NCBI GenBank assembly: GCA_937951675.1
Contig: CALFBI010000006.1
Coordinates: forward strand, 1-64,000
DNA length: 64,000 nucleotides
Direction: 5' to 3'
Source: an uncultured Verrucomicrobiales bacterium
GTDB lineage: Bacteria; Verrucomicrobiota; Verrucomicrobiia; Verrucomicrobiales; Akkermansiaceae
Within the stretch, counting starts at the first letter, position 1. Each line of letters opens with the position of its first letter. Both the position numbers and the translations under genes were made by a program. The notes beneath the pieces are model-generated. The model searched no databases and had not been told where the DNA came from. It saw only the letters and a program-made list of their open reading frames with translations. Below are positions 1 through 64,000 of this stretch, one piece after another.

Positions 1-114
1 AAAACTCTTTACGCAACAAAAATGGAACCAGCCTACACCAGAGCAGAAAAAGGCCTTGATTTAAAAGTCATGACCCATGCGGTCGAACAAATTTACCTCA
101 AAGCCCTTCAATAA
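1..114 (+). CDS. 3' end of a gene cut by the window edge, unidentified
   Basis: An open frame runs from the first base to a TAA stop at 112-114 and encodes the last 37 residues of a protein, ending in THAVEQIYLKALQ. The fragment is amphipathic and helix-like and has no motif I recognise. About 60 bases separate its stop from the promoter of the next gene, so the two are probably not one transcript. I assign no function. Confidence 0.55.
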   Translation, partial: KTLYATKMEPAYTRAEKGLDLKVMTHAVEQIYLKALQ

Positions 115-174
115 AGAGCATTCTCACTTTCTTTTAATCAACGTTGTAGACGTTCCTGCGAACCGTTTTAGAAA

Positions 175-203
175 TTGACTTTTGGAAAATAAGATATTTT
201 ATA
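175..203 (+). promoter_or_regulatory. sigma70-type promoter of the PEP-CTERM gene
   Basis: TTGACT (175-180) is separated by 17 bases from TTTATA (198-203), close to the housekeeping consensus. Transcription would start near 210, only a few bases before the ATG at 213. No Shine-Dalgarno sequence precedes that ATG, so the message may be almost leaderless. Confidence 0.6.
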
Positions 204-212
204 TTTCAAGTT

Positions 213-1115
213 ATGACCCCTTTAACTTTTTCACTACAAGCAACAGCCTTACTTTTCTTATCTATCCCCGCTTATAGTGCCATTATTTGGAATGGCGCTT
301 CTGGCAGCTACACTGGTGGGTCTGAAAATGGTAATGCCGTTTTACAAAGTAATACGGCACCTACTCCTACGACCACAGCTTCTGGCTATCAAAATGTTGC
401 TGTTAATGCCACTGACCCTCATACTTTCAGAACCTACAATGGAGCTGACTTAACCCTGACTCATTCTTTGAGTATTACAGATTCAATGGGAAATGCGGTA
501 TTAGTAAACAATTTACGTCTAAGCACTAGAGGCCAGCTGACCAGCCTCACACTAGCAAGCTCCATTGCAGCTGGAGAACGTTTAAATTTTAACTTTACTT
601 TCGACCGCCCCATCGGAACCTTTGAGACACCTGGAAATGCTAATCCTGTCACTGGCACCAATGCTCAATTCTCTTCCCGATTTTTAGCTATTAACCTTGG
701 TTCCGCTATTTATGATGATGTCATTTACCGTTTCTCAAACTCAGCTTCGCCGGTAGCGCCAGCTGGAGAAACGCCTGGGGCTTGGGATTACTCTACGGCT
801 ATCAACCCTAGTGGAGCTACGAATACTGGACGTTCTATCTCAGGAGCTTTTAACGAAACGGTTGACTTGTCTTTCGTCGGAAGAACGCCTGGAGACGTCT
901 TAAGAGCTGCTATCCGCGACGATAACTCGCCTACTAACACTAGTAATTTCACCAACGCATTCACTTGGACTCTTATTGCAGGAGCTGAAGATATTCCGGT
1001 AGGCACGAATTTCAATTTCACTCTCGATGGCACCCCTGTTCCTGAGCCAACCGGTCATACTTTGCTTATGCTAAGCGGCCTTCTTCTTTTATCGAAAAGA
1101 AAGCGCAACGCCTAG
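213..1115 (+). CDS. secreted PEP-CTERM sorting-domain protein
   Basis: A 300-residue exported protein. Residues 1-23 form a signal peptide (hydrophobic core ALLFLSIPAYSA). The middle is rich in Asn, Thr, Ser and Gly with little charge, like beta-structured surface proteins, and contains no enzyme motif I recognise. The last 25 residues are a sorting tail: PVPEPTG, a hydrophobic stretch (HTLLMLSGLLLL), then basic KRKRN. In this family the tail is recognised by an exosortase, which removes it during export and links the protein to the envelope or exopolysaccharide; no exosortase gene is in the window. It stands alone between its own promoter and a terminator. The sorting class is clear; the role of the body is unknown. 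Confidence 0.8.
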   Translation: MTPLTFSLQATALLFLSIPAYSAIIWNGASGSYTGGSENGNAVLQSNTAPTPTTTASGYQNVAVNATDPHTFRTYNGADLTLTHSLSITDSMGNAVLVNNLRLSTRGQLTSLTLASSIAAGERLNFNFTFDRPIGTFETPGNANPVTGTNAQFSSRFLAINLGSAIYDDVIYRFSNSASPVAPAGETPGAWDYSTAINPSGATNTGRSISGAFNETVDLSFVGRTPGDVLRAAIRDDNSPTNTSNFTNAFTWTLIAGAEDIPVGTNFNFTLDGTPVPEPTGHTLLMLSGLLLLSKRKRNA

Positions 1116-1157
1116 AAAAGACTCGAAACACACGTCTCACTAGAGATTTTTTCCTAT

Positions 1158-1186
1158 AAAGACCTCTCGAAAGAGAGGTCTTTTAT
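1158..1186. terminator. intrinsic terminator between convergent genes
   Basis: AAAGACCTCTC and GAGAGGTCTTT form a perfect 11-bp stem around a short loop. T-rich sequence follows on the plus strand, and a weaker T tract lies on the minus strand. It sits between the PEP-CTERM gene and the convergent glycosyltransferase gene and probably serves both. Confidence 0.75.
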
Positions 1187-2277
1187 TTTTGGTAAACGGC
1201 CAAGGTCTTGGAAAGCATTGCTGAAAGCGTAAATTGCTGATTAGACAAAGGTCGGCTCTCTGGCTTCTCCAGCGTGACTTTGATGGCCTCCACCATGCCA
1301 TCGATATCTCCTACCGCAACGCACCCTTCTGGAAAAAGAGCTTCAAGCTGTTCCTTCACTCCTCCATGCGAATAAGCGACGACTTTTTTCTTCAGCGAAA
1401 GGGCTTCTAAAGTAACTCGACCAAAGGCCTCTGGGTCTTTGGAGCAAGAGACCACCACATCTGAAACTGCCATCACTTCTTTGAGGTCTCTCCGGTGCCC
1501 GACCAAGGTGATATGATCGGTAAGCTTAGCAAGAGCCATGCTTTGCTTCAGCTCTTCAAAATATTGTGTCTTATGCGGATGAGATTCCCCAACGAGTAAT
1601 CCGTGTGCATCGACCCCCTTCGCGCGAAGTTTTTCAATCACTTGGATAAAATCCAGAGCCCCCTTCCAACGCGTCACCCGACCAGGCAAGGTTATCACAA
1701 GCTTCCCTCGTAATTGGGGGAATTTCGCCTCCCAAGTCGCCATCCAATCTGGCGAAGGAGTGAACTCTGCCGTATAAGATCCTGTATCTACTCCACGATG
1801 AATCACAGTCAACGAATCAGGATTTCTTTTCCCGTAATTCTTCAATACATACTCTTTGACACTATGTGACACACAAATGACCTCCTCCCCTTTCGTCATC
1901 ACCTTTGAGTAACCATTCACCGAATAGAACCCATGCACGGTGGTAATCAACTTTGGGCGCTGTTCCTTAGGCAATCTTTTCCAAGCAAGGTAAGCTAACC
2001 AAGCTGGGAGACGTGATCTGAGATGTAAGATATCTGGTTCTTCTTCTTTAAAAACCTGAACGAGCTTTCGCACCTGCTTGAGAGAAGAAAGCGCTTTTTT
2101 ATGAACCGGTAATGTCAAATGCCGACCGCCCTCTTTCTCAAACTGGCTGACTAACCGCCCCCCATTCGAAATCACGATGGACTCATGCCCTTGATCCACT
2201 AAGTATTTTGAAACTTCTAAGGTTCCTCGTTCAACCCCTCCAGAGTTAAGTTCAGGTAGTATTTGAATGACCTTCAT
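1183..2277 (-). CDS. GT4-family glycosyltransferase
   Basis: A retaining GT-B glycosyltransferase of family 4, about 364 residues. The N-terminal Rossmann domain opens with [16 protein letters not shown], the acceptor-side glycine loop typical of GT4 enzymes. The C-terminal domain carries [10 protein letters not shown] and the donor-site E-x7-E motif in [13 protein letters not shown]. The ATG at 2277 gives a four-base ATGA overlap with the stop of the upstream ELM1 gene, which argues for translational coupling and against the start three codons further up. It probably adds a sugar to a lipid-linked surface glycan (LPS core or similar); donor and acceptor cannot be read from the sequence. Confidence 0.85.
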
Positions 2278-3215
2278 GAAAACCAATTTTGTTTCAAATA
2301 GTGCGCAGCTCGTTGTGCTTCTTGCAAGGGAAGAACCTTCCTAGAAGAATCTTGAGGGCCTTCATTCTCGTTCAACAAAATAAAGTTACCGGATTCTACC
2401 AACTTCGCGAGTCCCTGACTCACTCTTCCTTTTTTAAGCTGCTCCCCAGGATCAATAAGGCCGACTCTAGCGCCAGAGGAAAGGGCTTCATAAACCATCG
2501 ATGCTGAGTCTTTCGTCACCCAGATTTCGATGGCCTGGCTCATTTGAAATGGAAGCCACTCCGGAGACACTTGATCCCAAGGGAAAAACTCTACCTGAGC
2601 GAGTTGCTCGTTTACTTTTCTTAAAAACGACTTCGGGGTGCGACGCGAATTCGTCAACAAGACAGGACATTCAGTCGCTTCGCTGATTTTTTTCACCTGG
2701 TCCACCACTTGCTCGTCATTAAATCGATATTCTTTCGAGCTTCCTCCTAAGAGAACTAATACTTTTTTCCGGTTCTCGACCAAGCTCGGCTGCACCAAAT
2801 TCATCACCCCTTTGGTAAAAAACACATTTGTCTTAGCTCTCAGGCTTGGAGTCTCGTCATGATCCGGAATCAAACAGAGATCAAAACATCTCAAAGGGAG
2901 ACTAGGCTTCATAATGACAACCCCTTTGGTTTTCAACCATCGTTTCGCCCAAAGAATCTTACCATGAGTGCGATGCCCTGCTCCCACAATAAGGTCAGGC
3001 CTCTGCTCTCTTTTTTGGCAAACCCTCACCAACTTCTTAAAAAAAGCACCCTTTGATAAGGACAACACTTCCGTCTGAACCGGGATGATTTTGTTTAATT
3101 CACCCAGTAACGCCCGAGATTGATTTTCGTGACCTCGTTTTTGGTCAGAAATAATCCACGCTCGAATCTCTGTAGGCTGCTTGCTGATAACAAGGATTAT
3201 GCCGAACTTCCGCAA
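2274..3215 (-). CDS. ELM1-family protein (DUF1022-like, GT-B fold)
   Basis: About 313 residues resembling the bacterial ELM1 family, named after a plant mitochondrial fission factor. The conserved core starts at [18 protein letters not shown] and continues with [24 protein letters not shown] and the late block [14 protein letters not shown]. The layout, with a glycine-rich turn between halves, recalls GT-B glycosyltransferases, and bacterial members often sit beside LPS-type glycosyltransferase genes, as here. The assigned start is a TTG; no in-frame ATG lies before the conserved core. The gene overlaps the downstream GT4 gene by four bases and diverges from the sugar-nucleotide operon. Its biochemical activity is not established for bacterial members, so a glycosyltransferase role is inference. 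Confidence 0.75.
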
Positions 3216-3311
3216 AGCTCCAACGAAAAAGAAGATGAGATCAAGAGAGATTCTCTCCAGCTGACTCTTTCAGCATTGATTACAAAGGCTCCTTCTGATG
3301 GGTTATTACCC

Positions 3312-4127
3312 ATGATGGATCGTCTCATTCTTACCGCTGGTGGCACAGGTCACCGAGACCTATTGAGCCAGCACCTCGTTAGCGCGGATGGAGAAAAAAC
3401 AACGGTCTTACAAATCATTCTTCAAGAAGCTGCCCAAGCCGGGATCAAGTCTATTGGAGTTGTGGTGCGACCTGAAGACCTCGCCTCTCTTGAGCAATCT
3501 TTAAACGCCCCTCCTGTGGCCGTTGAGTTTATTCCTCAGCATGAGCCCAAAGGGTCTGCTCACGCGATTACTTGTGCGAGTCAATTTGTTGGCTCAGAAC
3601 CTTTCTTCATTCTTTATGGCGATCACCTACTTCTGAACTTAACAGAGACAATTACGCAATTAAGAACACAGTATCAGCAGTATCAATGCTGCCTTAGCAC
3701 TGTAAACCTGACTCACGAAAGAGATATTCGACACTTTGGGGTTATCGGAGGGGAAAGGCTTCCAGAACAAGATAATCTCTATCATGTCTCTACTATTTTA
3801 GAAAAGCCTTCTCCCACTCAGGCCGAAAGCGAACTTTGGATTCCTGGGCTCCGGCAAGGCTACTATCTAGCATTCCACGGGCTTCATTTGCTCACTCCAT
3901 CCGCTTTTCTACAACTGCAATCCATGGTGGAGCAAAAACCCGACCTTATCATCGGGGATGGCCTTTCTCAAATCTTGAGCGACGAAAAACTCCTCGGGGT
4001 CGAAGCCCCTAGTGACCGGATCGATCTCGGCGAAAAATACGGGCTCTTAAAGGCTCAACTTGCACTCTCCTTGAAAGGTAAAGATCGTGATACGATTCTC
4101 CAAGAAGTGATCCGCCTTCTGAAATAA
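3312..4127 (+). CDS. sugar-phosphate nucleotidyltransferase (GalU/RfbA-like)
   Basis: A 271-residue nucleotidyltransferase of the NTP_transferase fold. The start ATGATGGATCG at 3312 puts RLILTAGGTGHRD near the N-terminus, where the nucleotide-binding G-G-T-G loop belongs. Further blocks are EPKGSAHAI (base-binding region), FFILYGDHLL (metal-binding Asp in the L/YGD motif), HFGVI, ILEKP and DGLSQIL. The frame stays open upstream to 3120, but that part runs antisense to the ELM1 gene and is not conserved-looking. It is the first gene of an operon with the kinase/pyrophosphorylase fusion and galE. A glucose-1-phosphate or related substrate is likely; whether UTP or dTTP is used is not readable. 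Confidence 0.7.
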   Translation: MMDRLILTAGGTGHRDLLSQHLVSADGEKTTVLQIILQEAAQAGIKSIGVVVRPEDLASLEQSLNAPPVAVEFIPQHEPKGSAHAITCASQFVGSEPFFILYGDHLLLNLTETITQLRTQYQQYQCCLSTVNLTHERDIRHFGVIGGERLPEQDNLYHVSTILEKPSPTQAESELWIPGLRQGYYLAFHGLHLLTPSAFLQLQSMVEQKPDLIIGDGLSQILSDEKLLGVEAPSDRIDLGEKYGLLKAQLALSLKGKDRDTILQEVIRLLK

Positions 4128-4149
4128 TATCACGTTGTTTTTTCGCCCT

Positions 4150-7100
4150 ATGAACCCATTCATTGAGACCATCACTTCCCCTAAAGCAGAAGTCAGAAAC
4201 CGCTCTTTTGAGTCTCTGAGCTCAGGGCTTTCTAGTCATAAACTCTTAGCGGGCTGTAGTGACCTCGAACAGTTTCGCCACCAAACGACTAATCTTTACG
4301 AAAAGGTTCGGGCCCTTTTTTTTCTCTCGCAACTTTACAAGCATTCTCTTTGTGAAACGAATGAGATTCCTGAAATAGGCTATTTACCTCCTGCCGCCAT
4401 GAAAGCCCTCCTCGCACGGGAGTTCGAAAATTCGATTCAGTCTTTTCTTCAAGCAGGATCCCAGTCTGGTATGAACCACTCTATTGCGAGTGCATTAGGA
4501 AGTGCTTATCAGCAGCTTGGCTTCCAAACTCTAGCAGACCAAGTGAAGAAAAGTGTGCGATCAATCAGAGGAAATCAATGGATGTTTCGCACCGGGCATG
4601 CTAACGACCACCCTCTTCGGATTGACTCAACCTTACTCAAGAGAGAACAAACTTCTTATCCTGTTTTAAGAGAACAAACTCCGGTCCGAATGGATCTCAC
4701 CCATAGTTGTTGGAGTGATGTTTTCTTTCTCGGCATGGATAACCCCGAGGGAGCCAAAGTCATCAACATCTCAGTAGACCTTGCTGTTCGAGGCCAACAT
4801 GAGACTCCAGAGCCACCGATCTCGGCTTACTTCCGTATTATTGACCGCCCTGTCATTAGATTGGTAAGTATCGACCTTGAAACTCAAGCCGATGTTGCCA
4901 GCCTCGAGGAACTTTTTGATTTTGGCCGCGACTACCTAGGCCTCCTCAAAGCGGCCATTATCGCCTCCGGATTCATCCCCCCAGGAATGGAAGGATCAGG
5001 ACAATCTCTTGAACAAGTATTAGAAACATTAATCGGACCAGGACTTGGCTTCGAGCTCGTCAGCCACGTCAATAATATCCCGAAGGGAAGCCGCCTTGCC
5101 GTGAGCACTAATCTCCTGGCCGCTATGATCGGCGTCTGCATGCGTGCTACGAAGCAAACTCAATCGTTAGAAGGTTCCCTCGTCGAAACTGAACGCCGAC
5201 TCCTTTTAGCTCGCTCTATCCTAGGCGAATGGATTGGCGGATCTGGTGGAGGATGGCAAGATTCAGGTGGGGTCTGGCCTGGCATCAAAACCATTTCTGG
5301 GGTCTGCGCCAAGGAGGGTGACATAGAGCACGGACTTTCACGCGGACGGCTCATGCCTCAACACCACGTTCTTACCGAAGATGAAATCCCGACTCATTCA
5401 CGGAAAGCGCTCGAAGACAGTCTTATCATTGTGCATGGTGGAATGGCGAGCAATGTTGGCCCCGTTCTAGAAATGGTCACTGAGAAATACTTACTTCGCT
5501 GCGAAAAAGAAACAGCTGCTCGAGCTCAATCTCTCGAATACTATGAGCGCATTTTAACAGCGCTTCGAACGGGCAATATGAAAGAGCTAGGTGCCATTAC
5601 GAGCGAAAACTTTGAAGGCCCCATTCAGACTATTATTCCTTGGGCTAGTAATGGCTTCACCGAAACATTAATTCAAAGAGTCAAAGAAAAGTTAGGATCT
5701 CATTATTGGGGGTTTTGGATGCTCGGAGGAATCTCTGGAGGAGGAATGGGGTTCATCGTGGAACCGACGCAAAAAAAAGCAGCTCTCAACCAAATTCACG
5801 ACATCATCCTCGCCGTTAAAAAAGAGCTTTCATCCTCTCTCCCTTTTGCGATGGAACCTGTTGTCTACGACTTTGCCATTAACGAAAAAGGCACGCGCGC
5901 TGAGCTCACTTCTGATCATACCATTTGCCCTTCATACTACCTATTTAGACTCCCCTCTTTACTCAAAAAAAATCATCAAGACTTATCTCCCTGCGAACGC
6001 TCCGAAATTCAAAAAATCGCGGAGGCTTGCCAACATGATCAAGACTACCAAAAAGTCAGCTCACAACTCATCGAGCGCCTTTTACCTTCTTCTCAAAACC
6101 AAAAGTCTGATGACCAAACCCACCTTACGCAGCTTCTGCAAGCAAATGGTTTCGATCCTTCCGAACATGAAAGAACACGGCAAGATTTACAATCGGGTAA
6201 AATAGGACTCTCTCAAAATAGGTTAGCTGCCAATACCCTTATTGAAGATGTTCTTGCTCAAGATTTACTACACGAAGCGGCTTGGAAGCAACAAAATGAA
6301 GCCTCTGAAACCTCACACCTAGGGGCGAAGGCAATTCAGGAAGGACAAGTGGCCGTTCTTACGCTCGCGGCGGGCGCAGGAAGCCGGTGGACAGACGGGG
6401 CTGGGATCGTCAAAGGAATCCATCCTTTTTGTAAATTCGACGGGAAACACCGCTCTTTTCTTGAGGTGCATCTCGCCAAAGACCAAAAAACCAATACTTC
6501 TTACCAAGGGGCACTCCCTCACATCTTTACCACAAGCTACCTCACCCACGAAGCGATCTCCGAACAACTCCTTAAGAATAAAAACTACGGATACAGCGGA
6601 AACATCTACCTCTCCAAGGGGCAATCCATCGGCCTCCGCATGATACCAACCGAGCGAGACCTTCGCTTTGCCTGGGAACAAAGCGCCCAGCAACAACTTG
6701 ATGGGCAAGAGCAAAAAATGCTCAAGAGTGTCAGAGAAGCCCTGATTCGCTGGTCCAAACAATCTGGAGAAGGATCTGACTATACCGCTAATCTCCCCGA
6801 GCAATGCATCCATCCCACTGGGCACTGGTATGAGTTCCCTAACCTCTTGCTCAATGGGACTCTTTCCCAGCTTTTAGAGGATCATTCTCATGTTGAGTAT
6901 TTGATGATGCACAATATCGATACACTCGGAGCAACAGTAGACCCTCATCTCCTTGGTTACTTCATCAAGAAACAAAAAACCCTCATGTATGAGGTCATCG
7001 CCCGCCAACTTGATGACCGTGGGGGCGGCCTTGCGAGAGTCAACGGGAAAGCTCAACTCGTTGAAGGAATGGCTCTCCCCCGTGAAGAAGACGAGCTCAA

Positions 7101-7467
7101 ACTAAGCTACTACAACACCGGCACAAATTGGATTCACATCGATTCCATTCTAGAAACCTTCGAACTTAGCCGGACCACTCTGCACGACACAGACGCGGTC
7201 AGAGAAGCCATCCGAAAAATGGCTTCTCGCATGCCAACTTACATCACCCTCAAAGACGTCAAGAGGCGCTGGGGACGGGGCCAGGAAGATGTTTTTCCCG
7301 TCTCCCAATTCGAACGCATCTGGGGAGATATGACTACGATCTGCTCAACGGAATACGTTCATGTAAACCGTCGCAGAGGCGTCCAACTTAAGGATCAGGC
7401 CGCTCTTGATGACTGGAAACAGTTCGACTACCCGCATTTAATTCAACACCTCCAATTCAATTCATGA
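4150..7467 (+). CDS. fusion of fucokinase-like GHMP kinase and UDP-sugar pyrophosphorylase
   Basis: A 1,105-residue protein with two catalytic parts. Residues 1-150 are helical and unrecognised. Residues about 150-640 form a GHMP kinase of the L-fucokinase class: an ATP loop at 308-322 (PKGSRLAVSTN), the signature GGGWQDSGGVWPGIK at about 366-380, and a C-terminal GGISGGGMGF at 526-535. Residues about 735-1100 form a UGPase-type uridylyltransferase: LTLAAGAGSRW at the start and NIDTLGATVD at about 922-931, the counterpart of the NSDNLGAT motif. The predicted product phosphorylates a free sugar at C1 and then makes the UDP sugar. Bacteroides Fkp fuses similar activities in the opposite order and with GTP. 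The ATP loop lacks the second glycine and paired serines of typical members. The ATG at 4150 is preferred to the TTG at 4135. Its stop overlaps galE by four bases. Confidence 0.75.
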   Translation: MNPFIETITSPKAEVRNRSFESLSSGLSSHKLLAGCSDLEQFRHQTTNLYEKVRALFFLSQLYKHSLCETNEIPEIGYLPPAAMKALLAREFENSIQSFLQAGSQSGMNHSIASALGSAYQQLGFQTLADQVKKSVRSIRGNQWMFRTGHANDHPLRIDSTLLKREQTSYPVLREQTPVRMDLTHSCWSDVFFLGMDNPEGAKVINISVDLAVRGQHETPEPPISAYFRIIDRPVIRLVSIDLETQADVASLEELFDFGRDYLGLLKAAIIASGFIPPGMEGSGQSLEQVLETLIGPGLGFELVSHVNNIPKGSRLAVSTNLLAAMIGVCMRATKQTQSLEGSLVETERRLLLARSILGEWIGGSGGGWQDSGGVWPGIKTISGVCAKEGDIEHGLSRGRLMPQHHVLTEDEIPTHSRKALEDSLIIVHGGMASNVGPVLEMVTEKYLLRCEKETAARAQSLEYYERILTALRTGNMKELGAITSENFEGPIQTIIPWASNGFTETLIQRVKEKLGSHYWGFWMLGGISGGGMGFIVEPTQKKAALNQIHDIILAVKKELSSSLPFAMEPVVYDFAINEKGTRAELTSDHTICPSYYLFRLPSLLKKNHQDLSPCERSEIQKIAEACQHDQDYQKVSSQLIERLLPSSQNQKSDDQTHLTQLLQANGFDPSEHERTRQDLQSGKIGLSQNRLAANTLIEDVLAQDLLHEAAWKQQNEASETSHLGAKAIQEGQVAVLTLAAGAGSRWTDGAGIVKGIHPFCKFDGKHRSFLEVHLAKDQKTNTSYQGALPHIFTTSYLTHEAISEQLLKNKNYGYSGNIYLSKGQSIGLRMIPTERDLRFAWEQSAQQQLDGQEQKMLKSVREALIRWSKQSGEGSDYTANLPEQCIHPTGHWYEFPNLLLNGTLSQLLEDHSHVEYLMMHNIDTLGATVDPHLLGYFIKKQKTLMYEVIARQLDDRGGGLARVNGKAQLVEGMALPREEDELKLSYYNTGTNWIHIDSILETFELSRTTLHDTDAVREAIRKMASRMPTYITLKDVKRRWGRGQEDVFPVSQFERIWGDMTTICSTEYVHVNRRRGVQLKDQAALDDWKQFDYPHLIQHLQFNS

Positions 7468-8462
7468 AATCCCTCTTAGTTACAGGTGGCGCCGGCTATA
7501 TCGGATCCCACACCGTCCGTCAGCTTGTCGCGCAAGGATACCAGATTACGGTATTAGACAACCTTGCCTATGGGCACGAAGACGCGGTCGTTGATCAGCA
7601 GGTCGATTTGGTTAAGGGAAGCGTTGGTGACAGCGAATTAGTGGACCGGCTTTTCAGCGAAAAAAAGTTCGATGCCGTCATCCACTTTGCAGCCTACACC
7701 TATGTTGGAGAATCTGTTACTGACCCTCTCAAATACTATAATAATAACACCTCTGAACCGATTAAGCTCTTGCAAATCATGCAAAAGCATCAATGCCGAC
7801 GTTTTGTCTTTTCCTCGACCTGCGCCACCTATGGCGAACCTCAACAGCTGCCACTCGTAGAATCACACCCTCAAGCTCCGATCAATCCTTACGGAATGTC
7901 TAAACTCATGGTAGAGCAGGTCTTACAAGACTGCGACCACGCTTGGGGGCTCAAAAGCGCTGCTCTGCGTTACTTCAATGCCTCTGGCTGCTCGGATGAT
8001 GGAGTCATCGGGGAAGATCATGAACCCGAAACCCATCTCATTCCCCGTGTCCTGATGGCGATCACTGGAGAAATCGATAAAATTTCCGTCTTTGGCACCG
8101 ATTACGACACCGCCGACGGCACCTGCATCCGAGACTATATTCATGTTAATGATCTCGCTTCAGCACATATTAAAGCGCTCGATTTCTTAGAAAGAGAAAA
8201 TGAATCTATCCAATGCAATATCGGAACGGGAATTGGTGTTTCCGTCCAAGAAATCATCGACGCCGCAGAAAAGGTAACGGGCAAAAAAGTGCCCCTCGAA
8301 TACGGTCCACGCCGCGAAGGCGACCCTTCTAAACTCATTGCTCAACCAGACTTTGCCAAAGAAAAGCTCGGATGGGAGGCTTCTTATCTAGATGCTGAAA
8401 GTATTGTTCGCACCGCTTGGACCTGGATGAACGGGCCTCGCAAAGGACGATACGACAAATAA
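7464..8462 (+). CDS. galE: UDP-glucose 4-epimerase
   Basis: A 332-residue extended short-chain dehydrogenase that interconverts UDP-glucose and UDP-galactose, or related UDP sugars, using bound NAD. The N-terminal VTGGAGYIGSHTV is the NAD-binding glycine motif. The catalytic site is visible as SSTCATYG followed by the YGMSK pair (Tyr-x3-Lys). LRYFNASG, THLIPRVL and DGTCIRDYIHV are the classical GalE substrate-pocket blocks. Its ATG overlaps the TGA of the fusion gene (ATGA), so the two are translated together. The placement suggests that it converts the UDP sugar made by the fusion protein. Length and motifs are those of ordinary bacterial GalE. Confidence 0.93.
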   Translation: MKSLLVTGGAGYIGSHTVRQLVAQGYQITVLDNLAYGHEDAVVDQQVDLVKGSVGDSELVDRLFSEKKFDAVIHFAAYTYVGESVTDPLKYYNNNTSEPIKLLQIMQKHQCRRFVFSSTCATYGEPQQLPLVESHPQAPINPYGMSKLMVEQVLQDCDHAWGLKSAALRYFNASGCSDDGVIGEDHEPETHLIPRVLMAITGEIDKISVFGTDYDTADGTCIRDYIHVNDLASAHIKALDFLERENESIQCNIGTGIGVSVQEIIDAAEKVTGKKVPLEYGPRREGDPSKLIAQPDFAKEKLGWEASYLDAESIVRTAWTWMNGPRKGRYDK

Positions 8463-8474
8463 GAGCCTCTTTCG

Positions 8475-8996
8475 TTAAGCTTCAAGCTCTTGCTCTCGAG
8501 CTAAGAGCCAGAGCATATCACTCAACCGATTCAGAAAAAGGGTCACACTCACTGAAAGCCCTCCAAGAGCTAAGCTCTCCCGTTCAGCACGACGGGCAAT
8601 AGTCCTCGCGACGTCTAGAAAAGCGGCTAATACATTCTGCTCCTTTCCGGGACGTGCCCAGCCACGGAAGCGAATCCCCGAATCTTCCAGCTCCTTTCCC
8701 AGGCCTTCTAAATAAAGCACTTCTTGCTCTGTGACTTGCCCATACCCCTTCTCTTGATAAGTGACCCGATCTTCTGGTAAGGTCGCGACTTCCCCCATGA
8801 GAGACACCAGGTGTTTTTGAATCGTATTAAGGCACTCAACCAAGTCTCCCTCCGCATGAACCCGGCAGACCCCGATCGCCGCATTAAGCTCATCAACGGC
8901 CCCTAGAGCCACTACTCTTTGATCCGTCTTCGAGATTCTCTTTCCAAATAAAAGGTCGGTCTCTCCATCATCCCCTCTTTTCGTGGTAATACTCAT
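8475..8996 (-). CDS. PduO-type ATP:cob(I)alamin adenosyltransferase
   Basis: A 173-residue protein of the PduO/MMAB family, which transfers the adenosyl group of ATP to cob(I)alamin to make coenzyme B12. The N-terminal TKRGDDGETDLLFGKRISK is the ATP-binding block. The later TIARRAERE and FLNRLSDMLWLLAR are the conserved arginine and cobalamin-side helices, and the all-helical length fits the family. It lies convergent to galE with only about a dozen bases between the stops and divergent from queE. It has no cobalamin-synthesis neighbour, so the cell may salvage corrinoids; that is inference. Confidence 0.9.
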   Translation of the reverse strand: MSITTKRGDDGETDLLFGKRISKTDQRVVALGAVDELNAAIGVCRVHAEGDLVECLNTIQKHLVSLMGEVATLPEDRVTYQEKGYGQVTEQEVLYLEGLGKELEDSGIRFRGWARPGKEQNVLAAFLDVARTIARRAERESLALGGLSVSVTLFLNRLSDMLWLLAREQELEA

Positions 8997-9017
8997 GCTT
9001 CAAGAAGGATGGCTGCT

Positions 9018-9034
9018 TTGATTCTAAGAATCAA
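9018..9034. promoter_or_regulatory. dyad between the divergent adenosyltransferase and queE genes
   Basis: TTGATTC-TAA-GAATCAA is a 7-bp inverted repeat in the 82-base divergent intergenic space. No T tract follows on either strand, so it looks more like a protein-binding site than a terminator. The regulator is unknown. Confidence 0.35.
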
Positions 9035-9078
9035 TCAAAGGGTCGCATTTTGTCTTCTGAGGTGCTAGCCTTTGCCTC

Positions 9079-9819
9079 TTGAAACTGGCGAAACTACCTA
9101 ATGGAGATCCTGAAATCTTTTACACCTTACAGGGAGAAGGTCCCTTTACTGGGCGTCCAAGCGTTTTTATTCGTTCTTCACTCTGCAATCTACACTGCTC
9201 TTGGTGCGATACTCCGTTTACCTGGAACTGGGACGGCACTCCTTGGGAACATGAAAAAAATCAAAAGTTTAAAAAACAAGAGGCCCTCATTGATCTTCCT
9301 ATTACTGAAATCGCAGCCCTCATTTCTCGCTTCCCCTGTCGACATCTCGTTCTAACGGGCGGAGAACCTCTCCTGCATCAACCCGAGTGGGTCGAACTCT
9401 TGACCTCGTTAAATCATAAGATTAAACCTTACAGTGTCGAAATTGAAACAAACGGAACCGTCATCCCTTCTCCTGAATTTGATCTTCTCGTGAGTCACTA
9501 TAATGTCTCCCCCAAACTCGCGAACTCCGGAAATGAAGCCTCTTTACGGCTTAAAAAGAAAGCTCTTCAGTTTTTTGCCAACTCCGCCAAGGCTGTCTTT
9601 AAATTTGTTCTCACTAGTCCTGCCGATCTCGACGAAATCAAAGAGCTCTCCAAAACTTACGGTATCCCCCCTGAGCGCCTTTTCCTCATGCCGGAGGGGA
9701 CCACTCCTCAAAAAGTTTCGGACAACCAATCATGGGTCGTTGAGGCCTGCCTCCAACACGGATACCGCTTTAGCGACCGGCTCCATATTCACCTATGGGG
9801 AGAAAAAAGAGGTGTTTAA
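9079..9819 (+). CDS. queE: 7-carboxy-7-deazaguanine synthase
   Basis: A 246-residue radical SAM enzyme of the queuosine/7-deazapurine pathway that contracts 6-carboxytetrahydropterin to 7-carboxy-7-deazaguanine. The early YTLQGEGPFTGRPSVFIR is the family N-terminus, followed by the cluster motif CNLHCSWC (C-x3-C-x2-C), which holds the 4Fe-4S cluster. VLTGGEPLLH is the SAM-contacting GGE block and VEIETNGT a further strand motif. The start is a TTG at 9079; no in-frame ATG lies before the conserved region. The other queuosine genes (queC, queD, queF) are not in the window. I see no preQ1 riboswitch in the 82 bases upstream. Confidence 0.9.
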   Translation: MKLAKLPNGDPEIFYTLQGEGPFTGRPSVFIRSSLCNLHCSWCDTPFTWNWDGTPWEHEKNQKFKKQEALIDLPITEIAALISRFPCRHLVLTGGEPLLHQPEWVELLTSLNHKIKPYSVEIETNGTVIPSPEFDLLVSHYNVSPKLANSGNEASLRLKKKALQFFANSAKAVFKFVLTSPADLDEIKELSKTYGIPPERLFLMPEGTTPQKVSDNQSWVVEACLQHGYRFSDRLHIHLWGEKRGV

Positions 9820-9848
9820 GCGCAACTTTGAATCAATAAGTCCGTTTA

Positions 9849-10193
9849 ATGAGTAAGATGAAATCACCTGAGCCTTCTGAAAATCTTGCCTGGAAGCTTT
9901 TAGACCATGCCACGCATCAGAAACCTTCCGCTTCTTTCCCGCAGAATGTTTTACGTGCTGCTCGGGTTACACCGCCTGAGAAAAGACCGATTCACCTTTT
10001 TACTATTCTCGCGCCTAGCCTCGCGGCAATAGTCCTTTTCGCAGGTATTTTATTTTCACCTCTTCTTAGCCCCACTTTATCAGAAGGTGAGCTCTCCCTT
10101 TCTTCTTGGGATGATGAAATCTCTCTCTACCTTGCAAATGAGCATATGGAGCAATTAAGTAACGAGGAGCTTGCTCTTGCGCTCCTTTACTAA
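9849..10193 (+). CDS. small single-pass membrane protein, unidentified
   Basis: A 114-residue protein that starts with ATG at 9849, 30 bases after queE. Residues 1-45 are polar and basic, residues about 46-70 form one membrane helix (LFTILAPSLAAIVLFAGILF), and the acidic C-terminal part (SSWDDEISLYLANEHMEQLSNEELALALL) would face outside. The layout resembles membrane anchors encoded beside ECF sigma factors, but no sigma factor gene is adjacent, so an anti-sigma role is only a possibility. It faces the convergent aat gene. Confidence 0.55.
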   Translation: MSKMKSPEPSENLAWKLLDHATHQKPSASFPQNVLRAARVTPPEKRPIHLFTILAPSLAAIVLFAGILFSPLLSPTLSEGELSLSSWDDEISLYLANEHMEQLSNEELALALLY

Positions 10194-10208
10194 AGCTACG
10201 CCTGTTTT

Positions 10209-10796
10209 TCAGTGCCCCCGGATCATCTCAACCTCTCTTAGAGCATGTTTGAGCGCTTTCAAATACTCATTCCGAGGCATTTCATAGCCCCCAAACTGTC
10301 GAAGGTGGTCCGTCATCCACTGCGTATCCAACAGTTCGAAATCAGACTCACGCATCCAGGAAACAAGACCGACTAATGCGGTTTTACTGGCCTCACTCTT
10401 TCTCGAAAACATTGATTCGCCAAAAAAGGCTTTTCCCATCGACACACCATAAAGACCTCCCTGTAACCCTTCCTCATCCCAGCACTCAAAACTATGCGCA
10501 TAACCCAGTTCATGCAGGTCGAGGTAACTTTTTAAAATAATCTCATCAATCCAGGTTTCACTACGTTCGGCACATCCCTTCATCACCTCTAAAAAGGCCG
10601 TATTCATTCGAAGCTCGAAAGGCTTTTTCTTCATCGATTTCCTCAGGCCTTTCGGAACGTGAAACGATTCATCAATTGGAATTACTCCTCGGAAAAGAGG
10701 TGAAAACCATTGGATTTCACCCTGATCAGACATTGGGAAAACTCCTTCAGCATAGGCGCCCAATAAGAGGTGTGGAGAAATACATGCCATAGTCAA
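10209..10796 (-). CDS. aat: leucyl/phenylalanyl-tRNA--protein transferase
   Basis: A 195-residue cytoplasmic enzyme that adds Leu or Phe from aminoacyl-tRNA to proteins with N-terminal Lys or Arg, marking them for the ClpS/ClpAP N-end-rule route. Signature blocks are GVFPMSDQGEIQWFSP near the N-terminus, HSFECWDEEGLQGGLYGV, GKAFFGESMFS and LLDTQWMTDHL. The start MTMACISP is taken at 10796, and the length is slightly short of the usual 200-230 residues. It is divergently transcribed from the yceD-like gene with 70 bases between them, which must hold both promoters. Confidence 0.93.
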   Translation of the reverse strand: MTMACISPHLLLGAYAEGVFPMSDQGEIQWFSPLFRGVIPIDESFHVPKGLRKSMKKKPFELRMNTAFLEVMKGCAERSETWIDEIILKSYLDLHELGYAHSFECWDEEGLQGGLYGVSMGKAFFGESMFSRKSEASKTALVGLVSWMRESDFELLDTQWMTDHLRQFGGYEMPRNEYLKALKHALREVEMIRGH

Positions 10797-10866
10797 AAAA
10801 AGTTTGCCGAAAACTCTCTCGATTTGGAAATTGTTTTTTTAAGATTCTCAGCATAACTCTCAAGCC

Positions 10867-11361
10867 ATGGATCGTTTTTTAGTTAATCTCGACACTTTAC
10901 CTGAAGAAGGCCTCTCGGTAAATGAGACCCTGAGTTCTCGTATTTTAGAACTTCAGGAAACCAATATCAAAGCTTGCTCAGATATCTCCCTGAACTTTCA
11001 TGTTCAACGTTTTGATGATGATATCATTATACAAGGAAAAATCGAGGTTTTGATCGAATTCGAATGTGTTCGAACCCTTCACCCTTTCACGCAGACCATT
11101 TTTGTAGAAAGCTGTGATATCAGTCTCCCTGCGGGATCTAAAAGAGAACTTGATGCTTCTGAAGCGGTGCGAGAAGAAATTGTGATACTCTTTCCTGGCT
11201 ACCCGAAATGTGAAGATGGGGATGAAGAAATGAGCTGTTCGATCGATTCTCGTTATTTAGCAGTAGACAAACCCGCCGAAGATAGGGTAGACGTCTCTCC
11301 CCCGATTGAGGATAAGGATGATCGTTGGTCTGCTCTTGATGACATCACCTCTTCGGACTGA
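10867..11361 (+). CDS. YceD-family protein (DUF177)
   Basis: A 164-residue protein of the YceD/DUF177 family, typically encoded directly before rpmF; in E. coli YceD is linked to 23S rRNA accumulation. The middle holds the family pattern of a strand, IEFECVRTLHPFTQTI, a degenerate version of the LxCxRCL segment with one of the usual two cysteines kept. The C-terminal 60 residues are acidic (CEDGDEEMSCS, PPIEDKDDRWSALDD). It is followed after 21 bases by rpmF, the standard arrangement, so the two are co-transcribed. Confidence 0.75.
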   Translation: MDRFLVNLDTLPEEGLSVNETLSSRILELQETNIKACSDISLNFHVQRFDDDIIIQGKIEVLIEFECVRTLHPFTQTIFVESCDISLPAGSKRELDASEAVREEIVILFPGYPKCEDGDEEMSCSIDSRYLAVDKPAEDRVDVSPPIEDKDDRWSALDDITSSD

Positions 11362-11382
11362 ACTTTTTAACTGACATAAATC

Positions 11383-11565
11383 ATGGCTGCTCCAAAGCGT
11401 AGAACATCAAAAATGAAACAGAAAATGCGTCGTGGCGCGAACCGCTGGCACAAACCTCTGCTCAAATCATGCCCTGAGTGTGGAAGCCGCGTTCCTTCAC
11501 ACATTGCATGTCCATCATGCGGATCCTATCGTGACCGTCAGGTTATCGAAGTTGATCTCGTTTGA
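11383..11565 (+). CDS. rpmF: 50S ribosomal protein L32
   Basis: A 60-residue basic protein of the large ribosomal subunit. MAAPKRRTSKMKQKMRRG is the conserved N-terminus, and CPECGSR with CPSCGSYRDRQV forms a four-cysteine zinc ribbon, so this is the zinc-binding version. It follows the YceD-like gene. In many bacteria rpmF-plsX-fabH is one operon; here a strong terminator-like hairpin and a dyad separate rpmF from plsX. Confidence 0.95.
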   Translation: MAAPKRRTSKMKQKMRRGANRWHKPLLKSCPECGSRVPSHIACPSCGSYRDRQVIEVDLV

Positions 11566-11603
11566 GATTTTTTAAGCCTTCGCGCTTTAAATTTCATTAC
11601 CTC

Positions 11604-11635
11604 GGCAGCCTGCATTTGCACGGTTGCCTTTTTTT
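11604..11635 (+). terminator. intrinsic terminator after rpmF
   Basis: GGCAGCCTGC and GCACGGTTGCC pair around an ATTT loop, with one bulged C and one G-T pair, and are followed by seven T residues. This should stop the yceD-rpmF transcript before plsX. Confidence 0.75.
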
Positions 11636-11654
11636 GTTCATTCTCAATGAACAA
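11634..11654. promoter_or_regulatory. 21-bp palindrome upstream of plsX
   Basis: TTGTTCATT-CTC-AATGAACAA is a perfect 9-bp inverted repeat with a 3-base spacer, 33 bases before the plsX start. The placement suggests an operator controlling plsX-fabH. The half-sites share TGTTC/GAACA with LexA-type sites, but the spacing differs. The binding protein is unknown; as an RNA hairpin it would lack a following T tract on the plus strand. Confidence 0.45.
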
Positions 11655-11687
11655 AAATTTCTAAAAGAGATTTCGCACCAAACTTAG

Positions 11688-12719
11688 ATGAAAATAGCTC
11701 TCGATGCCATGGGTGGAGATTCCGCCCCCCAGATTAATATTCTCGGCGCCAAACAAGCCTTAGCCCGATTCCCGCACATTCAAAAACTTTATCTGGTTGG
11801 GCAAGAAAAAGTCTTACAGCAGCAATGTGACGAACATCGCCTTCTCGACCCACGAATCGAAATTGTTCCCGCAAGTCAGGTTGTGGAAATGTGTGAATCT
11901 CCGGTCAAAGCGATCAAATCCAAAAAAGACTCCTCTATTATTCGGGCCGTTGACCTCGTTAAGAAAGGAGAGGCTCAAGCCGTCGTTTCTGCAGGTAACA
12001 CCGGGGCGGCCGTTGCCGCGGCTACTATTAAATGGCGCCTTCTAAAAGGCGTCGAGAGAGCTGGGATCGCTACACCTCTCCCCAATGAGTATGGCCTCTG
12101 CAACATCCTCGATGCGGGAGCTAACCCTGAAGCCAAAGCAGCTCACCTCCTTGGCTATGCCCTGATGGGAACTGTTTACTCCCAAAAGGTTCATAAAATC
12201 AAACGCCCCAAAGTGGGCATTCTCTGTAACGGAGAAGAAGACGAAAAAGGCACTGAATTCACCCGTGAAGCATTTGCGCTGGTCTCTGAACTCGCCTCTC
12301 AATCCGACGATCACTTCGAATTCATTGGGAATATAGAAGGAAACGACCTCATGAGCTCACCCGTCGATGTCGTCCTCTGTGACGGCTTCGTTGGCAACGT
12401 CACCCTTAAAACTTGTGAAGGAGCGGCCAAAGCCATTAGTCGTTGGATTAAGCATGAAGTCAGCAAAAAACCTCTTTACCTACTCGGGGGACTTTTATCA
12501 AAAGGCGCCTTCAAAGCAGTCAAGGACCGCACCAACTATGAAATGTATGGCGGGAGCCCTCTACTCGGGGTGAACGGCATCATGATCATCGCGCACGGCT
12601 CTTCTTCTCCTCTCGCCATTGAAAATGCGATCCGAGTCTGCACCGAATCGATTGAGAATGAGATCAACCCTCTCATTGAAGAAAGAATGCTCTCTGCCTC
12701 GAAGATCATTTCTTCCTAA
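11688..12719 (+). CDS. plsX: phosphate acyltransferase
   Basis: A 343-residue peripheral-membrane enzyme that converts acyl-ACP to acyl-phosphate, the donor for PlsY in phospholipid synthesis. The N-terminus MKIALDAMGGDSAPQ is the family signature. AVVSAGNTGAAVA, GILCNGEEDEKG, FEFIGNIEGND, VVLCDGFVGNV and YGGSPLLGV follow in the expected order. It leads a group with fabH, and tatD follows. The palindrome just upstream may regulate it. Confidence 0.95.
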   Translation: MKIALDAMGGDSAPQINILGAKQALARFPHIQKLYLVGQEKVLQQQCDEHRLLDPRIEIVPASQVVEMCESPVKAIKSKKDSSIIRAVDLVKKGEAQAVVSAGNTGAAVAAATIKWRLLKGVERAGIATPLPNEYGLCNILDAGANPEAKAAHLLGYALMGTVYSQKVHKIKRPKVGILCNGEEDEKGTEFTREAFALVSELASQSDDHFEFIGNIEGNDLMSSPVDVVLCDGFVGNVTLKTCEGAAKAISRWIKHEVSKKPLYLLGGLLSKGAFKAVKDRTNYEMYGGSPLLGVNGIMIIAHGSSSPLAIENAIRVCTESIENEINPLIEERMLSASKIISS

Positions 12720-12763
12720 ATCAAGGGTTGCCCTCTGCTCAAGACTCATGCTCAATCGTGGCC

Positions 12764-13759
12764 ATGAATTTAGCAGATCAACCTGTTGCCATTCTAGGAA
12801 CCGGAAGCTACCTCCCAGCAAAAGCGCTCAGCAATGATGAGCTCTCGACCATCGTCGATACTTCTGATGAATGGATCACTTCTCGGACCGGCATTAAAAA
12901 CCGCCATATTGCAGCTGAAGGAGAGCACACTTCTCACCTTGCCACTCATGCCGCTAAGAAAGCTCTCGAGCAAGCTGGCATCACTGCTGATCAGCTAGGC
13001 CTCATTATTGTCGCTACCATTACCCCGGACACCCTGACTCCTGCGACCGCTTGTTATGTGCAAAATAATCTTGGTGCTCCACAAGCCGTAGCCTTCGATA
13101 TCTCAGCCGCATGCTCAGGATTCCTCTACAGCATGAAGATTGCGGAGAACATGATTCAGACGGGAGCCGTCGACTACGCTTTAATCATCGGCGCAGAAAA
13201 GCTCTCCTCTTTCATTAACTGGAAAGACCGCACCACCTGCGTCTTATTTGGCGATGGTGCCGGAGCCGCGGTGCTTGGTGCCTCCATCGAAGGCACGGGA
13301 AGAATCCTTGCTACAGACATCGGCACAGACGGGAAACAAACTCACCTTCTTAACATCCCAGGAGGAGGCTCCGCTCATCCGACTACTGAAGAAAACGTTA
13401 ACCAACACCTAGCCTCTCTCTCCATGCAAGGCAAAGAAGTTTTCAAACATGCCGTCACTCGCATGAAGAACTCTGCTAATACTGTCATCGCGCGAGCGGG
13501 ACTAGAGCCAAGCGACATCAAGCTTGTCATCCCTCACCAGGCTAATCTACGCATTATCGACGCGATCGCAGATCGACTTACCATCGATAACAAGAAAGTA
13601 TTCGTAAATCTCGATCGATATGGAAACACTTCGGCCGCAGCAGTCGCAATCGCTCTTGATGAAGCGCACCGCCAAGAAAAATTTGAACGTGGAGACAAAA
13701 TCGTTCTCGTCGTCTTTGGCGCAGGTATGACTTGGGCCTCCGCTGCAATCGAGTGGTAA
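12764..13759 (+). CDS. fabH: beta-ketoacyl-ACP synthase III
   Basis: A 331-residue thiolase-fold enzyme that condenses acetyl-CoA with malonyl-ACP to begin fatty-acid synthesis. The catalytic triad is visible: Cys in AFDISAACSGFLY, His in IPHQANLRI and Asn in YGNTSAA. TSDEWITSRTGIKNRH is the usual N-terminal block and VVFGAGMTWASA the C-terminal glycine-rich loop. The ATG at 12764 is chosen because it gives the normal N-terminus (MNLADQPVAILGTGSYLP); an in-frame TTG at 12728 would add 12 unmatched residues. It follows plsX by 44 bases. Confidence 0.94.
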   Translation: MNLADQPVAILGTGSYLPAKALSNDELSTIVDTSDEWITSRTGIKNRHIAAEGEHTSHLATHAAKKALEQAGITADQLGLIIVATITPDTLTPATACYVQNNLGAPQAVAFDISAACSGFLYSMKIAENMIQTGAVDYALIIGAEKLSSFINWKDRTTCVLFGDGAGAAVLGASIEGTGRILATDIGTDGKQTHLLNIPGGGSAHPTTEENVNQHLASLSMQGKEVFKHAVTRMKNSANTVIARAGLEPSDIKLVIPHQANLRIIDAIADRLTIDNKKVFVNLDRYGNTSAAAVAIALDEAHRQEKFERGDKIVLVVFGAGMTWASAAIEW

Positions 13760-13793
13760 TTCAGCCAAGCACACACTCCATTTCGAAAATCTT

Positions 13794-14600
13794 ATGATGA
13801 CCGATTCTCACTGTCATCTTGCCTCAGATCGCTTTGGTCCGGATGAACTTGAAGGCCTCATTCATCGAGCCCGACAACATCAAGTTACGAGAATGGTCTC
13901 TCTTTCGACCGGAACTCACGATTTGGACCGCACTCTCAGCCTCGCCGAGAACCACCCTGAAATTTACGCCGCTATCGGGGTGCACCCCTGTGATGTTTTA
14001 GAAACGCCAGACACCTTTCTCGAAAAGATCGAAACAGCGGCTCTTTCTCACTCTAAAGTCGTCGCAATTGGAGAAACAGGCTTAGACTACTACCATCCTG
14101 CCCCTAAAGGAACAGACGCTAAGACCTACCACGAAAGGCAACGAGTCTTTCTCGAAAAGCATTTCGAACTCGCTGCTTCATCAGGGAAAAACATCGTCAT
14201 TCACACAAGGGATCAAGAGGGAATGCAATCAGTTGAAGACGCATTACGTATTTACGAACGGTATGCTCAAAAAGTGCGCGCTGTATTTCACTGCTTCATT
14301 CACGATCTCGATACCGCTCAGAAAATCATTTCTCTCGGGGGTCTTGTTTCCTTTACTGGAATCACCACTTTCAAAAACCCAGGAAGCACCCTTGAGGTCG
14401 TGAAATCGCTTCCTCCTGGGAGCTTTATGATTGAAACAGACTCTCCTTACCTCGCTCCCTCTCCATACCGAGGAAAGCGGAATGAACCAGGTTACACTTC
14501 ATTCATTGCTCAGGTCATTGCTCAAACACGGGGAGAAGACCTCGACAGTTGCTTAGCCCAAATCGAAAGCACTACTGAGCACTTTTTTCAATTTTCTTAA
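13794..14600 (+). CDS. TatD-family metal-dependent hydrolase (DNase)
   Basis: A TIM-barrel metallohydrolase of 268 residues. Metal ligands appear in order: DSHCHL at the N-terminus, the Glu in AIGETGLDYY, the His in VIHTRDQ, a His in VFHCFIHD and the Asp in IETDSPYLAP. Family members act as 3'-5' exonucleases or deoxyribonucleases in quality control and repair; the physiological role of this paralogue is uncertain. Two adjacent ATG codons (13794 and 13797) are possible starts. It follows fabH by 34 bases and may share its transcript. Confidence 0.9.
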   Translation: MMTDSHCHLASDRFGPDELEGLIHRARQHQVTRMVSLSTGTHDLDRTLSLAENHPEIYAAIGVHPCDVLETPDTFLEKIETAALSHSKVVAIGETGLDYYHPAPKGTDAKTYHERQRVFLEKHFELAASSGKNIVIHTRDQEGMQSVEDALRIYERYAQKVRAVFHCFIHDLDTAQKIISLGGLVSFTGITTFKNPGSTLEVVKSLPPGSFMIETDSPYLAPSPYRGKRNEPGYTSFIAQVIAQTRGEDLDSCLAQIESTTEHFFQFS

Positions 14601-14645
14601 GTAATTTGAAATAAAATCACCCTTGAGAGTCGTTCTTCTTAAGAG

Positions 14646-14669
14646 AATGTGAATTATATATTTCACATT
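14646..14669. promoter_or_regulatory. 8-bp inverted repeat upstream of the LysM lipoprotein gene
   Basis: AATGTGAA-8-TTCACATT lies 27 bases before the LysM gene start. The core TGTGA and TCACA half-sites recall CRP/FNR-type operators, but the central spacing is 10 bases rather than 6. AT-rich sequence (TTATTAATTATTAAGAATAATAA) follows and probably contains the promoter -10 element. Confidence 0.4.
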
Positions 14670-14695
14670 TATTAATTATTAAGAATAATAAAGTC

Positions 14696-15106
14696 ATGAA
14701 GATCACCCTTCCTCTTATATCTATCACAAGTCTCCTTTTGCTCAACTCTTGCCAATACCCCCTCCTACAAAAAAACGGGACGGGACAAACTCAAGATCAA
14801 CAAGCAAACCCTTATGGAGTTCCTGGACAAGGAACAACCCTTCCTGAGCAAGGGTCTTATCAAGAAGTCAATCCTCCTTATCAATCTACTCCTGCCCCTC
14901 AAATTCCTAGTGTTCCTCAGGTAACCGCGCCTACCCCCGCTCCTGTAGCGAGTGGAAATAGTAGCTCTCATGTCATTCAAAAAGGAGATACTCTCTGGGG
15001 CCTTAGCCGCCAATATGGCGCTAGCGTTGATGCCATCCGCCAAGCTAATGCACTAGATGGAAACTTGATCCGAGTAGGTCAAACACTACAAATCCCAGCT
15101 CAATAA
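14696..15106 (+). CDS. LysM-domain lipoprotein
   Basis: A 136-residue exported lipoprotein. Residues 1-19 form a type II signal with the lipobox LLNSC, so Cys-19 would be lipidated. Residues 20-90 are a disordered linker rich in Pro, Gln and Thr. The last 45 residues form one LysM repeat (HVIQKGDTLWGLSRQYG to IRVGQTLQIP), which binds peptidoglycan. The protein therefore joins membrane to cell wall; no catalytic domain is present. The next gene, also exported, follows after 18 bases. An upstream palindrome suggests regulated expression. Confidence 0.85.
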   Translation: MKITLPLISITSLLLLNSCQYPLLQKNGTGQTQDQQANPYGVPGQGTTLPEQGSYQEVNPPYQSTPAPQIPSVPQVTAPTPAPVASGNSSSHVIQKGDTLWGLSRQYGASVDAIRQANALDGNLIRVGQTLQIPAQ

Positions 15107-15124
15107 CTTTTTGAATCTTTCTCA

Positions 15125-16054
15125 ATGAAGATTCATCATTTTGGAGCCGTTTTTTTCTTACTCTTAGGAACGGTTCCTTCTCTTCTGGGAGAAAATGATT
15201 TTTTGCAGGCTCTCTTCGACACAAGAGAGCCTGCTCTATTTAAGAAATTACTCTCTGAAGCCCCAGAAAAAGACATTTCAAAGCAAGCCCTTCTAGAAGC
15301 GCGCTTTCTTTACTATATTGATCACTCTCAGTTTGACCAAATCGCGACCCTTTCCAAAGAGCTAAAAGCGCAAAGGCCTCACTTTCAGCTCAAAAATTCT
15401 CAGATTTTCAGCACCCGCGAAGACTGGGAGTCTGTGGTCCAATACAGCTTGGCCCTCAAAGCTCTCGAAGATCAAGACAAGGAAACTTTCGAGCAACGAA
15501 TCAAGGAGGCTTTCTGGCTTAGTCCTAAACAAGCTAATATCTTTGGGCATCATATTGAAGAATACCGTATGACTCAGCATATGAATTTATTTGAGTTTCC
15601 TTACGAACACGAAATCACCCCCTTGGGCACTACGGCATCCATCTCAATCTCGAATCTCCTCCAAAAACAACCCGGCCATTTATTACTTTATTTGTGGTCC
15701 CCTTGGAACCATCTCTGTGTTCAAGAACACGAATGGTATCTCTCTCTACACAAAAGTTTCAAAGAACACCCTATTACGTCACTTGCTCTTATTATCGAAG
15801 AAAATGAAGAAGCTTCGGCTGATGCAATGAAGCAAATAAAAGGCCTTAAAGAACCTCATCATTGGTTCCAAAACTCTACTCAACCTAGTTTACAACAGCT
15901 TTTGAGAATCGATTCTTCACCCTCTTTTGTTTTAATTTCACCCACTGGAAAAGTCTTATTTAATAACTCTTCCTCACATCCTAACTTCATTCCTCTACTT
16001 AAAAAAGAGCTGAAAAACTGGAATCCCCCCCTACTAGATCACCCTGGGGAGTAA
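15125..16054 (+). CDS. exported protein with degenerate thioredoxin-like domain
   Basis: A 309-residue protein with a signal peptide (residues 1-22, hydrophobic core FGAVFFLLLGTVPSLLG). The first half is helical and repeat-like. The second half, from about residue 170, looks like a thioredoxin or TlpA fold: LLLYLWSPWNHLC in the place of the active-site loop, ITSLALIIEENEEASADAM as the second strand and helix, and SSPSFVLISPTGKVLFN with the cis-Pro-type segment. The usual WCxxC motif is absent and only one Cys remains in that loop, so thiol oxidoreductase activity is doubtful. It follows the LysM lipoprotein gene closely. The domain call is tentative. Confidence 0.6.
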   Translation: MKIHHFGAVFFLLLGTVPSLLGENDFLQALFDTREPALFKKLLSEAPEKDISKQALLEARFLYYIDHSQFDQIATLSKELKAQRPHFQLKNSQIFSTREDWESVVQYSLALKALEDQDKETFEQRIKEAFWLSPKQANIFGHHIEEYRMTQHMNLFEFPYEHEITPLGTTASISISNLLQKQPGHLLLYLWSPWNHLCVQEHEWYLSLHKSFKEHPITSLALIIEENEEASADAMKQIKGLKEPHHWFQNSTQPSLQQLLRIDSSPSFVLISPTGKVLFNNSSSHPNFIPLLKKELKNWNPPLLDHPGE

Positions 16055-16111
16055 ATAGCCTTAAATCACCGTTAGGTCTACGATTCATTCCCACCATTGA
16101 AAATCAGATAT

Positions 16112-16146
16112 TTAAGTTATTTTAACTTGACGAAACCTTAAGTTAA
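16112..16146. promoter_or_regulatory. three copies of a TTAAGTTA/TTAACTT palindromic element
   Basis: TTAAGTTA (16112-16119), its inverse TTAACTT (16122-16128) and TTAAGTTAA (16138-16146) lie 37-71 bases upstream of the BlaI/H1-like gene. The middle copy overlaps a possible -35 box TTGACG at 16127-16132. Repeated inverted half-sites over a promoter suggest an operator, perhaps for the winged-helix protein encoded next. Confidence 0.45.
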
Positions 16147-16182
16147 CGCCCTTACTAGTAGTGCTAACAAAAAATAAAATAC

Positions 16183-16905
16183 ATGTCTAAAACAAAAGCA
16201 CCTTCAAATCTTGAGCTCCAAGCGCTTCATGTCCTCTGGACAGAAGGACCGTCTACCGTGACTACCGTTCTTGAAAACCTTCCTGATGGAAAGTCACGCG
16301 CTTACACTACTGTTCTTTCTGTTCTTCAGAGCCTCCAGCGTAAAGGCCTCGTAAAAACTAAAAAAGCAGGTCGTGCTTATATTTATCGTGCATCACTCTC
16401 TGAGGCTTCTATTTTAAAACCTGAAGCTCAAGAATTCGTCACAAACCTCTTCGGCGGTAGCGTAGGCAAAGCAATCCTCCAGATTCTTAACTCTGGAAAT
16501 TTAACTGAAGATGAAAAAAGCGAAGTCGTCACGGCACTCAAAACGCACAAAACGAAAAAGCGTGCGGCTAAAAAAGTGAAGAACGAAGTCATCGTTTCAA
16601 AAACAGCAGCCAAAAAGAAAAAAGCGGCTCCTAAGAAAAAAGTAGCTAAAAAGGCTCCTGCGAAAGCGGCCCCAAAAAAGACAAAAGCAGCTCCTAAAAA
16701 AGCAGCTAAAAAAGCTCCTGCGAAAGCGGCTCCAAAAAAAGCAAAAGTAGCTAAGAAAAAAGCCGTTAAAAAAGCGGCTCCTAAGAAAGCTGTTAAGAAG
16801 GCAACGCCTAAAAAAGCGGCTCCAAAAAAGAAAGCAGCCAAAAAAGCAGTCGCTAAAAAAACTCCTAAGAAAAAAGCAGCTAAGAAAACGGCTCGCAAAA
16901 AATAA
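16183..16905 (+). CDS. BlaI/MecI-type winged helix fused to histone-H1-like tail
   Basis: A 240-residue basic protein in two parts. Residues 1-120 form a winged-helix domain of the BlaI/MecI/CopY repressor family: NLELQALHVLWTEGPSTV, SRAYTTVLSVLQSLQRKGLV (recognition helix) and GRAYIYRASLS (wing), with the dimerisation helix region around VTNLFGGSVGKAILQILN. Residues from about 122 on are almost entirely Lys, Ala and Pro in repeats of the KKAAPKK/AKKAPAKAA type, like the tails of bacterial H1-like and AlgP proteins. The winged helix should give sequence preference and the tail non-specific DNA binding. It is monocistronic: it has its own upstream repeats and a strong terminator. The repetitive antisense frame is a composition artefact. 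Confidence 0.85.
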   Translation: MSKTKAPSNLELQALHVLWTEGPSTVTTVLENLPDGKSRAYTTVLSVLQSLQRKGLVKTKKAGRAYIYRASLSEASILKPEAQEFVTNLFGGSVGKAILQILNSGNLTEDEKSEVVTALKTHKTKKRAAKKVKNEVIVSKTAAKKKKAAPKKKVAKKAPAKAAPKKTKAAPKKAAKKAPAKAAPKKAKVAKKKAVKKAAPKKAVKKATPKKAAPKKKAAKKAVAKKTPKKKAAKKTARKK

Positions 16906-16933
16906 ATTTCAGTAAAGAAATATTCATTTCCTT

Positions 16934-16961
16934 AAGAGCTGGCAATGCCAGCTCTTTTTTT
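16934..16961 (+). terminator. intrinsic terminator of the BlaI/H1-like gene
   Basis: AAGAGCTGGC and GCCAGCTCTT form a perfect 10-bp stem around AAT, followed by a run of seven T. It is one of the clearest terminators in the window. Confidence 0.9.
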
Positions 16962-17088
16962 GTGGGGAAGGAGATCAGACGACTCCCTAAACTTTTCGCT
17001 CTAAAAAGAGCACGATAAGTATAAAAAAGGGTTTGCAACAAAGAAATCTTCTCCTTAGCCTCTCAACTTCGTTGGTGAAATATTTAAC

Positions 17089-17164
17089 GCGTGATTAGCT
17101 CAGTTGGTAGAGCAACACCTTGACATGGTGGAGGTCACTGGTTCAAATCCGGTATCGCGCACCA
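17089..17164 (+). tRNA. tRNA-Val (GAC)
   Basis: A 76-base cloverleaf. The acceptor arms GCGTGAT and ATCGCGC pair with one G-U. The D arm is GCTC-AGTTGGTA-GAGC. The anticodon loop TTGACAT gives anticodon GAC, which reads GUC and GUU valine codons. The T arm is ACTGG-TTCAAAT-CCGGT. Discriminator A and an encoded CCA end follow. The first anticodon-stem pair (A27-G43) is a mismatch. Confidence 0.95.
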
Positions 17165-17246
17165 CCAATGCTTTTTTTGGTCTCATACGATTAGTTTCTC
17201 ATGTATTGACCTATCAGGATTCTTGCGCGAACTTAAATGGCTACGG

Positions 17247-18086
17247 ATGAATAATCTTACCCAAGAACTTCCTCACCTTTTAAAGCTCCTTGATGACGAG
17301 CAGCCTGAAATCAAAAATGCTCTTATCAAACAGCTAGCTCAGGTCAAAGGAGACCTTAGCCATGAAATGGCAGCTCTTAACATCGATCTCTCTAAAAAAG
17401 ATCAATCTCTTTTGAGTGACCTCTTGTTTCCAGGGCGAGAACGACAATTAATTAAAGAATGGCATATTCCCCAAAACTCTCTTGAACTCCCTGACGGAGA
17501 TTGGGAAACGTTTGAATTTCTCCTTAGGCAACTCTCTGATTTCTTGCACGATGGTATTACATTAAGAGCCTCTTTGAGCGACCTCTTAGATGATTTAGCT
17601 GACGAAGCTCAAGATAAGTATCCGGTTCTCAATGCTCAAATTCTTGCTGAATATTTATTCCAATCTAAAAAATTCATTGGTAACAGCCAAAACTACTATT
17701 TCATCAACAACTCTGATCTGACCTGGTGCCTCGAAAATAACACCAGTAATCCCATTGGATTAGCAGTGATCCTAATGTTAGTCGGACAGCGTCTTGGGGT
17801 TGAGATCTATGGATGCAACTTCCCTGGGCATTTTTTTGCCCGAGCTGAAGTCAATGGCAGAGCCGCTTTAATAGACCCTTTTAGAAAGGGAGTAATTCTT
17901 TATATTAACGAGATTATAGAAAAAAATAATAATCTAGATGAGCATACTCGGCGAATTCTACACGAACCATGCTCACAAAAAGAAATCTTACGCCGTATCC
18001 TTCATAACCTAGGAAACTCTTATACCCGAGTGAATCATGAGAAAGGTGAGCGACTCACTAGTAAATTGCTCAAAAGCTTAGTTTAG
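17247..18086 (+). CDS. SirB1-like transglutaminase-fold protein
   Basis: About 279 residues. The N-terminal third is helical, with HEAT-like helices (LPHLLKLLDDEQPEIKNALIKQL). The rest matches the SirB1/transglutaminase-core-2 pattern: YPVLNAQILAEYLFQSKKFIGN, then NNTSNPIGLAVILMLVGQRLGVEIYG and NFPGHFFARA with DPF in place, the segments that hold the Cys/His/Asp site in true transglutaminases. The Cys equivalent appears to be Gly or Ile in NPIGL, so catalysis is doubtful, as in most SirB1 proteins. The ATG at 17247 is preferred to an in-frame TTG at 17223. It follows tRNA-Val by about 80 bases and precedes a hydrolase gene by 9. Confidence 0.7.
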   Translation: MNNLTQELPHLLKLLDDEQPEIKNALIKQLAQVKGDLSHEMAALNIDLSKKDQSLLSDLLFPGRERQLIKEWHIPQNSLELPDGDWETFEFLLRQLSDFLHDGITLRASLSDLLDDLADEAQDKYPVLNAQILAEYLFQSKKFIGNSQNYYFINNSDLTWCLENNTSNPIGLAVILMLVGQRLGVEIYGCNFPGHFFARAEVNGRAALIDPFRKGVILYINEIIEKNNNLDEHTRRILHEPCSQKEILRRILHNLGNSYTRVNHEKGERLTSKLLKSLV

Positions 18087-18095
18087 TATTTCAAC

Positions 18096-18905
18096 ATGAA
18101 AAATCCTCTACTACCTCCAGAAAACACTCTTTCTTTTTACGATTATAAGCCTAGTTCCCCTGCTACGAATCAGCTCATCTTCGTCCATGGCCAAGGTGAT
18201 TTTGCGGAAAGGTATCAGGAAATTCTTCAACCTTTTCTTGATCGCAACTACCGTTGCCTCGGGGTTGACTTACCTGGTCACGGAAAGAGCCCTGGCACTC
18301 GAGGGCATGTTGGAACCGTTGAAACCGTCTCTCACCTTTTCCGCCTTCTTCGGAAACGCTTAGATCCACAACTACCAACAGACCTTATGGGACACTCTAT
18401 GGGCGGAATGCTTTGCCTTTTAGAGCTTTGCCAAAACTCCAAATATTATCAAAAAGCATGGATTAGTTCCCCTTTACTCTGCCCTGAGCACAAAAAAGAG
18501 CATCTCCTTCCCTTGCTAAAAACGCCTCTCATGGATTGGTTTCCTACTTTCAGGATCCATACCGGTGTCCATGGAGACTTATGTCGCCATGGACCTCGCA
18601 AACGAAAATCACCGCTTTTTCACCAATCTATCTCTATTGCATGGGCCCATGAAGTCTACGAGATCGGACAAACTCTTAGAAACCAACTTCTTCCCTCTTC
18701 TCTCCCTTCCATTCCTATTTTAGTCACTCAAGGAAGCTCCGATCAAGTCTGCCCTCCTCTTTTTCCACGCAAGTATTTAGCTAACCAAGCCAAGGTTCTA
18801 TATCGTGAATACGAAGGATTACGGCACGAACCGTTTAAAGATGAAGGTAGCGAAGTCCTGTATGCGGATCTTAACGCCTTTCTAGACGGCAACCTTACCA
18901 AGTAA
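18096..18905 (+). CDS. alpha/beta hydrolase, monoacylglycerol-lipase-like
   Basis: A 269-residue serine hydrolase. The oxyanion region FVHGQGDFAERYQ is followed by GVDLPGHGKSPGTRGHV, typical of monoglyceride lipases and lysophospholipases. The nucleophile elbow is GHSMGG. The acid and His of the triad fit VTQGSSDQVCPP and GLRHEPFKD. No signal peptide is present, so it is cytoplasmic. It lies 9 bases after the SirB1-like gene and overlaps the convergent pta gene by 11 bases. The substrate, an ester of a lipid or small molecule, is not readable. Confidence 0.85.
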   Translation: MKNPLLPPENTLSFYDYKPSSPATNQLIFVHGQGDFAERYQEILQPFLDRNYRCLGVDLPGHGKSPGTRGHVGTVETVSHLFRLLRKRLDPQLPTDLMGHSMGGMLCLLELCQNSKYYQKAWISSPLLCPEHKKEHLLPLLKTPLMDWFPTFRIHTGVHGDLCRHGPRKRKSPLFHQSISIAWAHEVYEIGQTLRNQLLPSSLPSIPILVTQGSSDQVCPPLFPRKYLANQAKVLYREYEGLRHEPFKDEGSEVLYADLNAFLDGNLTK

Positions 18906-19971
18906 TTTCACCCACGGCATAAAGCTCATGCGTTTTGACAGCCTCTAGACCAACCGCGGCGGCAGTCCCTAAAATCATCTCTTCGGTGGCCGTTCGGGGC
19001 ACTTGTGCCGCGGGTCTTGTCAACCCCATCACAAGGTGTCCATAAATTTGAGCCCCTGCAACGTGTTGCAATAATTTCATCGAAATATGGGAGGCATCGA
19101 GGTTCGGAAATACTAAAACATCTGCAGACCCATGGCGCTCAGCCTCGGGTAATTTCACTTCTGCAGCTAACGGATCAAGGGCAACATCAGCTTGCAACTC
19201 TCCATCAATTTCAATATCGAGGTCAGATACTTGTGACTTTGCTAATGCCGTAGCCGCTTCCATTCTACGAGCTGAGTCAGCATTAGAGGAGCCCTTTGTT
19301 GAGTGACTCAATAATACGACTCGAGGGCGGCGCCCCAAATAATGACGAGCTACTTTACCTGTTTCTACTGCAAATGAAGCTAACTCCGTCGTCAACGGAG
19401 CCGGATTCATTCCGGTGTCAGCTAAAAATAAAATGCCCTCAGAACCTAAATGATCTAAATGGTCTCCTACAACAACCGCCGCGGAAAACACTCGCGGCAC
19501 ATTCGCCAAAGGCTTCACCATTTGTAATAAAGAACGATAAAACAACCCTGGAATCACCTGATTCCCACCAACAACCGCATCACAATGAGAATATTGCAGC
19601 ATCATTGCCGCATACCGGTGAGGCTTCGTTACGGTTTCAGTCGCGTTGGTAAGAGAAAGTCCCCGATACCTTTCGATCTTCTCCAAGCGCTTCGCAAATA
19701 ATGATAAATCAGAACTCTTAGAAGGATTAATGATCCGAACAAAATCCAGAGAGAGCCCCTCTTTTTCGAATAAAGAAATAATACGGCTTTCGTCTCCAAG
19801 TAAAATAGGCACCCCGATTTCCATCTCGACCATGCGTGCCGCCACCCGGACAATCCTCACGTCTTCCCCTTCTGGGAAAACGATCCGCTTTGGGTGATCT
19901 TTAAGTTTCTCAAAAATCATCGCTGTAAAAGCGTTTGGCTCGGAAAAATACTCGCTGAGTTGGCTCATCAA
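18895..19971 (-). CDS. pta: phosphate acetyltransferase
   Basis: About 358 residues, the short form with only the catalytic PTA_PTB domain, converting acetyl-CoA and phosphate to acetyl-phosphate. RIVFPEGEDVRIVRVAARM is the N-terminal substrate-binding block. DAVVGGNQVIPGLFYRSLLQM, LFLADTGMNPAPL, VVLLSHSTKGSSNADSARRM, LVFPNLDASHISMKLLQ and MGLTRPAAQVPR follow in the usual order. ackA is not adjacent. Two adjacent ATG codons (19971 and 19968) are possible. The last 11 bases overlap the end of the convergent hydrolase gene, so no terminator can lie between them. A butyryl-specific homologue cannot be excluded. Confidence 0.87.
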   Translation of the reverse strand: MMSQLSEYFSEPNAFTAMIFEKLKDHPKRIVFPEGEDVRIVRVAARMVEMEIGVPILLGDESRIISLFEKEGLSLDFVRIINPSKSSDLSLFAKRLEKIERYRGLSLTNATETVTKPHRYAAMMLQYSHCDAVVGGNQVIPGLFYRSLLQMVKPLANVPRVFSAAVVVGDHLDHLGSEGILFLADTGMNPAPLTTELASFAVETGKVARHYLGRRPRVVLLSHSTKGSSNADSARRMEAATALAKSQVSDLDIEIDGELQADVALDPLAAEVKLPEAERHGSADVLVFPNLDASHISMKLLQHVAGAQIYGHLVMGLTRPAAQVPRTATEEMILGTAAAVGLEAVKTHELYAVGEITW

Positions 19972-20045
19972 TGCTTAGTTGGAATTAAGGTTTAAACTAA
20001 CGACTCTCTTCCTCAGGAACAACATCAAAAGACACAAAGAATCGT

Positions 20046-20858
20046 ATGCTCGTCGATTATCACACTCATACCCCGCTTTGCCGGCATGCCGAAGGCGAAC
20101 CAGAGGCCTTTATCGAAGCCGCTATTTCCGCAAAACTCGCCGAATACGGAATCTCAGATCATGCCCCGGCCCTTCCTGAACCTTTTGATGATTGGCGAAT
20201 GCTTAAGTCGGAACTTCCTGATTACCACCTCTGGATTGAAAAAGCTCGAGCTCATGCTGATCACCGCATCATCGTTAAAAGTGGACTCGAATGCGATTGG
20301 ATCCAAGGATGTGAGGCCTGGATCGAAGAGCTCAGTGCCAGCCACCCCTGGGATTACCTCATTGGTTCTGTTCATTATTTGAAAGATTGGGATTTTGATA
20401 ATCCGAAATGGCTTGGCCGGTGGGCCGAAACTGACCTGGAAGCAACCTGGGCCCGTTACTGGAAAGAATACGTCACAATGGTAAACAGCGGTTTATTTGA
20501 TATTATGGGGCATCCTGATCTTATCAAAAAATTCGGGTTTCATCCCCAGGGAGACCTTCGCCGCTTCTATGAACCTGTCATTCAAGCCATGGTCGACCAA
20601 GGAGTAGCCTTCGAACTCAACACTGCAGGATGGTTCAAAAAGTGTGCTGAGCAATACCCTGCTCACCCTTTTCTGGAAATGGCAGCCGAAGCACAAATCC
20701 CAGTGCTGATTTCGTCTGACGCGCACCGCCCCAACGAAGTCGCTCGTAAATTCCCTGAAGCGCTTCAGCTCGTCAACGAAGTTGGAATTCAAAACACCTG
20801 CCGCTTTACCAAGCGCAAGCAAACACTCCTCCCCTTCAATGAAATTAGTCCTTTTTAG
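20046..20858 (+). CDS. hisJ: PHP-family histidinol-phosphatase
   Basis: A 270-residue trinuclear-metal phosphatase of the PHP fold that would dephosphorylate L-histidinol phosphate in histidine synthesis. DYHTHTPLCRHAEGEPEAFIEAA gives the first metal ligands, YGISDHAP a conserved His/Asp pair, and KSGLECDW the Glu ligand. WDYLIGSVHYL supplies the Gly-Ser-x-His motif characteristic of HisJ/HisK. DIMGHPDLIKKFG and LISSDAHRPNEVARKF complete the metal site. No other his gene is in the window. The 3' end overlaps the next gene by 20 bases in a different frame, suggesting coupled translation. Confidence 0.87.
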   Translation: MLVDYHTHTPLCRHAEGEPEAFIEAAISAKLAEYGISDHAPALPEPFDDWRMLKSELPDYHLWIEKARAHADHRIIVKSGLECDWIQGCEAWIEELSASHPWDYLIGSVHYLKDWDFDNPKWLGRWAETDLEATWARYWKEYVTMVNSGLFDIMGHPDLIKKFGFHPQGDLRRFYEPVIQAMVDQGVAFELNTAGWFKKCAEQYPAHPFLEMAAEAQIPVLISSDAHRPNEVARKFPEALQLVNEVGIQNTCRFTKRKQTLLPFNEISPF

Positions 20859-21600
20859 CTTTCTTTTACTCCTCTCGCAAATGCTTCGCGCTCAGCCAGA
20901 CTCCCCCAAACTGACGGTGCAGATCTCGACGCTTGTTTCCGAAAAATTCTTATGGATCAAGATAACACCTCTACCTTCTTACCACTTCTACTACCTTGAC
21001 CCAGGAGAAATGGGAGTCCCTCCAGAAGTTCAATGGAATGAAACCGACGATTCAGTCAATATCTCACCACTCCAATACCCTCTCCCGAAACGATTCAAAA
21101 CAGGGACCTTACACTGCATCGGCTATGACCATGCCGTGTGGCTTCGGGCTCCCTACCATAAGAAAAACGAAATCACCCCCGAAAGAATCACAGGCCAACT
21201 GAGTTGGCTCTCTTGTAATGAAGACCTCTGTTTACCTGAGTCGACCACCATTCTTTTTGACCTCACACAAGTCGAGGCACCTCCGACCTCCCAGCCCTGG
21301 CCTCAGCCCACTCCTAAAACATGGCAAAGTCAGATTCAAAAAAAACCAAAGGCTTTAATTATCACTCTTTCAACCTCTCAAAAGACATCTCTTCTTCCTG
21401 AAATCTTAGATGTTTTCACGACGCAAAAAAACATTCAAGACCCCACTCAACCTATCGTCTCAGAAAAAAAATCAGCTCACGAAACCTCTATCACGATCCC
21501 TCTCTCTGAATACACTTCCCCCAAAAGTTTCCCCTCTGAATGGATCATCTCAACTTCTCAGGGAGGCTTTATTCTTCCGGCTCAAAGAACTATCGATTAG
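20839..21600 (+). CDS. exported DsbD N-terminal-type immunoglobulin-like protein
   Basis: About 253 residues with a signal peptide (KLVLFSFLLLLSQMLRA). The next about 130 residues resemble the DsbD alpha domain (disulphide bond corrector fold): YHFYYLDPGEMGVPPEVQW, a middle segment of hydrophobic strands, and LSWLSCNEDLCLPESTTILF, which has the two-cysteine CNEDLC arrangement of this domain. The membrane and thioredoxin parts of DsbD are absent from this protein and its neighbours. The C-terminal half is low in recognisable motifs. It overlaps the histidinol-phosphatase gene by 20 bases and is followed by a redoxin gene, so a role in periplasmic thiol chemistry is plausible. Confidence 0.65.
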   Translation: MKLVLFSFLLLLSQMLRAQPDSPKLTVQISTLVSEKFLWIKITPLPSYHFYYLDPGEMGVPPEVQWNETDDSVNISPLQYPLPKRFKTGTLHCIGYDHAVWLRAPYHKKNEITPERITGQLSWLSCNEDLCLPESTTILFDLTQVEAPPTSQPWPQPTPKTWQSQIQKKPKALIITLSTSQKTSLLPEILDVFTTQKNIQDPTQPIVSEKKSAHETSITIPLSEYTSPKSFPSEWIISTSQGGFILPAQRTID

Positions 21601-21643
21601 ACATTTCAGCCAAGGCCTGCTTCACTAGGGTAATTCTTTATTT

Positions 21644-22291
21644 ATGATGAAATTAAAAACACTGACGATCCCTGCCTTATTCCTCTCAGCGACACTCTCT
21701 TTCACCTCCGCTCTCTCTGCTGAGTGTGGAGCCTGTGAAGCCGGACATGAAAAAGACGCTCCCCACTGCTCTGGAGCACACGCAAGTCATTTCACTCTAA
21801 AAGACCTTTCGGGAAAAAAGCATAGCCTTTCTCAATATGCTGGAAAAGTTGTTGTTCTCGAATGGACCAACTTTGAATGCCCTTTTGTAGCGAAACATTA
21901 CCACCATTCCGGTAATATTCCGAAGCTTCAGAAAAAATACACTGACAAAGACATTGTTTGGCTCTCGATTGCCTCTGGAAAAACAGCCGCTAAAACCAAC
22001 TCCGAGAATGCCCAAGAGGCAGGCTCAGCCGCATCTGCCGTGCTACTCGACCCTACTGGAAAAACAGGTCAAAAATACGGAGCTAAAACAACCCCCCATT
22101 TCTTTATCTTAGACCAAGCAGGACACATCGTCTACGAAGGTGCCATCGATTCGACAAACTCTACTAAAGCGGAAGACATCGAGAAATCTGAAAACTATAT
22201 CTCCAAGGCTCTCGACGAATTACTTGCTAAGAAAAAGATATCTTCGGCAAAAACTCCTCCTTACGGATGCTCGGTTAAATATCTAAACTAA
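21644..22291 (+). CDS. exported redoxin (AhpC/TSA-type thioredoxin fold)
   Basis: A 215-residue periplasmic protein with a signal peptide ending around ALSAECGAC. The redoxin domain starts at FTLKDLSGKKHSLSQYAGKVVVLEWTNFECPFVAKHY, where a single Cys replaces the usual CxxC. It continues with VWLSIASGKTA, AVLLDPTGKTGQKYGAKTTPHFFILDQAGHIVYEGAID, which contains the TTPHF cis-Pro motif. This form is common in planctomycetes and verrucomicrobia. Extra cysteines near the mature N-terminus (CGACEAGHEKDAPHCSGAH), with nearby His, could bind metal. The C-terminus ends with the YGCSVKY block shared by this subfamily. A terminator follows. Confidence 0.8.
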   Translation: MMKLKTLTIPALFLSATLSFTSALSAECGACEAGHEKDAPHCSGAHASHFTLKDLSGKKHSLSQYAGKVVVLEWTNFECPFVAKHYHHSGNIPKLQKKYTDKDIVWLSIASGKTAAKTNSENAQEAGSAASAVLLDPTGKTGQKYGAKTTPHFFILDQAGHIVYEGAIDSTNSTKAEDIEKSENYISKALDELLAKKKISSAKTPPYGCSVKYLN

Positions 22292-22320
22292 GATCTCGAC
22301 TACTATTCACCATTATCTTG

Positions 22321-22353
22321 AAAGCCTTCTTTTTTCAAAGGAGGCTTTTTTAT
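22321..22353 (+). terminator. intrinsic terminator of the redoxin gene
   Basis: A 12-bp stem (22321-22332 with 22337-22348, one G-T pair) has a four-base loop and is followed by T residues. A second short hairpin, TTTTTGCC/GGCAAAAA, follows at 22358-22384. Confidence 0.75.
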
Positions 22354-22376
22354 GTTTCTTTTTGCCTAAAAAAGGC

Positions 22377-22404
22377 AAAAAAAACGGAGACCTCATGGCC
22401 TCCG
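22377..22404 (-). terminator. intrinsic terminator of the FKBP gene
   Basis: On the minus strand CGGAGGCC-ATGA-GGTCTCCG forms an 8-bp stem with one G-T pair, followed by eight T. It lies 29 bases past the FKBP stop codon. Confidence 0.8.
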
Positions 22405-22432
22405 CTTTTTCAAAAATGAAAGAGAGTCTCTT

Positions 22433-23653
22433 TTATTTGATTTTGAATAACTCAACATCAAATACGAGCATTCCTGCCGGAGCCCCTGGAGGAGGATTCA
22501 CTCCATAAGCTAATTCTGCTGGGATCCAAAAGCGACGTTTCTCTCCCTCAACCATTAACTGAACTCCTTCGGTCCATCCTGGAATAACTTGATTAAGAGG
22601 AAAACTAATCGTTTCCCCTCGTGAAACAGAGCTATCAAAAAGTTTCCCATCCGTCGTCCAACCTGAGTAATGAACTTCTACTTCATCTGTCGCTTTCGGG
22701 TGGTTTTTTCCCGAACCAGCTACTAAGACGCGAGAAGCCAAGCCCGATTCTGTTTTTTCCACGTTGCTAGGAACAGACGTAACATCCTCTGGGGTTTTAG
22801 GGGCTTCTGGTGCCTTTTTGATCGTAAGAAGCTCCACATCGAAACAAAGCTGACCACCCGGTGCTCCGCCGCCAGGGTTTTCACCATAGGCCAACTCAGC
22901 AGGAATCCAAAAGCGACGTTTCTCACCTTCGACCATGAGTTGAACTCCTTCGGTCCATCCTTTGATGACCCGATTAAGAGGGAAACTCGCTGGCTCACCT
23001 CGTTCTACTGAACTATCAAAAAGGTCTCCTCCTTTTGTCCAACCAGAATAATGAACCGTCACGGTATCTTCTTCTGACGGGTTCTCAGAACCTGTCCCTA
23101 CTTGTAACACTTTAGAAGCTAAACCTGATTCTGTTTTTTCCGCGTCGGCAGGTGCCTGAGCAACATCTACAGGAGCTTTCGGAGCTTGCTTAATATCGAG
23201 TAATTCAACATCGAAAACGAGAGTTCCTGATGGCGCCCCAGGACGAGTTGGCTTTTCGCCATAGGCTAATTCACCAGGAATCCAAAACCGACGTTTCTCA
23301 CCTACGACCATCAACTGAACTCCTTCGGTCCATCCTTTGATAACTTGCCCAAGAGGGAAAGTCGTCGGTTCTCCTCGAGAGACAGAACTATCGAACATTT
23401 TTCCATCTGTCGTCCATCCAGTATAGTGAACTTTGACCGTATCGGCCGCAGTAGGGTTCTCGGTTCCTGTTCCTTTTTGAATGACTTTAGAGGCCAATCC
23501 GGATTCCGTTTTGATCGCATCAGCGGGTGCTGCTGCGACATCTGCAGGTGCTTCAATCATCGTTTTAGTCGATACGTTTGGTTGGGTTAATTCAGCACTC
23601 ACCTCACCCAATACGGATAAGGCTGCGCAGCTTAATATGATCGCTTTGTTCAT
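22433..23653 (-). CDS. exported FKBP-type prolyl isomerase with three tandem domains
   Basis: A 406-residue protein with a signal peptide (MNKAIILSCAALSVLGEVSA) and three near-identical FKBP domains at roughly 48-158, 165-275 and 290-406. Each has the order TESGLASKVI/L, VKVHYTGWTTDGKMFDSS, FPLGQVIKGWTEGVQLM, GEKRRFWIPGELAYG and LVFDVELL, the standard FKBP core with the active-site Tyr, Phe, Asp and Trp positions kept. Linkers are Pro/Ala-rich (APADAEKTE). It should catalyse peptidyl-prolyl isomerisation and act as a periplasmic foldase. One-domain exported FKBPs are common; three copies suggest recent internal duplication. A small dyad (CTTGATCATCAAG, 23671-23683) lies just upstream and a terminator downstream. 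Confidence 0.9.
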   Translation of the reverse strand: MNKAIILSCAALSVLGEVSAELTQPNVSTKTMIEAPADVAAAPADAIKTESGLASKVIQKGTGTENPTAADTVKVHYTGWTTDGKMFDSSVSRGEPTTFPLGQVIKGWTEGVQLMVVGEKRRFWIPGELAYGEKPTRPGAPSGTLVFDVELLDIKQAPKAPVDVAQAPADAEKTESGLASKVLQVGTGSENPSEEDTVTVHYSGWTKGGDLFDSSVERGEPASFPLNRVIKGWTEGVQLMVEGEKRRFWIPAELAYGENPGGGAPGGQLCFDVELLTIKKAPEAPKTPEDVTSVPSNVEKTESGLASRVLVAGSGKNHPKATDEVEVHYSGWTTDGKLFDSSVSRGETISFPLNQVIPGWTEGVQLMVEGEKRRFWIPAELAYGVNPPPGAPAGMLVFDVELFKIK

Positions 23654-23715
23654 AACGTTCTAGGTGAACTCTTGATCATCAAGCGAGAAAAGAAAGAGAA
23701 TTCGTCTCTCCTCTT

Positions 23716-24519
23716 TTATAAAATAATGCCAAGTTGTTCCGGCAGAGCTGTCCTCGGTCTCCAGGTCAAGATTTCAGGTTCACCTCGCGTGACTAACACC
23801 GTATGCTCAAAATGAGATGAAGCTTTACGATCACTTGTAATCACGGTCCAACCATCATCTAGCCATTTCACAGAAGCTTTTCCTTCATTAATCATTGGCT
23901 CAATCGCTAAAACCATTCCCTCTTTTAAACGCGGAGTGACCCCTTGCGGACGGTAATTCGGAACCTGTGGTTCTTCATGAAGCTCTCTCCCTACTCCATG
24001 CCCTACTAAATCCCGCACGACAGTAAAATGATGCTGCTGAACGAAGGCTTCGACCGCGCCACATAAATCTCCTAAATACTCTCCGTGTCGAGCGTATGAA
24101 ATCGCCTCAAAAAGAGACTGTTCCGTAGCAGCTAAAAGCTTTTTTTCACTTTCTGTGATCTTCCCTACAGGAACCGTTGTCGCATTATCACCAATAAAAC
24201 CATTTTTAGTAATACCGACATCAATTTTAATCAAATCACCGTCTTTAATCACTCGATCACCTCCGATTCCATGCACGATTTCCTCATTCACAGACAGACA
24301 AGTGTATCCCGGAAAGCCGCGATAGCCTAAAAAAGCACTCACACAATCATGCTCTTTCATGAGCTCTGCCGCAAAAAGATCAATCTCGCGGGTCGTCTTC
24401 CCCGCCTCGATAAAAGCCGCCGAAGTTTGCAAGATCTTACTCGCAATCTCACCAGCGACTCTCATCTTTTTGATATCTTCAGAGGTCTTAATTGGGATTC
24501 TAGATTTGCGCTTTGCCAT
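23716..24519 (-). CDS. map: type I methionine aminopeptidase
   Basis: A 267-residue pita-bread metalloprotease that removes the initiator Met from nascent proteins. Metal ligands are visible as the two Asp in KIDVGITKNGFIGDNATT, the His in GHGVGRELHEEP, the Glu in AIEPMINEG and the Glu in HFEHTVLVT. The start overlaps the end of adk by 20 bases, the arrangement seen after secY-adk in many bacteria. The following FKBP gene is about 60 bases away and has its own probable promoter. Confidence 0.95.
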   Translation of the reverse strand: MAKRKSRIPIKTSEDIKKMRVAGEIASKILQTSAAFIEAGKTTREIDLFAAELMKEHDCVSAFLGYRGFPGYTCLSVNEEIVHGIGGDRVIKDGDLIKIDVGITKNGFIGDNATTVPVGKITESEKKLLAATEQSLFEAISYARHGEYLGDLCGAVEAFVQQHHFTVVRDLVGHGVGRELHEEPQVPNYRPQGVTPRLKEGMVLAIEPMINEGKASVKWLDDGWTVITSDRKASSHFEHTVLVTRGEPEILTWRPRTALPEQLGIIL

Positions 24520-25141
24520 ATTGAATAGATTGAAAAATAAGCTTTGAAATTTCTTCTGAAGAAGAGGCCGAAGGAATCGAAATCAAACGCCCCGAACTTT
24601 GATAGTAGTCGATCAAAGGCTCAGATAACCTTTGGTAAAACTCATACCTATTTTTAAATTTCTCTTCGTTATCATCCTCGCGGGACAGCAGCTTTCCTGA
24701 TTTACAGCGGTGACATGGGCTTCCTTTCTCATGAATACCATTAGACGAAACTGCACCACATTGATGACATTGTAATCTTGAGAGAATTCGACTCTGAAGT
24801 TGGTCTAAACTGACATCCAAATAGATGACTTTAACTGAATCTGTCAGTAATGCGTCAAGCTTCTTTGCCTGCTCTAACGTTCGAGGAAAACCATCTAATA
24901 CCCAGCCTTCAGAATTTAAACACACCCATTCCCAAGTCATCCGAATCGCCAACTCATCCGGGATATACTGGCCTTCATCCATAAAAGGCTTCGCCAAGCT
25001 CCCAATTTCTGAACCTTCCGTAATATGTTTCCGTAAAAGAGCCCCTGTGCTCAAATTAGGAAGCCCTAACCGATCTGCCAAAATCTGACTCTGGGTGCCT
25101 TTTCCTGATGCCGGTGGCCCTAAAAAAATGATTCGTTCCAT
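24500..25141 (-). CDS. adk: adenylate kinase
   Basis: A 213-residue P-loop kinase (ATP + AMP to 2 ADP). GPPASGKGTQSQ is the Walker A loop, LSTGALLRKHI the AMP-binding segment and LDGFPRTLEQAKKL the central helix. The LID domain is the zinc-binding form with CHQC and CHRC, as in Gram-positive and many other bacteria. It is the first gene after the terminator that follows secY, so it must have a promoter in the 90-base gap or inside secY. It overlaps map by 20 bases. Confidence 0.95.
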   Translation of the reverse strand: MERIIFLGPPASGKGTQSQILADRLGLPNLSTGALLRKHITEGSEIGSLAKPFMDEGQYIPDELAIRMTWEWVCLNSEGWVLDGFPRTLEQAKKLDALLTDSVKVIYLDVSLDQLQSRILSRLQCHQCGAVSSNGIHEKGSPCHRCKSGKLLSREDDNEEKFKNRYEFYQRLSEPLIDYYQSSGRLISIPSASSSEEISKLIFQSIQYGKAQI

Positions 25142-25167
25142 TATTGAATGAGGGAGGGGTCGTTAAA

Positions 25168-25204
25168 ATAAAAAAGGCTGCTCGAGATTCTCTCGCGCAG
25201 CCTT
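25168..25204 (-). terminator. intrinsic terminator after secY
   Basis: On the minus strand AAGGCTGC pairs with GCAGCCTT, extended inward by CGAGA/TCTCG with one mismatch, and a run of T follows. The stem is about 13 bp. It separates secY from adk-map. Confidence 0.85.
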
Positions 25205-25231
25205 CAATCAATTCACTGCTCGTTCGAAACT

Positions 25232-26740
25232 TCAGTTAACAGACATCGCAACAATTCCCACGAGAACCAGAACAGCGATGAAAACCCAAAGGTAAATAAG
25301 CGACGAGTTTGAAACAGATTTATTTGTCACCTGTCCTTGAGCCGTTTTTTCATAACGACCTCTCATCTTCCCTTTGCGAAGAAAACCATCATAATGACGT
25401 TGTAAAAGATGCGTTTCGATTTGGCGCATGAGGTCTAATACAACTCCTACTAAAATAAGTAAGCTCGTCCCACCAAAGAAGGATGTAAAGAGAGGAGGAA
25501 GCTGCATTGTCGAAGAAAGAATCGCCGGCAAAACGAATAGAATGGTAATGAAAATCGCTCCCGCGAATGTCAACCGAGTCATGGTGTAATCAAGAAACTT
25601 TGAAGTTGGATCTCCGGGACGCACTCCAGGAATATATCCACCTGATTTTTTCAAGTTTTCAGAAATCTCCTTAGGTTGAAACATCGTTGCTACCCAGAAA
25701 TAACTGAAAGCAAAAATCATAATTCCTCCAATAACATAGTAAGGAGCTTTCATCGGGCTCAAAAAGACTTGCACCGTATTAACCCACTCTTGCCCTCGAA
25801 ACATCATTGCAAACGCCGCAGCAGGCAGAGAAAGAAGAGCCGTTGCAAAAATAATCGGCATCACTCCTGCGTAATTCACTTTAAGAGGGAGATACTGCGT
25901 CTGGGTATTCCCCATCTGAACTCCACGTCCTCCACGTCCCGCACGCTTTGCATATTGAATCGCAATTCGACGCTGTCCTTGGGTAATCGCAATCGTTCCT
26001 GCAATAATAATGATCAAGAACGCAATTAAGGTTACCAAAATAATGGGTCCAAAAGTGTTTCCTTTGCGTGTGATGAATTCCCAAGCCTGAACTAAAGCCC
26101 CAGGAAGAGCGGAAATAATATTGATCGTAATAATCAGAGAGGTTCCGTTACCAACTCCTCGTTCCGTCATTTGATCACCCACCCACATTAAAAGCATCGT
26201 TCCTGCCACAATCGTGAGAACGATAAGAAGCTGGAAACCAATTCCTGGATCAGGAACGAGCGAACCGAATTTCGAAATTCCATCAAACAGGTATCCCGCG
26301 CTCTCCGGATTCTCCAAAGTTCTCGCCAGCATGAATCCTTGAACAACCGCAATAATGATCGTGATAATTCGAGTGTATTGATTGATTTTCTGACGACCTC
26401 CGTCTTCACGGGAAAGTTTAGCAAGCTTGGGAACAACGACTGTCATCAGCTGCATCATAATCGAAGCTGAAATGTAAGGCATAATCCCAAGTGCAAACAG
26501 GCCACATTGAGTCAAACCTCCCCCACTAAATACGTTTAAAAGAGCCCCTACAGCCGCTCCAGGATTAGAACTCCCCTCATCACTCAATCTCCAATCAAGC
26601 CATGATTCGATCACCCCAGGATCAACTCCTGGAAGGGTAATAGCGACTCCAAGACGGACGACGACAATCATCGCCAAAGTATAAAGAATGCGGCTTCTGA
26701 GCTCAGGCACCTTCCAAATATTCGAAAAAGCAGAAATCAT
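25232..26740 (-). CDS. secY: SecY protein translocase subunit
   Basis: A 502-residue inner-membrane channel of the Sec system with about ten membrane helices, somewhat longer than the usual 430-450 residues. MISAFSNIWKVPELRSRILYTLAMI is the family N-terminus, FALGIMPYISASIMMQL the second helix region, MWVGDQMTERGVGNGTSLII and GYIPGVRPGDPTSKFLDYTM later signature blocks. Cytoplasmic loops contain a GRGGRGVQMGN stretch and a C-terminal basic region. Unlike most bacteria, it is not directly continuous with rplO: two hairpins and a promoter lie in between, and a terminator follows it. Confidence 0.96.
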   Translation of the reverse strand: MISAFSNIWKVPELRSRILYTLAMIVVVRLGVAITLPGVDPGVIESWLDWRLSDEGSSNPGAAVGALLNVFSGGGLTQCGLFALGIMPYISASIMMQLMTVVVPKLAKLSREDGGRQKINQYTRIITIIIAVVQGFMLARTLENPESAGYLFDGISKFGSLVPDPGIGFQLLIVLTIVAGTMLLMWVGDQMTERGVGNGTSLIITINIISALPGALVQAWEFITRKGNTFGPIILVTLIAFLIIIIAGTIAITQGQRRIAIQYAKRAGRGGRGVQMGNTQTQYLPLKVNYAGVMPIIFATALLSLPAAAFAMMFRGQEWVNTVQVFLSPMKAPYYVIGGIMIFAFSYFWVATMFQPKEISENLKKSGGYIPGVRPGDPTSKFLDYTMTRLTFAGAIFITILFVLPAILSSTMQLPPLFTSFFGGTSLLILVGVVLDLMRQIETHLLQRHYDGFLRKGKMRGRYEKTAQGQVTNKSVSNSSLIYLWVFIAVLVLVGIVAMSVN

Positions 26741-26760
26741 GTTAAAAAGTAAAATATCGA

Positions 26761-26789
26761 ATTTTAATAAGGGAGTAATTTAAAAACAA
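26761..26789 (-). promoter_or_regulatory. sigma70-type promoter of secY
   Basis: On the minus strand TTGTTT (26789-26784), 17 bases and TAAAAT (26766-26761) match the housekeeping consensus in spacing and most positions. Transcription would begin near 26754, about 14 bases before the secY ATG. The -35 box overlaps the T tract of the upstream terminator. Confidence 0.55.
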
Positions 26790-26820
26790 CGTGAGGAAGC
26801 ACACCAGCGCTTCCTCACGT
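26784..26820 (-). terminator. intrinsic terminator between rplO and secY
   Basis: ACGTGAGGAAGC and GCTTCCTCACGT form a perfect 12-bp stem with an 8-base loop; TTGTTTTT follows in the minus direction. This should end most of the ribosomal protein transcript. Confidence 0.8.
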
Positions 26821-26834
26821 AAAATTTATTTCGT

Positions 26835-26859
26835 TTTTGCCTCTTTTAAAGAGGCAAAA
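26835..26859 (-). terminator. hairpin directly after rplO
   Basis: GCCTCTTT/AAAGAGGC, flanked by A and T runs (TTTTGCC to GGCAAAA), lies four bases past the rplO stop. It may act as a first terminator or as a 3'-end stabiliser in front of the stronger hairpin at 26784-26820. Confidence 0.55.
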
Positions 26860-26862
26860 TAC

Positions 26863-27303
26863 TTAACTAATTTTGCCGCCTGCCTTCTCGACTTTTTCAC
26901 GCGCCGTAACGCTGATTGAGTCGACAGAAATAGTTAGGCTTTTCGTGAGGTCACCTTGGCCAAGAAGCTTGATGACATCAAAAGCTCCTTTGATCAAACC
27001 TGACTCACGAAGGCTTTCTTCGTTTACGGTAGCACCAGCTTCGAACTTTGCTTCGAGTTGGCTACAGTTCACGATGACAGACTTCTTCTGGAAGGCTACA
27101 TTGTTAAATCCACGTTTCGGAAGACGACGGTGAAGGGGCATTTGACCACCTTCAAATCCTGGACGAACATTTCCGCCAGAACGGGCTTTTTGACCTTTAT
27201 GGCCTTTTCCTGAAGTCTTTCCTAATCCTGAACTTTCCCCTTTTCCAAGACGCTTTGTGCGGTGTTTCGCACCGGCATTTGGTTTTAGTGTATGAAGTTT
27301 CAT
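26863..27303 (-). CDS. rplO: 50S ribosomal protein L15
   Basis: 146 residues. MKLHTLKPNAGAKHRTKRLGKG opens the protein, followed by GKTSGKGHKGQKARSGG, GFEGGQMPLHRRLPKRGF and a C-terminal globular part ending VEKAGGKIS, all standard. In E. coli rpmD (L30) lies just before rplO; here rpsE is only 32 bases away, so L30 is absent from this locus. rplO is the last gene of the ribosomal run before the terminators. Confidence 0.96.
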   Translation of the reverse strand: MKLHTLKPNAGAKHRTKRLGKGESSGLGKTSGKGHKGQKARSGGNVRPGFEGGQMPLHRRLPKRGFNNVAFQKKSVIVNCSQLEAKFEAGATVNEESLRESGLIKGAFDVIKLLGQGDLTKSLTISVDSISVTAREKVEKAGGKIS

Positions 27304-27335
27304 TATCTCTATCTTCTATGGTTAGGGAATCAGAC

Positions 27336-27863
27336 TTAAGCCGACTCCTTTTTTTTCTTACCTCGGAGAGTAAGAACCTCATCATGGGTGCGAAGTTGGG
27401 AAAGCGCTTCAAGAGTCGCTTTTACAACATTCGCATGATTGTTTGATCCGAGTGACTTTGCGAGAATATCTTTAATTCCAACCGCTTCACATACAGCACG
27501 AACACCACCACCTGCGATGATCCCTGTTCCTGGAGAAGCTGGTTTTAAAAGAACTTTACCTCCTCCAAATTCCGCGTAAATTTCATGAGGAATTGTTCCT
27601 TCGTGAAGTGATACTGAAATAAGATTTCTCTTAGCGGCATCACTAGCCTTGCTGATACATTCGGCGACTTCGTTTGCTTTTCCGAAGCCAAAGCCTACTT
27701 TCCCTTGCTGATCGCCAGCAACGAGTAAAGCTGAGAAGCTAAAACGGCGTCCGCCTTTAACAACTTTGGAGCATCGATTGATGAAGACAACTTTTTCAGT
27801 GAGCTCTTGTTCAGGCTCTCCTGACGCTTTGTTATCGCGGTCTTTGACGGTGTTTGGTGTCAT
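27336..27863 (-). CDS. rpsE: 30S ribosomal protein S5
   Basis: 175 residues. The N-terminal double-stranded RNA-binding fold shows [29 protein letters not shown], then [17 protein letters not shown]. The C-terminal domain has [21 protein letters not shown] and [24 protein letters not shown]5 affects decoding accuracy and carries classical spectinomycin-resistance positions. The start region has no Shine-Dalgarno sequence. It lies between rplR and rplO. Confidence 0.96.
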
Positions 27864-27881
27864 GTTTATCTGAAAAAAGAG

Positions 27882-28238
27882 TTAGAATTTCAAGCCACCT
27901 TCACGAGCGGCATCAGCAAATGCTTTGATTTTCCCATGGTAGAGGTGACCTCCACGATCGAAAATAACAGTATCGATGTTTTTACCGGCTGCTCGTTTTG
28001 CAACAAGAACGCCTACTTCTGCCGCAACAGCGACATTCGAAGCGGCTTTCTCAATGTCTTTATCGAGACTTGACGCGGCACAAAGAGTGCGACCTGCTTC
28101 GTCATCGATCAACTGAGCGTAAATGTGTTGGTTTGAATAATGGACTGCAAGTCTTGGGCGTGTTGCGCTTCCTGCTACTTTCTTACGAATGCGGCGGTGA
28201 ATGCGCTGGCGGACTGCTTTACGGTTTAAAGTGCTCAT
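27882..28238 (-). CDS. rplR: 50S ribosomal protein L18
   Basis: 118 residues, a 5S rRNA-binding protein of the central protuberance with L5. MSTLNRKAVRQRIHRRIRKKVAGSATRPRLAVHYSNQHIYAQLID is the usual basic N-terminus and first strands; VIFDRGGHLYHGKIKAFADAAREGGLKF is the conserved C-terminus. AAGGAA lies upstream of the ATG as a ribosome-binding site. It sits between rplF and rpsE as in most bacteria. Confidence 0.96.
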   Translation of the reverse strand: MSTLNRKAVRQRIHRRIRKKVAGSATRPRLAVHYSNQHIYAQLIDDEAGRTLCAASSLDKDIEKAASNVAVAAEVGVLVAKRAAGKNIDTVIFDRGGHLYHGKIKAFADAAREGGLKF

Positions 28239-28263
28239 CTAGTAAATTCCTTTCTTACTGAGT

Positions 28264-28803
28264 TTATTTTTGAACGCTCTTACCTGCTTTACGGCGAACG
28301 TATTCTCCTACATAGCGAACTCCTTTGCCTTTATATGGCTCAGGTGGATAATATCCGCGAACTTCTGCCGCAAATTGCCCGACAGCTTGCTTATCAATTC
28401 CTTCAACCTTAATTTTGGTGTTATCAGTAACTGTAACTTTCAGTCCTGATGGAATTGGATGAAGAATTGGATGAGATTTCCCTAAGGAAAGATCAAGTTT
28501 ATCTCCTTTAACTGCAGCACGGAAACCGACACCGAGAATTTCAAGGTCTTTTACAAACCCTTCGTTCACGCCGCTAACCATGTTGTTAATGAGACTTCTT
28601 GCTGTGCCATGAAGAGCGCGCATTTGACGCTGCTCTGAAGCACGATTAAGTGAAACTGATCCCTCTTCTTGATCGAGGCTAATCCCCTCTGGAAGAGACC
28701 ACTCAAGAGATCCTTTAGGTCCCTCAACTTTCACTTCTGCACCATTCACTGTTACCGTGACCTTTTCAGGAAGTGCTATTGATTTAATACCGACTCGTGA
28801 CAT
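28264..28803 (-). CDS. rplF: 50S ribosomal protein L6
   Basis: 179 residues with two tandem L6 folds near the factor-binding site. MSRVGIKSIALPEKVTVTVNG opens domain one; RALHGTARSLINNMVSGVNEGF is the linker helix; domain two ends with EVRGYYPPEPYKGKGVRYVGEYVRRKAGKS, the most conserved stretch. AAGGAT precedes the ATG. The order rpsH-rplF-rplR is normal. Confidence 0.96.
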   Translation of the reverse strand: MSRVGIKSIALPEKVTVTVNGAEVKVEGPKGSLEWSLPEGISLDQEEGSVSLNRASEQRQMRALHGTARSLINNMVSGVNEGFVKDLEILGVGFRAAVKGDKLDLSLGKSHPILHPIPSGLKVTVTDNTKIKVEGIDKQAVGQFAAEVRGYYPPEPYKGKGVRYVGEYVRRKAGKSVQK

Positions 28804-28844
28804 TTTACTATCCTTCTATCTTAAATTGATGAATCTGAAATTTC

Positions 28845-29243
28845 TTACCAAACGAGGGCAAGAACTTCGCCTCCTAGGCTTTGTTTCTTAGCTGATGCTC
28901 CCGACATCAACCCTTTTGAGGTCGATACAATCGAGATGCCTAAACCATTCAAGACACGTGGAATTTCTCCCACACCGGCATAGTGACGACGTCCAGGTTT
29001 TGAGACGCGCTTTACGTCTGTCAAAACTGGAGTGCTATCAACAAATTTAGTTTTCACTTCGATTACTTGGTGACCCCCTTCAGGTTTCACTTCGTAGTTC
29101 AAAATATATCCTTCTTCTTTAAGGATTCGAGCAATCTCACCTTTTGCTTTAGAGAATGGCGCAGAAAAACTATCGTTTCCGGCACGTGATGCATTCTTAA
29201 AACGGGTAAGAAAGTCTGAAATAGGGTCGCTTACAACAGCCAT
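28845..29243 (-). CDS. rpsH: 30S ribosomal protein S8
   Basis: 132 residues, the central-domain 16S rRNA-binding protein that in E. coli also represses the spc operon. DPISDFLTRFKNASRAG, ARILKEEGYI and the C-terminal GISIVSTSKGLMSGASAKKQSLGGEVLALVW are canonical. Only 38 bases separate it from rplE, so rpsN (S14), normally between them, is missing here. Confidence 0.96.
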   Translation of the reverse strand: MAVVSDPISDFLTRFKNASRAGNDSFSAPFSKAKGEIARILKEEGYILNYEVKPEGGHQVIEVKTKFVDSTPVLTDVKRVSKPGRRHYAGVGEIPRVLNGLGISIVSTSKGLMSGASAKKQSLGGEVLALVW

Positions 29244-29281
29244 GGTATCAATATTCTAAGTTATCGTTTAGGGTTTTCCAA

Positions 29282-29863
29282 TTAAGCTGCTGCTTCAGCG
29301 GAGTCATCATTTGATTTCTGCTCACGGAATGGCATGCCAAGCTGAGAGAGAAGAGAATGAGCTTCTTGGTTTGATGACGCAGAAGTTACGAAAATAAGGT
29401 CGAAACCGATTTGACGTTTAATTTTATCAAGTTCGATTTCAGGAAAAATAGCTTGGTCAGCAAAACCGACAGCGTAGTTGCCTTGCCCATCATAACTTTT
29501 CGGAGAGATTCCACGAAAATCGCGAATGTTGGGAGCCGTCACGTTAATAAAACGATCAAGAAATTCCCACATCTGATTGCCACGAAGAGTAACACGTGCT
29601 CCAACAGCTTCGCCTTCACGAACCTTGAAGTTAGCGACACTCTTACGAGCGAAAGAAACACTTGGCTTTTGGCCTGTGATGCGGGTGATTTCCTCTACTG
29701 CGTCTTCGACAGCAGCTTTCCGGTCGTTAATGTAACGACCGACATGGGTGGTCACAACGATCTTCTCTAAACGAGGGACCTGATGTGGGTTCGAATAACT
29801 GTGCTTCTCTTTGAGAGCCGGCACAATCTTATCTTTATATACAGTTTTTAATGTTGGTATCAT
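29282..29863 (-). CDS. rplE: 50S ribosomal protein L5
   Basis: 193 residues, 5S rRNA-binding protein of the central protuberance. VPRLEKIVVTTHVG, ITGQKPSVSFARKSVANFKVREGEAVGARVTLRG, RDFRGISPKSYDGQGNYAVGFADQAIFPEI and FDLIFVTSA follow in canonical order. A short acidic tail (EQKSNDDSAEAAA) extends the usual C-terminus of about 180 residues. It is preceded by an unusually long 111-base gap after rplX. Confidence 0.96.
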   Translation of the reverse strand: MIPTLKTVYKDKIVPALKEKHSYSNPHQVPRLEKIVVTTHVGRYINDRKAAVEDAVEEITRITGQKPSVSFARKSVANFKVREGEAVGARVTLRGNQMWEFLDRFINVTAPNIRDFRGISPKSYDGQGNYAVGFADQAIFPEIELDKIKRQIGFDLIFVTSASSNQEAHSLLSQLGMPFREQKSNDDSAEAAA

Positions 29864-29974
29864 TGCGGGTCAGCGTAACGCGCTTAAGCGCTTAGTTGGA
29901 AATGTAAGTTGTATAGAAACTTAATCCTGCCTTTTTAAGGGGCAGGAGAGAGGGCCTATACTAGTTGGTTGGGT
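29864..29974 (-). other. 111-base gap in the ribosomal operon with two inverted repeats
   Basis: The space between rplX and rplE is several times longer than its neighbours. It holds a 6-bp stem CCTGCC/GGCAGG (29926-29946) and a 12-base palindrome GCGCTTAAGCGC (29880-29891). Neither is followed by a clear T tract. They may be part of an internal regulatory site; no small gene fits. Confidence 0.35.
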
Positions 29975-30208
29975 TTATCCAACCTTTTTTACATTTGAAA
30001 TGTGAATTGGTCCGTCAACCTCGGTAATTCCACCTTCAGGATTCTCTTCGGAACGACGCAAAGCCTTTTTAATTCGGCGAGCTCCTTCAACAATCACTTG
30101 GTTTTTGGTAGATTTCACTTCAAGAACTTTGCCACGTTTTCCTTTGTGAGCTCCTGAAATGACTTCAACCTCATCGTTGATTTTGACGTGTGTTTTAATA
30201 CGACTCAT
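29975..30208 (-). CDS. rplX: 50S ribosomal protein L24
   Basis: 77 residues with a KOW motif: [24 protein letters not shown]. It is an early assembly protein near the exit of the peptide tunnel. Length is at the short end for the family, lacking part of the C-terminal extension, but the conserved [18 protein letters not shown] end is present. It follows rplN by 21 bases. Confidence 0.95.
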
Positions 30209-30229
30209 GATTACAAGGGTAATTAAAAA

Positions 30230-30595
30230 TTAGAGAACTTCTGGAGCAAGTGAAACGATCTTCATGAATTTCTTTTCACGAAGCTCACGAGCCACAGGGC
30301 CAAAAATACGAGTTCCTTTAGGATTCCCATCTTTATCAATGATCACGACAGCATTGCTATCGAAACGAAGAACAGAGCCATCACGACGACGGACAGGATA
30401 GGCGGTGCGAACAACGACCGCTTTTACAACGGTCCCCTTTTTGACCGATGCGGTCGGGATTGATTCGCGGATATGGGCTGTAATGATGTCGCCAACGCGA
30501 GCAGAACGAGTCCGCTTCCCGATGACACCAATCATCTTAGCCACACGGGCGCCAGTATTATCGGCGACCTGGATTTTTGATTCCATCTGGATCAT
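30230..30595 (-). CDS. rplN: 50S ribosomal protein L14
   Basis: 121 residues. [24 protein letters not shown] is the invariant N-terminus of L14, and [24 protein letters not shown] the invariant C-terminus. It binds 23S rRNA at the subunit interface and contacts L19. The gene has normal length and position between rpsQ and rplX. Confidence 0.97.
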
Positions 30596-30656
30596 AGCTA
30601 AAAAAGTTAAATAAAGGTTCGTAGAGTTAAATTCTTAATTTGATAAGAAATGAGAT

Positions 30657-30917
30657 TTAGTGAGTAAGCACTTCAACAAGGCGCCAGCGTTTCGTTTTTG
30701 AAAGCGGGCGAGTTTCCTCGATGCGAACTTTATCACCGACAGCGGCAGAAGAGTCTGCATCGTGTGCATAGAACTTCTTACTCCGCTTAATGATTTTTTT
30801 GAATTGTGGATGCGGAACACGAGCGGTGTATTCTACAACGATGGTATTATCCATGCTAGTAGAAATGACTACCCCTACGCGGGTTTTTTTAATTCCTTTA
30901 TTTTCAGTTTGGCTCAT
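30657..30917 (-). CDS. rpsQ: 30S ribosomal protein S17
   Basis: 86 residues with an OB fold that binds the 5' domain of 16S r[44 protein letters not shown] and [24 protein letters not shown] are canonical. The ATG at 30917 gives the natural N-terminus ([12 protein letters not shown]); the frame is open further upstream into the rpmC gene but without conservation. It follows rpmC by 28 bases. Confidence 0.96.
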
Positions 30918-30945
30918 CCTGGTAAATGGGTAATGGGTAAATTTA

Positions 30946-31149
30946 TTACGCGTTGTTGCGACGATCACTAAGAACCGTCATCACACGAGCGATCTCCTTA
31001 CGAACAAGGCCTTTGCGCGCCGTGTTCTCAAGTTGACCAGTAGCGGACTGGAGACGAAGATTAAGACCTTCTTGCTTCAGATCGCGGAGGCGAACTTGAA
31101 GCTCTTCAAGGCTCAATTCGCGAATATCTTTTGCTTTGGTTTGAGGCAT
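30946..31149 (-). CDS. rpmC: 50S ribosomal protein L29
   Basis: 67 residues, a helical hairpin at the tunnel exit. [34 protein letters not shown] and [18 protein letters not shown] match the family, including the conserved helix-turn. It sits between rplP and rpsQ as usual. Confidence 0.95.
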
Positions 31150-31177
31150 GATAATAGAAAGATTGAAGTGCTAAAAG

Positions 31178-31591
31178 TTACTTTTGACGAGAAACGAATC
31201 GTGTTGGGATCCCGAGCTTATAAGCGGCAAGGCGCATCGCAGCACGAGCTTGTGTTTCAGAAACACCTGCAATTTCAAAAAGCATTGTTCCTGGGCGAAT
31301 AACAGCAACCCATGTTTCAACAGCTCCTTTACCTTTACCCATACGAGTTTCTGGTGGACGGCTTGTTACTGATTTATGTGGGAAAACTCGGATCCAAACT
31401 TTACCACGACGCTTAAGCTCACGGTTAATCGTGATCCGGCAAGCTTCGATTTGGCGGTTAGTCATCCATCCACGGCCAGTAGCTTGGAGACCGAAGTCGC
31501 CGAAGCTTACGTTAGTGCCGCGTTGAGCATTTCCCCCGCGGTTACCGCGTTGGGTTTTACGAAATTTTGTTCTTTTTGGAAGTAATGGCAT
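31178..31591 (-). CDS. rplP: 50S ribosomal protein L16
   Basis: 137 residues, near the A-site of the large subunit. [56 protein letters not shown] and [25 protein letters not shown] are the classical blocks. The Arg of the RGG-containing loop that is hydroxylated by YcfD in some bacteria lies within this region. It follows rpsC by 38 bases. Confidence 0.97.
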
Positions 31592-31629
31592 AGTCTGTCC
31601 TCCTCTTTAGAAATTAATAAGTTGTTGAT

Positions 31630-32475
31630 TTATTTGCCTGGCGTTCCTGCTTGAGGAGCGACGGCAGCTGGTTTTTCTGCTGGCTTAGCAGATTGCGGAG
31701 TTGCAGCACCTGGGCCACCTGGGCGACCACCTGGACCTCCCGAACGGCCACCTGGACCTCCCGGACGACCTCCGCCACCACCTCTACGATCATTGCCGCC
31801 TTTTCTTCTTGGGCGACGATCATTTTGAGGGCGAGGAGATAAATCCGCATCGTCTTTCTTATTGATCCAGCATTTTACTCCGATGATTCCGTAAACGGTC
31901 GCAGCTTCAGCAAATCCATAATCAATTGGGACACGAAGAGTTTGTAGAGGGACTTTCCCCTTACGATACCACTCTGCACGAGCAATGTCAGAACCACCAA
32001 GGCGGCCTGCGCATCGAACTCGAATTCCTTCCGCTCCGAAATCCATAGCGGTCTGGAGAGCTCTTTTCATTGCACGACGGAAGCTGATTCGACGCTCAAG
32101 CTGAACACAGATGTTTTCTGCGATAAGTTGGGCATCAATTTCAGGCTTACGAATCTCAACGATGTCGATTTTAACAGGAGCTCCTTTGCAAATTTTGCTA
32201 AGTTCCTTTGTCAATCGTTCAATTTCAGATCCTTTACGCCCGATGATTAATCCCGGACGTGAGGTATGAAGAGTGATACGAACGCTATTCCAAGCACGCT
32301 CGATAGTGACTCGAGAAAGAGCTGAAAAGTGAAGACGTTTCTTGATATATTTGCGAACCGCAAGGTCTTGATGAAGCTTTGTAGTATAGTCTTCACCTTT
32401 TTTCGCATACCATTTAGAGCGCCAATCTTTATTGACAGCGAGGCGGAAGCCGATCGGGTTAACTTTTTGTCCCAT
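31630..32475 (-). CDS. rpsC: 30S ribosomal protein S3 with Gly/Pro-rich tail
   Basis: 281 residues instead of the usual 210-235. MGQKVNPIGFRLAVNKDWRSKWYA starts the protein, the KH domain shows RPGLIIGRKGSEIERLTKEL, and GAEGIRVRCAGRLGGSDIARAEWYRKGKVPLQTLR is the C-terminal core. From about residue 210 a tail follows: basic (RRPRRKGGNDRRGGGG), then repeats of GGRPGGPGGRSGGPG, then Ala/Pro-rich. The tail would protrude from the mRNA entry side and could bind RNA, which is inference from its RGG-like composition. The tail codons are in frame with no sign of frameshift. Confidence 0.95.
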   Translation of the reverse strand: MGQKVNPIGFRLAVNKDWRSKWYAKKGEDYTTKLHQDLAVRKYIKKRLHFSALSRVTIERAWNSVRITLHTSRPGLIIGRKGSEIERLTKELSKICKGAPVKIDIVEIRKPEIDAQLIAENICVQLERRISFRRAMKRALQTAMDFGAEGIRVRCAGRLGGSDIARAEWYRKGKVPLQTLRVPIDYGFAEAATVYGIIGVKCWINKKDDADLSPRPQNDRRPRRKGGNDRRGGGGGRPGGPGGRSGGPGGRPGGPGAATPQSAKPAEKPAAVAPQAGTPGK

Positions 32476-32500
32476 ATTGTCGTGATGCAGTTAAATTTTC

Positions 32501-33199
32501 TTAAGCGTTTCCGTATTTTTCTTCGAACAAAGCTGTTGCTTGTTCGAGCCAATTATCACGCTCGATACGTCCTTTGAATGCGAGGCGTTCATCGAATGCC
32601 ACAATGTTCTCAGGCGTCCATTTCGTGATTTGTTCATACTTGTAAATTCCTTGCTCGTTTAGCTTTGTTTCGAGAACAGGGCCTACGCCACTAATTTTCT
32701 TAAGGTCGTCGACCTCAGCAGGAGCTTCTTTATAAACTTGTCCAAGTGCTGCTTCATCTCCCGCTGGAGCGGCATCAGCCTTTGGGGCTTTTGCTTCCGC
32801 TTTAGGAGCTGCTTTTTTTGGAGCGGCAGTTTCTTTTTTAGATTTTGACCTAGGCTCTTCAAGAGACACTTCATCTGTCAACACGATGTTGATATGACTT
32901 GTGCGCTTTTTAATCGCTGAGGCAGATCCTCTAGCACGAGGCTTAAAGCGCTTGAAGGAAGGACCCTCGGTGACAGTTGCGATCTTAACAACTAGCGTGT
33001 CAGGGACAAGGTCATGGTTATTCTCGGCATTGGCAATGGCACTCTTCAATGTTTTACCAATGAGAAAGGCCGCCTTGCGAGGAGTGTAGGTCAAGGCATC
33101 AAGGGCGTCTGATACAGGGAGACCTTGGATTTCACGTGCAACGTCACGAGCTTTCTTCGGTGAGATGCGTGCTGATTTTGTTATTGATTTAACTTCCAT
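32501..33199 (-). CDS. rplV: 50S ribosomal protein L22 fused to a helix-hairpin-helix domain
   Basis: 232 residues, about twice the usual 110. Residues 1-112 are L22: SARISPKKARDVAREIQGLPVSDALDAL, AAFLIGKTLKSAIANAENN and the tunnel-hairpin block PRARGSASAIKKRTSHINIVL. Residues about 113-158 are an Ala/Lys-rich linker. Residues about 160-232 form a domain starting DDLKKISGVGPVLETKLNEQGI and continuing with FDERLAFKGRIERDNWLEQA, a helix-hairpin-helix module also seen at the ends of some L21 and NuoE proteins. The module often binds nucleic acid or protein; here it would sit on the outside of the large subunit. Preceded by the inserted coiled-coil gene. Confidence 0.92.
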   Translation of the reverse strand: MEVKSITKSARISPKKARDVAREIQGLPVSDALDALTYTPRKAAFLIGKTLKSAIANAENNHDLVPDTLVVKIATVTEGPSFKRFKPRARGSASAIKKRTSHINIVLTDEVSLEEPRSKSKKETAAPKKAAPKAEAKAPKADAAPAGDEAALGQVYKEAPAEVDDLKKISGVGPVLETKLNEQGIYKYEQITKWTPENIVAFDERLAFKGRIERDNWLEQATALFEEKYGNA

Positions 33200-33226
33200 C
33201 GTTCTAGCGGAGGCAAAGGTTATCGG

Positions 33227-33934
33227 TTAATGAAATGTTTTAATTGAGGCGAGATCACCTAGTTTTGCGGATTGGTCATTTTGTGCGAGGCTCTCAATGA
33301 GAACTCCGCAGACATCTTTTCGTGTTTCGGCGATCACCGCCTCCCCAATCGAATGGCCACCACGCTTCAACGTCATGATCATCCCGATTCGGGCGCCCAT
33401 TTTTTCACCGACGTTGAGAACGAGAAGTCCACTCTCACTGTCAATGCTGACGACACGAGCATGTTGCAATGTGCCGTAATCAACTTTGGGGCGCGGTTTG
33501 TGCCTCAGTCCAAGGGCAACGTCAAGCTCTCTCAGCTTAATTTCTACCTCCTTACGGATATCAGGGTCAGAAACCACTGCCGATTTGAGGTAATGTTGGA
33601 CTGTAGAAGAAAGCTGCATCGCTGCAGTTTCAATAGTATCAAGCTGGCGAGTCAGTAATTCGAGATCTGAAACAGCCTCCACTAATCGATCTTCTCCACT
33701 CCCGAGCAAATGAGTGCCGAGAGCTTCGAGACGAGTGCGAATTTTCGAAAGTGCAGCAGCACTTTCTTGTTCTCTCATATTTGCGCTCACAAGACTTTCT
33801 TTGAAAACCTTGTTTTGACGCTTCAATTTGGAAACCTGCGCTTCCAAAGACTCTCTGCTCACATCAGCCATTGCAGTGTGCCACATAAGAGTAGCACCTG
33901 CGAACACCGGTGTAAGTTGAGAGAGACGAATCAT
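33227..33934 (-). CDS. exported coiled-coil protein inserted in the S10 operon
   Basis: About 235 residues, unrecognised by family name. The ATG at 33934 gives a signal-like N-terminus (MIRLSQLTPVFAGATLMWHTAMA). Residues about 24-75 form a coiled coil (ESLEAQVSKLKRQNKVFKE), and helical sequence continues to about 150. The C-terminal 85 residues look like a small beta domain: ARVVSIDSESGLLVLNVGEKMGARIGM, then TLKRGGHSIGEAVIAE and LGDLASIKTF, a pattern seen in several verrucomicrobial and planctomycete envelope proteins. It lies on the ribosomal strand between rpsS (31 bases before) and rplV (27 bases after), so it must be co-transcribed. It has no counterpart in the standard S10 operon. Its function is unknown. 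Confidence 0.75.
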   Translation of the reverse strand: MIRLSQLTPVFAGATLMWHTAMADVSRESLEAQVSKLKRQNKVFKESLVSANMREQESAAALSKIRTRLEALGTHLLGSGEDRLVEAVSDLELLTRQLDTIETAAMQLSSTVQHYLKSAVVSDPDIRKEVEIKLRELDVALGLRHKPRPKVDYGTLQHARVVSIDSESGLLVLNVGEKMGARIGMIMTLKRGGHSIGEAVIAETRKDVCGVLIESLAQNDQSAKLGDLASIKTFH

Positions 33935-33965
33935 AAGAGTGGTGTGCTGTATCTGAAAAAACGGA

Positions 33966-34235
33966 TTACTTCTTCCCGACGCTTCCGTGGGATTTGAAAA
34001 TTCGGGTTGGAGCAAATTCCCCAAGCTTATGTCCTACCATGTTTTCGGTGACGTAGACTTGGATAAATGCTTTTCCTGCATGAACGTTGAAGTTGTGTCC
34101 AACGAATTCAGGAGTAATCATGGAGCGACGGCTCCATGTTTTGATAGGTTTTTTGTCGTTTCCTGCAACTGCTTTATCAATTTTGAGAAGCAATTTTTGG
34201 TCAACAAACGGTCCTTTTTTGAGTGATCTAGGCAT
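33966..34235 (-). CDS. rpsS: 30S ribosomal protein S19
   Basis: 89 residues of the small-subunit head. [65 protein letters not shown] and FKSHG are canonical. No Shine-Dalgarno sequence precedes the ATG. Normally followed directly by rplV; here the coiled-coil gene lies between. Confidence 0.96.
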
Positions 34236-34251
34236 GATTCAATCAGTGAAA

Positions 34252-35094
34252 TTATTTTTTCTTCGATTTGCGACGTTCAATAATGAACTTATCGCTAGAT
34301 TTTTTCTTATTACGAGTCTTCTGACCCTTGGTGTGACCCCATGGTGACTTCAAGTGCTGACGTCCACCACCGGACTTTGATTTACCCTCACCACCACCAT
34401 TCGGGTGATCAACAGGGTTCATACACATCCCACGGACGGTAGGACGAACTCCCTGCCAACGTGTGCGGCCTGCTTTCGCAGAAACCTCATTCATGTGGTC
34501 ACGATTTCCTACTTGGCCGATCGTGCAATAGCACTTGTCGTTAATTTTACGGATCTCGCCAGATGGCATTTTCACGAGAGCATATCCTGCTTCGCGGTTA
34601 GAAAGGATTGCTTGCTGACCTGCAGCCCGAGCCACTTTACCACCAGCTCCAGGGACGAGCTCGATATTGTGAATCGCGGTCCCAAGAGGAACTTTGCTAA
34701 GAGGAAGAGCATTACCTGGTTTTGGTGGAGCTGATACGCCCGCCGAAACAGTGGCACCTACTTGAAGACCTACCGGAGCTAAAATGTAGCTTTTTTGACC
34801 ATCTTCGTATTTGATAAGAGCGATCCGGCAAGTGCGGTTTGGATCATACTCAATTGATTGAACCGTTGCGGCAACGTCAAGTTTCCGACGTTTAAAGTCG
34901 ACCAAACGATATTGACGTTTATGTCCTCCCCCAATGTGACGACAAGTGATGCGTCCTTGGTTATTCCGTCCACCACTTTTCTTAAGTGGGCGAAGAAGGC
35001 TTTTTTCTGGTTTACTTGTGGTGATCTCTTCGAACGTAGGAAGAACCTTGTAACGGTTCGAAGGAGTAACTGGTTTGAATGTTTTAAGTGGCAT
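34252..35094 (-). CDS. rplB: 50S ribosomal protein L2
   Basis: 280 residues, a peptidyl-transferase-centre protein. [37 protein letters not shown]-type block ([15 protein letters not shown]), [26 protein letters not shown] and the catalytic-site-proximal [19 protein letters not shown] with the conserved His are present. The C-terminus [23 protein letters not shown] is normal. It follows rplW by 52 bases. Confidence 0.97.
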
Positions 35095-35146
35095 AGCTCG
35101 CTATTCTTTTCGAATGGTTGTTCGCTTTTGCAGCAAGGATTAAAAT

Positions 35147-35431
35147 TTAGGCAAGATCGATGGTATCACCTTCTTTTAAGCGGACGACCGCTTTTTTCCA
35201 GTGAGCAGTGCGTCCAGCATCAGCGCGACGTCTGCGTTTTTGTTTTCCGTGACAATTCGCAGTGCGAACTTGGGTGACGGTAACTCCGAAGTGTTTTTGA
35301 ATCGCTTCTTTGATCTGAAGTTTGTTTGATTTGCGATCTACTTTGAAAACATATTCATTGTTCTGCTCTTGGAGCATTGATGCTTTCTCGGTGAGACGGA
35401 TCGTGTCGATGACGGTGTAAATATCGCTCAT
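35147..35431 (-). CDS. rplW: 50S ribosomal protein L23
   Basis: 94 residues at the tunnel exit, docking site for trigger factor and SRP. DTIRLTEKASMLQEQNNEYVFKVDRKSNKLQIKEAIQKHFGVTVTQVRTAN is typical, and KQKRRRRADAGRTAHWKKAVVRLKEGDTIDL ends it. The ATG at 35431, with AGGAA nine bases before it, is chosen over a further upstream codon that would add 15 unmatched residues overlapping rplD. Confidence 0.95.
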   Translation of the reverse strand: MSDIYTVIDTIRLTEKASMLQEQNNEYVFKVDRKSNKLQIKEAIQKHFGVTVTQVRTANCHGKQKRRRRADAGRTAHWKKAVVRLKEGDTIDLA

Positions 35432-35456
35432 GGGATGAGTTCCTTTCTTAAATGAG

Positions 35457-36065
35457 TTAGGCCGTGCGAGCGGCAAGAGTTTCGAAAGAGTCTTCTAAGA
35501 GAATGACCGCATTCGCATGAAGAAGTTGCTCGATGTTAACGTCTGAAGCAGAAGAAAGTTGAACGGGCTGAACATTACGACCAGCGCGTTTCGTTTCTTC
35601 GCTGAATTGTCCAACAATGAGAACTTTCTTAGCATCGGTGAGTTCCTTTACAGCAGAGATAAAAGACTTTGTCTTTCCATCTGCAACTTCGAAAGAAGGA
35701 ACTGAGAAGACGGCATCTGCTTTGATTTGCTCGCCGAGAACTTTACGAAGAGCGAGGCGGCGAACAGATTTAGGAACGTTTTTAGAGTAGTCACGTGGAC
35801 GTGGTCCAAAAACAACTCCTCCTCCGACAAAAATAGGCGCTTGGCGATCACCATGACGGGCGTTACCGGTTCCTTTTTGACGATAGATTTTCTTACCTGA
35901 ACCACGAACTTCTCCGCGAGTTTTGGTGCATGCCGTTCCGGCACGACGGTTAGCTTGATAAGCTACAACGAGATCGTGAACCGCTTGGTTTCCTTTCTCT
36001 GCGTTATCAACAACTTGAATTTTCGCTGCTGCAGCATCTTTGAGATTTAAAGTTTTCGCTGACAT
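35457..36065 (-). CDS. rplD: 50S ribosomal protein L4
   Basis: 202 residues. The tunnel-lining loop shows RAGTACTKTRGEVRGSGKKIYRQKGTGNARHGDRQAPIFVGGGVVFGP, the most conserved stretch, and the globular domain has PKSVRRLALRKVL. In E. coli L4 also represses its own operon by binding the S10 leader. It follows rplC by 21 bases. Confidence 0.96.
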   Translation of the reverse strand: MSAKTLNLKDAAAAKIQVVDNAEKGNQAVHDLVVAYQANRRAGTACTKTRGEVRGSGKKIYRQKGTGNARHGDRQAPIFVGGGVVFGPRPRDYSKNVPKSVRRLALRKVLGEQIKADAVFSVPSFEVADGKTKSFISAVKELTDAKKVLIVGQFSEETKRAGRNVQPVQLSSASDVNIEQLLHANAVILLEDSFETLAARTA

Positions 36066-36086
36066 AATATAAGGTCCTTGTTGAAA

Positions 36087-36743
36087 TTAAGCTTTTTTTG
36101 GAGCTGCTTTTTTAATTGCAGGACGAATGGTGACGATCGCTCCCTTGTGACCAGGAACAGATCCTGAAACAAGAATAACATTGTCTTCGGCACGCACTTG
36201 CACGATTTTGAGGTTTTGAACGGTGCGACGGTATTCCCCGTGACGACCTGGCATTTTTTGCCCTCTCCAGATTCGAGCAGGAGTAGAACCAGCACCAACG
36301 GCACCTGTTCTACGGTGCATCATGTGCCCGTGTCCATCTGGTTGACCTGCGAAGTGGTAACGTTTTACTACCCCTTGAAAGCCTTTTCCTTTTGTTGTTC
36401 CGATGACATCGATCCACTGCCCATCTTGGAAGAGTGCTGCTCCTGGGTGAGCTTCGTCTGTGTTAGGAAGAGCTTCGTCGTTATCGAAGCGAAATTCACG
36501 AATGACGCGCTTGGCGCTCGCTCCATTCTTTTTAAGGTGCCCGAGTTTAGCTTGGGTAAGGCGCTGTTCTTTTTGATCGCCGTAAGCAACCTGAACTGAG
36601 CTGTATCCTTCTTTTTCAGACGTTTTCGTCTGAACGAATTCGTTTCCTGAAATATCAATGACGGTGACAGAAGTCATGATGCCGCGCTCTTGGTCGAAGA
36701 CGCGAGTCATTCCTACTTTTTTACCGAGAAGTCCTAGTGACAT
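36087..36743 (-). CDS. rplC: 50S ribosomal protein L3
   Basis: 218 residues. LGLLGKKVGMTRVFDQERGIMTSVTVID opens it; VIGTTKGKGFQGVVKRYHFAGQPDGHG and the loop RRTGAVGAGSTPARIWRGQKMPGRHGEYRRTVQNLKI, which reaches the peptidyl-transferase centre, follow. The C-terminus is a short Lys/Ala run (IKKAAPKKA). It follows rpsJ by 42 bases. Confidence 0.96.
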   Translation of the reverse strand: MSLGLLGKKVGMTRVFDQERGIMTSVTVIDISGNEFVQTKTSEKEGYSSVQVAYGDQKEQRLTQAKLGHLKKNGASAKRVIREFRFDNDEALPNTDEAHPGAALFQDGQWIDVIGTTKGKGFQGVVKRYHFAGQPDGHGHMMHRRTGAVGAGSTPARIWRGQKMPGRHGEYRRTVQNLKIVQVRAEDNVILVSGSVPGHKGAIVTIRPAIKKAAPKKA

Positions 36744-36785
36744 AATTTTAAAGGTTAAATCTTTTTTCGTTTAATGCGGAAAGAC

Positions 36786-37094
36786 TTAGATCGTAATCGA
36801 AATGTCAACTCCAGCCGGAAGATTGAGTTTTTTGAGCTCATCAACTGTGCGAGCGGTAGGGTCCATAATATCAAGCAAGCGCTTATGGGTCCGGATCTCA
36901 AACTGCTCAGCAGATTTCTTATTCACGTGAACCGAACGGTTTACTGAGAATTTTTCGATTTTTGTAGGAAGCGGGACAGGTCCAGCAACCTTAGCTCCTG
37001 TGCGCTTGGCCGTTTCCACAATTTCTAATGCCGAGCGGTCGATGGCACGGTGATCGTAAGCGCGGAGGCGGATGCGAATTTTTTGATTATTCAT
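36786..37094 (-). CDS. rpsJ: 30S ribosomal protein S10
   Basis: 102 residues, small-subunit head protein that also joins NusB in antitermination. [77 protein letters not shown] and [11 protein letters not shown] are canonical. fusA is immediately upstream (56 bases) with no tuf gene between, unlike the E. coli str order, so rpsJ is probably read from the rpsL promoter. Confidence 0.97.
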
Positions 37095-37150
37095 TTGATT
37101 GTGGCTAGTTCGTTAAAGTGAGTTCTTAAAAGATATTTGGGTTAAGCGTT

Positions 37151-39310
37151 TTAGGCAGCGTAGGCTCCTCCGCGCTCAGCGATGATTTTTTCCAATACGT
37201 TTGGTGGGACCTGATCAAACCTTGAAGGCTCCATTGTGTAAGAAGCGCGCCCACTGGTAATGGTGCGCAAGTCGGTCGAATAACCGAACATTTCCGACAA
37301 AGGAACTTTAGCTTTGATAATGGCAGCATTTTGCTTTGTCTCCATGGACCCAATCAGGCCACGGCGACGGTTGCAATCCCCCATCACATCACCTTGGTAA
37401 TCTTCAGGGGTGGAAATTTCAACATCCATGATTGGCTCCAGAAGAACAGGAGAACCCTGTTGGAGCGCATTCTTCACGGCAAAAATGGCCGCCATACGGA
37501 AGGCATTTTCATTTGAGTCTACTTCGTGGTAAGAGCCGTCGATGATACTAATATCGAGGTCGACAACTGGGCTTGAAGCAATCACTCCCGTCGTCAATGC
37601 ATCATTGATTCCATTGCGAACGGCAGTAAGATATTCTTTAGGGATTGTTCCTCCCGTAATTTTGTTTTCAATAGTTGTTCCAACGCCTCTTTCAAGGGGC
37701 TTCACATCTAAGATCACATGACCGTATTGGCCACTGCCTCCGCTTTGCTTGACTAATTTACCTTCTCCTTTCGAAGGTTGAGTCATCGTTTCACGGTAAG
37801 CAATTTGTGGGCGACCAACATTAGCCTCCACTGAAAATTCTCTTCGCAGACGGTCGATAATCACTTCTAGATGAAGCTCTCCCATCCCTGCGATAATAGT
37901 TTGTCCTGTTTCATCATCTGTTTTGACAACAAAAGTCGGATCTTCCTCAGACAGCCGAGCTAAACCGAGTGCCATCTTATCTGAGTCAGCTTGTGTTCTT
38001 GGCTCTACTGCCATTGCGATCACAGGCTCGGGGAAAAGAGGTGGTTCAAGGAGTAACGCTCCTTTGAATTCACAAAGGGTGTCACCTGTTGTGACGTTTT
38101 TAATCCCTACGATCGCAGCAATATCACCTGCATAACAGGTCTCGATATCAGTGTGGTCATCAGCTTTTACTTTCAGAAGGCGCCCAATCCGTTCTTTCTT
38201 CTTAGTGCGGGGATTAAAGACCGTATCTCCTTTTGAGATACTTCCGGAATAAACTCGGATGAAAACAAGCTTTCCGAAAAACTTGTCGGACCAAAGCTTA
38301 AACGCAAGAGCACAGAATTTAGCGTCGTCGCTAGTTGGTGCCTCAATTTCAATAGACTCGTCTGAAGGGTCTTGCCCTTTCGCTGAATCGATATCAAGTG
38401 GGCTTGGGAGATAGTCAATGACTGCGTCAATCAGGTATTGAACTCCTTTATTTTTAAAGGCTGAACCTCCCGCCATTGGGATGATTCGATTAGAAATTGT
38501 TGCGCGGCGTAAGCCTGCTTTAAGCTCGGTGATACTAACGCCCTCTTCCATGAGGAATTTTTCTCCGATCTGCTCATCAACTTCAGCTACCGCCTCAAGA
38601 AGATCAGTATAAGCTTGAGATGCTTTTTCTTGCAATGCTACAGAAAGCTCGGTGACTTCATAAGTCGATCCTAGCTTATCATTGTCATTATAAAGAATCG
38701 CTTTTTGGTTAAGAACATCAATCTGCCCTTCTAGGCAGTCTTCAGCTCCGATCGGAATTAAAACAGGAATTGGATTAGCTCCAAGTTTTTCTCTGACTTC
38801 TTTAACGACGTTTTGGAAATCTGCCCCGGTGCGATCCATCTTATTGACGAACACGATACGGGGCACGTCATACTTGGAAGCTTGTCGCCAAACTGTTTCG
38901 GTCTGAGGCTGAACTCCAGCAACTCCACAGAATACAACAATAGCTCCATCTAAAACTCTTAGAGAACGTTCGACCTCTGCAGTGAAATCGACGTGCCCAG
39001 GAGTATCGATAATATTTACACAGTGCTTTTTGCCTGAGTAAAGCTTCTCAACACCCTCTTCTTCTTTTTGAGTCCAATCGCATGAAACAGCAGCGGAAGT
39101 GATCGTGATACCACGTTCTCTCTCCTGCTCCATATGATCAGTCGTCGTCGCCCCGTCATGAACTTCACCGATACGGTGAATCATTCCGGTGTAGAACAAA
39201 ATTCGCTCAGTCAACGTCGTCTTTCCCGCATCAATATGAGCAGCAATCCCGATATTACGGGTGTGCTCGAGCGGAAAGAGGCGTGTTGAACTGTTCGATT
39301 TGTCGGACAT
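37151..39310 (-). CDS. fusA: elongation factor G
   Basis: 719-residue GTPase that drives ribosomal translocation. G1 is AHIDAGKTT, the switch region contains TTDHMEQERERGITITSAA, G3 is DTPGHVDF and G4 NKMD. Domain IV shows YRETMTQPSKGEGKLVKQSGGSGQYG, and domain V VLLEPIMDVEISTPEDYQGDVMGDCNRRRG. Length is slightly above the usual 690-705. It lies between rpsG and rpsJ on the same strand, 36 bases from rpsG. Confidence 0.97.
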   Translation of the reverse strand: MSDKSNSSTRLFPLEHTRNIGIAAHIDAGKTTLTERILFYTGMIHRIGEVHDGATTTDHMEQERERGITITSAAVSCDWTQKEEEGVEKLYSGKKHCVNIIDTPGHVDFTAEVERSLRVLDGAIVVFCGVAGVQPQTETVWRQASKYDVPRIVFVNKMDRTGADFQNVVKEVREKLGANPIPVLIPIGAEDCLEGQIDVLNQKAILYNDNDKLGSTYEVTELSVALQEKASQAYTDLLEAVAEVDEQIGEKFLMEEGVSITELKAGLRRATISNRIIPMAGGSAFKNKGVQYLIDAVIDYLPSPLDIDSAKGQDPSDESIEIEAPTSDDAKFCALAFKLWSDKFFGKLVFIRVYSGSISKGDTVFNPRTKKKERIGRLLKVKADDHTDIETCYAGDIAAIVGIKNVTTGDTLCEFKGALLLEPPLFPEPVIAMAVEPRTQADSDKMALGLARLSEEDPTFVVKTDDETGQTIIAGMGELHLEVIIDRLRREFSVEANVGRPQIAYRETMTQPSKGEGKLVKQSGGSGQYGHVILDVKPLERGVGTTIENKITGGTIPKEYLTAVRNGINDALTTGVIASSPVVDLDISIIDGSYHEVDSNENAFRMAAIFAVKNALQQGSPVLLEPIMDVEISTPEDYQGDVMGDCNRRRGLIGSMETKQNAAIIKAKVPLSEMFGYSTDLRTITSGRASYTMEPSRFDQVPPNVLEKIIAERGGAYAA

Positions 39311-39345
39311 CGGTCGCGATGGCGAAGGTTAAAGAGAAAAGTTAA

Positions 39346-39819
39346 TTAGAAACGGAAGTGAGCGAAGGCACGGTTTGCCTGTGCCATCTTGTGAACATCG
39401 TCGCGTTTGCGAACAGAGTTCCCGGTGTTGTTTGCAGCTTCCTTGATTTCGTTACCGAGAGCGAGGTGCATCGGAGTTCCGCGGCGTGAGCGAGCGAAAT
39501 TAACGATCCAACGCATCGCGAGAGCTTCTGAACGAGCAGAATCAACCTCGAGTGGGACTTGGTAAGTAGCTCCCCCTACGCGGCGTGATTTAACTTCAAC
39601 GCGAGGTTTAGCATTCTCAATTGCACGGGTGATGACCTCGAGAGGATCAACTGTGTCTGTTCCATCGTTCGCTTTATCGATCGCACTATAAACGATTCTT
39701 TCAGCAAGAGAGCGCTTCCCGTCTTTCATCACTTTATTGATGAGAGTTCCGACAAGTTGGCTATCATACTTAGGATCGCGACGATCTGGTTTAGCGTGAA
39801 TTTTTTTACGGCGTGACAT
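39346..39819 (-). CDS. rpsG: 30S ribosomal protein S7
   Basis: 157 residues, primary head-assembly protein. MSRRKKIHAKPDRRDPKYDSQLVGTLINKVMKDGKRSLAERIVY, PRVEVKSRRVGGATYQVPLEV, RWIVNFARSRRGTPM and KRDDVHKMAQANRAFAHFR are canonical. In E. coli S7 represses translation within the str operon. It follows rpsL by 21 bases. Confidence 0.97.
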   Translation of the reverse strand: MSRRKKIHAKPDRRDPKYDSQLVGTLINKVMKDGKRSLAERIVYSAIDKANDGTDTVDPLEVITRAIENAKPRVEVKSRRVGGATYQVPLEVDSARSEALAMRWIVNFARSRRGTPMHLALGNEIKEAANNTGNSVRKRDDVHKMAQANRAFAHFRF

Positions 39820-39840
39820 GATTAAGTCTCAGTTAAAAAT

Positions 39841-40215
39841 TTACTTCTTAGGGCGCTTAGCACCGTATTTCGAGCGGGACTGCTTACGATCGCTCACTCC
39901 GAGGGTATCAAGTGCTCCACGAACAACGTGGTAACGAACACCTGGTAAATCCTTCACTCGTCCACCACGAACAAGAACAATCGAGTGCTCCTGAAGGTTG
40001 TGGCCTTCACCGCCAATATAGGCAATGACTTCGAAACCGTTGGTCAAACGAACTTTTGCGACCTTACGGAGAGCCGAGTTAGGCTTTTTTGGCGTTCTGG
40101 TATAAACCTGAAGACAAACACCACGGCGTTGTGGGCAATTTGATAAAGCCGGTGATTTCGACTTTACCTCAGCCTTTTTACGTCCCTTGCGGACTAATTG
40201 GTTGATGGTAGGCAT
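39841..40215 (-). CDS. rpsL: 30S ribosomal protein S12
   Basis: 124 residues, decoding-centre protein. [62 protein letters not shown] and [18 protein letters not shown] are canonical. The Lys in TPKKPNS and that in the second conserved loop (VKDLPGV) are wild type, so no classical streptomycin-resistance change is seen. It is the first gene of the large ribosomal transcript, about 240 bases downstream of a predicted promoter, with a folded leader between. Confidence 0.97.
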
Positions 40216-40266
40216 AGGATCCTGCGTGTTTTATTTAGAAATTTTCTCTTTTGAGCGGTCGTTAAA

Positions 40267-40329
40267 GGGTGCATTCCGTAAGACCGCGAGAAATTCTCTC
40301 GCAAGAGCCTGTTTTCCGGAGGTGCACCC
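40267..40329 (-). promoter_or_regulatory. folded leader RNA element before rpsL
   Basis: An outer stem GGGTGCA/TGCACCC (40267-40273 with 40323-40329), continued by CCG/CGG after a small internal loop, encloses an inner hairpin GCGAGA-AATTC-TCTCGC (40286-40302). It lies about 50 bases before the rpsL start. There is no T tract, so it is not a simple terminator. It may bind a ribosomal protein or mask the start region; that is inference. Confidence 0.45.
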
Positions 40330-40459
40330 GATAGTATCTTGAAATTCTGCTAAAGCTGCCTCGTTTCGGTCTCGAAACGTCTCAGACATGCGATGTGGGG
40401 CGCGCAATTTAGAAGCTTGAGACGATCTGACAAGACATTTTTTCATCTTAACTTCGATT

Positions 40460-40489
40460 TTATTACAAATTTGATTCTTAATCGATCAA
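40460..40489 (-). promoter_or_regulatory. candidate promoter of the rpsL-rplO transcript
   Basis: On the minus strand TTGATC (40489-40484) and TAATAA (40465-40460) are separated by 18 bases. It is the only consensus-like pair I found upstream of rpsL. Transcription would begin near 40453. Confidence 0.4.
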
Positions 40490-40552
40490 TTCGGCTCCCT
40501 TTTACCCGCTCTCTTATAAGAACAACGTCGGGAACTTCCCGCAAAGACCTCC

Positions 40553-41248
40553 TTATTCCAAAAGTGAACCTTCAAGCTCTTGGCAAAGATTTCTCCCTGA
40601 AAGCTGAGAAAGATAGGAAAGCTCTGGCCGCAAGACCTCAAAAGCCGGCTCTCCAGCAGGATCCTCTCTCCCACAATGAGTGCACGAACCAAACCCTGGA
40701 TACCCTGGGGCGCTTTGAGGATCGTTATCTGTATTAGGAAGCGTTATAATAGGCCGCCCTCCGGACTCTGATGGACTTTGAATCAAAATTGGATGAATCC
40801 AGCAAGTAAGAGGCTTGTGATACCAGGGGAGGTTTCCTTGCTCCATATCAAGCCGTTGAATCTGGCACCGCCCCTCTCCATCTAAAAAAGCACAACGAGT
40901 TTCCGCAAAATGACTTGGGTAATCCACGGCAAGCTCCTTTTTCTTTGCTTTCCGAGTCGCGGTTTTTAACAAAACCCCTTTTCCTTCAAAAAAAACAGAA
41001 GGCCAGTCTTCCCACTTCTTGACGAGCTCTCCCCGGTGCTTACCGAGCCAACCGGCGACGCCCTCTGATTCCTCTCTCGAAAGGTAAACCCCATCATGAC
41101 AACAAGTTGCGCGACACCGACTTAGCTCACAAGAGCGTATTTTAGCGTGAAAGGCGTCATGATCCAGATGTGCTTCTCTCACCTGTTGGATCAAAATTTG
41201 AGCCGTTTGAGGGTAAGCGGTAAGTTTTCGAGCTTGATCCATCATCAT
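40553..41248 (-). CDS. YkgJ-type cysteine-cluster protein
   Basis: 231 residues. A cysteine cluster near residue 40 (CELSRCRATCCHDGVYLS), then CAFLDGEGRCQIQ, PLTCWIHPI and CTHCGRED, fit the YkgJ-like families whose cysteines are thought to bind zinc or an Fe-S cluster. The activity of such proteins is unknown. Three ATG codons in a row (41248, 41245, 41242) are possible starts. It ends 337 bases from rpsL, in the same direction, and diverges from the 93-residue gene with only 20 bases between the start codons. Confidence 0.7.
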   Translation of the reverse strand: MMMDQARKLTAYPQTAQILIQQVREAHLDHDAFHAKIRSCELSRCRATCCHDGVYLSREESEGVAGWLGKHRGELVKKWEDWPSVFFEGKGVLLKTATRKAKKKELAVDYPSHFAETRCAFLDGEGRCQIQRLDMEQGNLPWYHKPLTCWIHPILIQSPSESGGRPIITLPNTDNDPQSAPGYPGFGSCTHCGREDPAGEPAFEVLRPELSYLSQLSGRNLCQELEGSLLE

Positions 41249-41268
41249 TCCTCTTTATCGCTCTGGGT

Positions 41269-41550
41269 ATGCCAATTCCATTTAAGGGAAGTCAGATTAT
41301 CTGTCATTACGATGTTCAATACCGTTGGATGCTTAAACGCCCCGATCGGTATACGGAACTTTGGATTGAAAGAGAAGAGGCTCCGGAAGGGCAAACCCTG
41401 ATCGCACAATGCCCGGCGATTTTTAATGCTGAGATCGTGCTCGAAGTCATTGATTGGTCTAAACTGAATGGCTGGGAACCTCTCAAGCGCGGAGATGATT
41501 TCATTTGCCGTTGGACCAAGCGCGGAATCAGCAAGGTCGCAGAAGCTTAA
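41269..41550 (+). CDS. small conserved-looking protein, unidentified
   Basis: 93 residues, no family recognised. Balanced composition with several Trp (YRWMLKRPDRYTELWIEREE, VIDWSKLNGWEPLKRGDDFICRWTKRG) reads like a small folded alpha/beta protein and not a chance frame. Neither a signal peptide nor a membrane helix is present. It is divergent from the YkgJ-like gene and convergent with yebC, whose stop is 15 bases away. Confidence 0.55.
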   Translation: MPIPFKGSQIICHYDVQYRWMLKRPDRYTELWIEREEAPEGQTLIAQCPAIFNAEIVLEVIDWSKLNGWEPLKRGDDFICRWTKRGISKVAEA

Positions 41551-41564
41551 AACAATCTCAGCTC

Positions 41565-42275
41565 TTACGAGAGGTTGGTGAAGACGTTTTGAACGTCATC
41601 ATCTTCCTCAAGCTTGTCGATTAACACTTCGACCTCTTCCATTTGAGCTTCGGTGATTTGAATCGGGTCGTTAGCAATTCTCTGAAGACTTGCTTTACTC
41701 ACTTCGATACCAAGATCTTCGCACCCTTTGGAAAGAATATGAAATTGGCTAAATTCCCCATAGAGGTAGACGCGGTCTTCGACGACCTCCATCTCCTCTA
41801 GCCCGTGATCGATAAGCTCTAGCTCTATTTCCTCAAGATTTTGGTCTTCTGTTTGCTCAAACTCGACGACCGCCTTGTAAGAGAACATGAACTCTAGCGA
41901 ACCGCTGTTCATCATCTGGCCTCCACCTTTATTAAAACACGTGCGCACATTAGCGACGGTCCGAGTAGGGTTATCGGTGGCGCATTCTACCCAAATGAGA
42001 ACGCCATGCGGTCCTTTCCCCTCATAGTTTGCTTCTTGATAATCGGTAGCATCTTTATCTGTCGCTCTTTTAATCGCCTTATCAATATTATCCTTAGGCA
42101 TATTTTCTGCCTTCGCATTGATAATCGCAGTGCGGAGTTTCGCATTACTGCTCGGATCTGAGCCGCTTTCCTTTGCTGCGATCGTGATCATCTTCCCTAA
42201 TTTCGGGAAGACTTTTGACATTTTGTCCCAGCGCTTTTCTTTTGATGCTCGTCTATATTCAAATGCTCTTCCCAT
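41565..42275 (-). CDS. yebC: YebC/PmpR-family protein
   Basis: 236 residues of the YebC/TACO1 family, known as DNA-binding regulators and, more recently, as factors that help ribosomes through proline-rich stretches. MGRAFEYRRASKEKRWDKMSKVF replaces the usual MAGHSKWANIKHRKA, a form seen in one YebC subgroup; the core AKAENMPKDNIDKAIKRA, EGKGPHGVLIWVECATDNPTRT and GGGQMMNSGSLEFMF is typical. The C-terminus ends DDDVQNVFTNLS, as expected. The ATG at 42275 is chosen over an upstream codon that adds 13 unmatched residues. Confidence 0.9.
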   Translation of the reverse strand: MGRAFEYRRASKEKRWDKMSKVFPKLGKMITIAAKESGSDPSSNAKLRTAIINAKAENMPKDNIDKAIKRATDKDATDYQEANYEGKGPHGVLIWVECATDNPTRTVANVRTCFNKGGGQMMNSGSLEFMFSYKAVVEFEQTEDQNLEEIELELIDHGLEEMEVVEDRVYLYGEFSQFHILSKGCEDLGIEVSKASLQRIANDPIQITEAQMEEVEVLIDKLEEDDDVQNVFTNLS

Positions 42276-42413
42276 ATAAAATGTTCTTCGTGTTGAGAGA
42301 ACCTTATGTCGCAACCTTTCTTCGTCAATCTTTGGTGTCGAGGATTCTCACGAGAACTTGTCCTTCTGGAGATGATTGCAATCTTCACAATAAAGAGTCA
42401 TGCTCATCTCACC

Positions 42414-42827
42414 ATGTCTGAGACAATCAGGATTGATATTTGGCTCTGGGCTTGCCGATTTTACAAAACTCGAAGCCTTGCTGCTGCTGGCTGTAAAGCA
42501 GGCAAAGTAAAACGGGACGGAAAAACACTCAAACCTGCTAGCACCCTCAAAAAAGGGGACCGGATTGAAGTGCCTGATCATTCTGGAACCTTTAAGCGAA
42601 CAATCGAAGTTGCTGAACTTCTCGACAAACGAGTGAACCCCTCTTTAGCGGCTGGAGCTTACCTTGATCACACCACCGAAGCGGAAAGGCGCTTGGGTGT
42701 CGAGCGAGCTCAAACGGCGAGCTCTGAACGAAAAACTCGTAAAGAAGGAGACCAAGGACGCCTCAGCAAAAAGAAACGACGCGAATGGGCGAAATCAATT
42801 CGGCCTTTTGGAGACCCTGCACCATGA
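42414..42827 (+). CDS. S4-domain RNA-binding protein (Hsp15-like)
   Basis: 137 residues. IRIDIWLWACRFYKTRSLAAAGCKAGKVKRDGKTLKPASTLKKGDRI is an S4 RNA-binding domain in the arrangement of heat-shock protein 15 (HslR), which binds stalled 50S subunits carrying nascent chains. After about residue 90 comes a basic tail (RAQTASSERKTRKEGDQGRLSKKKRREWAKSIRPF). The ATG at 42414 places the S4 domain at the N-terminus; the frame is open upstream without conservation. Its TGA overlaps the next gene by four bases (ATGA). Confidence 0.85.
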   Translation: MSETIRIDIWLWACRFYKTRSLAAAGCKAGKVKRDGKTLKPASTLKKGDRIEVPDHSGTFKRTIEVAELLDKRVNPSLAAGAYLDHTTEAERRLGVERAQTASSERKTRKEGDQGRLSKKKRREWAKSIRPFGDPAP

Positions 42828-43576
42828 TGAAATACAAACTCTCTTTTTTCATCCTTGGCGTCTTCTCTGGCACCTTACTTGCTTTACTTTTGCTCCAACT
42901 TTTCACTTCTCAGAAAAGGGAAGAAACGAGTCAAACCTCCCTGAGTAAAAATCATTCAATCTCGCTGAGTGACCTTTTGAAAAAAGTTCACGGAGTCGAC
43001 ATTATTCCTTTCGACCCGATGAACCCTGCCCATCTCTCCCTAAGTCACCATATTCACCAGGCCGCTCAGCGTTCTCTGGATTCCATGAATACCTCAGACT
43101 CTGCGGCGCAAACAACCTCCCGTATCAACGAGGTCTCCCGGGTTCTCGAAGACTTATTATTCCAGAACTTAGACCTTCCTCCTGAATTCCAATGCCGAAT
43201 CCCCCTCAATAAACAAGGTAAAGAACGACGGAGTGGGTATCCAGATCTAGAAGTGCTCCATATTCCAACTCAAACTCGTGCCTACCTCGACCCCAAACTC
43301 TACGCCTCTCAGCAGACCAATTCCTCTTTCCGTTCTTTTTACTACACTCCTTTCTCAAAGCATCATAAAGCAAACCGCCCGGCTTTACATCTCTTGCTCG
43401 GCGTTCGCCACGAACAATCTAAAAATCGACGAGTTTTCGGAACTTTCCGCCTTCACGACCTCTCCTCGCTCGCTCTCAAACTCAAAGAAGAATATCATGC
43501 GAGCAACCAAAAACTCTATCAGACCCCGCTCATCCTGCCACACGAATCACCTCTCCCTACGCTTCCCAAAAACTGA
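42824..43576 (+). CDS. membrane-anchored protein, unidentified
   Basis: 250 residues. An N-terminal membrane helix (KLSFFILGVFSGTLLALLLLQLF) is followed by a soluble part without recognised motifs, in which LEVLHIPTQTRAYLDPKLYAS and LHLLLGVRHEQSKNRRVFGTFRLHDLSSLALKLKEEY look like strands and helices of a folded domain. One Cys only. It is translationally coupled to the S4-domain gene through an ATGA overlap. I assign no function. Confidence 0.55.
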   Translation: MMKYKLSFFILGVFSGTLLALLLLQLFTSQKREETSQTSLSKNHSISLSDLLKKVHGVDIIPFDPMNPAHLSLSHHIHQAAQRSLDSMNTSDSAAQTTSRINEVSRVLEDLLFQNLDLPPEFQCRIPLNKQGKERRSGYPDLEVLHIPTQTRAYLDPKLYASQQTNSSFRSFYYTPFSKHHKANRPALHLLLGVRHEQSKNRRVFGTFRLHDLSSLALKLKEEYHASNQKLYQTPLILPHESPLPTLPKN

Positions 43577-43615
43577 GTCTTGATTCTTATCGCTAAGCAG
43601 AGGATCTTCCTGCCC

Positions 43616-43930
43616 ATGGAATTCCAAAAAGTTACCGCACACGCGAAAGCCAATGTTTATTTTGATGGTAAAGTGGTCTCACACAGCATCATTCTTGAAG
43701 ATGGAGAAAAGAAAACCCTCGGGGTTGTCTTCCCTGGAGAATACCACTTCGGAACAGAAGCAGCCGAACGAATGGATGTGAGCGCCGGGTCTTGCATTGT
43801 TCAATTAGACGGCAGCCAAGAGACTACTGCTTACCAAAGCGGCTCACATTTCAACATCCCTGCAAATTCTGGGTTTACGATCACGGTGCCTGACGAAATT
43901 TGTCAGTATGTTTGTTCTTACATTTCCTAA
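43616..43930 (+). CDS. ppnP: pyrimidine/purine nucleoside phosphorylase PpnP
   Basis: 104 residues of the PpnP (DUF1255) cupin family, which phosphorolyses several nucleosides to free base and ribose-1-phosphate. The N-terminus QKVTAHAKANVYFDGKVVSHSI and the middle LEDGEKKTLGVVFPGEYHFGTEAAERMDVSAG are highly typical; the C-terminus FNIPANSGFTITVPDEICQYVCSYI matches the cupin end. The ATG at 43616 is preferred to an upstream TTG-type start. It is followed after 9 bases by the acidic-protein gene. Confidence 0.9.
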   Translation: MEFQKVTAHAKANVYFDGKVVSHSIILEDGEKKTLGVVFPGEYHFGTEAAERMDVSAGSCIVQLDGSQETTAYQSGSHFNIPANSGFTITVPDEICQYVCSYIS

Positions 43931-43939
43931 TCTCGCTCT

Positions 43940-44386
43940 ATGAAAATTCACGAAAACGGGAGTGATTCCTACTCTCGCATCGAAGACACCCTTGCCGAAG
44001 ACTTCGACTCGAACGCGATCGACATGATCGGCGGAATGGAATGCGATGAAGAGGACCTCCAAGCACAACGAGATAATGGCGAAGAAGACCCCATCCTCAT
44101 CATCGAAATCCTCGCGCATTGGGAACCTGAAGCCAAAGTAGGAATCCTCGACTGGTTCTACGTTTGTGAGTCTGGAGATGACGAAGACGAACCGGACCTT
44201 CAACATGGAGGCCCTATTGTTGCCTTTGAATACGAAGGCAGAGATCCAGACTTCGACGCTCTTCTCTCGGCAGCAGCGCCTATTTTAAACGACGAATTAA
44301 ACTGGGTCGAATTCACCCTTGAAGATCTCGATGACCTCGACGACGAGGAGGATGAAGAAGAAAAGGAAAAAGAGAGCAACAGCTAA
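43940..44386 (+). CDS. acidic protein, unidentified
   Basis: 148 residues, very acidic, with a C-terminus almost purely Asp/Glu (EDLDDLDDEEDEEEKEKE). The middle has hydrophobic blocks with Trp (LIIEILAHWEPEAKVGILDWFYVCESGDDED, PIVAFEYEGRDPDFDALL), so it is a folded protein, not low complexity. No family recognised. It lies nine bases after ppnP and six before the flavoprotein gene, so it belongs to that transcript. Confidence 0.6.
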   Translation: MKIHENGSDSYSRIEDTLAEDFDSNAIDMIGGMECDEEDLQAQRDNGEEDPILIIEILAHWEPEAKVGILDWFYVCESGDDEDEPDLQHGGPIVAFEYEGRDPDFDALLSAAAPILNDELNWVEFTLEDLDDLDDEEDEEEKEKESNS

Positions 44387-44392
44387 TAAAGC

Positions 44393-45631
44393 ATGCTCGA
44401 AGAATGGGATGTCGTCATTATCGGAGGAGGGGCTTCCGGCTTCTTCACCGCGATTACAATTGGGGAGCAATCCCCACACCGTCTTCGCATCCTTATCTTA
44501 GAAAAATCTTCTCAACCTCTCGGGAAAGTCAAAATCTCAGGAGGGGGGCGCTGTAACGTCACCCATCAACGCCTCAAGCCAAAGGAGCTTGCGAAGCATT
44601 ACCCCAGAGGAGAAAAAGCTCTTATTGGACCCTTTCATCGATGGAACGCCAATCACACCATCGAATGGTTCGATAAAAAAGGCGTCGACCTTAAAACCGA
44701 ATCCGACGGGCGAATGTTTCCTACGACGGATTCTTCCCAGACCATCATTGACGCACTTCAAGGAGCTGCTGAACAAGCTGGCGTGACGATCCAAACAAAG
44801 TGTGCCGTCACCCAAATCCTCTCGACTTCTTCCCCGGACTCGACACCTGAATTCGAACTCCAAACATCTGAAGGTCCACTGAAAACAAAAAAAGTCGTGC
44901 TCGCGATGGGAGGCACTCGAGCACAAAGCTCAGTGGAAATGATTCAATCTCTCGGGTTAAACCAAGCTTCAGCAGTTCCCTCCTTATTCACCTTCAAAGT
45001 GAACGACCCCGAACTTACCTCCCTCTCTGGTCTTGCAGTCAAGCATGCTAAAATCTCGCTCGAAGCAAGTAAATTGATCACCGAAGGCCCTGTGCTCATC
45101 ACTCATTGGGGCGTCAGTGGTCCAGGCATCCTCCGACACTCTGCGTGGGGAGCTCGTCTCCTCGCTGACAAAGAATACCGGTTCTCAATTCTCATCAACT
45201 GGCTTCCTCGACAAGAGCCTGATCTCACCTCCTTACGAGACCGACTCGGGAAAAAGAAGATCGCCAAAGAAAGCCCTTTCCCTGAGATCCCCAAGCGCCT
45301 TTGGGCTTACCTCTGTTCCCGTAGTAAAATTACACCAGAACAAACTTGGTCGCAAATGAGTAAAACCCAACGAAAGGCGCTTCACTCTGAGCTCTCGACA
45401 TGCCGCTTAAAAGTGGAAGGAAAAAGTCTCAACAAAGACGAATTTGTCACCTGCGGCGGAATTGAGCTCAAAGAGCTTCACCTTAAAACCATGGAATCGA
45501 AAAAAACACCCAACCTCTATGCGGTCGGAGAAGTTCTCAATGTCGACGGCATCACAGGAGGGTTTAATTTCCAAAATGCTTGGACTACAGGTTACCACGC
45601 AGGGGTTGCGATCGCGGACTCTTTTCGGTAG
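44393..45631 (+). CDS. HI0933/BaiN-like FAD-dependent oxidoreductase
   Basis: 412 residues. The N-terminal DVVIIGGGASGFFTAITIGE binds FAD (GxGxxG), with ISGGGRCNVTH and HPRGEKA-like segments conserved in the HI0933 family; VVLAMGGTRAQ and LFTFKVND mark the second half, and VGEVLNVDGITGGFNFQNAWTTGYHAG is the conserved C-terminal FAD-contacting block. Family members are flavoproteins of uncertain physiological substrate; some (BaiN) reduce bile-acid intermediates. It is cytoplasmic, with no signal peptide. Confidence 0.87.
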   Translation: MLEEWDVVIIGGGASGFFTAITIGEQSPHRLRILILEKSSQPLGKVKISGGGRCNVTHQRLKPKELAKHYPRGEKALIGPFHRWNANHTIEWFDKKGVDLKTESDGRMFPTTDSSQTIIDALQGAAEQAGVTIQTKCAVTQILSTSSPDSTPEFELQTSEGPLKTKKVVLAMGGTRAQSSVEMIQSLGLNQASAVPSLFTFKVNDPELTSLSGLAVKHAKISLEASKLITEGPVLITHWGVSGPGILRHSAWGARLLADKEYRFSILINWLPRQEPDLTSLRDRLGKKKIAKESPFPEIPKRLWAYLCSRSKITPEQTWSQMSKTQRKALHSELSTCRLKVEGKSLNKDEFVTCGGIELKELHLKTMESKKTPNLYAVGEVLNVDGITGGFNFQNAWTTGYHAGVAIADSFR

Positions 45632-45640
45632 AACAAAGCG

Positions 45641-45964
45641 ATGGGAGAAATGACCTATGGCATGCTCGGAGATGACGACCAATCTCACGAAGATAAACTC
45701 GCAAAGTATACTGGTGAAGTGAACTGGGAATACCTCAAGGCTAGCTACCTCAATGAGGCCCTTTATTTTGTAAACGCTTCTCTCCGCCTCGAAGAAGTAG
45801 GCAAAGCCTTTTCCGAAGATCAAACTCTACAAGTTCAAGCTTGGATCAAAACAGGCGAGCTCACTAAAATTGAAGAACTCCACGCCCAGTGGTTCGAGAA
45901 AGAAGACCCTACTTTCCAAGCCCTCGTCGTATCCCCTTTCGTGCTCTGCCAGTTAGTAGAATAG
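45641..45964 (+). CDS. DUF2288 protein
   Basis: 107 residues matching the DUF2288 pattern: KLAKYTGEVNWEYLKASYLNEALYFVNASLRLEEVGKAFSEDQTLQVQAWIKTGEL, followed by WFEKEDPTFQALVVSPFVL. The function of the family is unknown. It follows the flavoprotein gene by nine bases, possibly co-transcribed, and is convergent with the DUF3392 gene. Confidence 0.7.
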   Translation: MGEMTYGMLGDDDQSHEDKLAKYTGEVNWEYLKASYLNEALYFVNASLRLEEVGKAFSEDQTLQVQAWIKTGELTKIEELHAQWFEKEDPTFQALVVSPFVLCQLVE

Positions 45965-46012
45965 CAACTCTAGCTTGAGTCAGCCCCCCTGAATAAAAAA
46001 AACTCACCCTCA

Positions 46013-46327
46013 TCACACTTGGTTTTTCTTATCCGCTAAGAAACCGAGTAATAAAAACGCAGTGATCACGAGGCCTACCAAAGTTAGGTCCTGACATTGA
46101 GCGAGCTCATTCTTCAAAAACTGAGTCAGGCGATTTGTTAACCAACCATAACCAAATGCGCTGATGACGATGAAAATAAGCACTCTGAAAACAAGGTGGT
46201 ATTTCCGGGTCACCTTTTTAAAAAACCGGGAGATTTCACGACCATATACAACGAGCATCGTCGCCATCCAAGCAAAGATCATCTCGACCAAATACTCCCT
46301 CATCCATTCTGCGATAGAGTGAATCAT
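46013..46327 (-). CDS. DUF3392 small membrane protein
   Basis: 104 residues with three or so membrane helices (YLVEMIFAWMATMLVVYGREISRFFKKV, LVFRVLIFIVISAFGYGWLTNRL, LTLVGLVITAFLLLGFLADKK). Order and the VVYGREI and FGYG motifs match DUF3392, a family best known from gammaproteobacteria. The function is unknown. It lies 32 bases after the EamA transporter gene on the same strand. Confidence 0.7.
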   Translation of the reverse strand: MIHSIAEWMREYLVEMIFAWMATMLVVYGREISRFFKKVTRKYHLVFRVLIFIVISAFGYGWLTNRLTQFLKNELAQCQDLTLVGLVITAFLLLGFLADKKNQV

Positions 46328-46359
46328 TTTAACTCCTTTTTTTCTTTAATTTCACCCCT

Positions 46360-47298
46360 TTAACGAACTGCTTTCACCGGAGTTCCTTTCACTCCTGTAA
46401 TGGCTACGATAACTAAAATAGCCCCTACCATTAAGCCCCACCCCATTGTCTCTTCAGGAATCCAAAAAAGTGATTCCACGACACCCACAATAGGAATCAA
46501 AAATCGATAGGTCGCGAGCACGTTAACAGAGTGCTGAGTGCTAAGAGCATTCCATAGACTAAAAGCAGCCGCTGAAACAAAGGCTAACCAAAGAGTCGCA
46601 CCTATCACGACTCGACCTCCCATTAAAACAGGCAGTTCATCCCACGCTTGATACGAGACCAAACAAAGAAGAACTCCTCCAATAAATAGTGACCAACCTG
46701 TTGCGACTTTCGCCGACATCTCCCCCTGCATTTTAGAAAAAGTCATAATCCCAAAAGTCCCTCCAAGGTTTGATAAAAGAATCAACACAGACCCAAGAAT
46801 AGGATGAGAACCTCCAGAACCAGGAGCAGATACAGCGAGAACAACTCCACAAAACCCAATAAGAAGCATCGCCCATTGCCGCGGAGAAGGAGACGGTGTT
46901 TTAAGATACCATGGAGCAAGTATGACCCACCAAAAACTGCCCCCATTTGCCATCACAGCACTCAGACTTCCACTCGCATAAGCCAAGCCCGTATAAAACA
47001 AAAGATACTGAAAAAAAGTCTGTCCAAGAGACATCGCAAGAATCGGTCGCAACCCAACCTTCTGAGCCTGGGCTAAAGCAGGACGAAGCCCCGAAATCAA
47101 CAAGAGCACCCCTCCTGCGATAAGAAATCTCAGCCCTGCCAAAAGCCAGCGACTCGACAAATGAGGCTCATAGTTAATTTCTCCCCAGAACCTGTAGACC
47201 GCCTTAATGCAAGGGAAAGCACTTCCCCACAACAAAGCACAAATAAAGACAGTCAGTAAAAGTCCTCCGTGCGAATACAGTGATCGTAACTTCTTCAT
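46360..47298 (-). CDS. EamA-family (DMT) transporter
   Basis: 312 residues with about ten membrane helices and two EamA repeats. FICALLWGSAFPCIKAVYRF opens the first and ASAAAFSLWNALSTQHSVNVLATYRFLIPIVGVVESLFW lies in the second. Members export metabolites such as amino acids or act as permeases; the substrate is not readable. The ATG at 47298 (MKKLRSLYS) is preferred, since an upstream codon lies inside the rpsD terminator. It follows that terminator, so it has its own promoter. Confidence 0.85.
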   Translation of the reverse strand: MKKLRSLYSHGGLLLTVFICALLWGSAFPCIKAVYRFWGEINYEPHLSSRWLLAGLRFLIAGGVLLLISGLRPALAQAQKVGLRPILAMSLGQTFFQYLLFYTGLAYASGSLSAVMANGGSFWWVILAPWYLKTPSPSPRQWAMLLIGFCGVVLAVSAPGSGGSHPILGSVLILLSNLGGTFGIMTFSKMQGEMSAKVATGWSLFIGGVLLCLVSYQAWDELPVLMGGRVVIGATLWLAFVSAAAFSLWNALSTQHSVNVLATYRFLIPIVGVVESLFWIPEETMGWGLMVGAILVIVAITGVKGTPVKAVR

Positions 47299-47316
47299 TG
47301 CGAGATAAAGATTCCT

Positions 47317-47354
47317 CAAAAAAAACACCGACCCCAAAAACGAGGCCGGTGTTT
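47317..47354 (-). terminator. intrinsic terminator after rpsD
   Basis: On the minus strand AAACACCG and CGGTGTTT, extended by GGCC and GGTC, form a stem of about 11 bp followed by a run of seven or more T. It closes the rpsM-rpsK-rpsD unit. Confidence 0.85.
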
Positions 47355-47384
47355 AAAAAATAATCGTTTCGTAATGAAACTTAA

Positions 47385-47996
47385 TTAACGTGAGTAAAGC
47401 TCAACAACGAGCTGAACATTCACGATTGGATCGATGTCTTCCACTTCTGGAACACGTGACATTTTTCCTTCAAGGTTATCACGATCTGACACAAGCCAGT
47501 CTTTCTGAGGAACTGATTGAGTCTGATCAAGAAGACGAAGAGCAAGCTGCTTAGAGCTTGGTTTGTCTACAATCTTAATCGTATCACCTGGCTTAACAGT
47601 ATAACTTGCAACGTCAACTTTCGTGTCGTTAACAGTCACGTGACCGTGGTTCACGAATTGACGAGCTGCCGAGCGAGTGTTCCCGTAACCAAGACGGAAA
47701 ACAACGTTATCAAGGCGAGTCTCAAGAAGTTGGAGCATGATATCACCCGTGATTCCACGGCGACGACCAGCTTCTTCGTAGTAAGAGCGAAACTGCTTTT
47801 CAAGAACTCCGTATTGGAACTTGAGTTTTTGTTTCTCTCCAAGAGCGATTCCGTAATCTGATTGTTTGCGACGTGCTGCGCGAATTCCGTGTTGCCCAGG
47901 AGGGTAAGCACGACGTTCAAGAGCTTTTGACGGGCCGAAGAGCGCAACTCCGAAACGGCGATTGATTCTTTCTTTGGGTCCAGTGTAACGAGCCAT
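47385..47996 (-). CDS. rpsD: 30S ribosomal protein S4
   Basis: 203 residues. MARYTGPKERINRRFGVALFG and KRQYGIALGEKQKLKFQYGVLEKQFR-type sequence open it; the S4 RNA-binding domain follows (LQLLETRLDNVVFRLGYGNTRSAARQFVNHGHVTVN). In E. coli S4 represses the alpha operon. Here rpsD is the last gene before a terminator, and rpoA and rplQ are not next to it. Confidence 0.96.
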   Translation of the reverse strand: MARYTGPKERINRRFGVALFGPSKALERRAYPPGQHGIRAARRKQSDYGIALGEKQKLKFQYGVLEKQFRSYYEEAGRRRGITGDIMLQLLETRLDNVVFRLGYGNTRSAARQFVNHGHVTVNDTKVDVASYTVKPGDTIKIVDKPSSKQLALRLLDQTQSVPQKDWLVSDRDNLEGKMSRVPEVEDIDPIVNVQLVVELYSR

Positions 47997-48029
47997 GATC
48001 GAAAAAGTTAAATAATGATAATTAAAGGA

Positions 48030-48623
48030 TTAAACTCGGCGAGCTTTTTTAGGGCGGCAACCGTTATGAGGAACTGGTGTGACGTCGTCGACAGTATGAA
48101 TTTCAAGACCAAGAGATCCCACAGCACGAACTGCTGATTCACGGCCAGATCCTGGCCCTTTCACACGAACGTCAACTTCTTTAAGCCCATGGCTCATTGC
48201 TTGGCGACAAGCATCTTGAGAAACAACTTGAGCGGCATAAGCCGTGCTCTTACGAGAACCTTTAAAGCCCATTTTGCCAGCAGAAGACCAACCAATTGAG
48301 TTTCCTCTGGTGTCTGTTACACTGACGATAGTATTATTGAAAGTCGCTTGAACATGAACAATACCACGCTGGATGTTTTTGTTCTGTTTCGCCTTGATGA
48401 TTTTGACCTTATCGGCCGCTTCCTCACCTAGAATTTCTGCAAAAATATCTCTTTTTTGCTCTTTCTTGTCTCCCGCTGGAGCCGCCTGCTCTTCAGTCGC
48501 AGCTGGTTTCCCTTCAGTTGCTACCGGTTTCTCTTCGGCAGCAGGGGTTTCAGCAACAGGAGTCTCTTTAGGAGCTGCTTCAACAACCGCCTCTTCAACT
48601 TTTTTGATTTCTTCGTCAGCCAT
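48030..48623 (-). CDS. rpsK: 30S ribosomal protein S11 with acidic N-terminal extension
   Basis: 197 residues instead of about 129. Residues about 80-197 are S11: [45 protein letters not shown] and [17 protein letters not shown]. The first 70 residues are an Ala/Glu/Pro/Thr-rich acidic stretch ([24 protein letters not shown]) followed by a short amphipathic segment ([17 protein letters not shown]). The ATG at 48623 lies 29 bases after rpsM; no downstream in-frame ATG matches the normal start, so the extension seems genuine. Its role is unknown. Confidence 0.93.
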
Positions 48624-48651
48624 CTTATAAAATAGTTTAATTGTATGTCGC

Positions 48652-49020
48652 TTACTTCACCACACCAACGGTGCGACGTTTCCCTTTTCTTGTGCGGGCA
48701 TTTGTTGAAGTCCGCTGACCGCGAACAGGAAGACCTCTTTTATGACGAATGCCACGATAACAATTGATACTTGTTAATCGCTTGAGAGACGCCTGTCTTT
48801 CACGACGGAGATCACCTTCGATAACGATCCCCTCTGTCTGGATCACTGAAGCAATCTTAACGAGTTGCTCCTCGCTGAGTTCACCCGTTCGGATGTCTGC
48901 GCTTACACCAGCATGCTCGAGGATCTTTTGTGTCTTAGATCTTCCGATGCCATAGATGTAGGGAAGAGAAGCTTCGATGCGCTTCTCATTCGGGATTTCA
49001 ATGCCGAAAATACGTGCCAT
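48652..49020 (-). CDS. rpsM: 30S ribosomal protein S13
   Basis: 122 residues of the small-subunit head. [34 protein letters not shown] and [34 protein letters not shown] are canonical, the latter reaching the P-site tRNA. It starts the three-gene block rpsM-rpsK-rpsD; the usual upstream infA and rpmJ are not seen in the 265 bases before it, where the divergent MoxR gene begins. Confidence 0.96.
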
Positions 49021-49285
49021 AGTCTTGATTTGATTCGCCTCGTGGACGGTTACGTTCCTGCTTTCCAGTCGCAGGGGAGAGGTTCTTTACCAGAGCAGGT
49101 AGTTGTTACAAGTGAGAAATGACTCTTTTTTCACTTTTCAGCTAAAAGCTATCGAAGCATCAAGCTTTTTCGGCCTCTGGGAACTCGTTGCTAGACAAAG
49201 CTCGTCTCCTCCGTCATTTCTTTAAACAAGCCTTTCAATTCAATTTCTCCTCTCGATTTTACCCCTCTTTAAATTTTTTCTAATC
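49021..49285. other. divergent intergenic region, no gene
   Basis: 265 bases between rpsM (minus) and the MoxR gene (plus). It must hold both promoters, but I see no strong consensus pair for either. A weak hairpin pairs AAGTGA and TCACTT near 49110-49137. No L36 gene or other small gene fits on either strand. Confidence 0.4.
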
Positions 49286-50311
49286 ATGGATTCTCAAGAA
49301 CAAAACCAACTCCCTCCTGATGATGCTGCAGCGATTGATTCCTTAGGAAAAGCTTATCAAGGTTTCAAAGATGAACTTGGCAAAAAAATCATTGGCCAAA
49401 ATGAGGTGATTGAACAATTGGCCATTTGTCTTTTTTCGAAAGGGCACTCTCTTTTGATGGGAGTTCCAGGGTTGGCGAAAACACTTTTAGTTTCATCTGT
49501 TGCTGAAACGCTAAACTTAAGTTTCAACCGAATTCAATTCACTCCTGATCTCATGCCGGCAGATATTACCGGAACAGATATCATTCAAGAAAACGGAGTG
49601 GGAGGAAAACGTGAATTCGAATTCATTAAAGGACCTCTCTTCGCAAACATCGTGCTCGCAGATGAAATCAACCGGGCTCCCGCCAAAACTCAATCGGCGA
49701 TGCTCGAAGCGATGCAGGAGAAAAAAGTGACGGTGCTTGGGAAAACTTATACTCTCGAACCTCCTTTCTTTGTCCTAGCAACTCAGAACCCGATCGAACA
49801 AGAGGGAACTTACCCCCTCCCAGAGGCTCAGCTCGACCGCTTCATGTTTCTCATCGATGTCTCTTACCCCAATGCGGCCGAAGAACTCCGAATCGCACAA
49901 GAAACGACTGGGGCAGAAAAGGAATCACTCACAGCTCTTCTGAGCGGCGAACAAATCAAAGCTTACCAGGAACTCATCAGACGTGTCCCTGTCCCTGAAC
50001 ATATTTACCAATACGCGGTCGATATTGTTCGCATGACGCGCCCCAAAAGCGAAGAGGCCCCAGAATGGCTTCGTGAGCTTGTCAGCTGGGGAGCGGGACC
50101 GCGAGCGGTTCAATATCTTATTTTAGGCTGCAAAGCCCGAGCCGCGCTACGAGGCACCTATATGGCCTCTCTCGAAGACATTGAGGCGGTAGCCAGTCCA
50201 GTTCTGGCGCACCGAGTTCTGACTAACTTTACGGCAGAAAGCCAAGGCATCACCTCGAAAAAAATCGTCGAACGACTCATCGAAGAAATGAGGTCGAGCG
50301 CAACTGCTTAA
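49286..50311 (+). CDS. MoxR-family AAA+ ATPase
   Basis: 341 residues. Walker A is GVPGLAKTLL, Walker B VLADEINRAPAKTQSAMLEAMQEK; sensor 1 lies in FVLATQNPIEQEGTYPLPEAQLDRFMF. MoxR ATPases act as chaperones for metal-cofactor insertion or complex assembly with vWA partner proteins, which here follow directly: DUF58 (28 bases on), BatA-like and a second vWA gene. The first 20 residues are acidic and poorly conserved. Confidence 0.93.
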   Translation: MDSQEQNQLPPDDAAAIDSLGKAYQGFKDELGKKIIGQNEVIEQLAICLFSKGHSLLMGVPGLAKTLLVSSVAETLNLSFNRIQFTPDLMPADITGTDIIQENGVGGKREFEFIKGPLFANIVLADEINRAPAKTQSAMLEAMQEKKVTVLGKTYTLEPPFFVLATQNPIEQEGTYPLPEAQLDRFMFLIDVSYPNAAEELRIAQETTGAEKESLTALLSGEQIKAYQELIRRVPVPEHIYQYAVDIVRMTRPKSEEAPEWLRELVSWGAGPRAVQYLILGCKARAALRGTYMASLEDIEAVASPVLAHRVLTNFTAESQGITSKKIVERLIEEMRSSATA

Positions 50312-50338
50312 ATCCCTTCCCTCTCTGTCTGACCTCCT

Positions 50339-51229
50339 ATGGCTGACTACTCCTTCCTCGATCCAAAACTCCTCAGCAGACTCGAAGCGTTACCCTTCGA
50401 GTCTCGCTCTCCAATGGTAGGAAATGTGGCAGGTCGACACCGGTCTCCTCACCGCGGTTCCTCCGTCGAGTTTGCCGAATATCGAAAATACGTTCCTGGA
50501 GATGACACTCGCCGTCTAGACTGGAAAGTTTATGGGAGATCTGACCGCTTCTACATCAAGGAATTCGAAGCCGACACGAACCTTCGCGCTTACTTTGTTT
50601 ACGATTGCAGTGGTTCCCTTGCTTATCATTCTGAAAATCAGGAACCTAAAATCGACTTTGCTCGGCGTCTTATCGCGACTTTGAGTTACCTTCTGGTGAA
50701 GCAAGGCGATGCGGTCGGACTTTGCTGTTGCCGAGAAAAGCTCTTCCTCGACATCCCCCCTAGTCGCCGCCCGGCACAACTCCAGACTATTTTTGAATCC
50801 CTCGAGAAGCACAACCCACAGGGAGAAACAGGACTTGTCGAGGCCCTGCATACGATTGCGGAAAAAATCCCGCAACGATCTCTTGTCATCATCCTTTCCG
50901 ATTTTTTCGTAGATTTGCCTAAGCTTTCTGAGGCGCTACAACATCTTCATTTTCGGAAACATGACGTCAGCCTCTTTCACCTTATGGACCCTCAAGAACT
51001 TGCTTTTGAGTTCGAGCGGCCACAGAAATTTGTCGATCTGGAGGACGGCAGCAGCCTCGTCGCCGAACCTCAGTTAATCATGGAAGAGTATCAGAGCATT
51101 TTATCTGAATTCCTATCTGACCTGCCCAAAACAGCTCATGATGCTCTTGCTGAATATCAAATGATTCAAACTCATGAGTCACTCGAAGAAATTGTCAGTG
51201 CCTTTCTCATTAACCGTCTCGTGAGATAA
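50339..51229 (+). CDS. DUF58 domain protein (vWA-like)
   Basis: 296 residues. AGRHRSPHRGSSVEFAEYRKYVPGDDTRRLDWKVYGRSDRFYIKEFEADTNLRAYFVYDCSGSL is the DUF58 signature, with DCSGS resembling the metal-site motif of vWA domains. No membrane helix is present, so it is cytoplasmic. The gene is the usual partner of MoxR. Its substrate is unknown. Confidence 0.9.
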   Translation: MADYSFLDPKLLSRLEALPFESRSPMVGNVAGRHRSPHRGSSVEFAEYRKYVPGDDTRRLDWKVYGRSDRFYIKEFEADTNLRAYFVYDCSGSLAYHSENQEPKIDFARRLIATLSYLLVKQGDAVGLCCCREKLFLDIPPSRRPAQLQTIFESLEKHNPQGETGLVEALHTIAEKIPQRSLVIILSDFFVDLPKLSEALQHLHFRKHDVSLFHLMDPQELAFEFERPQKFVDLEDGSSLVAEPQLIMEEYQSILSEFLSDLPKTAHDALAEYQMIQTHESLEEIVSAFLINRLVR

Positions 51230-51254
51230 ACCCAAACTTTACTCTCTTCCTCTC

Positions 51255-53204
51255 TTGAGCTTTCTCAACAGCACTTATCTTTTCGGACTGATCGCGATGG
51301 CGATCCCGATTATCGTGCACTTACTAAACCGAAAACGCTACCGCACGACCGAATGGGCGGCGATGCCTTTTCTTCTAAAAGCAGCTCGTGAATCAAGAGG
51401 TAAAAAAAAGCTCAAACATTGGGTCATTCTTGCCACTCGAACGCTCCTCATCGCCGCCCTCGTCTTTGCAATCAGCCGTCCTCTCATCGGTCGCTTCTTT
51501 GCCTGGGGGAATGGAGGAAGAGTGGAGCATGTTCTCTTCATTCTCGACCATTCAGCCAGTATGGAAAAGCTTGCACTCAACCGGACCCAATCCTTGAGAG
51601 CCACTGCCATCACGCAAATTCAAGAGACCGCTGAAAAAATTGGAGCTCAGCATTTTTCTCTCCTCGACAGCGCCCACGGCCAAATTACTCCTCTCACAAG
51701 TGTTTCCGCTTTAGATAAACTTCCACTCACAGCTCCCACCGAACATCATTCTCACTTCCCAACTCTTCTAGAAAAGGCTCTAACTCATCTGGAGCAAAAC
51801 CCTGGAGAGAAAACGGAAATTTGGATCGCAACCGACTTACAACGTAGCGACTGGAGTGTTGAAAGCCCTGTTTGGGAAACCATTCGGCAACGCCTCGATA
51901 CCTTACCCTCCCCGCCGCAAATACGTATTCTCTCTCTGAAAGGGACTCCTGAATTAAATCAATCTATCCAAATCGAGCGAGTTCAGCGCCTCAGTGACAA
52001 GCTCCTCATTGACTGTTTCATCCAGCGTAATCAAGAGAACGAAATCGCTCTTGCACTCTCCATTGGCTCTCAAGGCGGAGAATACAGCGAATCCATTCAA
52101 GTTTCAGGTCTAGAATACCGTTTCCAGCTTAAAGTGCCTCTCCCCGAAGGCTCCCTTAATGGTTACGGATGGGTTCGCCTCCCTAATGACACCAACCTCA
52201 ATGACAATCTGGTCTACTACACTTACGGGCCACCTCAGCCTACTCAGATTTGGCTCATTAGCGATAAGGACGCCCAAAGCGAAGACAACCAAACGCTCCT
52301 TCGAGCCGCTGCTCCTCTCGGCATTCCTCAACTCAAAGCTTCTTTCACTTCTCCCGAGACCCTTCTCTCGGTTGATTGGCAGTCTGCCTCGCTCGTCATC
52401 TGGGATGCACCGCTCCCTCAGCAGCAAGAAGTCACCGATGTCCTCACAGCCTACCTCAAGGCTGGAGGGAATCTCCTCTTCATTGCTCCTGAAGAAACGA
52501 AAACTCAAGCCTTCTTAGGAGTCTCTTGGGGGAACTTAACTCCCGCACCCGACGGTGAATACTTTCTCATCGACAAATGGAACCAACAGGAAGGCCCTTT
52601 ACGCAATAGTCCTGGCGGAGGTGTTATCCCCGTAGACTTTCTCAAAACCATTCAAAAAAGAGAACTTTCAGGCAACGCTACGACGCTCGCCTCATGGGAG
52701 GACAGCAGTCCACTTCTCTCTCGCGTCTTAACCGAACGAGGAGGCTGTTATTTTCTCGGAACACGGCCCAATCTTTACTGGTCTAATCTTGACCAAATGG
52801 GCCTCCACCTCGTCCTCATTCAACGCCTCGCTAATTCTGGGAAAAATCGTTTCACTGCAGATTACTCCAAAACAGTAGGTCAGGCAGCCCCCTCTCTTAA
52901 AACATTCATTCGCCCGCCTGACCTTCCTTTAATCCACGACCCACGCTACCACAGCGGAATTGTGGAACGATCCGAACGCTTCATCGCGATCAACCGAGCC
53001 AAAGAAGAAGACCTCTGGGAAAAGGCAAGCGAAGAAGAAATTCAACTCCTCATCGGAAAAGGACACACTCATCTCCTTTCCGAAGGGCCTGCCCGGAGTG
53101 ACAACCTCGTCACGGAACTTTGGAAATCCTTCCTCATTCTCGCACTCATTTTCATCGTGGTTGAAAGTGTGCTCACCTTACAAAAACCACTTACCAAAAA
53201 GTGA
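51255..53204 (+). CDS. BatA/vWA membrane protein
   Basis: 649 residues. The N-terminus (LNSTYLFGLIAMAIPIIVHLLNRKRYRTTEWAAMPFL) is the BatA-type membrane segment, and a second helix follows (WVILATRTLLIAALVFAISRPL). The vWA domain has the metal-site motif LFILDHSASMEKL, and a GATase-like section (LLRAAAPLGI, AGGNLLFIAPEETK) lies near the middle; a C-terminal helix anchors the protein. The start is a TTG at 51255, in the position expected for BatA. Bat proteins are linked to envelope stress or aerotolerance. Four bases separate its stop from the next start. Confidence 0.87.
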   Translation: MSFLNSTYLFGLIAMAIPIIVHLLNRKRYRTTEWAAMPFLLKAARESRGKKKLKHWVILATRTLLIAALVFAISRPLIGRFFAWGNGGRVEHVLFILDHSASMEKLALNRTQSLRATAITQIQETAEKIGAQHFSLLDSAHGQITPLTSVSALDKLPLTAPTEHHSHFPTLLEKALTHLEQNPGEKTEIWIATDLQRSDWSVESPVWETIRQRLDTLPSPPQIRILSLKGTPELNQSIQIERVQRLSDKLLIDCFIQRNQENEIALALSIGSQGGEYSESIQVSGLEYRFQLKVPLPEGSLNGYGWVRLPNDTNLNDNLVYYTYGPPQPTQIWLISDKDAQSEDNQTLLRAAAPLGIPQLKASFTSPETLLSVDWQSASLVIWDAPLPQQQEVTDVLTAYLKAGGNLLFIAPEETKTQAFLGVSWGNLTPAPDGEYFLIDKWNQQEGPLRNSPGGGVIPVDFLKTIQKRELSGNATTLASWEDSSPLLSRVLTERGGCYFLGTRPNLYWSNLDQMGLHLVLIQRLANSGKNRFTADYSKTVGQAAPSLKTFIRPPDLPLIHDPRYHSGIVERSERFIAINRAKEEDLWEKASEEEIQLLIGKGHTHLLSEGPARSDNLVTELWKSFLILALIFIVVESVLTLQKPLTKK

Positions 53205-53208
53205 AGCT

Positions 53209-55437
53209 GTGAATTTTTCCCTCGGTCCTATCACCTTCTCCTCCTCGATTCTTCTCGTCGTTTTGGGAGGAACGTTACTTTTAGCAACAGGGTTTCTCTG
53301 CTTACGAGCATTCACCAGAGCCACCCGCCCCGTGCGCACTGGACTTTTAGAACTCCTCCGATTCACGGTCGCGTCCCTCATTTTCCTCCTACTTCTCCAG
53401 CCCGAATGGACTTCTCAAGTCAAAGAACAGGGTGACCCCGAGCTTTTCATTCTCTGGGATGACACTGAATCCATGGAAACACTGGATGCGATGACCACCG
53501 ACGAAGATACCGCTACTTCGAAAATCGTTTCTCGTAAAGAGCTCGCACAACAAATCATTGCGAACCCAATTTGGAACCAAATTGCGGAAAGCGAAAACCT
53601 CAAAATAAGAACGGCCTCCTTCCAAAGTCTTCACTCAGACAAAAAAGCCTCCCAACTCTCTCAAACCGACCTTAATCAAGCAATCACAGAAGCTGTTGAA
53701 GACTCTTCCCGCCTCCGAGGCCTTGTCCTTCTTTCTGATGGTGATTGGAATTCAGGGCTTCCACCAGCAACCGCTTCTCAGCAATTAAGGATTTCTAAAA
53801 CCCCCATCTTCAGCATCCCTCTTGGATCTCTTGATTCTCTACCTGATCTCGAGGTTTCCTCTATCAATGCTCCTACCTACGGAGTCGTAGGAGAGCAAAT
53901 CCAAATCCCTTTCACGATCGAATCCTCCCTCTCCCGAGAAGTCCGAACCATTGTTCAACTAAAAGGGCCTAATGGCCATCAAGTTTCCAAAGACATCACG
54001 ATCCCGCCCCAAAGCACCTACTACGACCAAATTCTGTGGAAGCTTGAAGACGCGGGAGCATCGACCTTAGAACTGAGCCTTCCTGTCGCAGAGGGCGAAC
54101 TCATTGAAAGTAATAACACCCGATCCTTCCAGATTTCAGCAAAAGAAGAGTCGATCAAAGTGCTCGTCATTGAATCTCTCCCTCGCTGGGAATACCGATT
54201 TTTAAGAAATGCGCTCAGTCGTGACCCTGGCGTCGAAGTTGACTGCCTCCTCCTTCATCCCGAGCTGGGAGTGGGAAATGGGCCTGACTACATTCAGTCG
54301 TTTCCTGATCAGCCAGGGGAAATTCAAAAATACGATGTCATCTTCTTAGGAGATATTGGCATTGGTGAAAATCAGCTCACTGCGGAACAAGCAACCCTCA
54401 TCCGCGGATTAGTTGAAAACCAAGCTTCTGGAATCGTCTTTCTTCCCGGGCCCCAAGGGCTCCAGAAAACCCTTCGTGACAGCCCTCTTGGTGAACTTAT
54501 CCCTGTCGAGCTCGACGCCCAGAAACCACTTGGCACAAGTTCTCAGAACCCCTCTCCGTTAGTCCTTACCGCGGAGGGGAGAAAATCTCTCTTAACGAGC
54601 CTTTCTGACAATGAAGCCGACAACCCTGCTGTTTGGAAAAGGCTTCCTGGTTTCTACTGGTCAGCGGCATCCATCAAGGCAAAAACTGGAGCTCGTGTCC
54701 TAGCTGTCCATGATAACAAGCGGAATCGATATGGGCGTCTTCCCCTGATCGTGTCGCAATCTTTTGGAAGCGGGAAAGTTCTTTTTATGGGGGTTGATAG
54801 TGCTTGGCGGTGGCGCAAAGGAGTGGCCGATCGCTACCATTACCGATTTTGGAGACAAGTCGCACGATGGATGTCGTATCAACGTAACTTAGCGAGTGGC
54901 GATCGCCTTCGCATCTTTTACTCCCCAGAAAGACCTAAACCGAACCAAATCGTCAGCGTGCAAGTCAACGCCTTTGCTCCCTCTGGAATCCCTCTTCGAA
55001 AAGGAACGCTCTATCTAGATATCACCTCTCCAGAGGGCCCTATCCGGAGGATCGAGCTCCCCCAAGAAAATGAACTTTGGGGCGTCTTTAGCGGTTCCTT
55101 CACCCCTGATATTTCAGGTTCATGGCAACTAGAAGCTCAGATCGCAGGCGCTCCTGACCAAAAAATTCAAACTACTATCCTGACAGAACCAATTCTTCTC
55201 GAAAAAAAAGGAAAGCCTAGTCGGCCCGATGTCATGAAAGAAATGTCACAAATCACACAAGGCGCGATGATCACTCCTGAACGACTTTCTGATCTTTCTG
55301 ACCTTCTCCGGCAACTCCCTGCACAAGAACCTCGTCTAAACCGAACCCCCCTCTGGTCTCATTGGGGAACCCTCCTTACCCTTATCCTTCTCTTGAGTAT
55401 TTTCTGGATCGGAAGGAAGTTTAACGGGACTTTCTAA
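53209..55437 (+). CDS. large membrane protein with vWA- and glutamine-amidotransferase-like domains
   Basis: About 742 residues, starting at a GTG at 53209 four bases after the BatA-like stop. Two N-terminal helices (SSSILLVVLGGTLLLATGFLCL and LELLRFTVASLIFLLLL) precede a vWA-like domain with FILWDDTESMETLD and RGLVLLSDGDWNSG. An Ig-like section comes next, then a class-I-amidotransferase-like fold (KYDVIFLGDIGIGE, GIVFLPGPQG, GSGKVLFMGVDSAWRWR) that lacks an obvious catalytic Cys. A C-terminal helix (LLTLILLLSIFWIG) closes it. This large partner is common in MoxR clusters of planctomycetes and verrucomicrobia. The biochemical role is unknown. Confidence 0.82.
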   Translation: MNFSLGPITFSSSILLVVLGGTLLLATGFLCLRAFTRATRPVRTGLLELLRFTVASLIFLLLLQPEWTSQVKEQGDPELFILWDDTESMETLDAMTTDEDTATSKIVSRKELAQQIIANPIWNQIAESENLKIRTASFQSLHSDKKASQLSQTDLNQAITEAVEDSSRLRGLVLLSDGDWNSGLPPATASQQLRISKTPIFSIPLGSLDSLPDLEVSSINAPTYGVVGEQIQIPFTIESSLSREVRTIVQLKGPNGHQVSKDITIPPQSTYYDQILWKLEDAGASTLELSLPVAEGELIESNNTRSFQISAKEESIKVLVIESLPRWEYRFLRNALSRDPGVEVDCLLLHPELGVGNGPDYIQSFPDQPGEIQKYDVIFLGDIGIGENQLTAEQATLIRGLVENQASGIVFLPGPQGLQKTLRDSPLGELIPVELDAQKPLGTSSQNPSPLVLTAEGRKSLLTSLSDNEADNPAVWKRLPGFYWSAASIKAKTGARVLAVHDNKRNRYGRLPLIVSQSFGSGKVLFMGVDSAWRWRKGVADRYHYRFWRQVARWMSYQRNLASGDRLRIFYSPERPKPNQIVSVQVNAFAPSGIPLRKGTLYLDITSPEGPIRRIELPQENELWGVFSGSFTPDISGSWQLEAQIAGAPDQKIQTTILTEPILLEKKGKPSRPDVMKEMSQITQGAMITPERLSDLSDLLRQLPAQEPRLNRTPLWSHWGTLLTLILLLSIFWIGRKFNGTF

Positions 55438-55697
55438 GCCTCTTGCCTCGTCTCGAACTTCAAAGGTAAGTCGCTGAATGATCAGCTCATGAGACCGGGA
55501 TACAATCACTTGAAGCTTTGATTTCAGGTCTTTTAGGAACCATTAACAGCTCACTTCGTCACCAGGACTTACTCCAACGATAATAATTTTTTCCTGCCAT
55601 AAGAATGATATAATCAATACCAAACACTCTTGCTACCACAAGAGCTTTGAAAAGGTGGCCCCGCTTTTAAAAACTTATAGAAATTTTTGAATCTCAA
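55438..55697. other. 260-base intergenic region with a promoter and a hairpin
   Basis: The region has no confident gene. A minus-strand stretch reads as coding-like but contains stops, so it may be a remnant. The 3' part holds the promoter at 55587-55614 and a hairpin CTCTTG-CTACCA-CAAGAG (55627-55644) in the leader of gluQ. Confidence 0.4.
55587..55614 (+). promoter_or_regulatory. extended -10 promoter of gluQ
   Basis: TGATATAAT at 55606-55614 is an extended -10 element with a perfect TATAAT; TTTTTT (55587-55592) lies 16 bases upstream as a weak -35. Transcription from about 55621 would give a leader of about 77 bases before gluQ. Confidence 0.5.
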
Positions 55698-56552
55698 ATG
55701 CGAACCCGATTTGCTCCATCCCCCTCTGGCCACCTCCATCTCGGCCACCTTTACTCAGCACATCTCGCTTCTGAATTGGCACGAGACCTTGGAGGTGAAT
55801 GCTCCCTTAGAATCGAGGATATTGACCAGAACCGCTGTTCAAGCTCTTATGAGGAAGATCTTAAAGAAGACCTCAACGCTCTAGGTCTCCAATTTCAAGG
55901 CCCTATTCTTCGTCAAAGTGAACGTTATCCCCACTACGAACAGGCCTTAAAAAAACTTCAAACAGCGTCTTTTACTTATCCTTGTTTTTGCTCACGAAAA
56001 GAAATCCAAGAAGAGCTTAAAAATCTGCAAAACGCTCCGCATGGACCCGAAGGAAAACATTACCCTGGCACTTGCCGAGATCTCGACCCAAAAGAAAGAA
56101 CCAAACGAATTCAGGCCGGAGCAGAGCATTGCTGGCGCTTTCACTCTGAAAGAGCGGCCTCAATCTTACCTAAGCTCACTTTTACCGATATTCACCACGG
56201 ACTAATCGCCGCCGACCCTACGCTTTTGGGTGACTTGATTATCGCACGAAAAGATATAGGGACCTCTTACCACTTAGCTGTCGTGGTTGATGACTTCGAA
56301 CAGCAAATCACCCATGTTGTGCGAGGTGATGACCTCTTAGCCAGCACCCATTTACACCGTTACCTACAAGAGATCTTAAAATTCTCAGCGCCCATCTACT
56401 TACACCATCCTCTGGTCTGTGATCCTGATGGAAAGCGCTTAGCAAAACGAGATCAAGCCCGCAGTCTTCGTGAACTTTTCGAAGCAGGATGGCAGCCTGA
56501 TCAAATTTGGAAACTCCTGGCTCATATGCCCCACTCTGAGAAACTTCGATAA
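55698..56552 (+). CDS. gluQ: glutamyl-Q tRNA(Asp) synthetase
   Basis: 284 residues, the GluRS catalytic core without an anticodon-binding domain, which attaches Glu to the queuosine base of tRNA-Asp. RTRFAPSPSGHLHLGHL includes the HIGH-type motif; YPCFCSRKEI and YPGTC hold the zinc ligands; DDLLASTHLHRYLQEIL and the KMSKS counterpart KRLAKRDQA complete the site. The paralogue GltX is much longer and has a C-terminal domain, so truncation of GltX is unlikely. The queE gene elsewhere in the window shows that queuosine synthesis is plausible here. Confidence 0.88.
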   Translation: MRTRFAPSPSGHLHLGHLYSAHLASELARDLGGECSLRIEDIDQNRCSSSYEEDLKEDLNALGLQFQGPILRQSERYPHYEQALKKLQTASFTYPCFCSRKEIQEELKNLQNAPHGPEGKHYPGTCRDLDPKERTKRIQAGAEHCWRFHSERAASILPKLTFTDIHHGLIAADPTLLGDLIIARKDIGTSYHLAVVVDDFEQQITHVVRGDDLLASTHLHRYLQEILKFSAPIYLHHPLVCDPDGKRLAKRDQARSLRELFEAGWQPDQIWKLLAHMPHSEKLR

Positions 56553-56610
56553 AGAGCATCATTTATGTTTTGCATGTGAGTAGGTTTCCCTGTTTTGCTC
56601 CTTTCCACCT

Positions 56611-57108
56611 ATGAAAGATATCAACATCACGATGACAACCAACAAGGGTGATCTTAAAATCACTCTTTTTCCTGGAGATGCTCCTGTCACCTGCGCCAGC
56701 TTCTTAAACCTTGCCAGCCGTAATTTCTACAATGGGATTACCTTTCACCGTGTGATTGCAAACTTCATGGTCCAAGGTGGCGATCCTACTGGCACCGGGA
56801 CAGGTGGACCAAACTATAAGTTCGAATGCGAGTGCAAACCGAATCGCAAACACGACAAGCCTGGCATCCTCTCTATGGCGAATGCTGGACCTAATACGAA
56901 TGGTTCACAATTTTTCGTTACTCATTTACCCACTCCTCACCTCGATGGGCGCCACACTGTCTTTGGCGAAGTGACCGAAGGACAAGAGGTCGTAAACAGT
57001 ATCGCTCAAGGTGATGAAATCAAAAGCATCACTATTCACGACTGCACAGAAGAACTTTTTGCTGACCAAGCAGACCGTATCTCGGCTTGGAACGATCTTC
57101 AGGGATAA
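56611..57108 (+). CDS. cyclophilin-type peptidyl-prolyl isomerase
   Basis: 165 residues, cytoplasmic (no signal peptide). NKGDLKITLFPGDAPVTCASFLNLASRNFYNGITFHRVIANFMVQGGDPTGTGTGGPNYKFE and MANAGPNTNGSQFFVTHLPTPHLDGRHTVFGEV are the cyclophilin core, with Arg, Phe, Gln and Phe of the active site in the usual places (FHRVI, MVQGGD, GSQFF). It stands between gluQ and the ABC-F gene, whose start lies five bases after its stop. Confidence 0.94.
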   Translation: MKDINITMTTNKGDLKITLFPGDAPVTCASFLNLASRNFYNGITFHRVIANFMVQGGDPTGTGTGGPNYKFECECKPNRKHDKPGILSMANAGPNTNGSQFFVTHLPTPHLDGRHTVFGEVTEGQEVVNSIAQGDEIKSITIHDCTEELFADQADRISAWNDLQG

Positions 57109-57113
57109 AGCTA

Positions 57114-59078
57114 ATGCTCGTAGTTCAAAACCTCAGGGTCGAATTCGGTCCTCGCGTTCTTTTTTCGGACCTCTCATTTAGTGTTGGAAAAAAAGAGCGG
57201 ATCGCTTTTGCCGGACATAATGGTGCTGGCAAGTCGACCTTGATGAAATGTCTCGCAAAGGTTCTCGAACCGAATGCGGGGCAATTCAGTCATTCTAAGA
57301 ACTATGAAATTGGATACCTCCCTCAGGAAGGCATCCATATCAAAAACATTAGTTTATGGGATGAAGTTGCTTCTTGTTTCGAAGAAGCGAACCTACTTCA
57401 GGCCTCTATTGACCAGAAGTATGAGGAACTTTCGTCCCTCCCTTCTGATTCTCCAGAATACATGCCGCTTCTTGAAGCGATTGGAGACTTAGAAATCAAA
57501 CTAGAATCTTTTGACCCCTCTCGCATGAAGCCGAAAATAGAATCAGTTCTTGCTGGTCTCGGCTTCAGTCGCGAAGACCATGAGCGGGATTGCGGTCATT
57601 TCTCTGGAGGTTGGCAAATGCGGATTGCGATGGCGAAGCTCTTCCTTCGTTCTCCAGACCTCCTTCTCCTCGATGAACCGACGAATCACCTCGATATCCA
57701 ATCTCAAAGATGGGTCGAACAATTTCTCCTCCAGTATCCGGGTGCGATCATTCTCATTTCTCATGACCGGTCTTTACTAGATACCCTGACAACTCGCACC
57801 ATTGCCTTCCATCATGGAAGAGCGGAAGAGTATGCAGGGAACTACAGCTTTTACCAGATTGAATCGGTCAAACGAAAAGAGATCCTTCGCAAACAATATC
57901 AATCTCAGCAGGCTGAAATCAAAAAAGCAGAGGACTTTATTAATCGCTTCCGTGCTAAAGCTAGTAAAGCGACTCAAGCACAGAGCCGACTCAAGCAGCT
58001 CCAAAAAATGGAACTCATCGAGATCGAATCGGAAGATGCGGTCTTAGAGTTTCGATTCCCATCGCCGCCTCCCAGCGGCCATTCCGTGGCGACCTTAGAA
58101 AACGCGGGACAACAATATGGAGATTACGAAGTCTTTTCCGGATTCGATTACGAAATCACGAAAGGCGAAAAAGTGGCGATTGTCGGCCCGAACGGAGCAG
58201 GTAAATCGACCTTTTGTAAAATGATCACAGGGGAAGAAGAGCCTGCTTCCGGAGTTTTCAATCTGGGACTAAAAGTCACTCCTTCCTTTTTCTCGCAAAA
58301 TCATGCCGATGAACTCGATCCTGACCTCTCTATTCTCGAGACAGTGGAAAAGGCCGCAGGCCGAACGAGCCAAATGTCGGCACGAAACCTCCTCGGCTGT
58401 TTCCTCTTTCGCGGAGATGATGTTTTCAAAAAAATCGGAGTTCTCTCTGGAGGTGAACGTTCACGAGTCGCCCTCGTTAGAATGTTAGTCCAACCGGCTA
58501 ACTTTTTGATTCTTGATGAGCCGACGAATCACCTCGATATGGAATCCCAGGATGTCTTACAAAAGGCGCTCCAAAGTTATGAAGGAACTATCATCATTGT
58601 TTCCCACAACCGAGACTTCCTCGACCCCATCATTACCAAAACGATCGAATTCCGGCCCCAAAAAACACCGCGATTATTTCATGGGAATCTCACTTATTAC
58701 CTAGAGAAAACAGAAGAAGATAATCAGCTTGAAACTGGAAAATTAAGTAAGAGAAAGTCGACCGCTAGCACTCAAACTAAAACTTTTAAAAATAGAAAAG
58801 AGCAACGCCGCTTCGAAGCTGAGCAAAGAAAGAAGAAGCAAACGGTCCTAAAACCTCTCACGGAAGAAACAGCTTTGTTAGAGAACACCATTTCTGAGCT
58901 AGAAGTGACTCAGAAAACATTGAGCAATCGCTTAACCGAGCCAGGAGTTTCAGAAGAACCTGAGAAACTGCGTCAAGCAACGGAGGCTTATCAAAAGATC
59001 AGTAGTCAACTCGATCAGGCCATCTCTCGATGGGGCGACCTCTCTGCTCAGATTGAAAAAGTGAAAGCGGAATACTAG
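57114..59078 (+). CDS. ABC-F family ATPase
   Basis: 654 residues with two nucleotide-binding domains and no membrane part. Walker A loops are GHNGAGKST (about 34-42) and GPNGAGKST (about 357-365); signatures are FSGGWQMR and LSGGERSR; both Walker B motifs read LLLDEPTNHLD and LILDEPTNHLD. Between them lies the interdomain linker (about 235-300, basic helical KEILRKQYQSQQAEIKKAEDFINRFRAKASKATQAQ). A C-terminal coiled coil follows (EETALLENTISELEVTQKTL). ABC-F proteins act on stalled ribosomes, some giving antibiotic resistance; the class here resembles Uup/YdiF-type housekeeping members. The ATG at 57114 is chosen over an upstream codon inside the cyclophilin gene. Confidence 0.92.
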   Translation: MLVVQNLRVEFGPRVLFSDLSFSVGKKERIAFAGHNGAGKSTLMKCLAKVLEPNAGQFSHSKNYEIGYLPQEGIHIKNISLWDEVASCFEEANLLQASIDQKYEELSSLPSDSPEYMPLLEAIGDLEIKLESFDPSRMKPKIESVLAGLGFSREDHERDCGHFSGGWQMRIAMAKLFLRSPDLLLLDEPTNHLDIQSQRWVEQFLLQYPGAIILISHDRSLLDTLTTRTIAFHHGRAEEYAGNYSFYQIESVKRKEILRKQYQSQQAEIKKAEDFINRFRAKASKATQAQSRLKQLQKMELIEIESEDAVLEFRFPSPPPSGHSVATLENAGQQYGDYEVFSGFDYEITKGEKVAIVGPNGAGKSTFCKMITGEEEPASGVFNLGLKVTPSFFSQNHADELDPDLSILETVEKAAGRTSQMSARNLLGCFLFRGDDVFKKIGVLSGGERSRVALVRMLVQPANFLILDEPTNHLDMESQDVLQKALQSYEGTIIIVSHNRDFLDPIITKTIEFRPQKTPRLFHGNLTYYLEKTEEDNQLETGKLSKRKSTASTQTKTFKNRKEQRRFEAEQRKKKQTVLKPLTEETALLENTISELEVTQKTLSNRLTEPGVSEEPEKLRQATEAYQKISSQLDQAISRWGDLSAQIEKVKAEY

Positions 59079-59122
59079 GCCTTACGCCTCATATAAAAGA
59101 CTCCGGCAGAAAAATCAAAAAA

Positions 59123-59950
59123 TTAAGATTTCAACCCGAAATGAAACGGGATCACGGTTTTCGCCTGGACTGAAACTCCTCCCACTTGGCGAGGTTTGAA
59201 GCGCCATTTCCGAGCCGCTTTCAAGGCGGCTTTATCTAAGACAGAATAACCCGAACTTCTTTTTAAATTTGCTTGGATCACTTTGCCTGTCGAAGAAATG
59301 GTCAACTCGACCATGACGCGGCCTTCGTAACCCTTTTTACGCGCAAGCTTGGGATACCTCGGGGTGCTCCGCTTCATGACTTGAATCGGAATCATTTTTG
59401 TTCTACCCACCACCGCTTTCTTTTTCTTCGGCTTAGCCTTCAGCTTCGGTTTGGATTGAGAGCCTGAAGCCGCCGTTTTTTTGCGACTTGGGATTTTTGC
59501 TTTAACCTTAGGGAGAGGAGTCACTTCGAATTGATCCGAGACAAAAGTCTCTGAAGCATCTGAGGCCACCTCAAAATCAGGCAGGCTTAAATCAGCTAAG
59601 TTTGGGGTTTGATAAATGGGTGGCACTTTTGAGTGATCCATTTCTACCTTCAGCGGCACTGGAGCTAAAAGCGAAGGCTCAATCGGCTCAAAAGAAATTT
59701 CACTTGGTTCTGAAGTGAATTGTAAAGCTTGCGTGGGAGATGACACCTCAACCCACAATTCTCTTAGTTCAATTGTGGCCAGAGTGGCCAAAAGTGACGC
59801 CAGGAAACAAACTGCCACAAGAAAAGGAATCCCCCAATGAAAAGAATGCACTAAACCATTACCTAATTCTCTGCGAATGTCACAAGACACGCAGATAAGC
59901 TCGGAAGCTTCCGACTGTGGAGCTTCAGGCAATGGAAAATTAAGTTTCAA
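59123..59950 (-). CDS. TonB-like energy transducer
   Basis: 275 residues. A membrane helix lies at about residues 41-65 (GIPFLVAVCFLASLLATLATIEL), followed by a Pro/Lys-rich spacer (KAKIPSRKKTAASGSQSKPKLKAKPKKKK). The C-terminal 80 residues are a TonB_C domain: RYPKLARKKGYEGRVMVELTISSTGKVIQANLKRSSGYSVLDKAALKAARKWRF. TonB couples the proton gradient, through ExbBD, to outer-membrane transporters. The 40-residue N-terminal part with CVSCDIRR before the helix is unusual, since TonB normally has a very short cytoplasmic end. exbB and exbD are not adjacent. Confidence 0.88.
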   Translation of the reverse strand: MKLNFPLPEAPQSEASELICVSCDIRRELGNGLVHSFHWGIPFLVAVCFLASLLATLATIELRELWVEVSSPTQALQFTSEPSEISFEPIEPSLLAPVPLKVEMDHSKVPPIYQTPNLADLSLPDFEVASDASETFVSDQFEVTPLPKVKAKIPSRKKTAASGSQSKPKLKAKPKKKKAVVGRTKMIPIQVMKRSTPRYPKLARKKGYEGRVMVELTISSTGKVIQANLKRSSGYSVLDKAALKAARKWRFKPRQVGGVSVQAKTVIPFHFGLKS

Positions 59951-60002
59951 AAGCTTCTACTGTTTATCAAACGCTTAAAAGCGCTCCTTCTTAGAATAAA
60001 GC

Positions 60003-61370
60003 TTAGGAGTCGGAGTTTTTTACCTCGCTCGCAGAGGCTTTTTCGGCACTCACAGCTGGGTCAACTTTCTTTTCCTTAGGTTTTGGAGGAGAAGTTTTAG
60101 CCTCATCAGGCACTGCTTTTTTCGCCACAAAAACCTTCCCGTTTTCCAATAAAATCACATACCCCTCATTAATCAGCCAATGAAAGTCGTGATACCACTC
60201 CAATTTAGCTTCTTCCTCAATATCGGAAGGAAAAAGCTGCTCCCAGAGTTTTGGAAGTTCTGCACCTGTATGCCCTATAATCCATTCGAAAATCTGCTTA
60301 GGCCGGTCTGCCATGACAATATCGGAAGGCAAAGAATGAGGCCGTGAGGGACCCGCTTTAAGCTTCTTATCCCATTTAAAGACCGCAACTTGGCGCCCTG
60401 AGAGTTGACGGCAAAGAAAGGGAGTTAATTCACCTGGAGCATTTTTCGCGTCGAAAACCGTCTTTTTGAGTAATGAAAGCAGAGGGGCTGAAAGAAGCTT
60501 CCCTGGAACACCGCCACTGACCCAAGCCTTTTGACCTGTTGCAAAGGCCTTCGAAGGCTCATTTGCCCAAAAATGAGTTTCTAATTCCGGCTGACTTTCC
60601 AACACCTGAGCGTCTTCACCCAGAGATTTAAAATGCGTTTTCTGCGAAACGGAATGCTTCCAAGCCTCAATCGATTCAGCTTCACGCTCCATAACGATCT
60701 TCGATTTGTAAACTTCTTCACTCAGGTGAGAGTATTGCCCTTCATGAATCTCCTTCAAACGCGCTTGATACCCATGGAAATTAGGAGGCCCTAAATATTT
60801 TCCAGATAAGCCACATTTTCCAACGACTTGGAATTCACCCTTAGGAGCTTCAACTTCAACTACGACTTCTTCATAGGATTCTTTAAAAGCCTCTGAATTT
60901 CTAAAATGCTGGAAAGCTTCTGCTTGAGAAAGCCATACGGAACCGTCACTAAGATGACGAATGAGATCGACGCCCTCTTCGGATTCGAATCGAACATTAA
61001 AACGATCTCTTGAGGCCAAGATAAATTTACAGAGGTGGTAAACAGAATAAGTGCGTCCAGTAGCCAGAATCTCTTTTGCTAAGTTATCAAGACCAGCTTC
61101 GACAGGCATCAAAGTTGCTTTGACCTTAGCTGGTAAAGGAGCCTCTTGCTCTCGCCGCTTAGGAGGCCGAACGTCATTATTCTGGCGAGGTTTTCTGTTT
61201 TGAGGGCGGGGACCGCGATCATTTCTACCTTTATGGCTCTGTGATGGCCGTGGTTTAGATCCACGATTTTGCTGATTTGATTTTTTAGCACTTCCGGGCT
61301 TTGCCCAAGAAGGTCCAAAATCTAGAGCGGAAAGGTCAAGTGATTGCGAATCTTCTGGTTGCTCAGGCAT
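60003..61370 (-). CDS. basic protein with Arg/Pro/Asn-rich N-terminus, unidentified
   Basis: 455 residues, no family recognised. Residues about 28-85 are disordered and strongly basic (QNRGSKPRPSQSHKGRNDRGPRPQNRKPRQNN), like RNA-binding tails. The middle about 300 residues look folded, with repeated aromatic and Gly segments (TYSVYHLCKFILASRDRF, GKCGLSGKYLGPPNFHGYQARLKEIH, VAVFKWDKKLKAGP) and a helical end. The last 40 residues are Lys/Pro/Ala/Glu-rich (KTSPPKPKEKKVDP). It is cytoplasmic, with no signal peptide. An RNA-associated role is suggested only by the N-terminus. Confidence 0.6.
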   Translation of the reverse strand: MPEQPEDSQSLDLSALDFGPSWAKPGSAKKSNQQNRGSKPRPSQSHKGRNDRGPRPQNRKPRQNNDVRPPKRREQEAPLPAKVKATLMPVEAGLDNLAKEILATGRTYSVYHLCKFILASRDRFNVRFESEEGVDLIRHLSDGSVWLSQAEAFQHFRNSEAFKESYEEVVVEVEAPKGEFQVVGKCGLSGKYLGPPNFHGYQARLKEIHEGQYSHLSEEVYKSKIVMEREAESIEAWKHSVSQKTHFKSLGEDAQVLESQPELETHFWANEPSKAFATGQKAWVSGGVPGKLLSAPLLSLLKKTVFDAKNAPGELTPFLCRQLSGRQVAVFKWDKKLKAGPSRPHSLPSDIVMADRPKQIFEWIIGHTGAELPKLWEQLFPSDIEEEAKLEWYHDFHWLINEGYVILLENGKVFVAKKAVPDEAKTSPPKPKEKKVDPAVSAEKASASEVKNSDS

Positions 61371-61445
61371 AACGATAAAGAGGTCTTAATTGGGGTGAGA
61401 GTCTTGCTCGAAAGCTAGCCCCTAAACAATGATTTTTTCAAACTC

Positions 61446-62465
61446 TTAACCCATTGGATAAGGAATTTGCTCACTTATTTGGTCTAATTCATGAAGCATC
61501 TCCTTAGAAAGAACTTCTCCGGCCGCCCTCAGAATAGGTTTCATCTGCTTCAATGAGGTCGCTCCCACAATCGTCGAGGCTACGAAATCATGCTGTTTAC
61601 TCCATGCTACGGCAGCAGTCACGGGGTGATACCCATATTTTTCAGCCACTTGCATAAAGCGCTTGGTGCTCTCGATCGAACGCTCATTCACAAAGCGCTG
61701 AGCCATTGCCTTTTGACGAGGACCCGCCTTTTTCAAATAGTCATCAAACCGCGACCCAGCAGGAATGGTTCCTTCATTATATTTCCCACTCAAAACTCCT
61801 GCCGCAAGTGGGCTGTAAGGGAGTAAACTGACTTCCTCTCTCAAGCAACATTCGGCAAGCTCATCTTCGAAGCGACGATTATTGAAAGAAAAGTTATTCT
61901 GAATCGTGTCGTAACGACGATAACCGGCCTCCTCACTTGCCCATAGAGATTTCATCAGGCCGTAACTGGTTTCATTACTACAACCAATCACTCTTACTTT
62001 TCCCTCTCTTACGAAATCATTAAGCACTTCTAAAGTATCTAAAGCTCGCATTCCGTGGTCTGGCCAGTGAACTTGGTATAAATCTATATAATCTGTTTTT
62101 AACCTCCGAAGACTCCCTTCCAATGCCTGCCGAATATGACGTCGGTCGATAGCCGCTTTCCCCCCTCTCACTGGTGGATTAAACCACCCATGAGCCGGAC
62201 CTCCAACTTTGGTAGCAATAATAAAAGAGTCTCTAGAACGAGAGGAGACCCATTCCCCAACCCATTCTTCTGTAATGCCCGCTAAATCAGAATTGGGAGG
62301 AACTGGGTAAATTTCAGCAAGGTCTAGGAAGTCAATTCCAGCACCCTGTGCCTCATCCAGAATTTTAAAACTTTCGTCTTTCGCGCATTGAGAACCAAAA
62401 GTCATAGTTCCCATACAAATCTCGCTGACAACTAAACCGCTTTTCCCTAGTCTCCTTTGCTCCAT
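61446..62465 (-). CDS. aldo/keto reductase
   Basis: 339 residues, a TIM-barrel NADPH-dependent oxidoreductase of the Tas/YajO-like group. MEQRRLGKSGLVVSEICMGTMTFG opens it. The catalytic tetrad is Asp and Tyr in FLDLAEIYP, Lys in IIATKVGGP and His in LYQVHWPDHG. IGCSNETSYGL and YSPLAAGVLSGKY are later barrel motifs, and ATIVGATSLKQM near the end binds the cofactor. The ATG at 62465 overlaps the DUF971 gene upstream by 19 bases in another frame. The substrate is not readable. Confidence 0.88.
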   Translation of the reverse strand: MEQRRLGKSGLVVSEICMGTMTFGSQCAKDESFKILDEAQGAGIDFLDLAEIYPVPPNSDLAGITEEWVGEWVSSRSRDSFIIATKVGGPAHGWFNPPVRGGKAAIDRRHIRQALEGSLRRLKTDYIDLYQVHWPDHGMRALDTLEVLNDFVREGKVRVIGCSNETSYGLMKSLWASEEAGYRRYDTIQNNFSFNNRRFEDELAECCLREEVSLLPYSPLAAGVLSGKYNEGTIPAGSRFDDYLKKAGPRQKAMAQRFVNERSIESTKRFMQVAEKYGYHPVTAAVAWSKQHDFVASTIVGATSLKQMKPILRAAGEVLSKEMLHELDQISEQIPYPMG

Positions 62466-62770
62466 GACTCTGTAAGTTTTCGTAAATAAGTGAATGAGTA
62501 AATCCCGGTCTGGTGCCCATCTTCCCAACTCAACTTTAATGCGTATCCTCCCATGAGCTCATAGGACCGCAAAGTAAAACTGCTTGGTTGATAGTTTGAA
62601 GAAGGTTTCACCACTCGCCCCAAAGCATCCGGCTCTCCCTGACAATTCGCACAAGGGCAAGACCGGCGAAGGTTTTCAAAAGGCAAGTAAGTCTCTTTCC
62701 CATCTGACCATACAAGTGCGAGCTCGCCACCAATCACCGCGGCATTGGTTAATTCAATTACTTCATCCAT
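62447..62770 (-). CDS. DUF971 protein
   Basis: 107 residues. SDGKETYLPFENLRRSCPCANCQGEPD and ELMGGYALKLSWEDGHQTGIYSFTYLRKL are the DUF971 (GBBH-like N-terminal) signature, with the CPCANC cysteines that bind zinc in gamma-butyrobetaine hydroxylase. As a stand-alone protein it has been linked to Fe-S cluster handling (ApbC/Mrp neighbours), which is inference here. It precedes the aldo/keto reductase gene with a 19-base overlap and follows yggS by 15 bases. Confidence 0.85.
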   Translation of the reverse strand: MDEVIELTNAAVIGGELALVWSDGKETYLPFENLRRSCPCANCQGEPDALGRVVKPSSNYQPSSFTLRSYELMGGYALKLSWEDGHQTGIYSFTYLRKLTESWSKGD

Positions 62771-62785
62771 CTTTGTTTGCTCATA

Positions 62786-63469
62786 TTAAGAACGGCTACC
62801 AAAAATAGCCGACCCAACTCTCACCATAGTCGCGCCTTCCTCAATAGCAATTTCGAAATCGTGACTCATCCCCATACTTAATTCCGGTAACTTACAAGCA
62901 TAGCGACTTACAAGTGTTTCTTTAAGCTCTCTCAATTCTGAGAACCAAGGCCTCACTTTCTCAGGATCTGAAAAAAAAGGAGGCAAACTCATTAACCCTC
63001 GTAAATCAAGGTTTTCTAATCCCAACATTTCCTCGATCTCAAATTCCAGCTCGTCTTTCAAAAAGCCTCCTTTGGTTTCCTCCTGAGCCAGATTCACCTG
63101 CAAACAAACTTTCGGCCTCTTCCCTAAATCAGCCGCGACTTGATTCATATATTTTGCCAACTTCAGAGAATCAACTGTATGAATCATACTTGAAACTCCA
63201 ATGACTTTGCGCACTTTATTCCGCTGCAAACCTCCTATAAAATGCCATTCGACCTCAGAAGACATTATTTGAGATTTCTCCATCATGTCTTGGACCTTAT
63301 TCTCCCCTAAAGCTAAACTTCCCGCGAAAACCACCTCCTCTACTATAGAAGCCGGCCATGTTTTTGAGACGACAATGAGTTTCACCTCCCCGGGAGAGCG
63401 ATTTGCTCGCCTTTCCGCTCCAGCAACTCTTTCACAAACAGCTTGAAGCCGCTCTGCAATCGTCGACAT
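62786..63469 (-). CDS. yggS: YggS-family pyridoxal-phosphate homeostasis protein
   Basis: 227 residues, an alanine-racemase-like fold-III PLP protein without known catalytic activity. KLIVVSKTWPASIVEEVV contains the PLP Lys, and LALGENKVQDMMEKSQIM, VEWHFIGGLQRNKVRKVI, IHTVDSLKLA, VCLQVNLAQEETKGGF and LSMGMSHDFEIAIEEGATMVRVGSAIFG follow in the family order. It lies 4 bases after the stop of the protease gene, so the two are on one transcript. Confidence 0.94.
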   Translation of the reverse strand: MSTIAERLQAVCERVAGAERRANRSPGEVKLIVVSKTWPASIVEEVVFAGSLALGENKVQDMMEKSQIMSSEVEWHFIGGLQRNKVRKVIGVSSMIHTVDSLKLAKYMNQVAADLGKRPKVCLQVNLAQEETKGGFLKDELEFEIEEMLGLENLDLRGLMSLPPFFSDPEKVRPWFSELRELKETLVSRYACKLPELSMGMSHDFEIAIEEGATMVRVGSAIFGSRS

Positions 63470-63473
63470 TAAC

Positions 63474-64000
63474 TTAGTCGGTTAAAACAGTCGGTGAAGG
63501 TGCTTTTTTGACCACTTGAGAGCTTTCCGAAAACGCTATCAAATCAGTCAAAATAGAAATCCCTTCGCGCCTAACCGGATCTAAACCAGATGGCCACTCA
63601 GGGGTGTCATCAAGCTCAGCTATTTCATTTTTAGCTCGGCGCATATGAACTTCTTTTTCTTTTTCTCGGTCAATTACCTTGAGTTCTTTTTTGGCAAGAT
63701 CCTCAAGCCCCATTCGGTAAAACGTATAGCGTTTTTGGTCTTCAGGCTCCACTCGTGCGAAGCGCTCACGCATTTCCTGTTTACGAAGCTTATTTCTCTC
63801 TCGAGATTTATTTAATTCTTCTCTCCGGGTATTAATATTGAGTGAGGCTTTATTTTCAGCAAGCTGCTCCTTAGCACGCTCCACATCACTCTTAATGTAA
63901 ATGAAGTCTTGGTTTTCGTTCACACGTTTTTGGCTCATGCTAATCAACTTGGAAACATGAAGAGGCTCTCTCTTTAAAGCCCTATACCCTTTCGCTTTTG
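63474..64000 (-). CDS. C-terminal part of a tail-specific protease (Prc/CtpA-like), cut by the window edge
   Basis: The minus-strand frame is open from the window end down to a stop at 63474, giving the last about 175 residues. PLHVSKLISMSQKRVNENQDFIYIKSDVERAKEQLAENKASLNINTRREELNKSRERNKLRKQEM matches the helical C-terminal region of Prc/Tsp carboxy-terminal-processing proteases, and the last part (DPVRREGISILTDLIAFSES) resembles the expected end. The PDZ and catalytic Ser/Lys parts lie outside the window. Tsp proteases degrade tagged or misfolded periplasmic proteins. An internal start (MSQKR at 63938) is unlikely to be real. Confidence 0.75.
   Translation of the reverse strand, partial: KAKGYRALKREPLHVSKLISMSQKRVNENQDFIYIKSDVERAKEQLAENKASLNINTRREELNKSRERNKLRKQEMRERFARVEPEDQKRYTFYRMGLEDLAKKELKVIDREKEKEVHMRRAKNEIAELDDTPEWPSGLDPVRREGISILTDLIAFSESSQVVKKAPSPTVLTD

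Follow-up and report, generated by a model that had tools for sequence, protein, structure and literature searches.

Almost all genes of the S10 operon, which ranks with the best-conserved gene clusters of bacteria, belong to the ribosome. The cluster is conserved in most bacteria (PMC2837039), and one recurrent route by which it decays in Gammaproteobacteria and Bacilli, described in the portion of PMC8046335 cited here, consists of small insertions followed by full disconnection. In the current study, the stretch of DNA analysed (the window, 64,000 nt from an uncultured member of the Akkermansiaceae) carries a single-strand series of genes in the order rpsL, rpsG, fusA, rpsJ, rplC, rplD, rplW, rplB, rpsS, INS, rplV, rpsC, rplP, rpmC and onward, where INS denotes the gene inserted at the rpsS-rplV junction. 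Apart from rpsS, rplV and rpsC, these genes were named by eye from their translations. The initial annotation had placed INS between rpsS and rplV, and the Pfam matches of both flanking genes agree with this (Table 1); in the reading frame as read from the window it starts with ATG at nt 33934. A published description of INS was not found in open-access papers. The one signature protein described as common to the PVC phyla, CT421.2, is a different protein (PMC3444138).

Table 1. Features of the rpsS-rplV junction in the window (nt positions; residues are those of the INS protein).
Feature	Position (nt)	Strand	Basis
INS (inserted gene), exported helical/coiled-coil and beta-domain protein, 235 aa	33227–33934	-	ORF, orthologues, dN/dS
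Predicted signal peptide, residues 1–23, putative cleavage between AMA and D	33866–33934	-	Hydrophobic core and AxA; heuristic, not SignalP
Two long helices, residues 27–71 and 80–118, coiled-coil-like	33581–33856	-	AlphaFold2, 30-sequence alignment
Conserved motif, about residues 119–149, consensus AVAADPDARxxVExxLRELDxxLGLRQKPRP, predicted helix 124–141	33488–33580	-	Family alignment A1, model
C-terminal beta domain (predicted), residues 153–235, FlgT_C/MreC-like	33230–33478	-	AlphaFold2, Foldseek, Pfam FlgT_C
rpsS (S19), upstream neighbour	33966–34235	-	Pfam PF00203, E 7e-37
rplV (L22) with C-terminal HHH-like extension, downstream neighbour	32501–33199	-	PF00237, E 8e-35; HHH_5, E 1.8e-5
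rpsS-INS gap, 31 nt, without terminator-like site	33935–33965	-	Gap sequence scan
INS-rplV gap, 27 nt, without terminator-like site	33200–33226	-	Gap sequence scan

Comparison with the S10 operons of relatives, which had been proposed at annotation, confirmed that INS is a real gene. Far from being absent among close relatives, an orthologue is encoded in 57 of the 58 genomes sampled (the window's own included) and in all 50 of those of good quality, and the order L2-S19-INS-L22-S3 is found on one strand in 30/30 of the family loci fetched. When a named genome collection was scanned with a 7-member family alignment, 78 loci were recovered, labelled Akkermansiaceae, Verrucomicrobiaceae, Luteolibacter, Haloferula, Akkermansia and others, and S19 and L22 flank INS in every one. 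None of the 108 complete S10 loci checked in the family departs from the arrangement rpsS-INS-rplV; the median gaps are 26 nt (rpsS-INS) and 28.5 nt (INS-rplV), and the INS protein has 231–250 aa. All sampled genomes of one genus, probably Akkermansia, carry the gene. With its shared strand, fixed position and short gaps across the lineage, INS has the layout of a member of the S10 operon. Its median dN/dS, calculated within one genus, is 0.13 relative to 0.02–0.05 for S19, L22 and S3, so that INS is under purifying selection yet evolves faster than its neighbours.

The shared strand and short gaps recorded by the initial annotation were borne out (Table 1), and they suggest that INS is co-transcribed with rpsS and rplV. 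Neither gap flanking INS has a terminator-like site on the transcribed strand. A promoter belonging to INS itself was also considered and rejected, as promoter-like matches in the gap occur only at chance level. Several other features of this part of the window deserve mention. The L22 protein is extended at its C-terminus by about 120 aa, which comprise a linker rich in Ala, Lys and Pro and then a helix-hairpin-helix-like domain, the HHH_5 match of which lies just below the cut-off; since rpsC sits much closer to rplV in other loci of the family, this extension seems to be variable. The last 65 or so residues of S3 (nt 31630–32475) form a long tail of low complexity that is rich in Gly, Pro and Arg, and rpsN was not seen in its usual place between rplE and rpsH (nt 28845–29863).

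The signal-like N-terminus reported earlier was recovered as a hydrophobic core and an AxA site (MIRLSQLTPVFAGATLMWHTAMA, followed by D), of which the window copy is a weak example. A simple test of hydrophobicity plus AxA was passed by 21 of 30 family members, the four ribosomal proteins examined in the same way were all without a hydrophobic core, and an exported-type N-terminus is present in nearly all forms of INS. The annotation had also described a coiled coil and a C-terminal beta domain. The AlphaFold model, in which the three helices of Table 1 precede a beta domain at residues 159–231, supports the latter and predicts two long, coiled-coil-like helices that may form the former. When the beta domain was modelled alone from 75 sequences, the mean pLDDT was 95.7. 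The best Foldseek match was to FlgT, both for the whole model (E 7e-5) and for the domain alone (E ~2e-3, TMq 0.70–0.71), which is consistent with a fold of the FlgT_C type; next came MreC, matched by the whole model, and rotary ATPases, matched in their N-terminal barrels. At the sequence level, Pfam FlgT_C gave a weak match (E ≤ 1) in 22 of 75 domain members, the best at 1.7e-6, with none for the window copy, and it did not exceed the Pfam cut-off in any of 20 genomes, while the domain profile matched TsaP in the PDB (E 8.7e-5). A viral structure library returned only FlgT_C-like and chance matches. There is no curated family for the whole INS protein in Pfam or NCBIfam, and no ribosomal family is among the Pfam and NCBIfam matches listed for it.

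Residues 153–235 would form a small beta-barrel similar to the C-terminal domain of FlgT (PF16538; PDB 3w1e, 8z5n), and both proteins are periplasmic, INS by prediction. Unlike FlgT, however, INS lacks the N and middle domains, scores below the Pfam threshold, has an additional helical region at its N-terminal side, and sits in the S10 operon without flagellar context. The resemblance to MreC and TsaP is more distant. The beta domain of TsaP (PDB 3jc8) is similar by sequence profile, but INS has no LysM domain and is not near type IV pilus genes. Proteins of related architecture are also found in the same genome, where two tandem paralogues lie on the same contig (C6, ~208.9–210.0 kb). They share with INS the beta domain, a hydrophobic N-terminus and a helical region of some length, but their N-terminus is anchor-like, they are outside the ribosomal operon, and they are distant in sequence. 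At locus L296 (nt 5416–7062) there is a tandem pair of paralogues in which this beta domain is combined with long helices and an N-terminus resembling an anchor; locus L297 has a pair of the same kind close to a dnaX-like gene.

Beyond the family, a profile search of the class (class, order and genus names of the relatives are inferred) gave matches in 172 of 236 genomes, the weakest of which are paralogues and not the S10 gene. Among 40 class loci fetched, 34 have the order S19-INS-L22, 3 are truncated at a contig end but consistent with it, and 3 are paralogues elsewhere in the genome. In most orders of the class, and in part of a second group of class rank, homologues are found at the rpsS-rplV junction. 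One group of families (f13, f17, f39, f44, f47 and f50) has a short form of about 110–130 aa, consisting of a signal peptide and the beta domain without the helical region, which shows that the beta domain is what all forms retain. Outside the class, 9 sampled genomes carry a version of 129–321 aa at the same junction. Locus L091 has at this junction an INS-type ORF of 558 aa, double the usual length.

In 14 further genomes the sequence after rpsS is unrelated and the operon is broken at that point. A break directly after rpsS was seen in many genomes outside the class (loci L130, L133, L136, L141, L147, L154, L162, L163 and others). In the families with a split operon, which are Lentisphaeria-like, a homologous ORF is found directly upstream of rplV in 14 of the 16 genomes searched for L22. 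Profile-profile comparison confirms that the beta domain is common to all groups (probabilities 97–100%); for the group with the split operon, the alignment with the family INS covers most of its length. Since the homologue is kept 5' of rplV after the operon has split, the association of INS is with rplV and not with rpsS, and this association spans most of the phylum Verrucomicrobiota. The split fits the decay route described in the cited portion of PMC8046335, where small insertions likewise precede disconnection of the cluster, except that here the inserted gene remains with the downstream half. The cases given there also differ in being between operons or within rpoBC, whereas the present one concerns a single gene inside S10, found phylum-wide and tied to rplV.

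In a tree built from S19, L22, L2 and S3, the genomes without INS fall mostly in a few clades. One such clade includes many families (f11, f16, f20, f22, f24, f27, f28, f30, f32 and f56). The gene is also missing from f12, from one genus of f31, from the two reduced, 0.9-Mb genomes of f19, from parts of the lineage with the short form and from several groups that lie outside the class. Losses are few and clade-wise, but recurrent in the family with the short form. In several clades the loss has left rpsS directly adjoining rplV, the gap often being only 1–15 nt, and since several clades live without the gene, the need for it is not universal. In the two 0.9-Mb genomes (loci L115 and L117), which are probably symbionts, rpsS and rplV are separated by 148 and 313 nt; no recognisable remnant of INS was found in these two gaps, and it is likely that the gene was lost there by decay. 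Distances between INS proteins follow those between ribosomal proteins (Mantel r 0.83, 58 taxa, 0/999 permutations), with only a moderate value within the family (r 0.47). A recent insertion or horizontal transfer was rejected because of the position kept phylum-wide and this agreement with ribosomal distances. Within the class the full form is found most widely and makes the simplest ancestral state, and INS was likely present in the ancestor of the whole phylum, which depends on the rooting and on losses outside the class.

The explanation we lean towards, as being on balance probable, is that INS is an ancient, vertically inherited member of the S10 operon that encodes a Sec-exported periplasmic scaffold or adaptor, made together with the translation machinery. 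The protein would be exported by Sec and its signal peptide cleaved, the two long helices would probably oligomerise, and the FlgT_C/MreC-like beta-barrel domain would probably bind a partner in the envelope. Translation would take place from a shared polycistronic message, just before L22, and because the message is shared we propose that INS synthesis follows ribosome synthesis and may thereby be coupled to growth rate; an output proportional to ribosomes would be fitting for a scaffold or adaptor that the growing envelope needs in stoichiometric amounts. The branch with the helix-less short form counts against part of this proposal, in that oligomerisation through the coil cannot be essential to the role of INS there. 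The clades without INS, the weak signal peptide of the window copy and the moderate correlation within the family also count against it. It is possible, if rather unlikely, that the link to the ribosome is meaningless, and that INS is an envelope protein whose gene was inserted at the junction ancestrally and has stayed only because rearrangement of S10 is harmful. The losses that restored a direct rpsS-rplV junction in several clades, often with the very short gap noted above, are in keeping with such inertia, as is the resemblance of the split to the operon decay recorded in Gammaproteobacteria and Bacilli (PMC8046335). On the other hand, inertia does not readily account for the retention of INS phylum-wide with similarly short gaps, or for its having stayed with rplV, rather than being scattered, once the operon had broken.

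An improbable reading is that the cell-elongation machinery has in INS a second factor of the MreC type, moved into the S10 operon. MreC (PF04085) has the same order of parts, i.e. a hydrophobic N-terminus, a coil and a beta domain, and besides the Foldseek match there is a remote profile similarity, hhalign giving a probability of 93% between the class-wide INS alignment and the MreC proteins of these genomes; with family alignment A1 alone, however, the value is only 30%. INS also differs in having a single beta domain and, in place of a membrane anchor, a signal predicted to be cleavable, and its gene is in the S10 operon and not with mreB/mreD. The INS protein of the window has no match to PF04085, the PF04085 match of this genome being another gene (C12:35516–35962); the true mreC is separate, and INS occurs without a detectable mreC in two genomes of genus g3. 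By analogy with secM upstream of secA, INS could instead be a regulatory cistron whose translation or export controls the translation of rplV, an idea that gains from the exported-type N-terminus of nearly all forms and from the position directly 5' of rplV, even after the split and in the shortest forms. This seems improbable, as what is conserved is a folded domain at the C-terminus, about 80 residues long, and not a short unstructured arrest sequence, the length of the INS-rplV gap varies, and there are clades that do without the gene. Location inside a ribosomal operon might suggest a cytoplasmic, ribosome-associated protein whose N-terminus merely resembles a signal peptide, but we regard this as scarcely credible given that a hydrophobic core followed by AxA-type sites is conserved in most members, and that the beta domain is closest to those of the envelope proteins FlgT, MreC and TsaP.

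INS thus appears to be a part of the cell envelope that is made together with ribosomes. Whether there is a phylum-wide coupling of envelope and ribosome, either because a scaffold is needed in proportion to growth or because export feeds back on L22 synthesis, is a more speculative matter, and we consider it doubtful. An exported protein that has become fixed in the S10 operon throughout a phylum, and that is kept with rplV after the operon has broken, naturally suggests that growth rate and envelope assembly may be linked. Akkermansia can be cultured, and the presence of INS in what is probably this genus would provide a ready test case. In addition, INS is a useful marker of descent for the Verrucomicrobiota.
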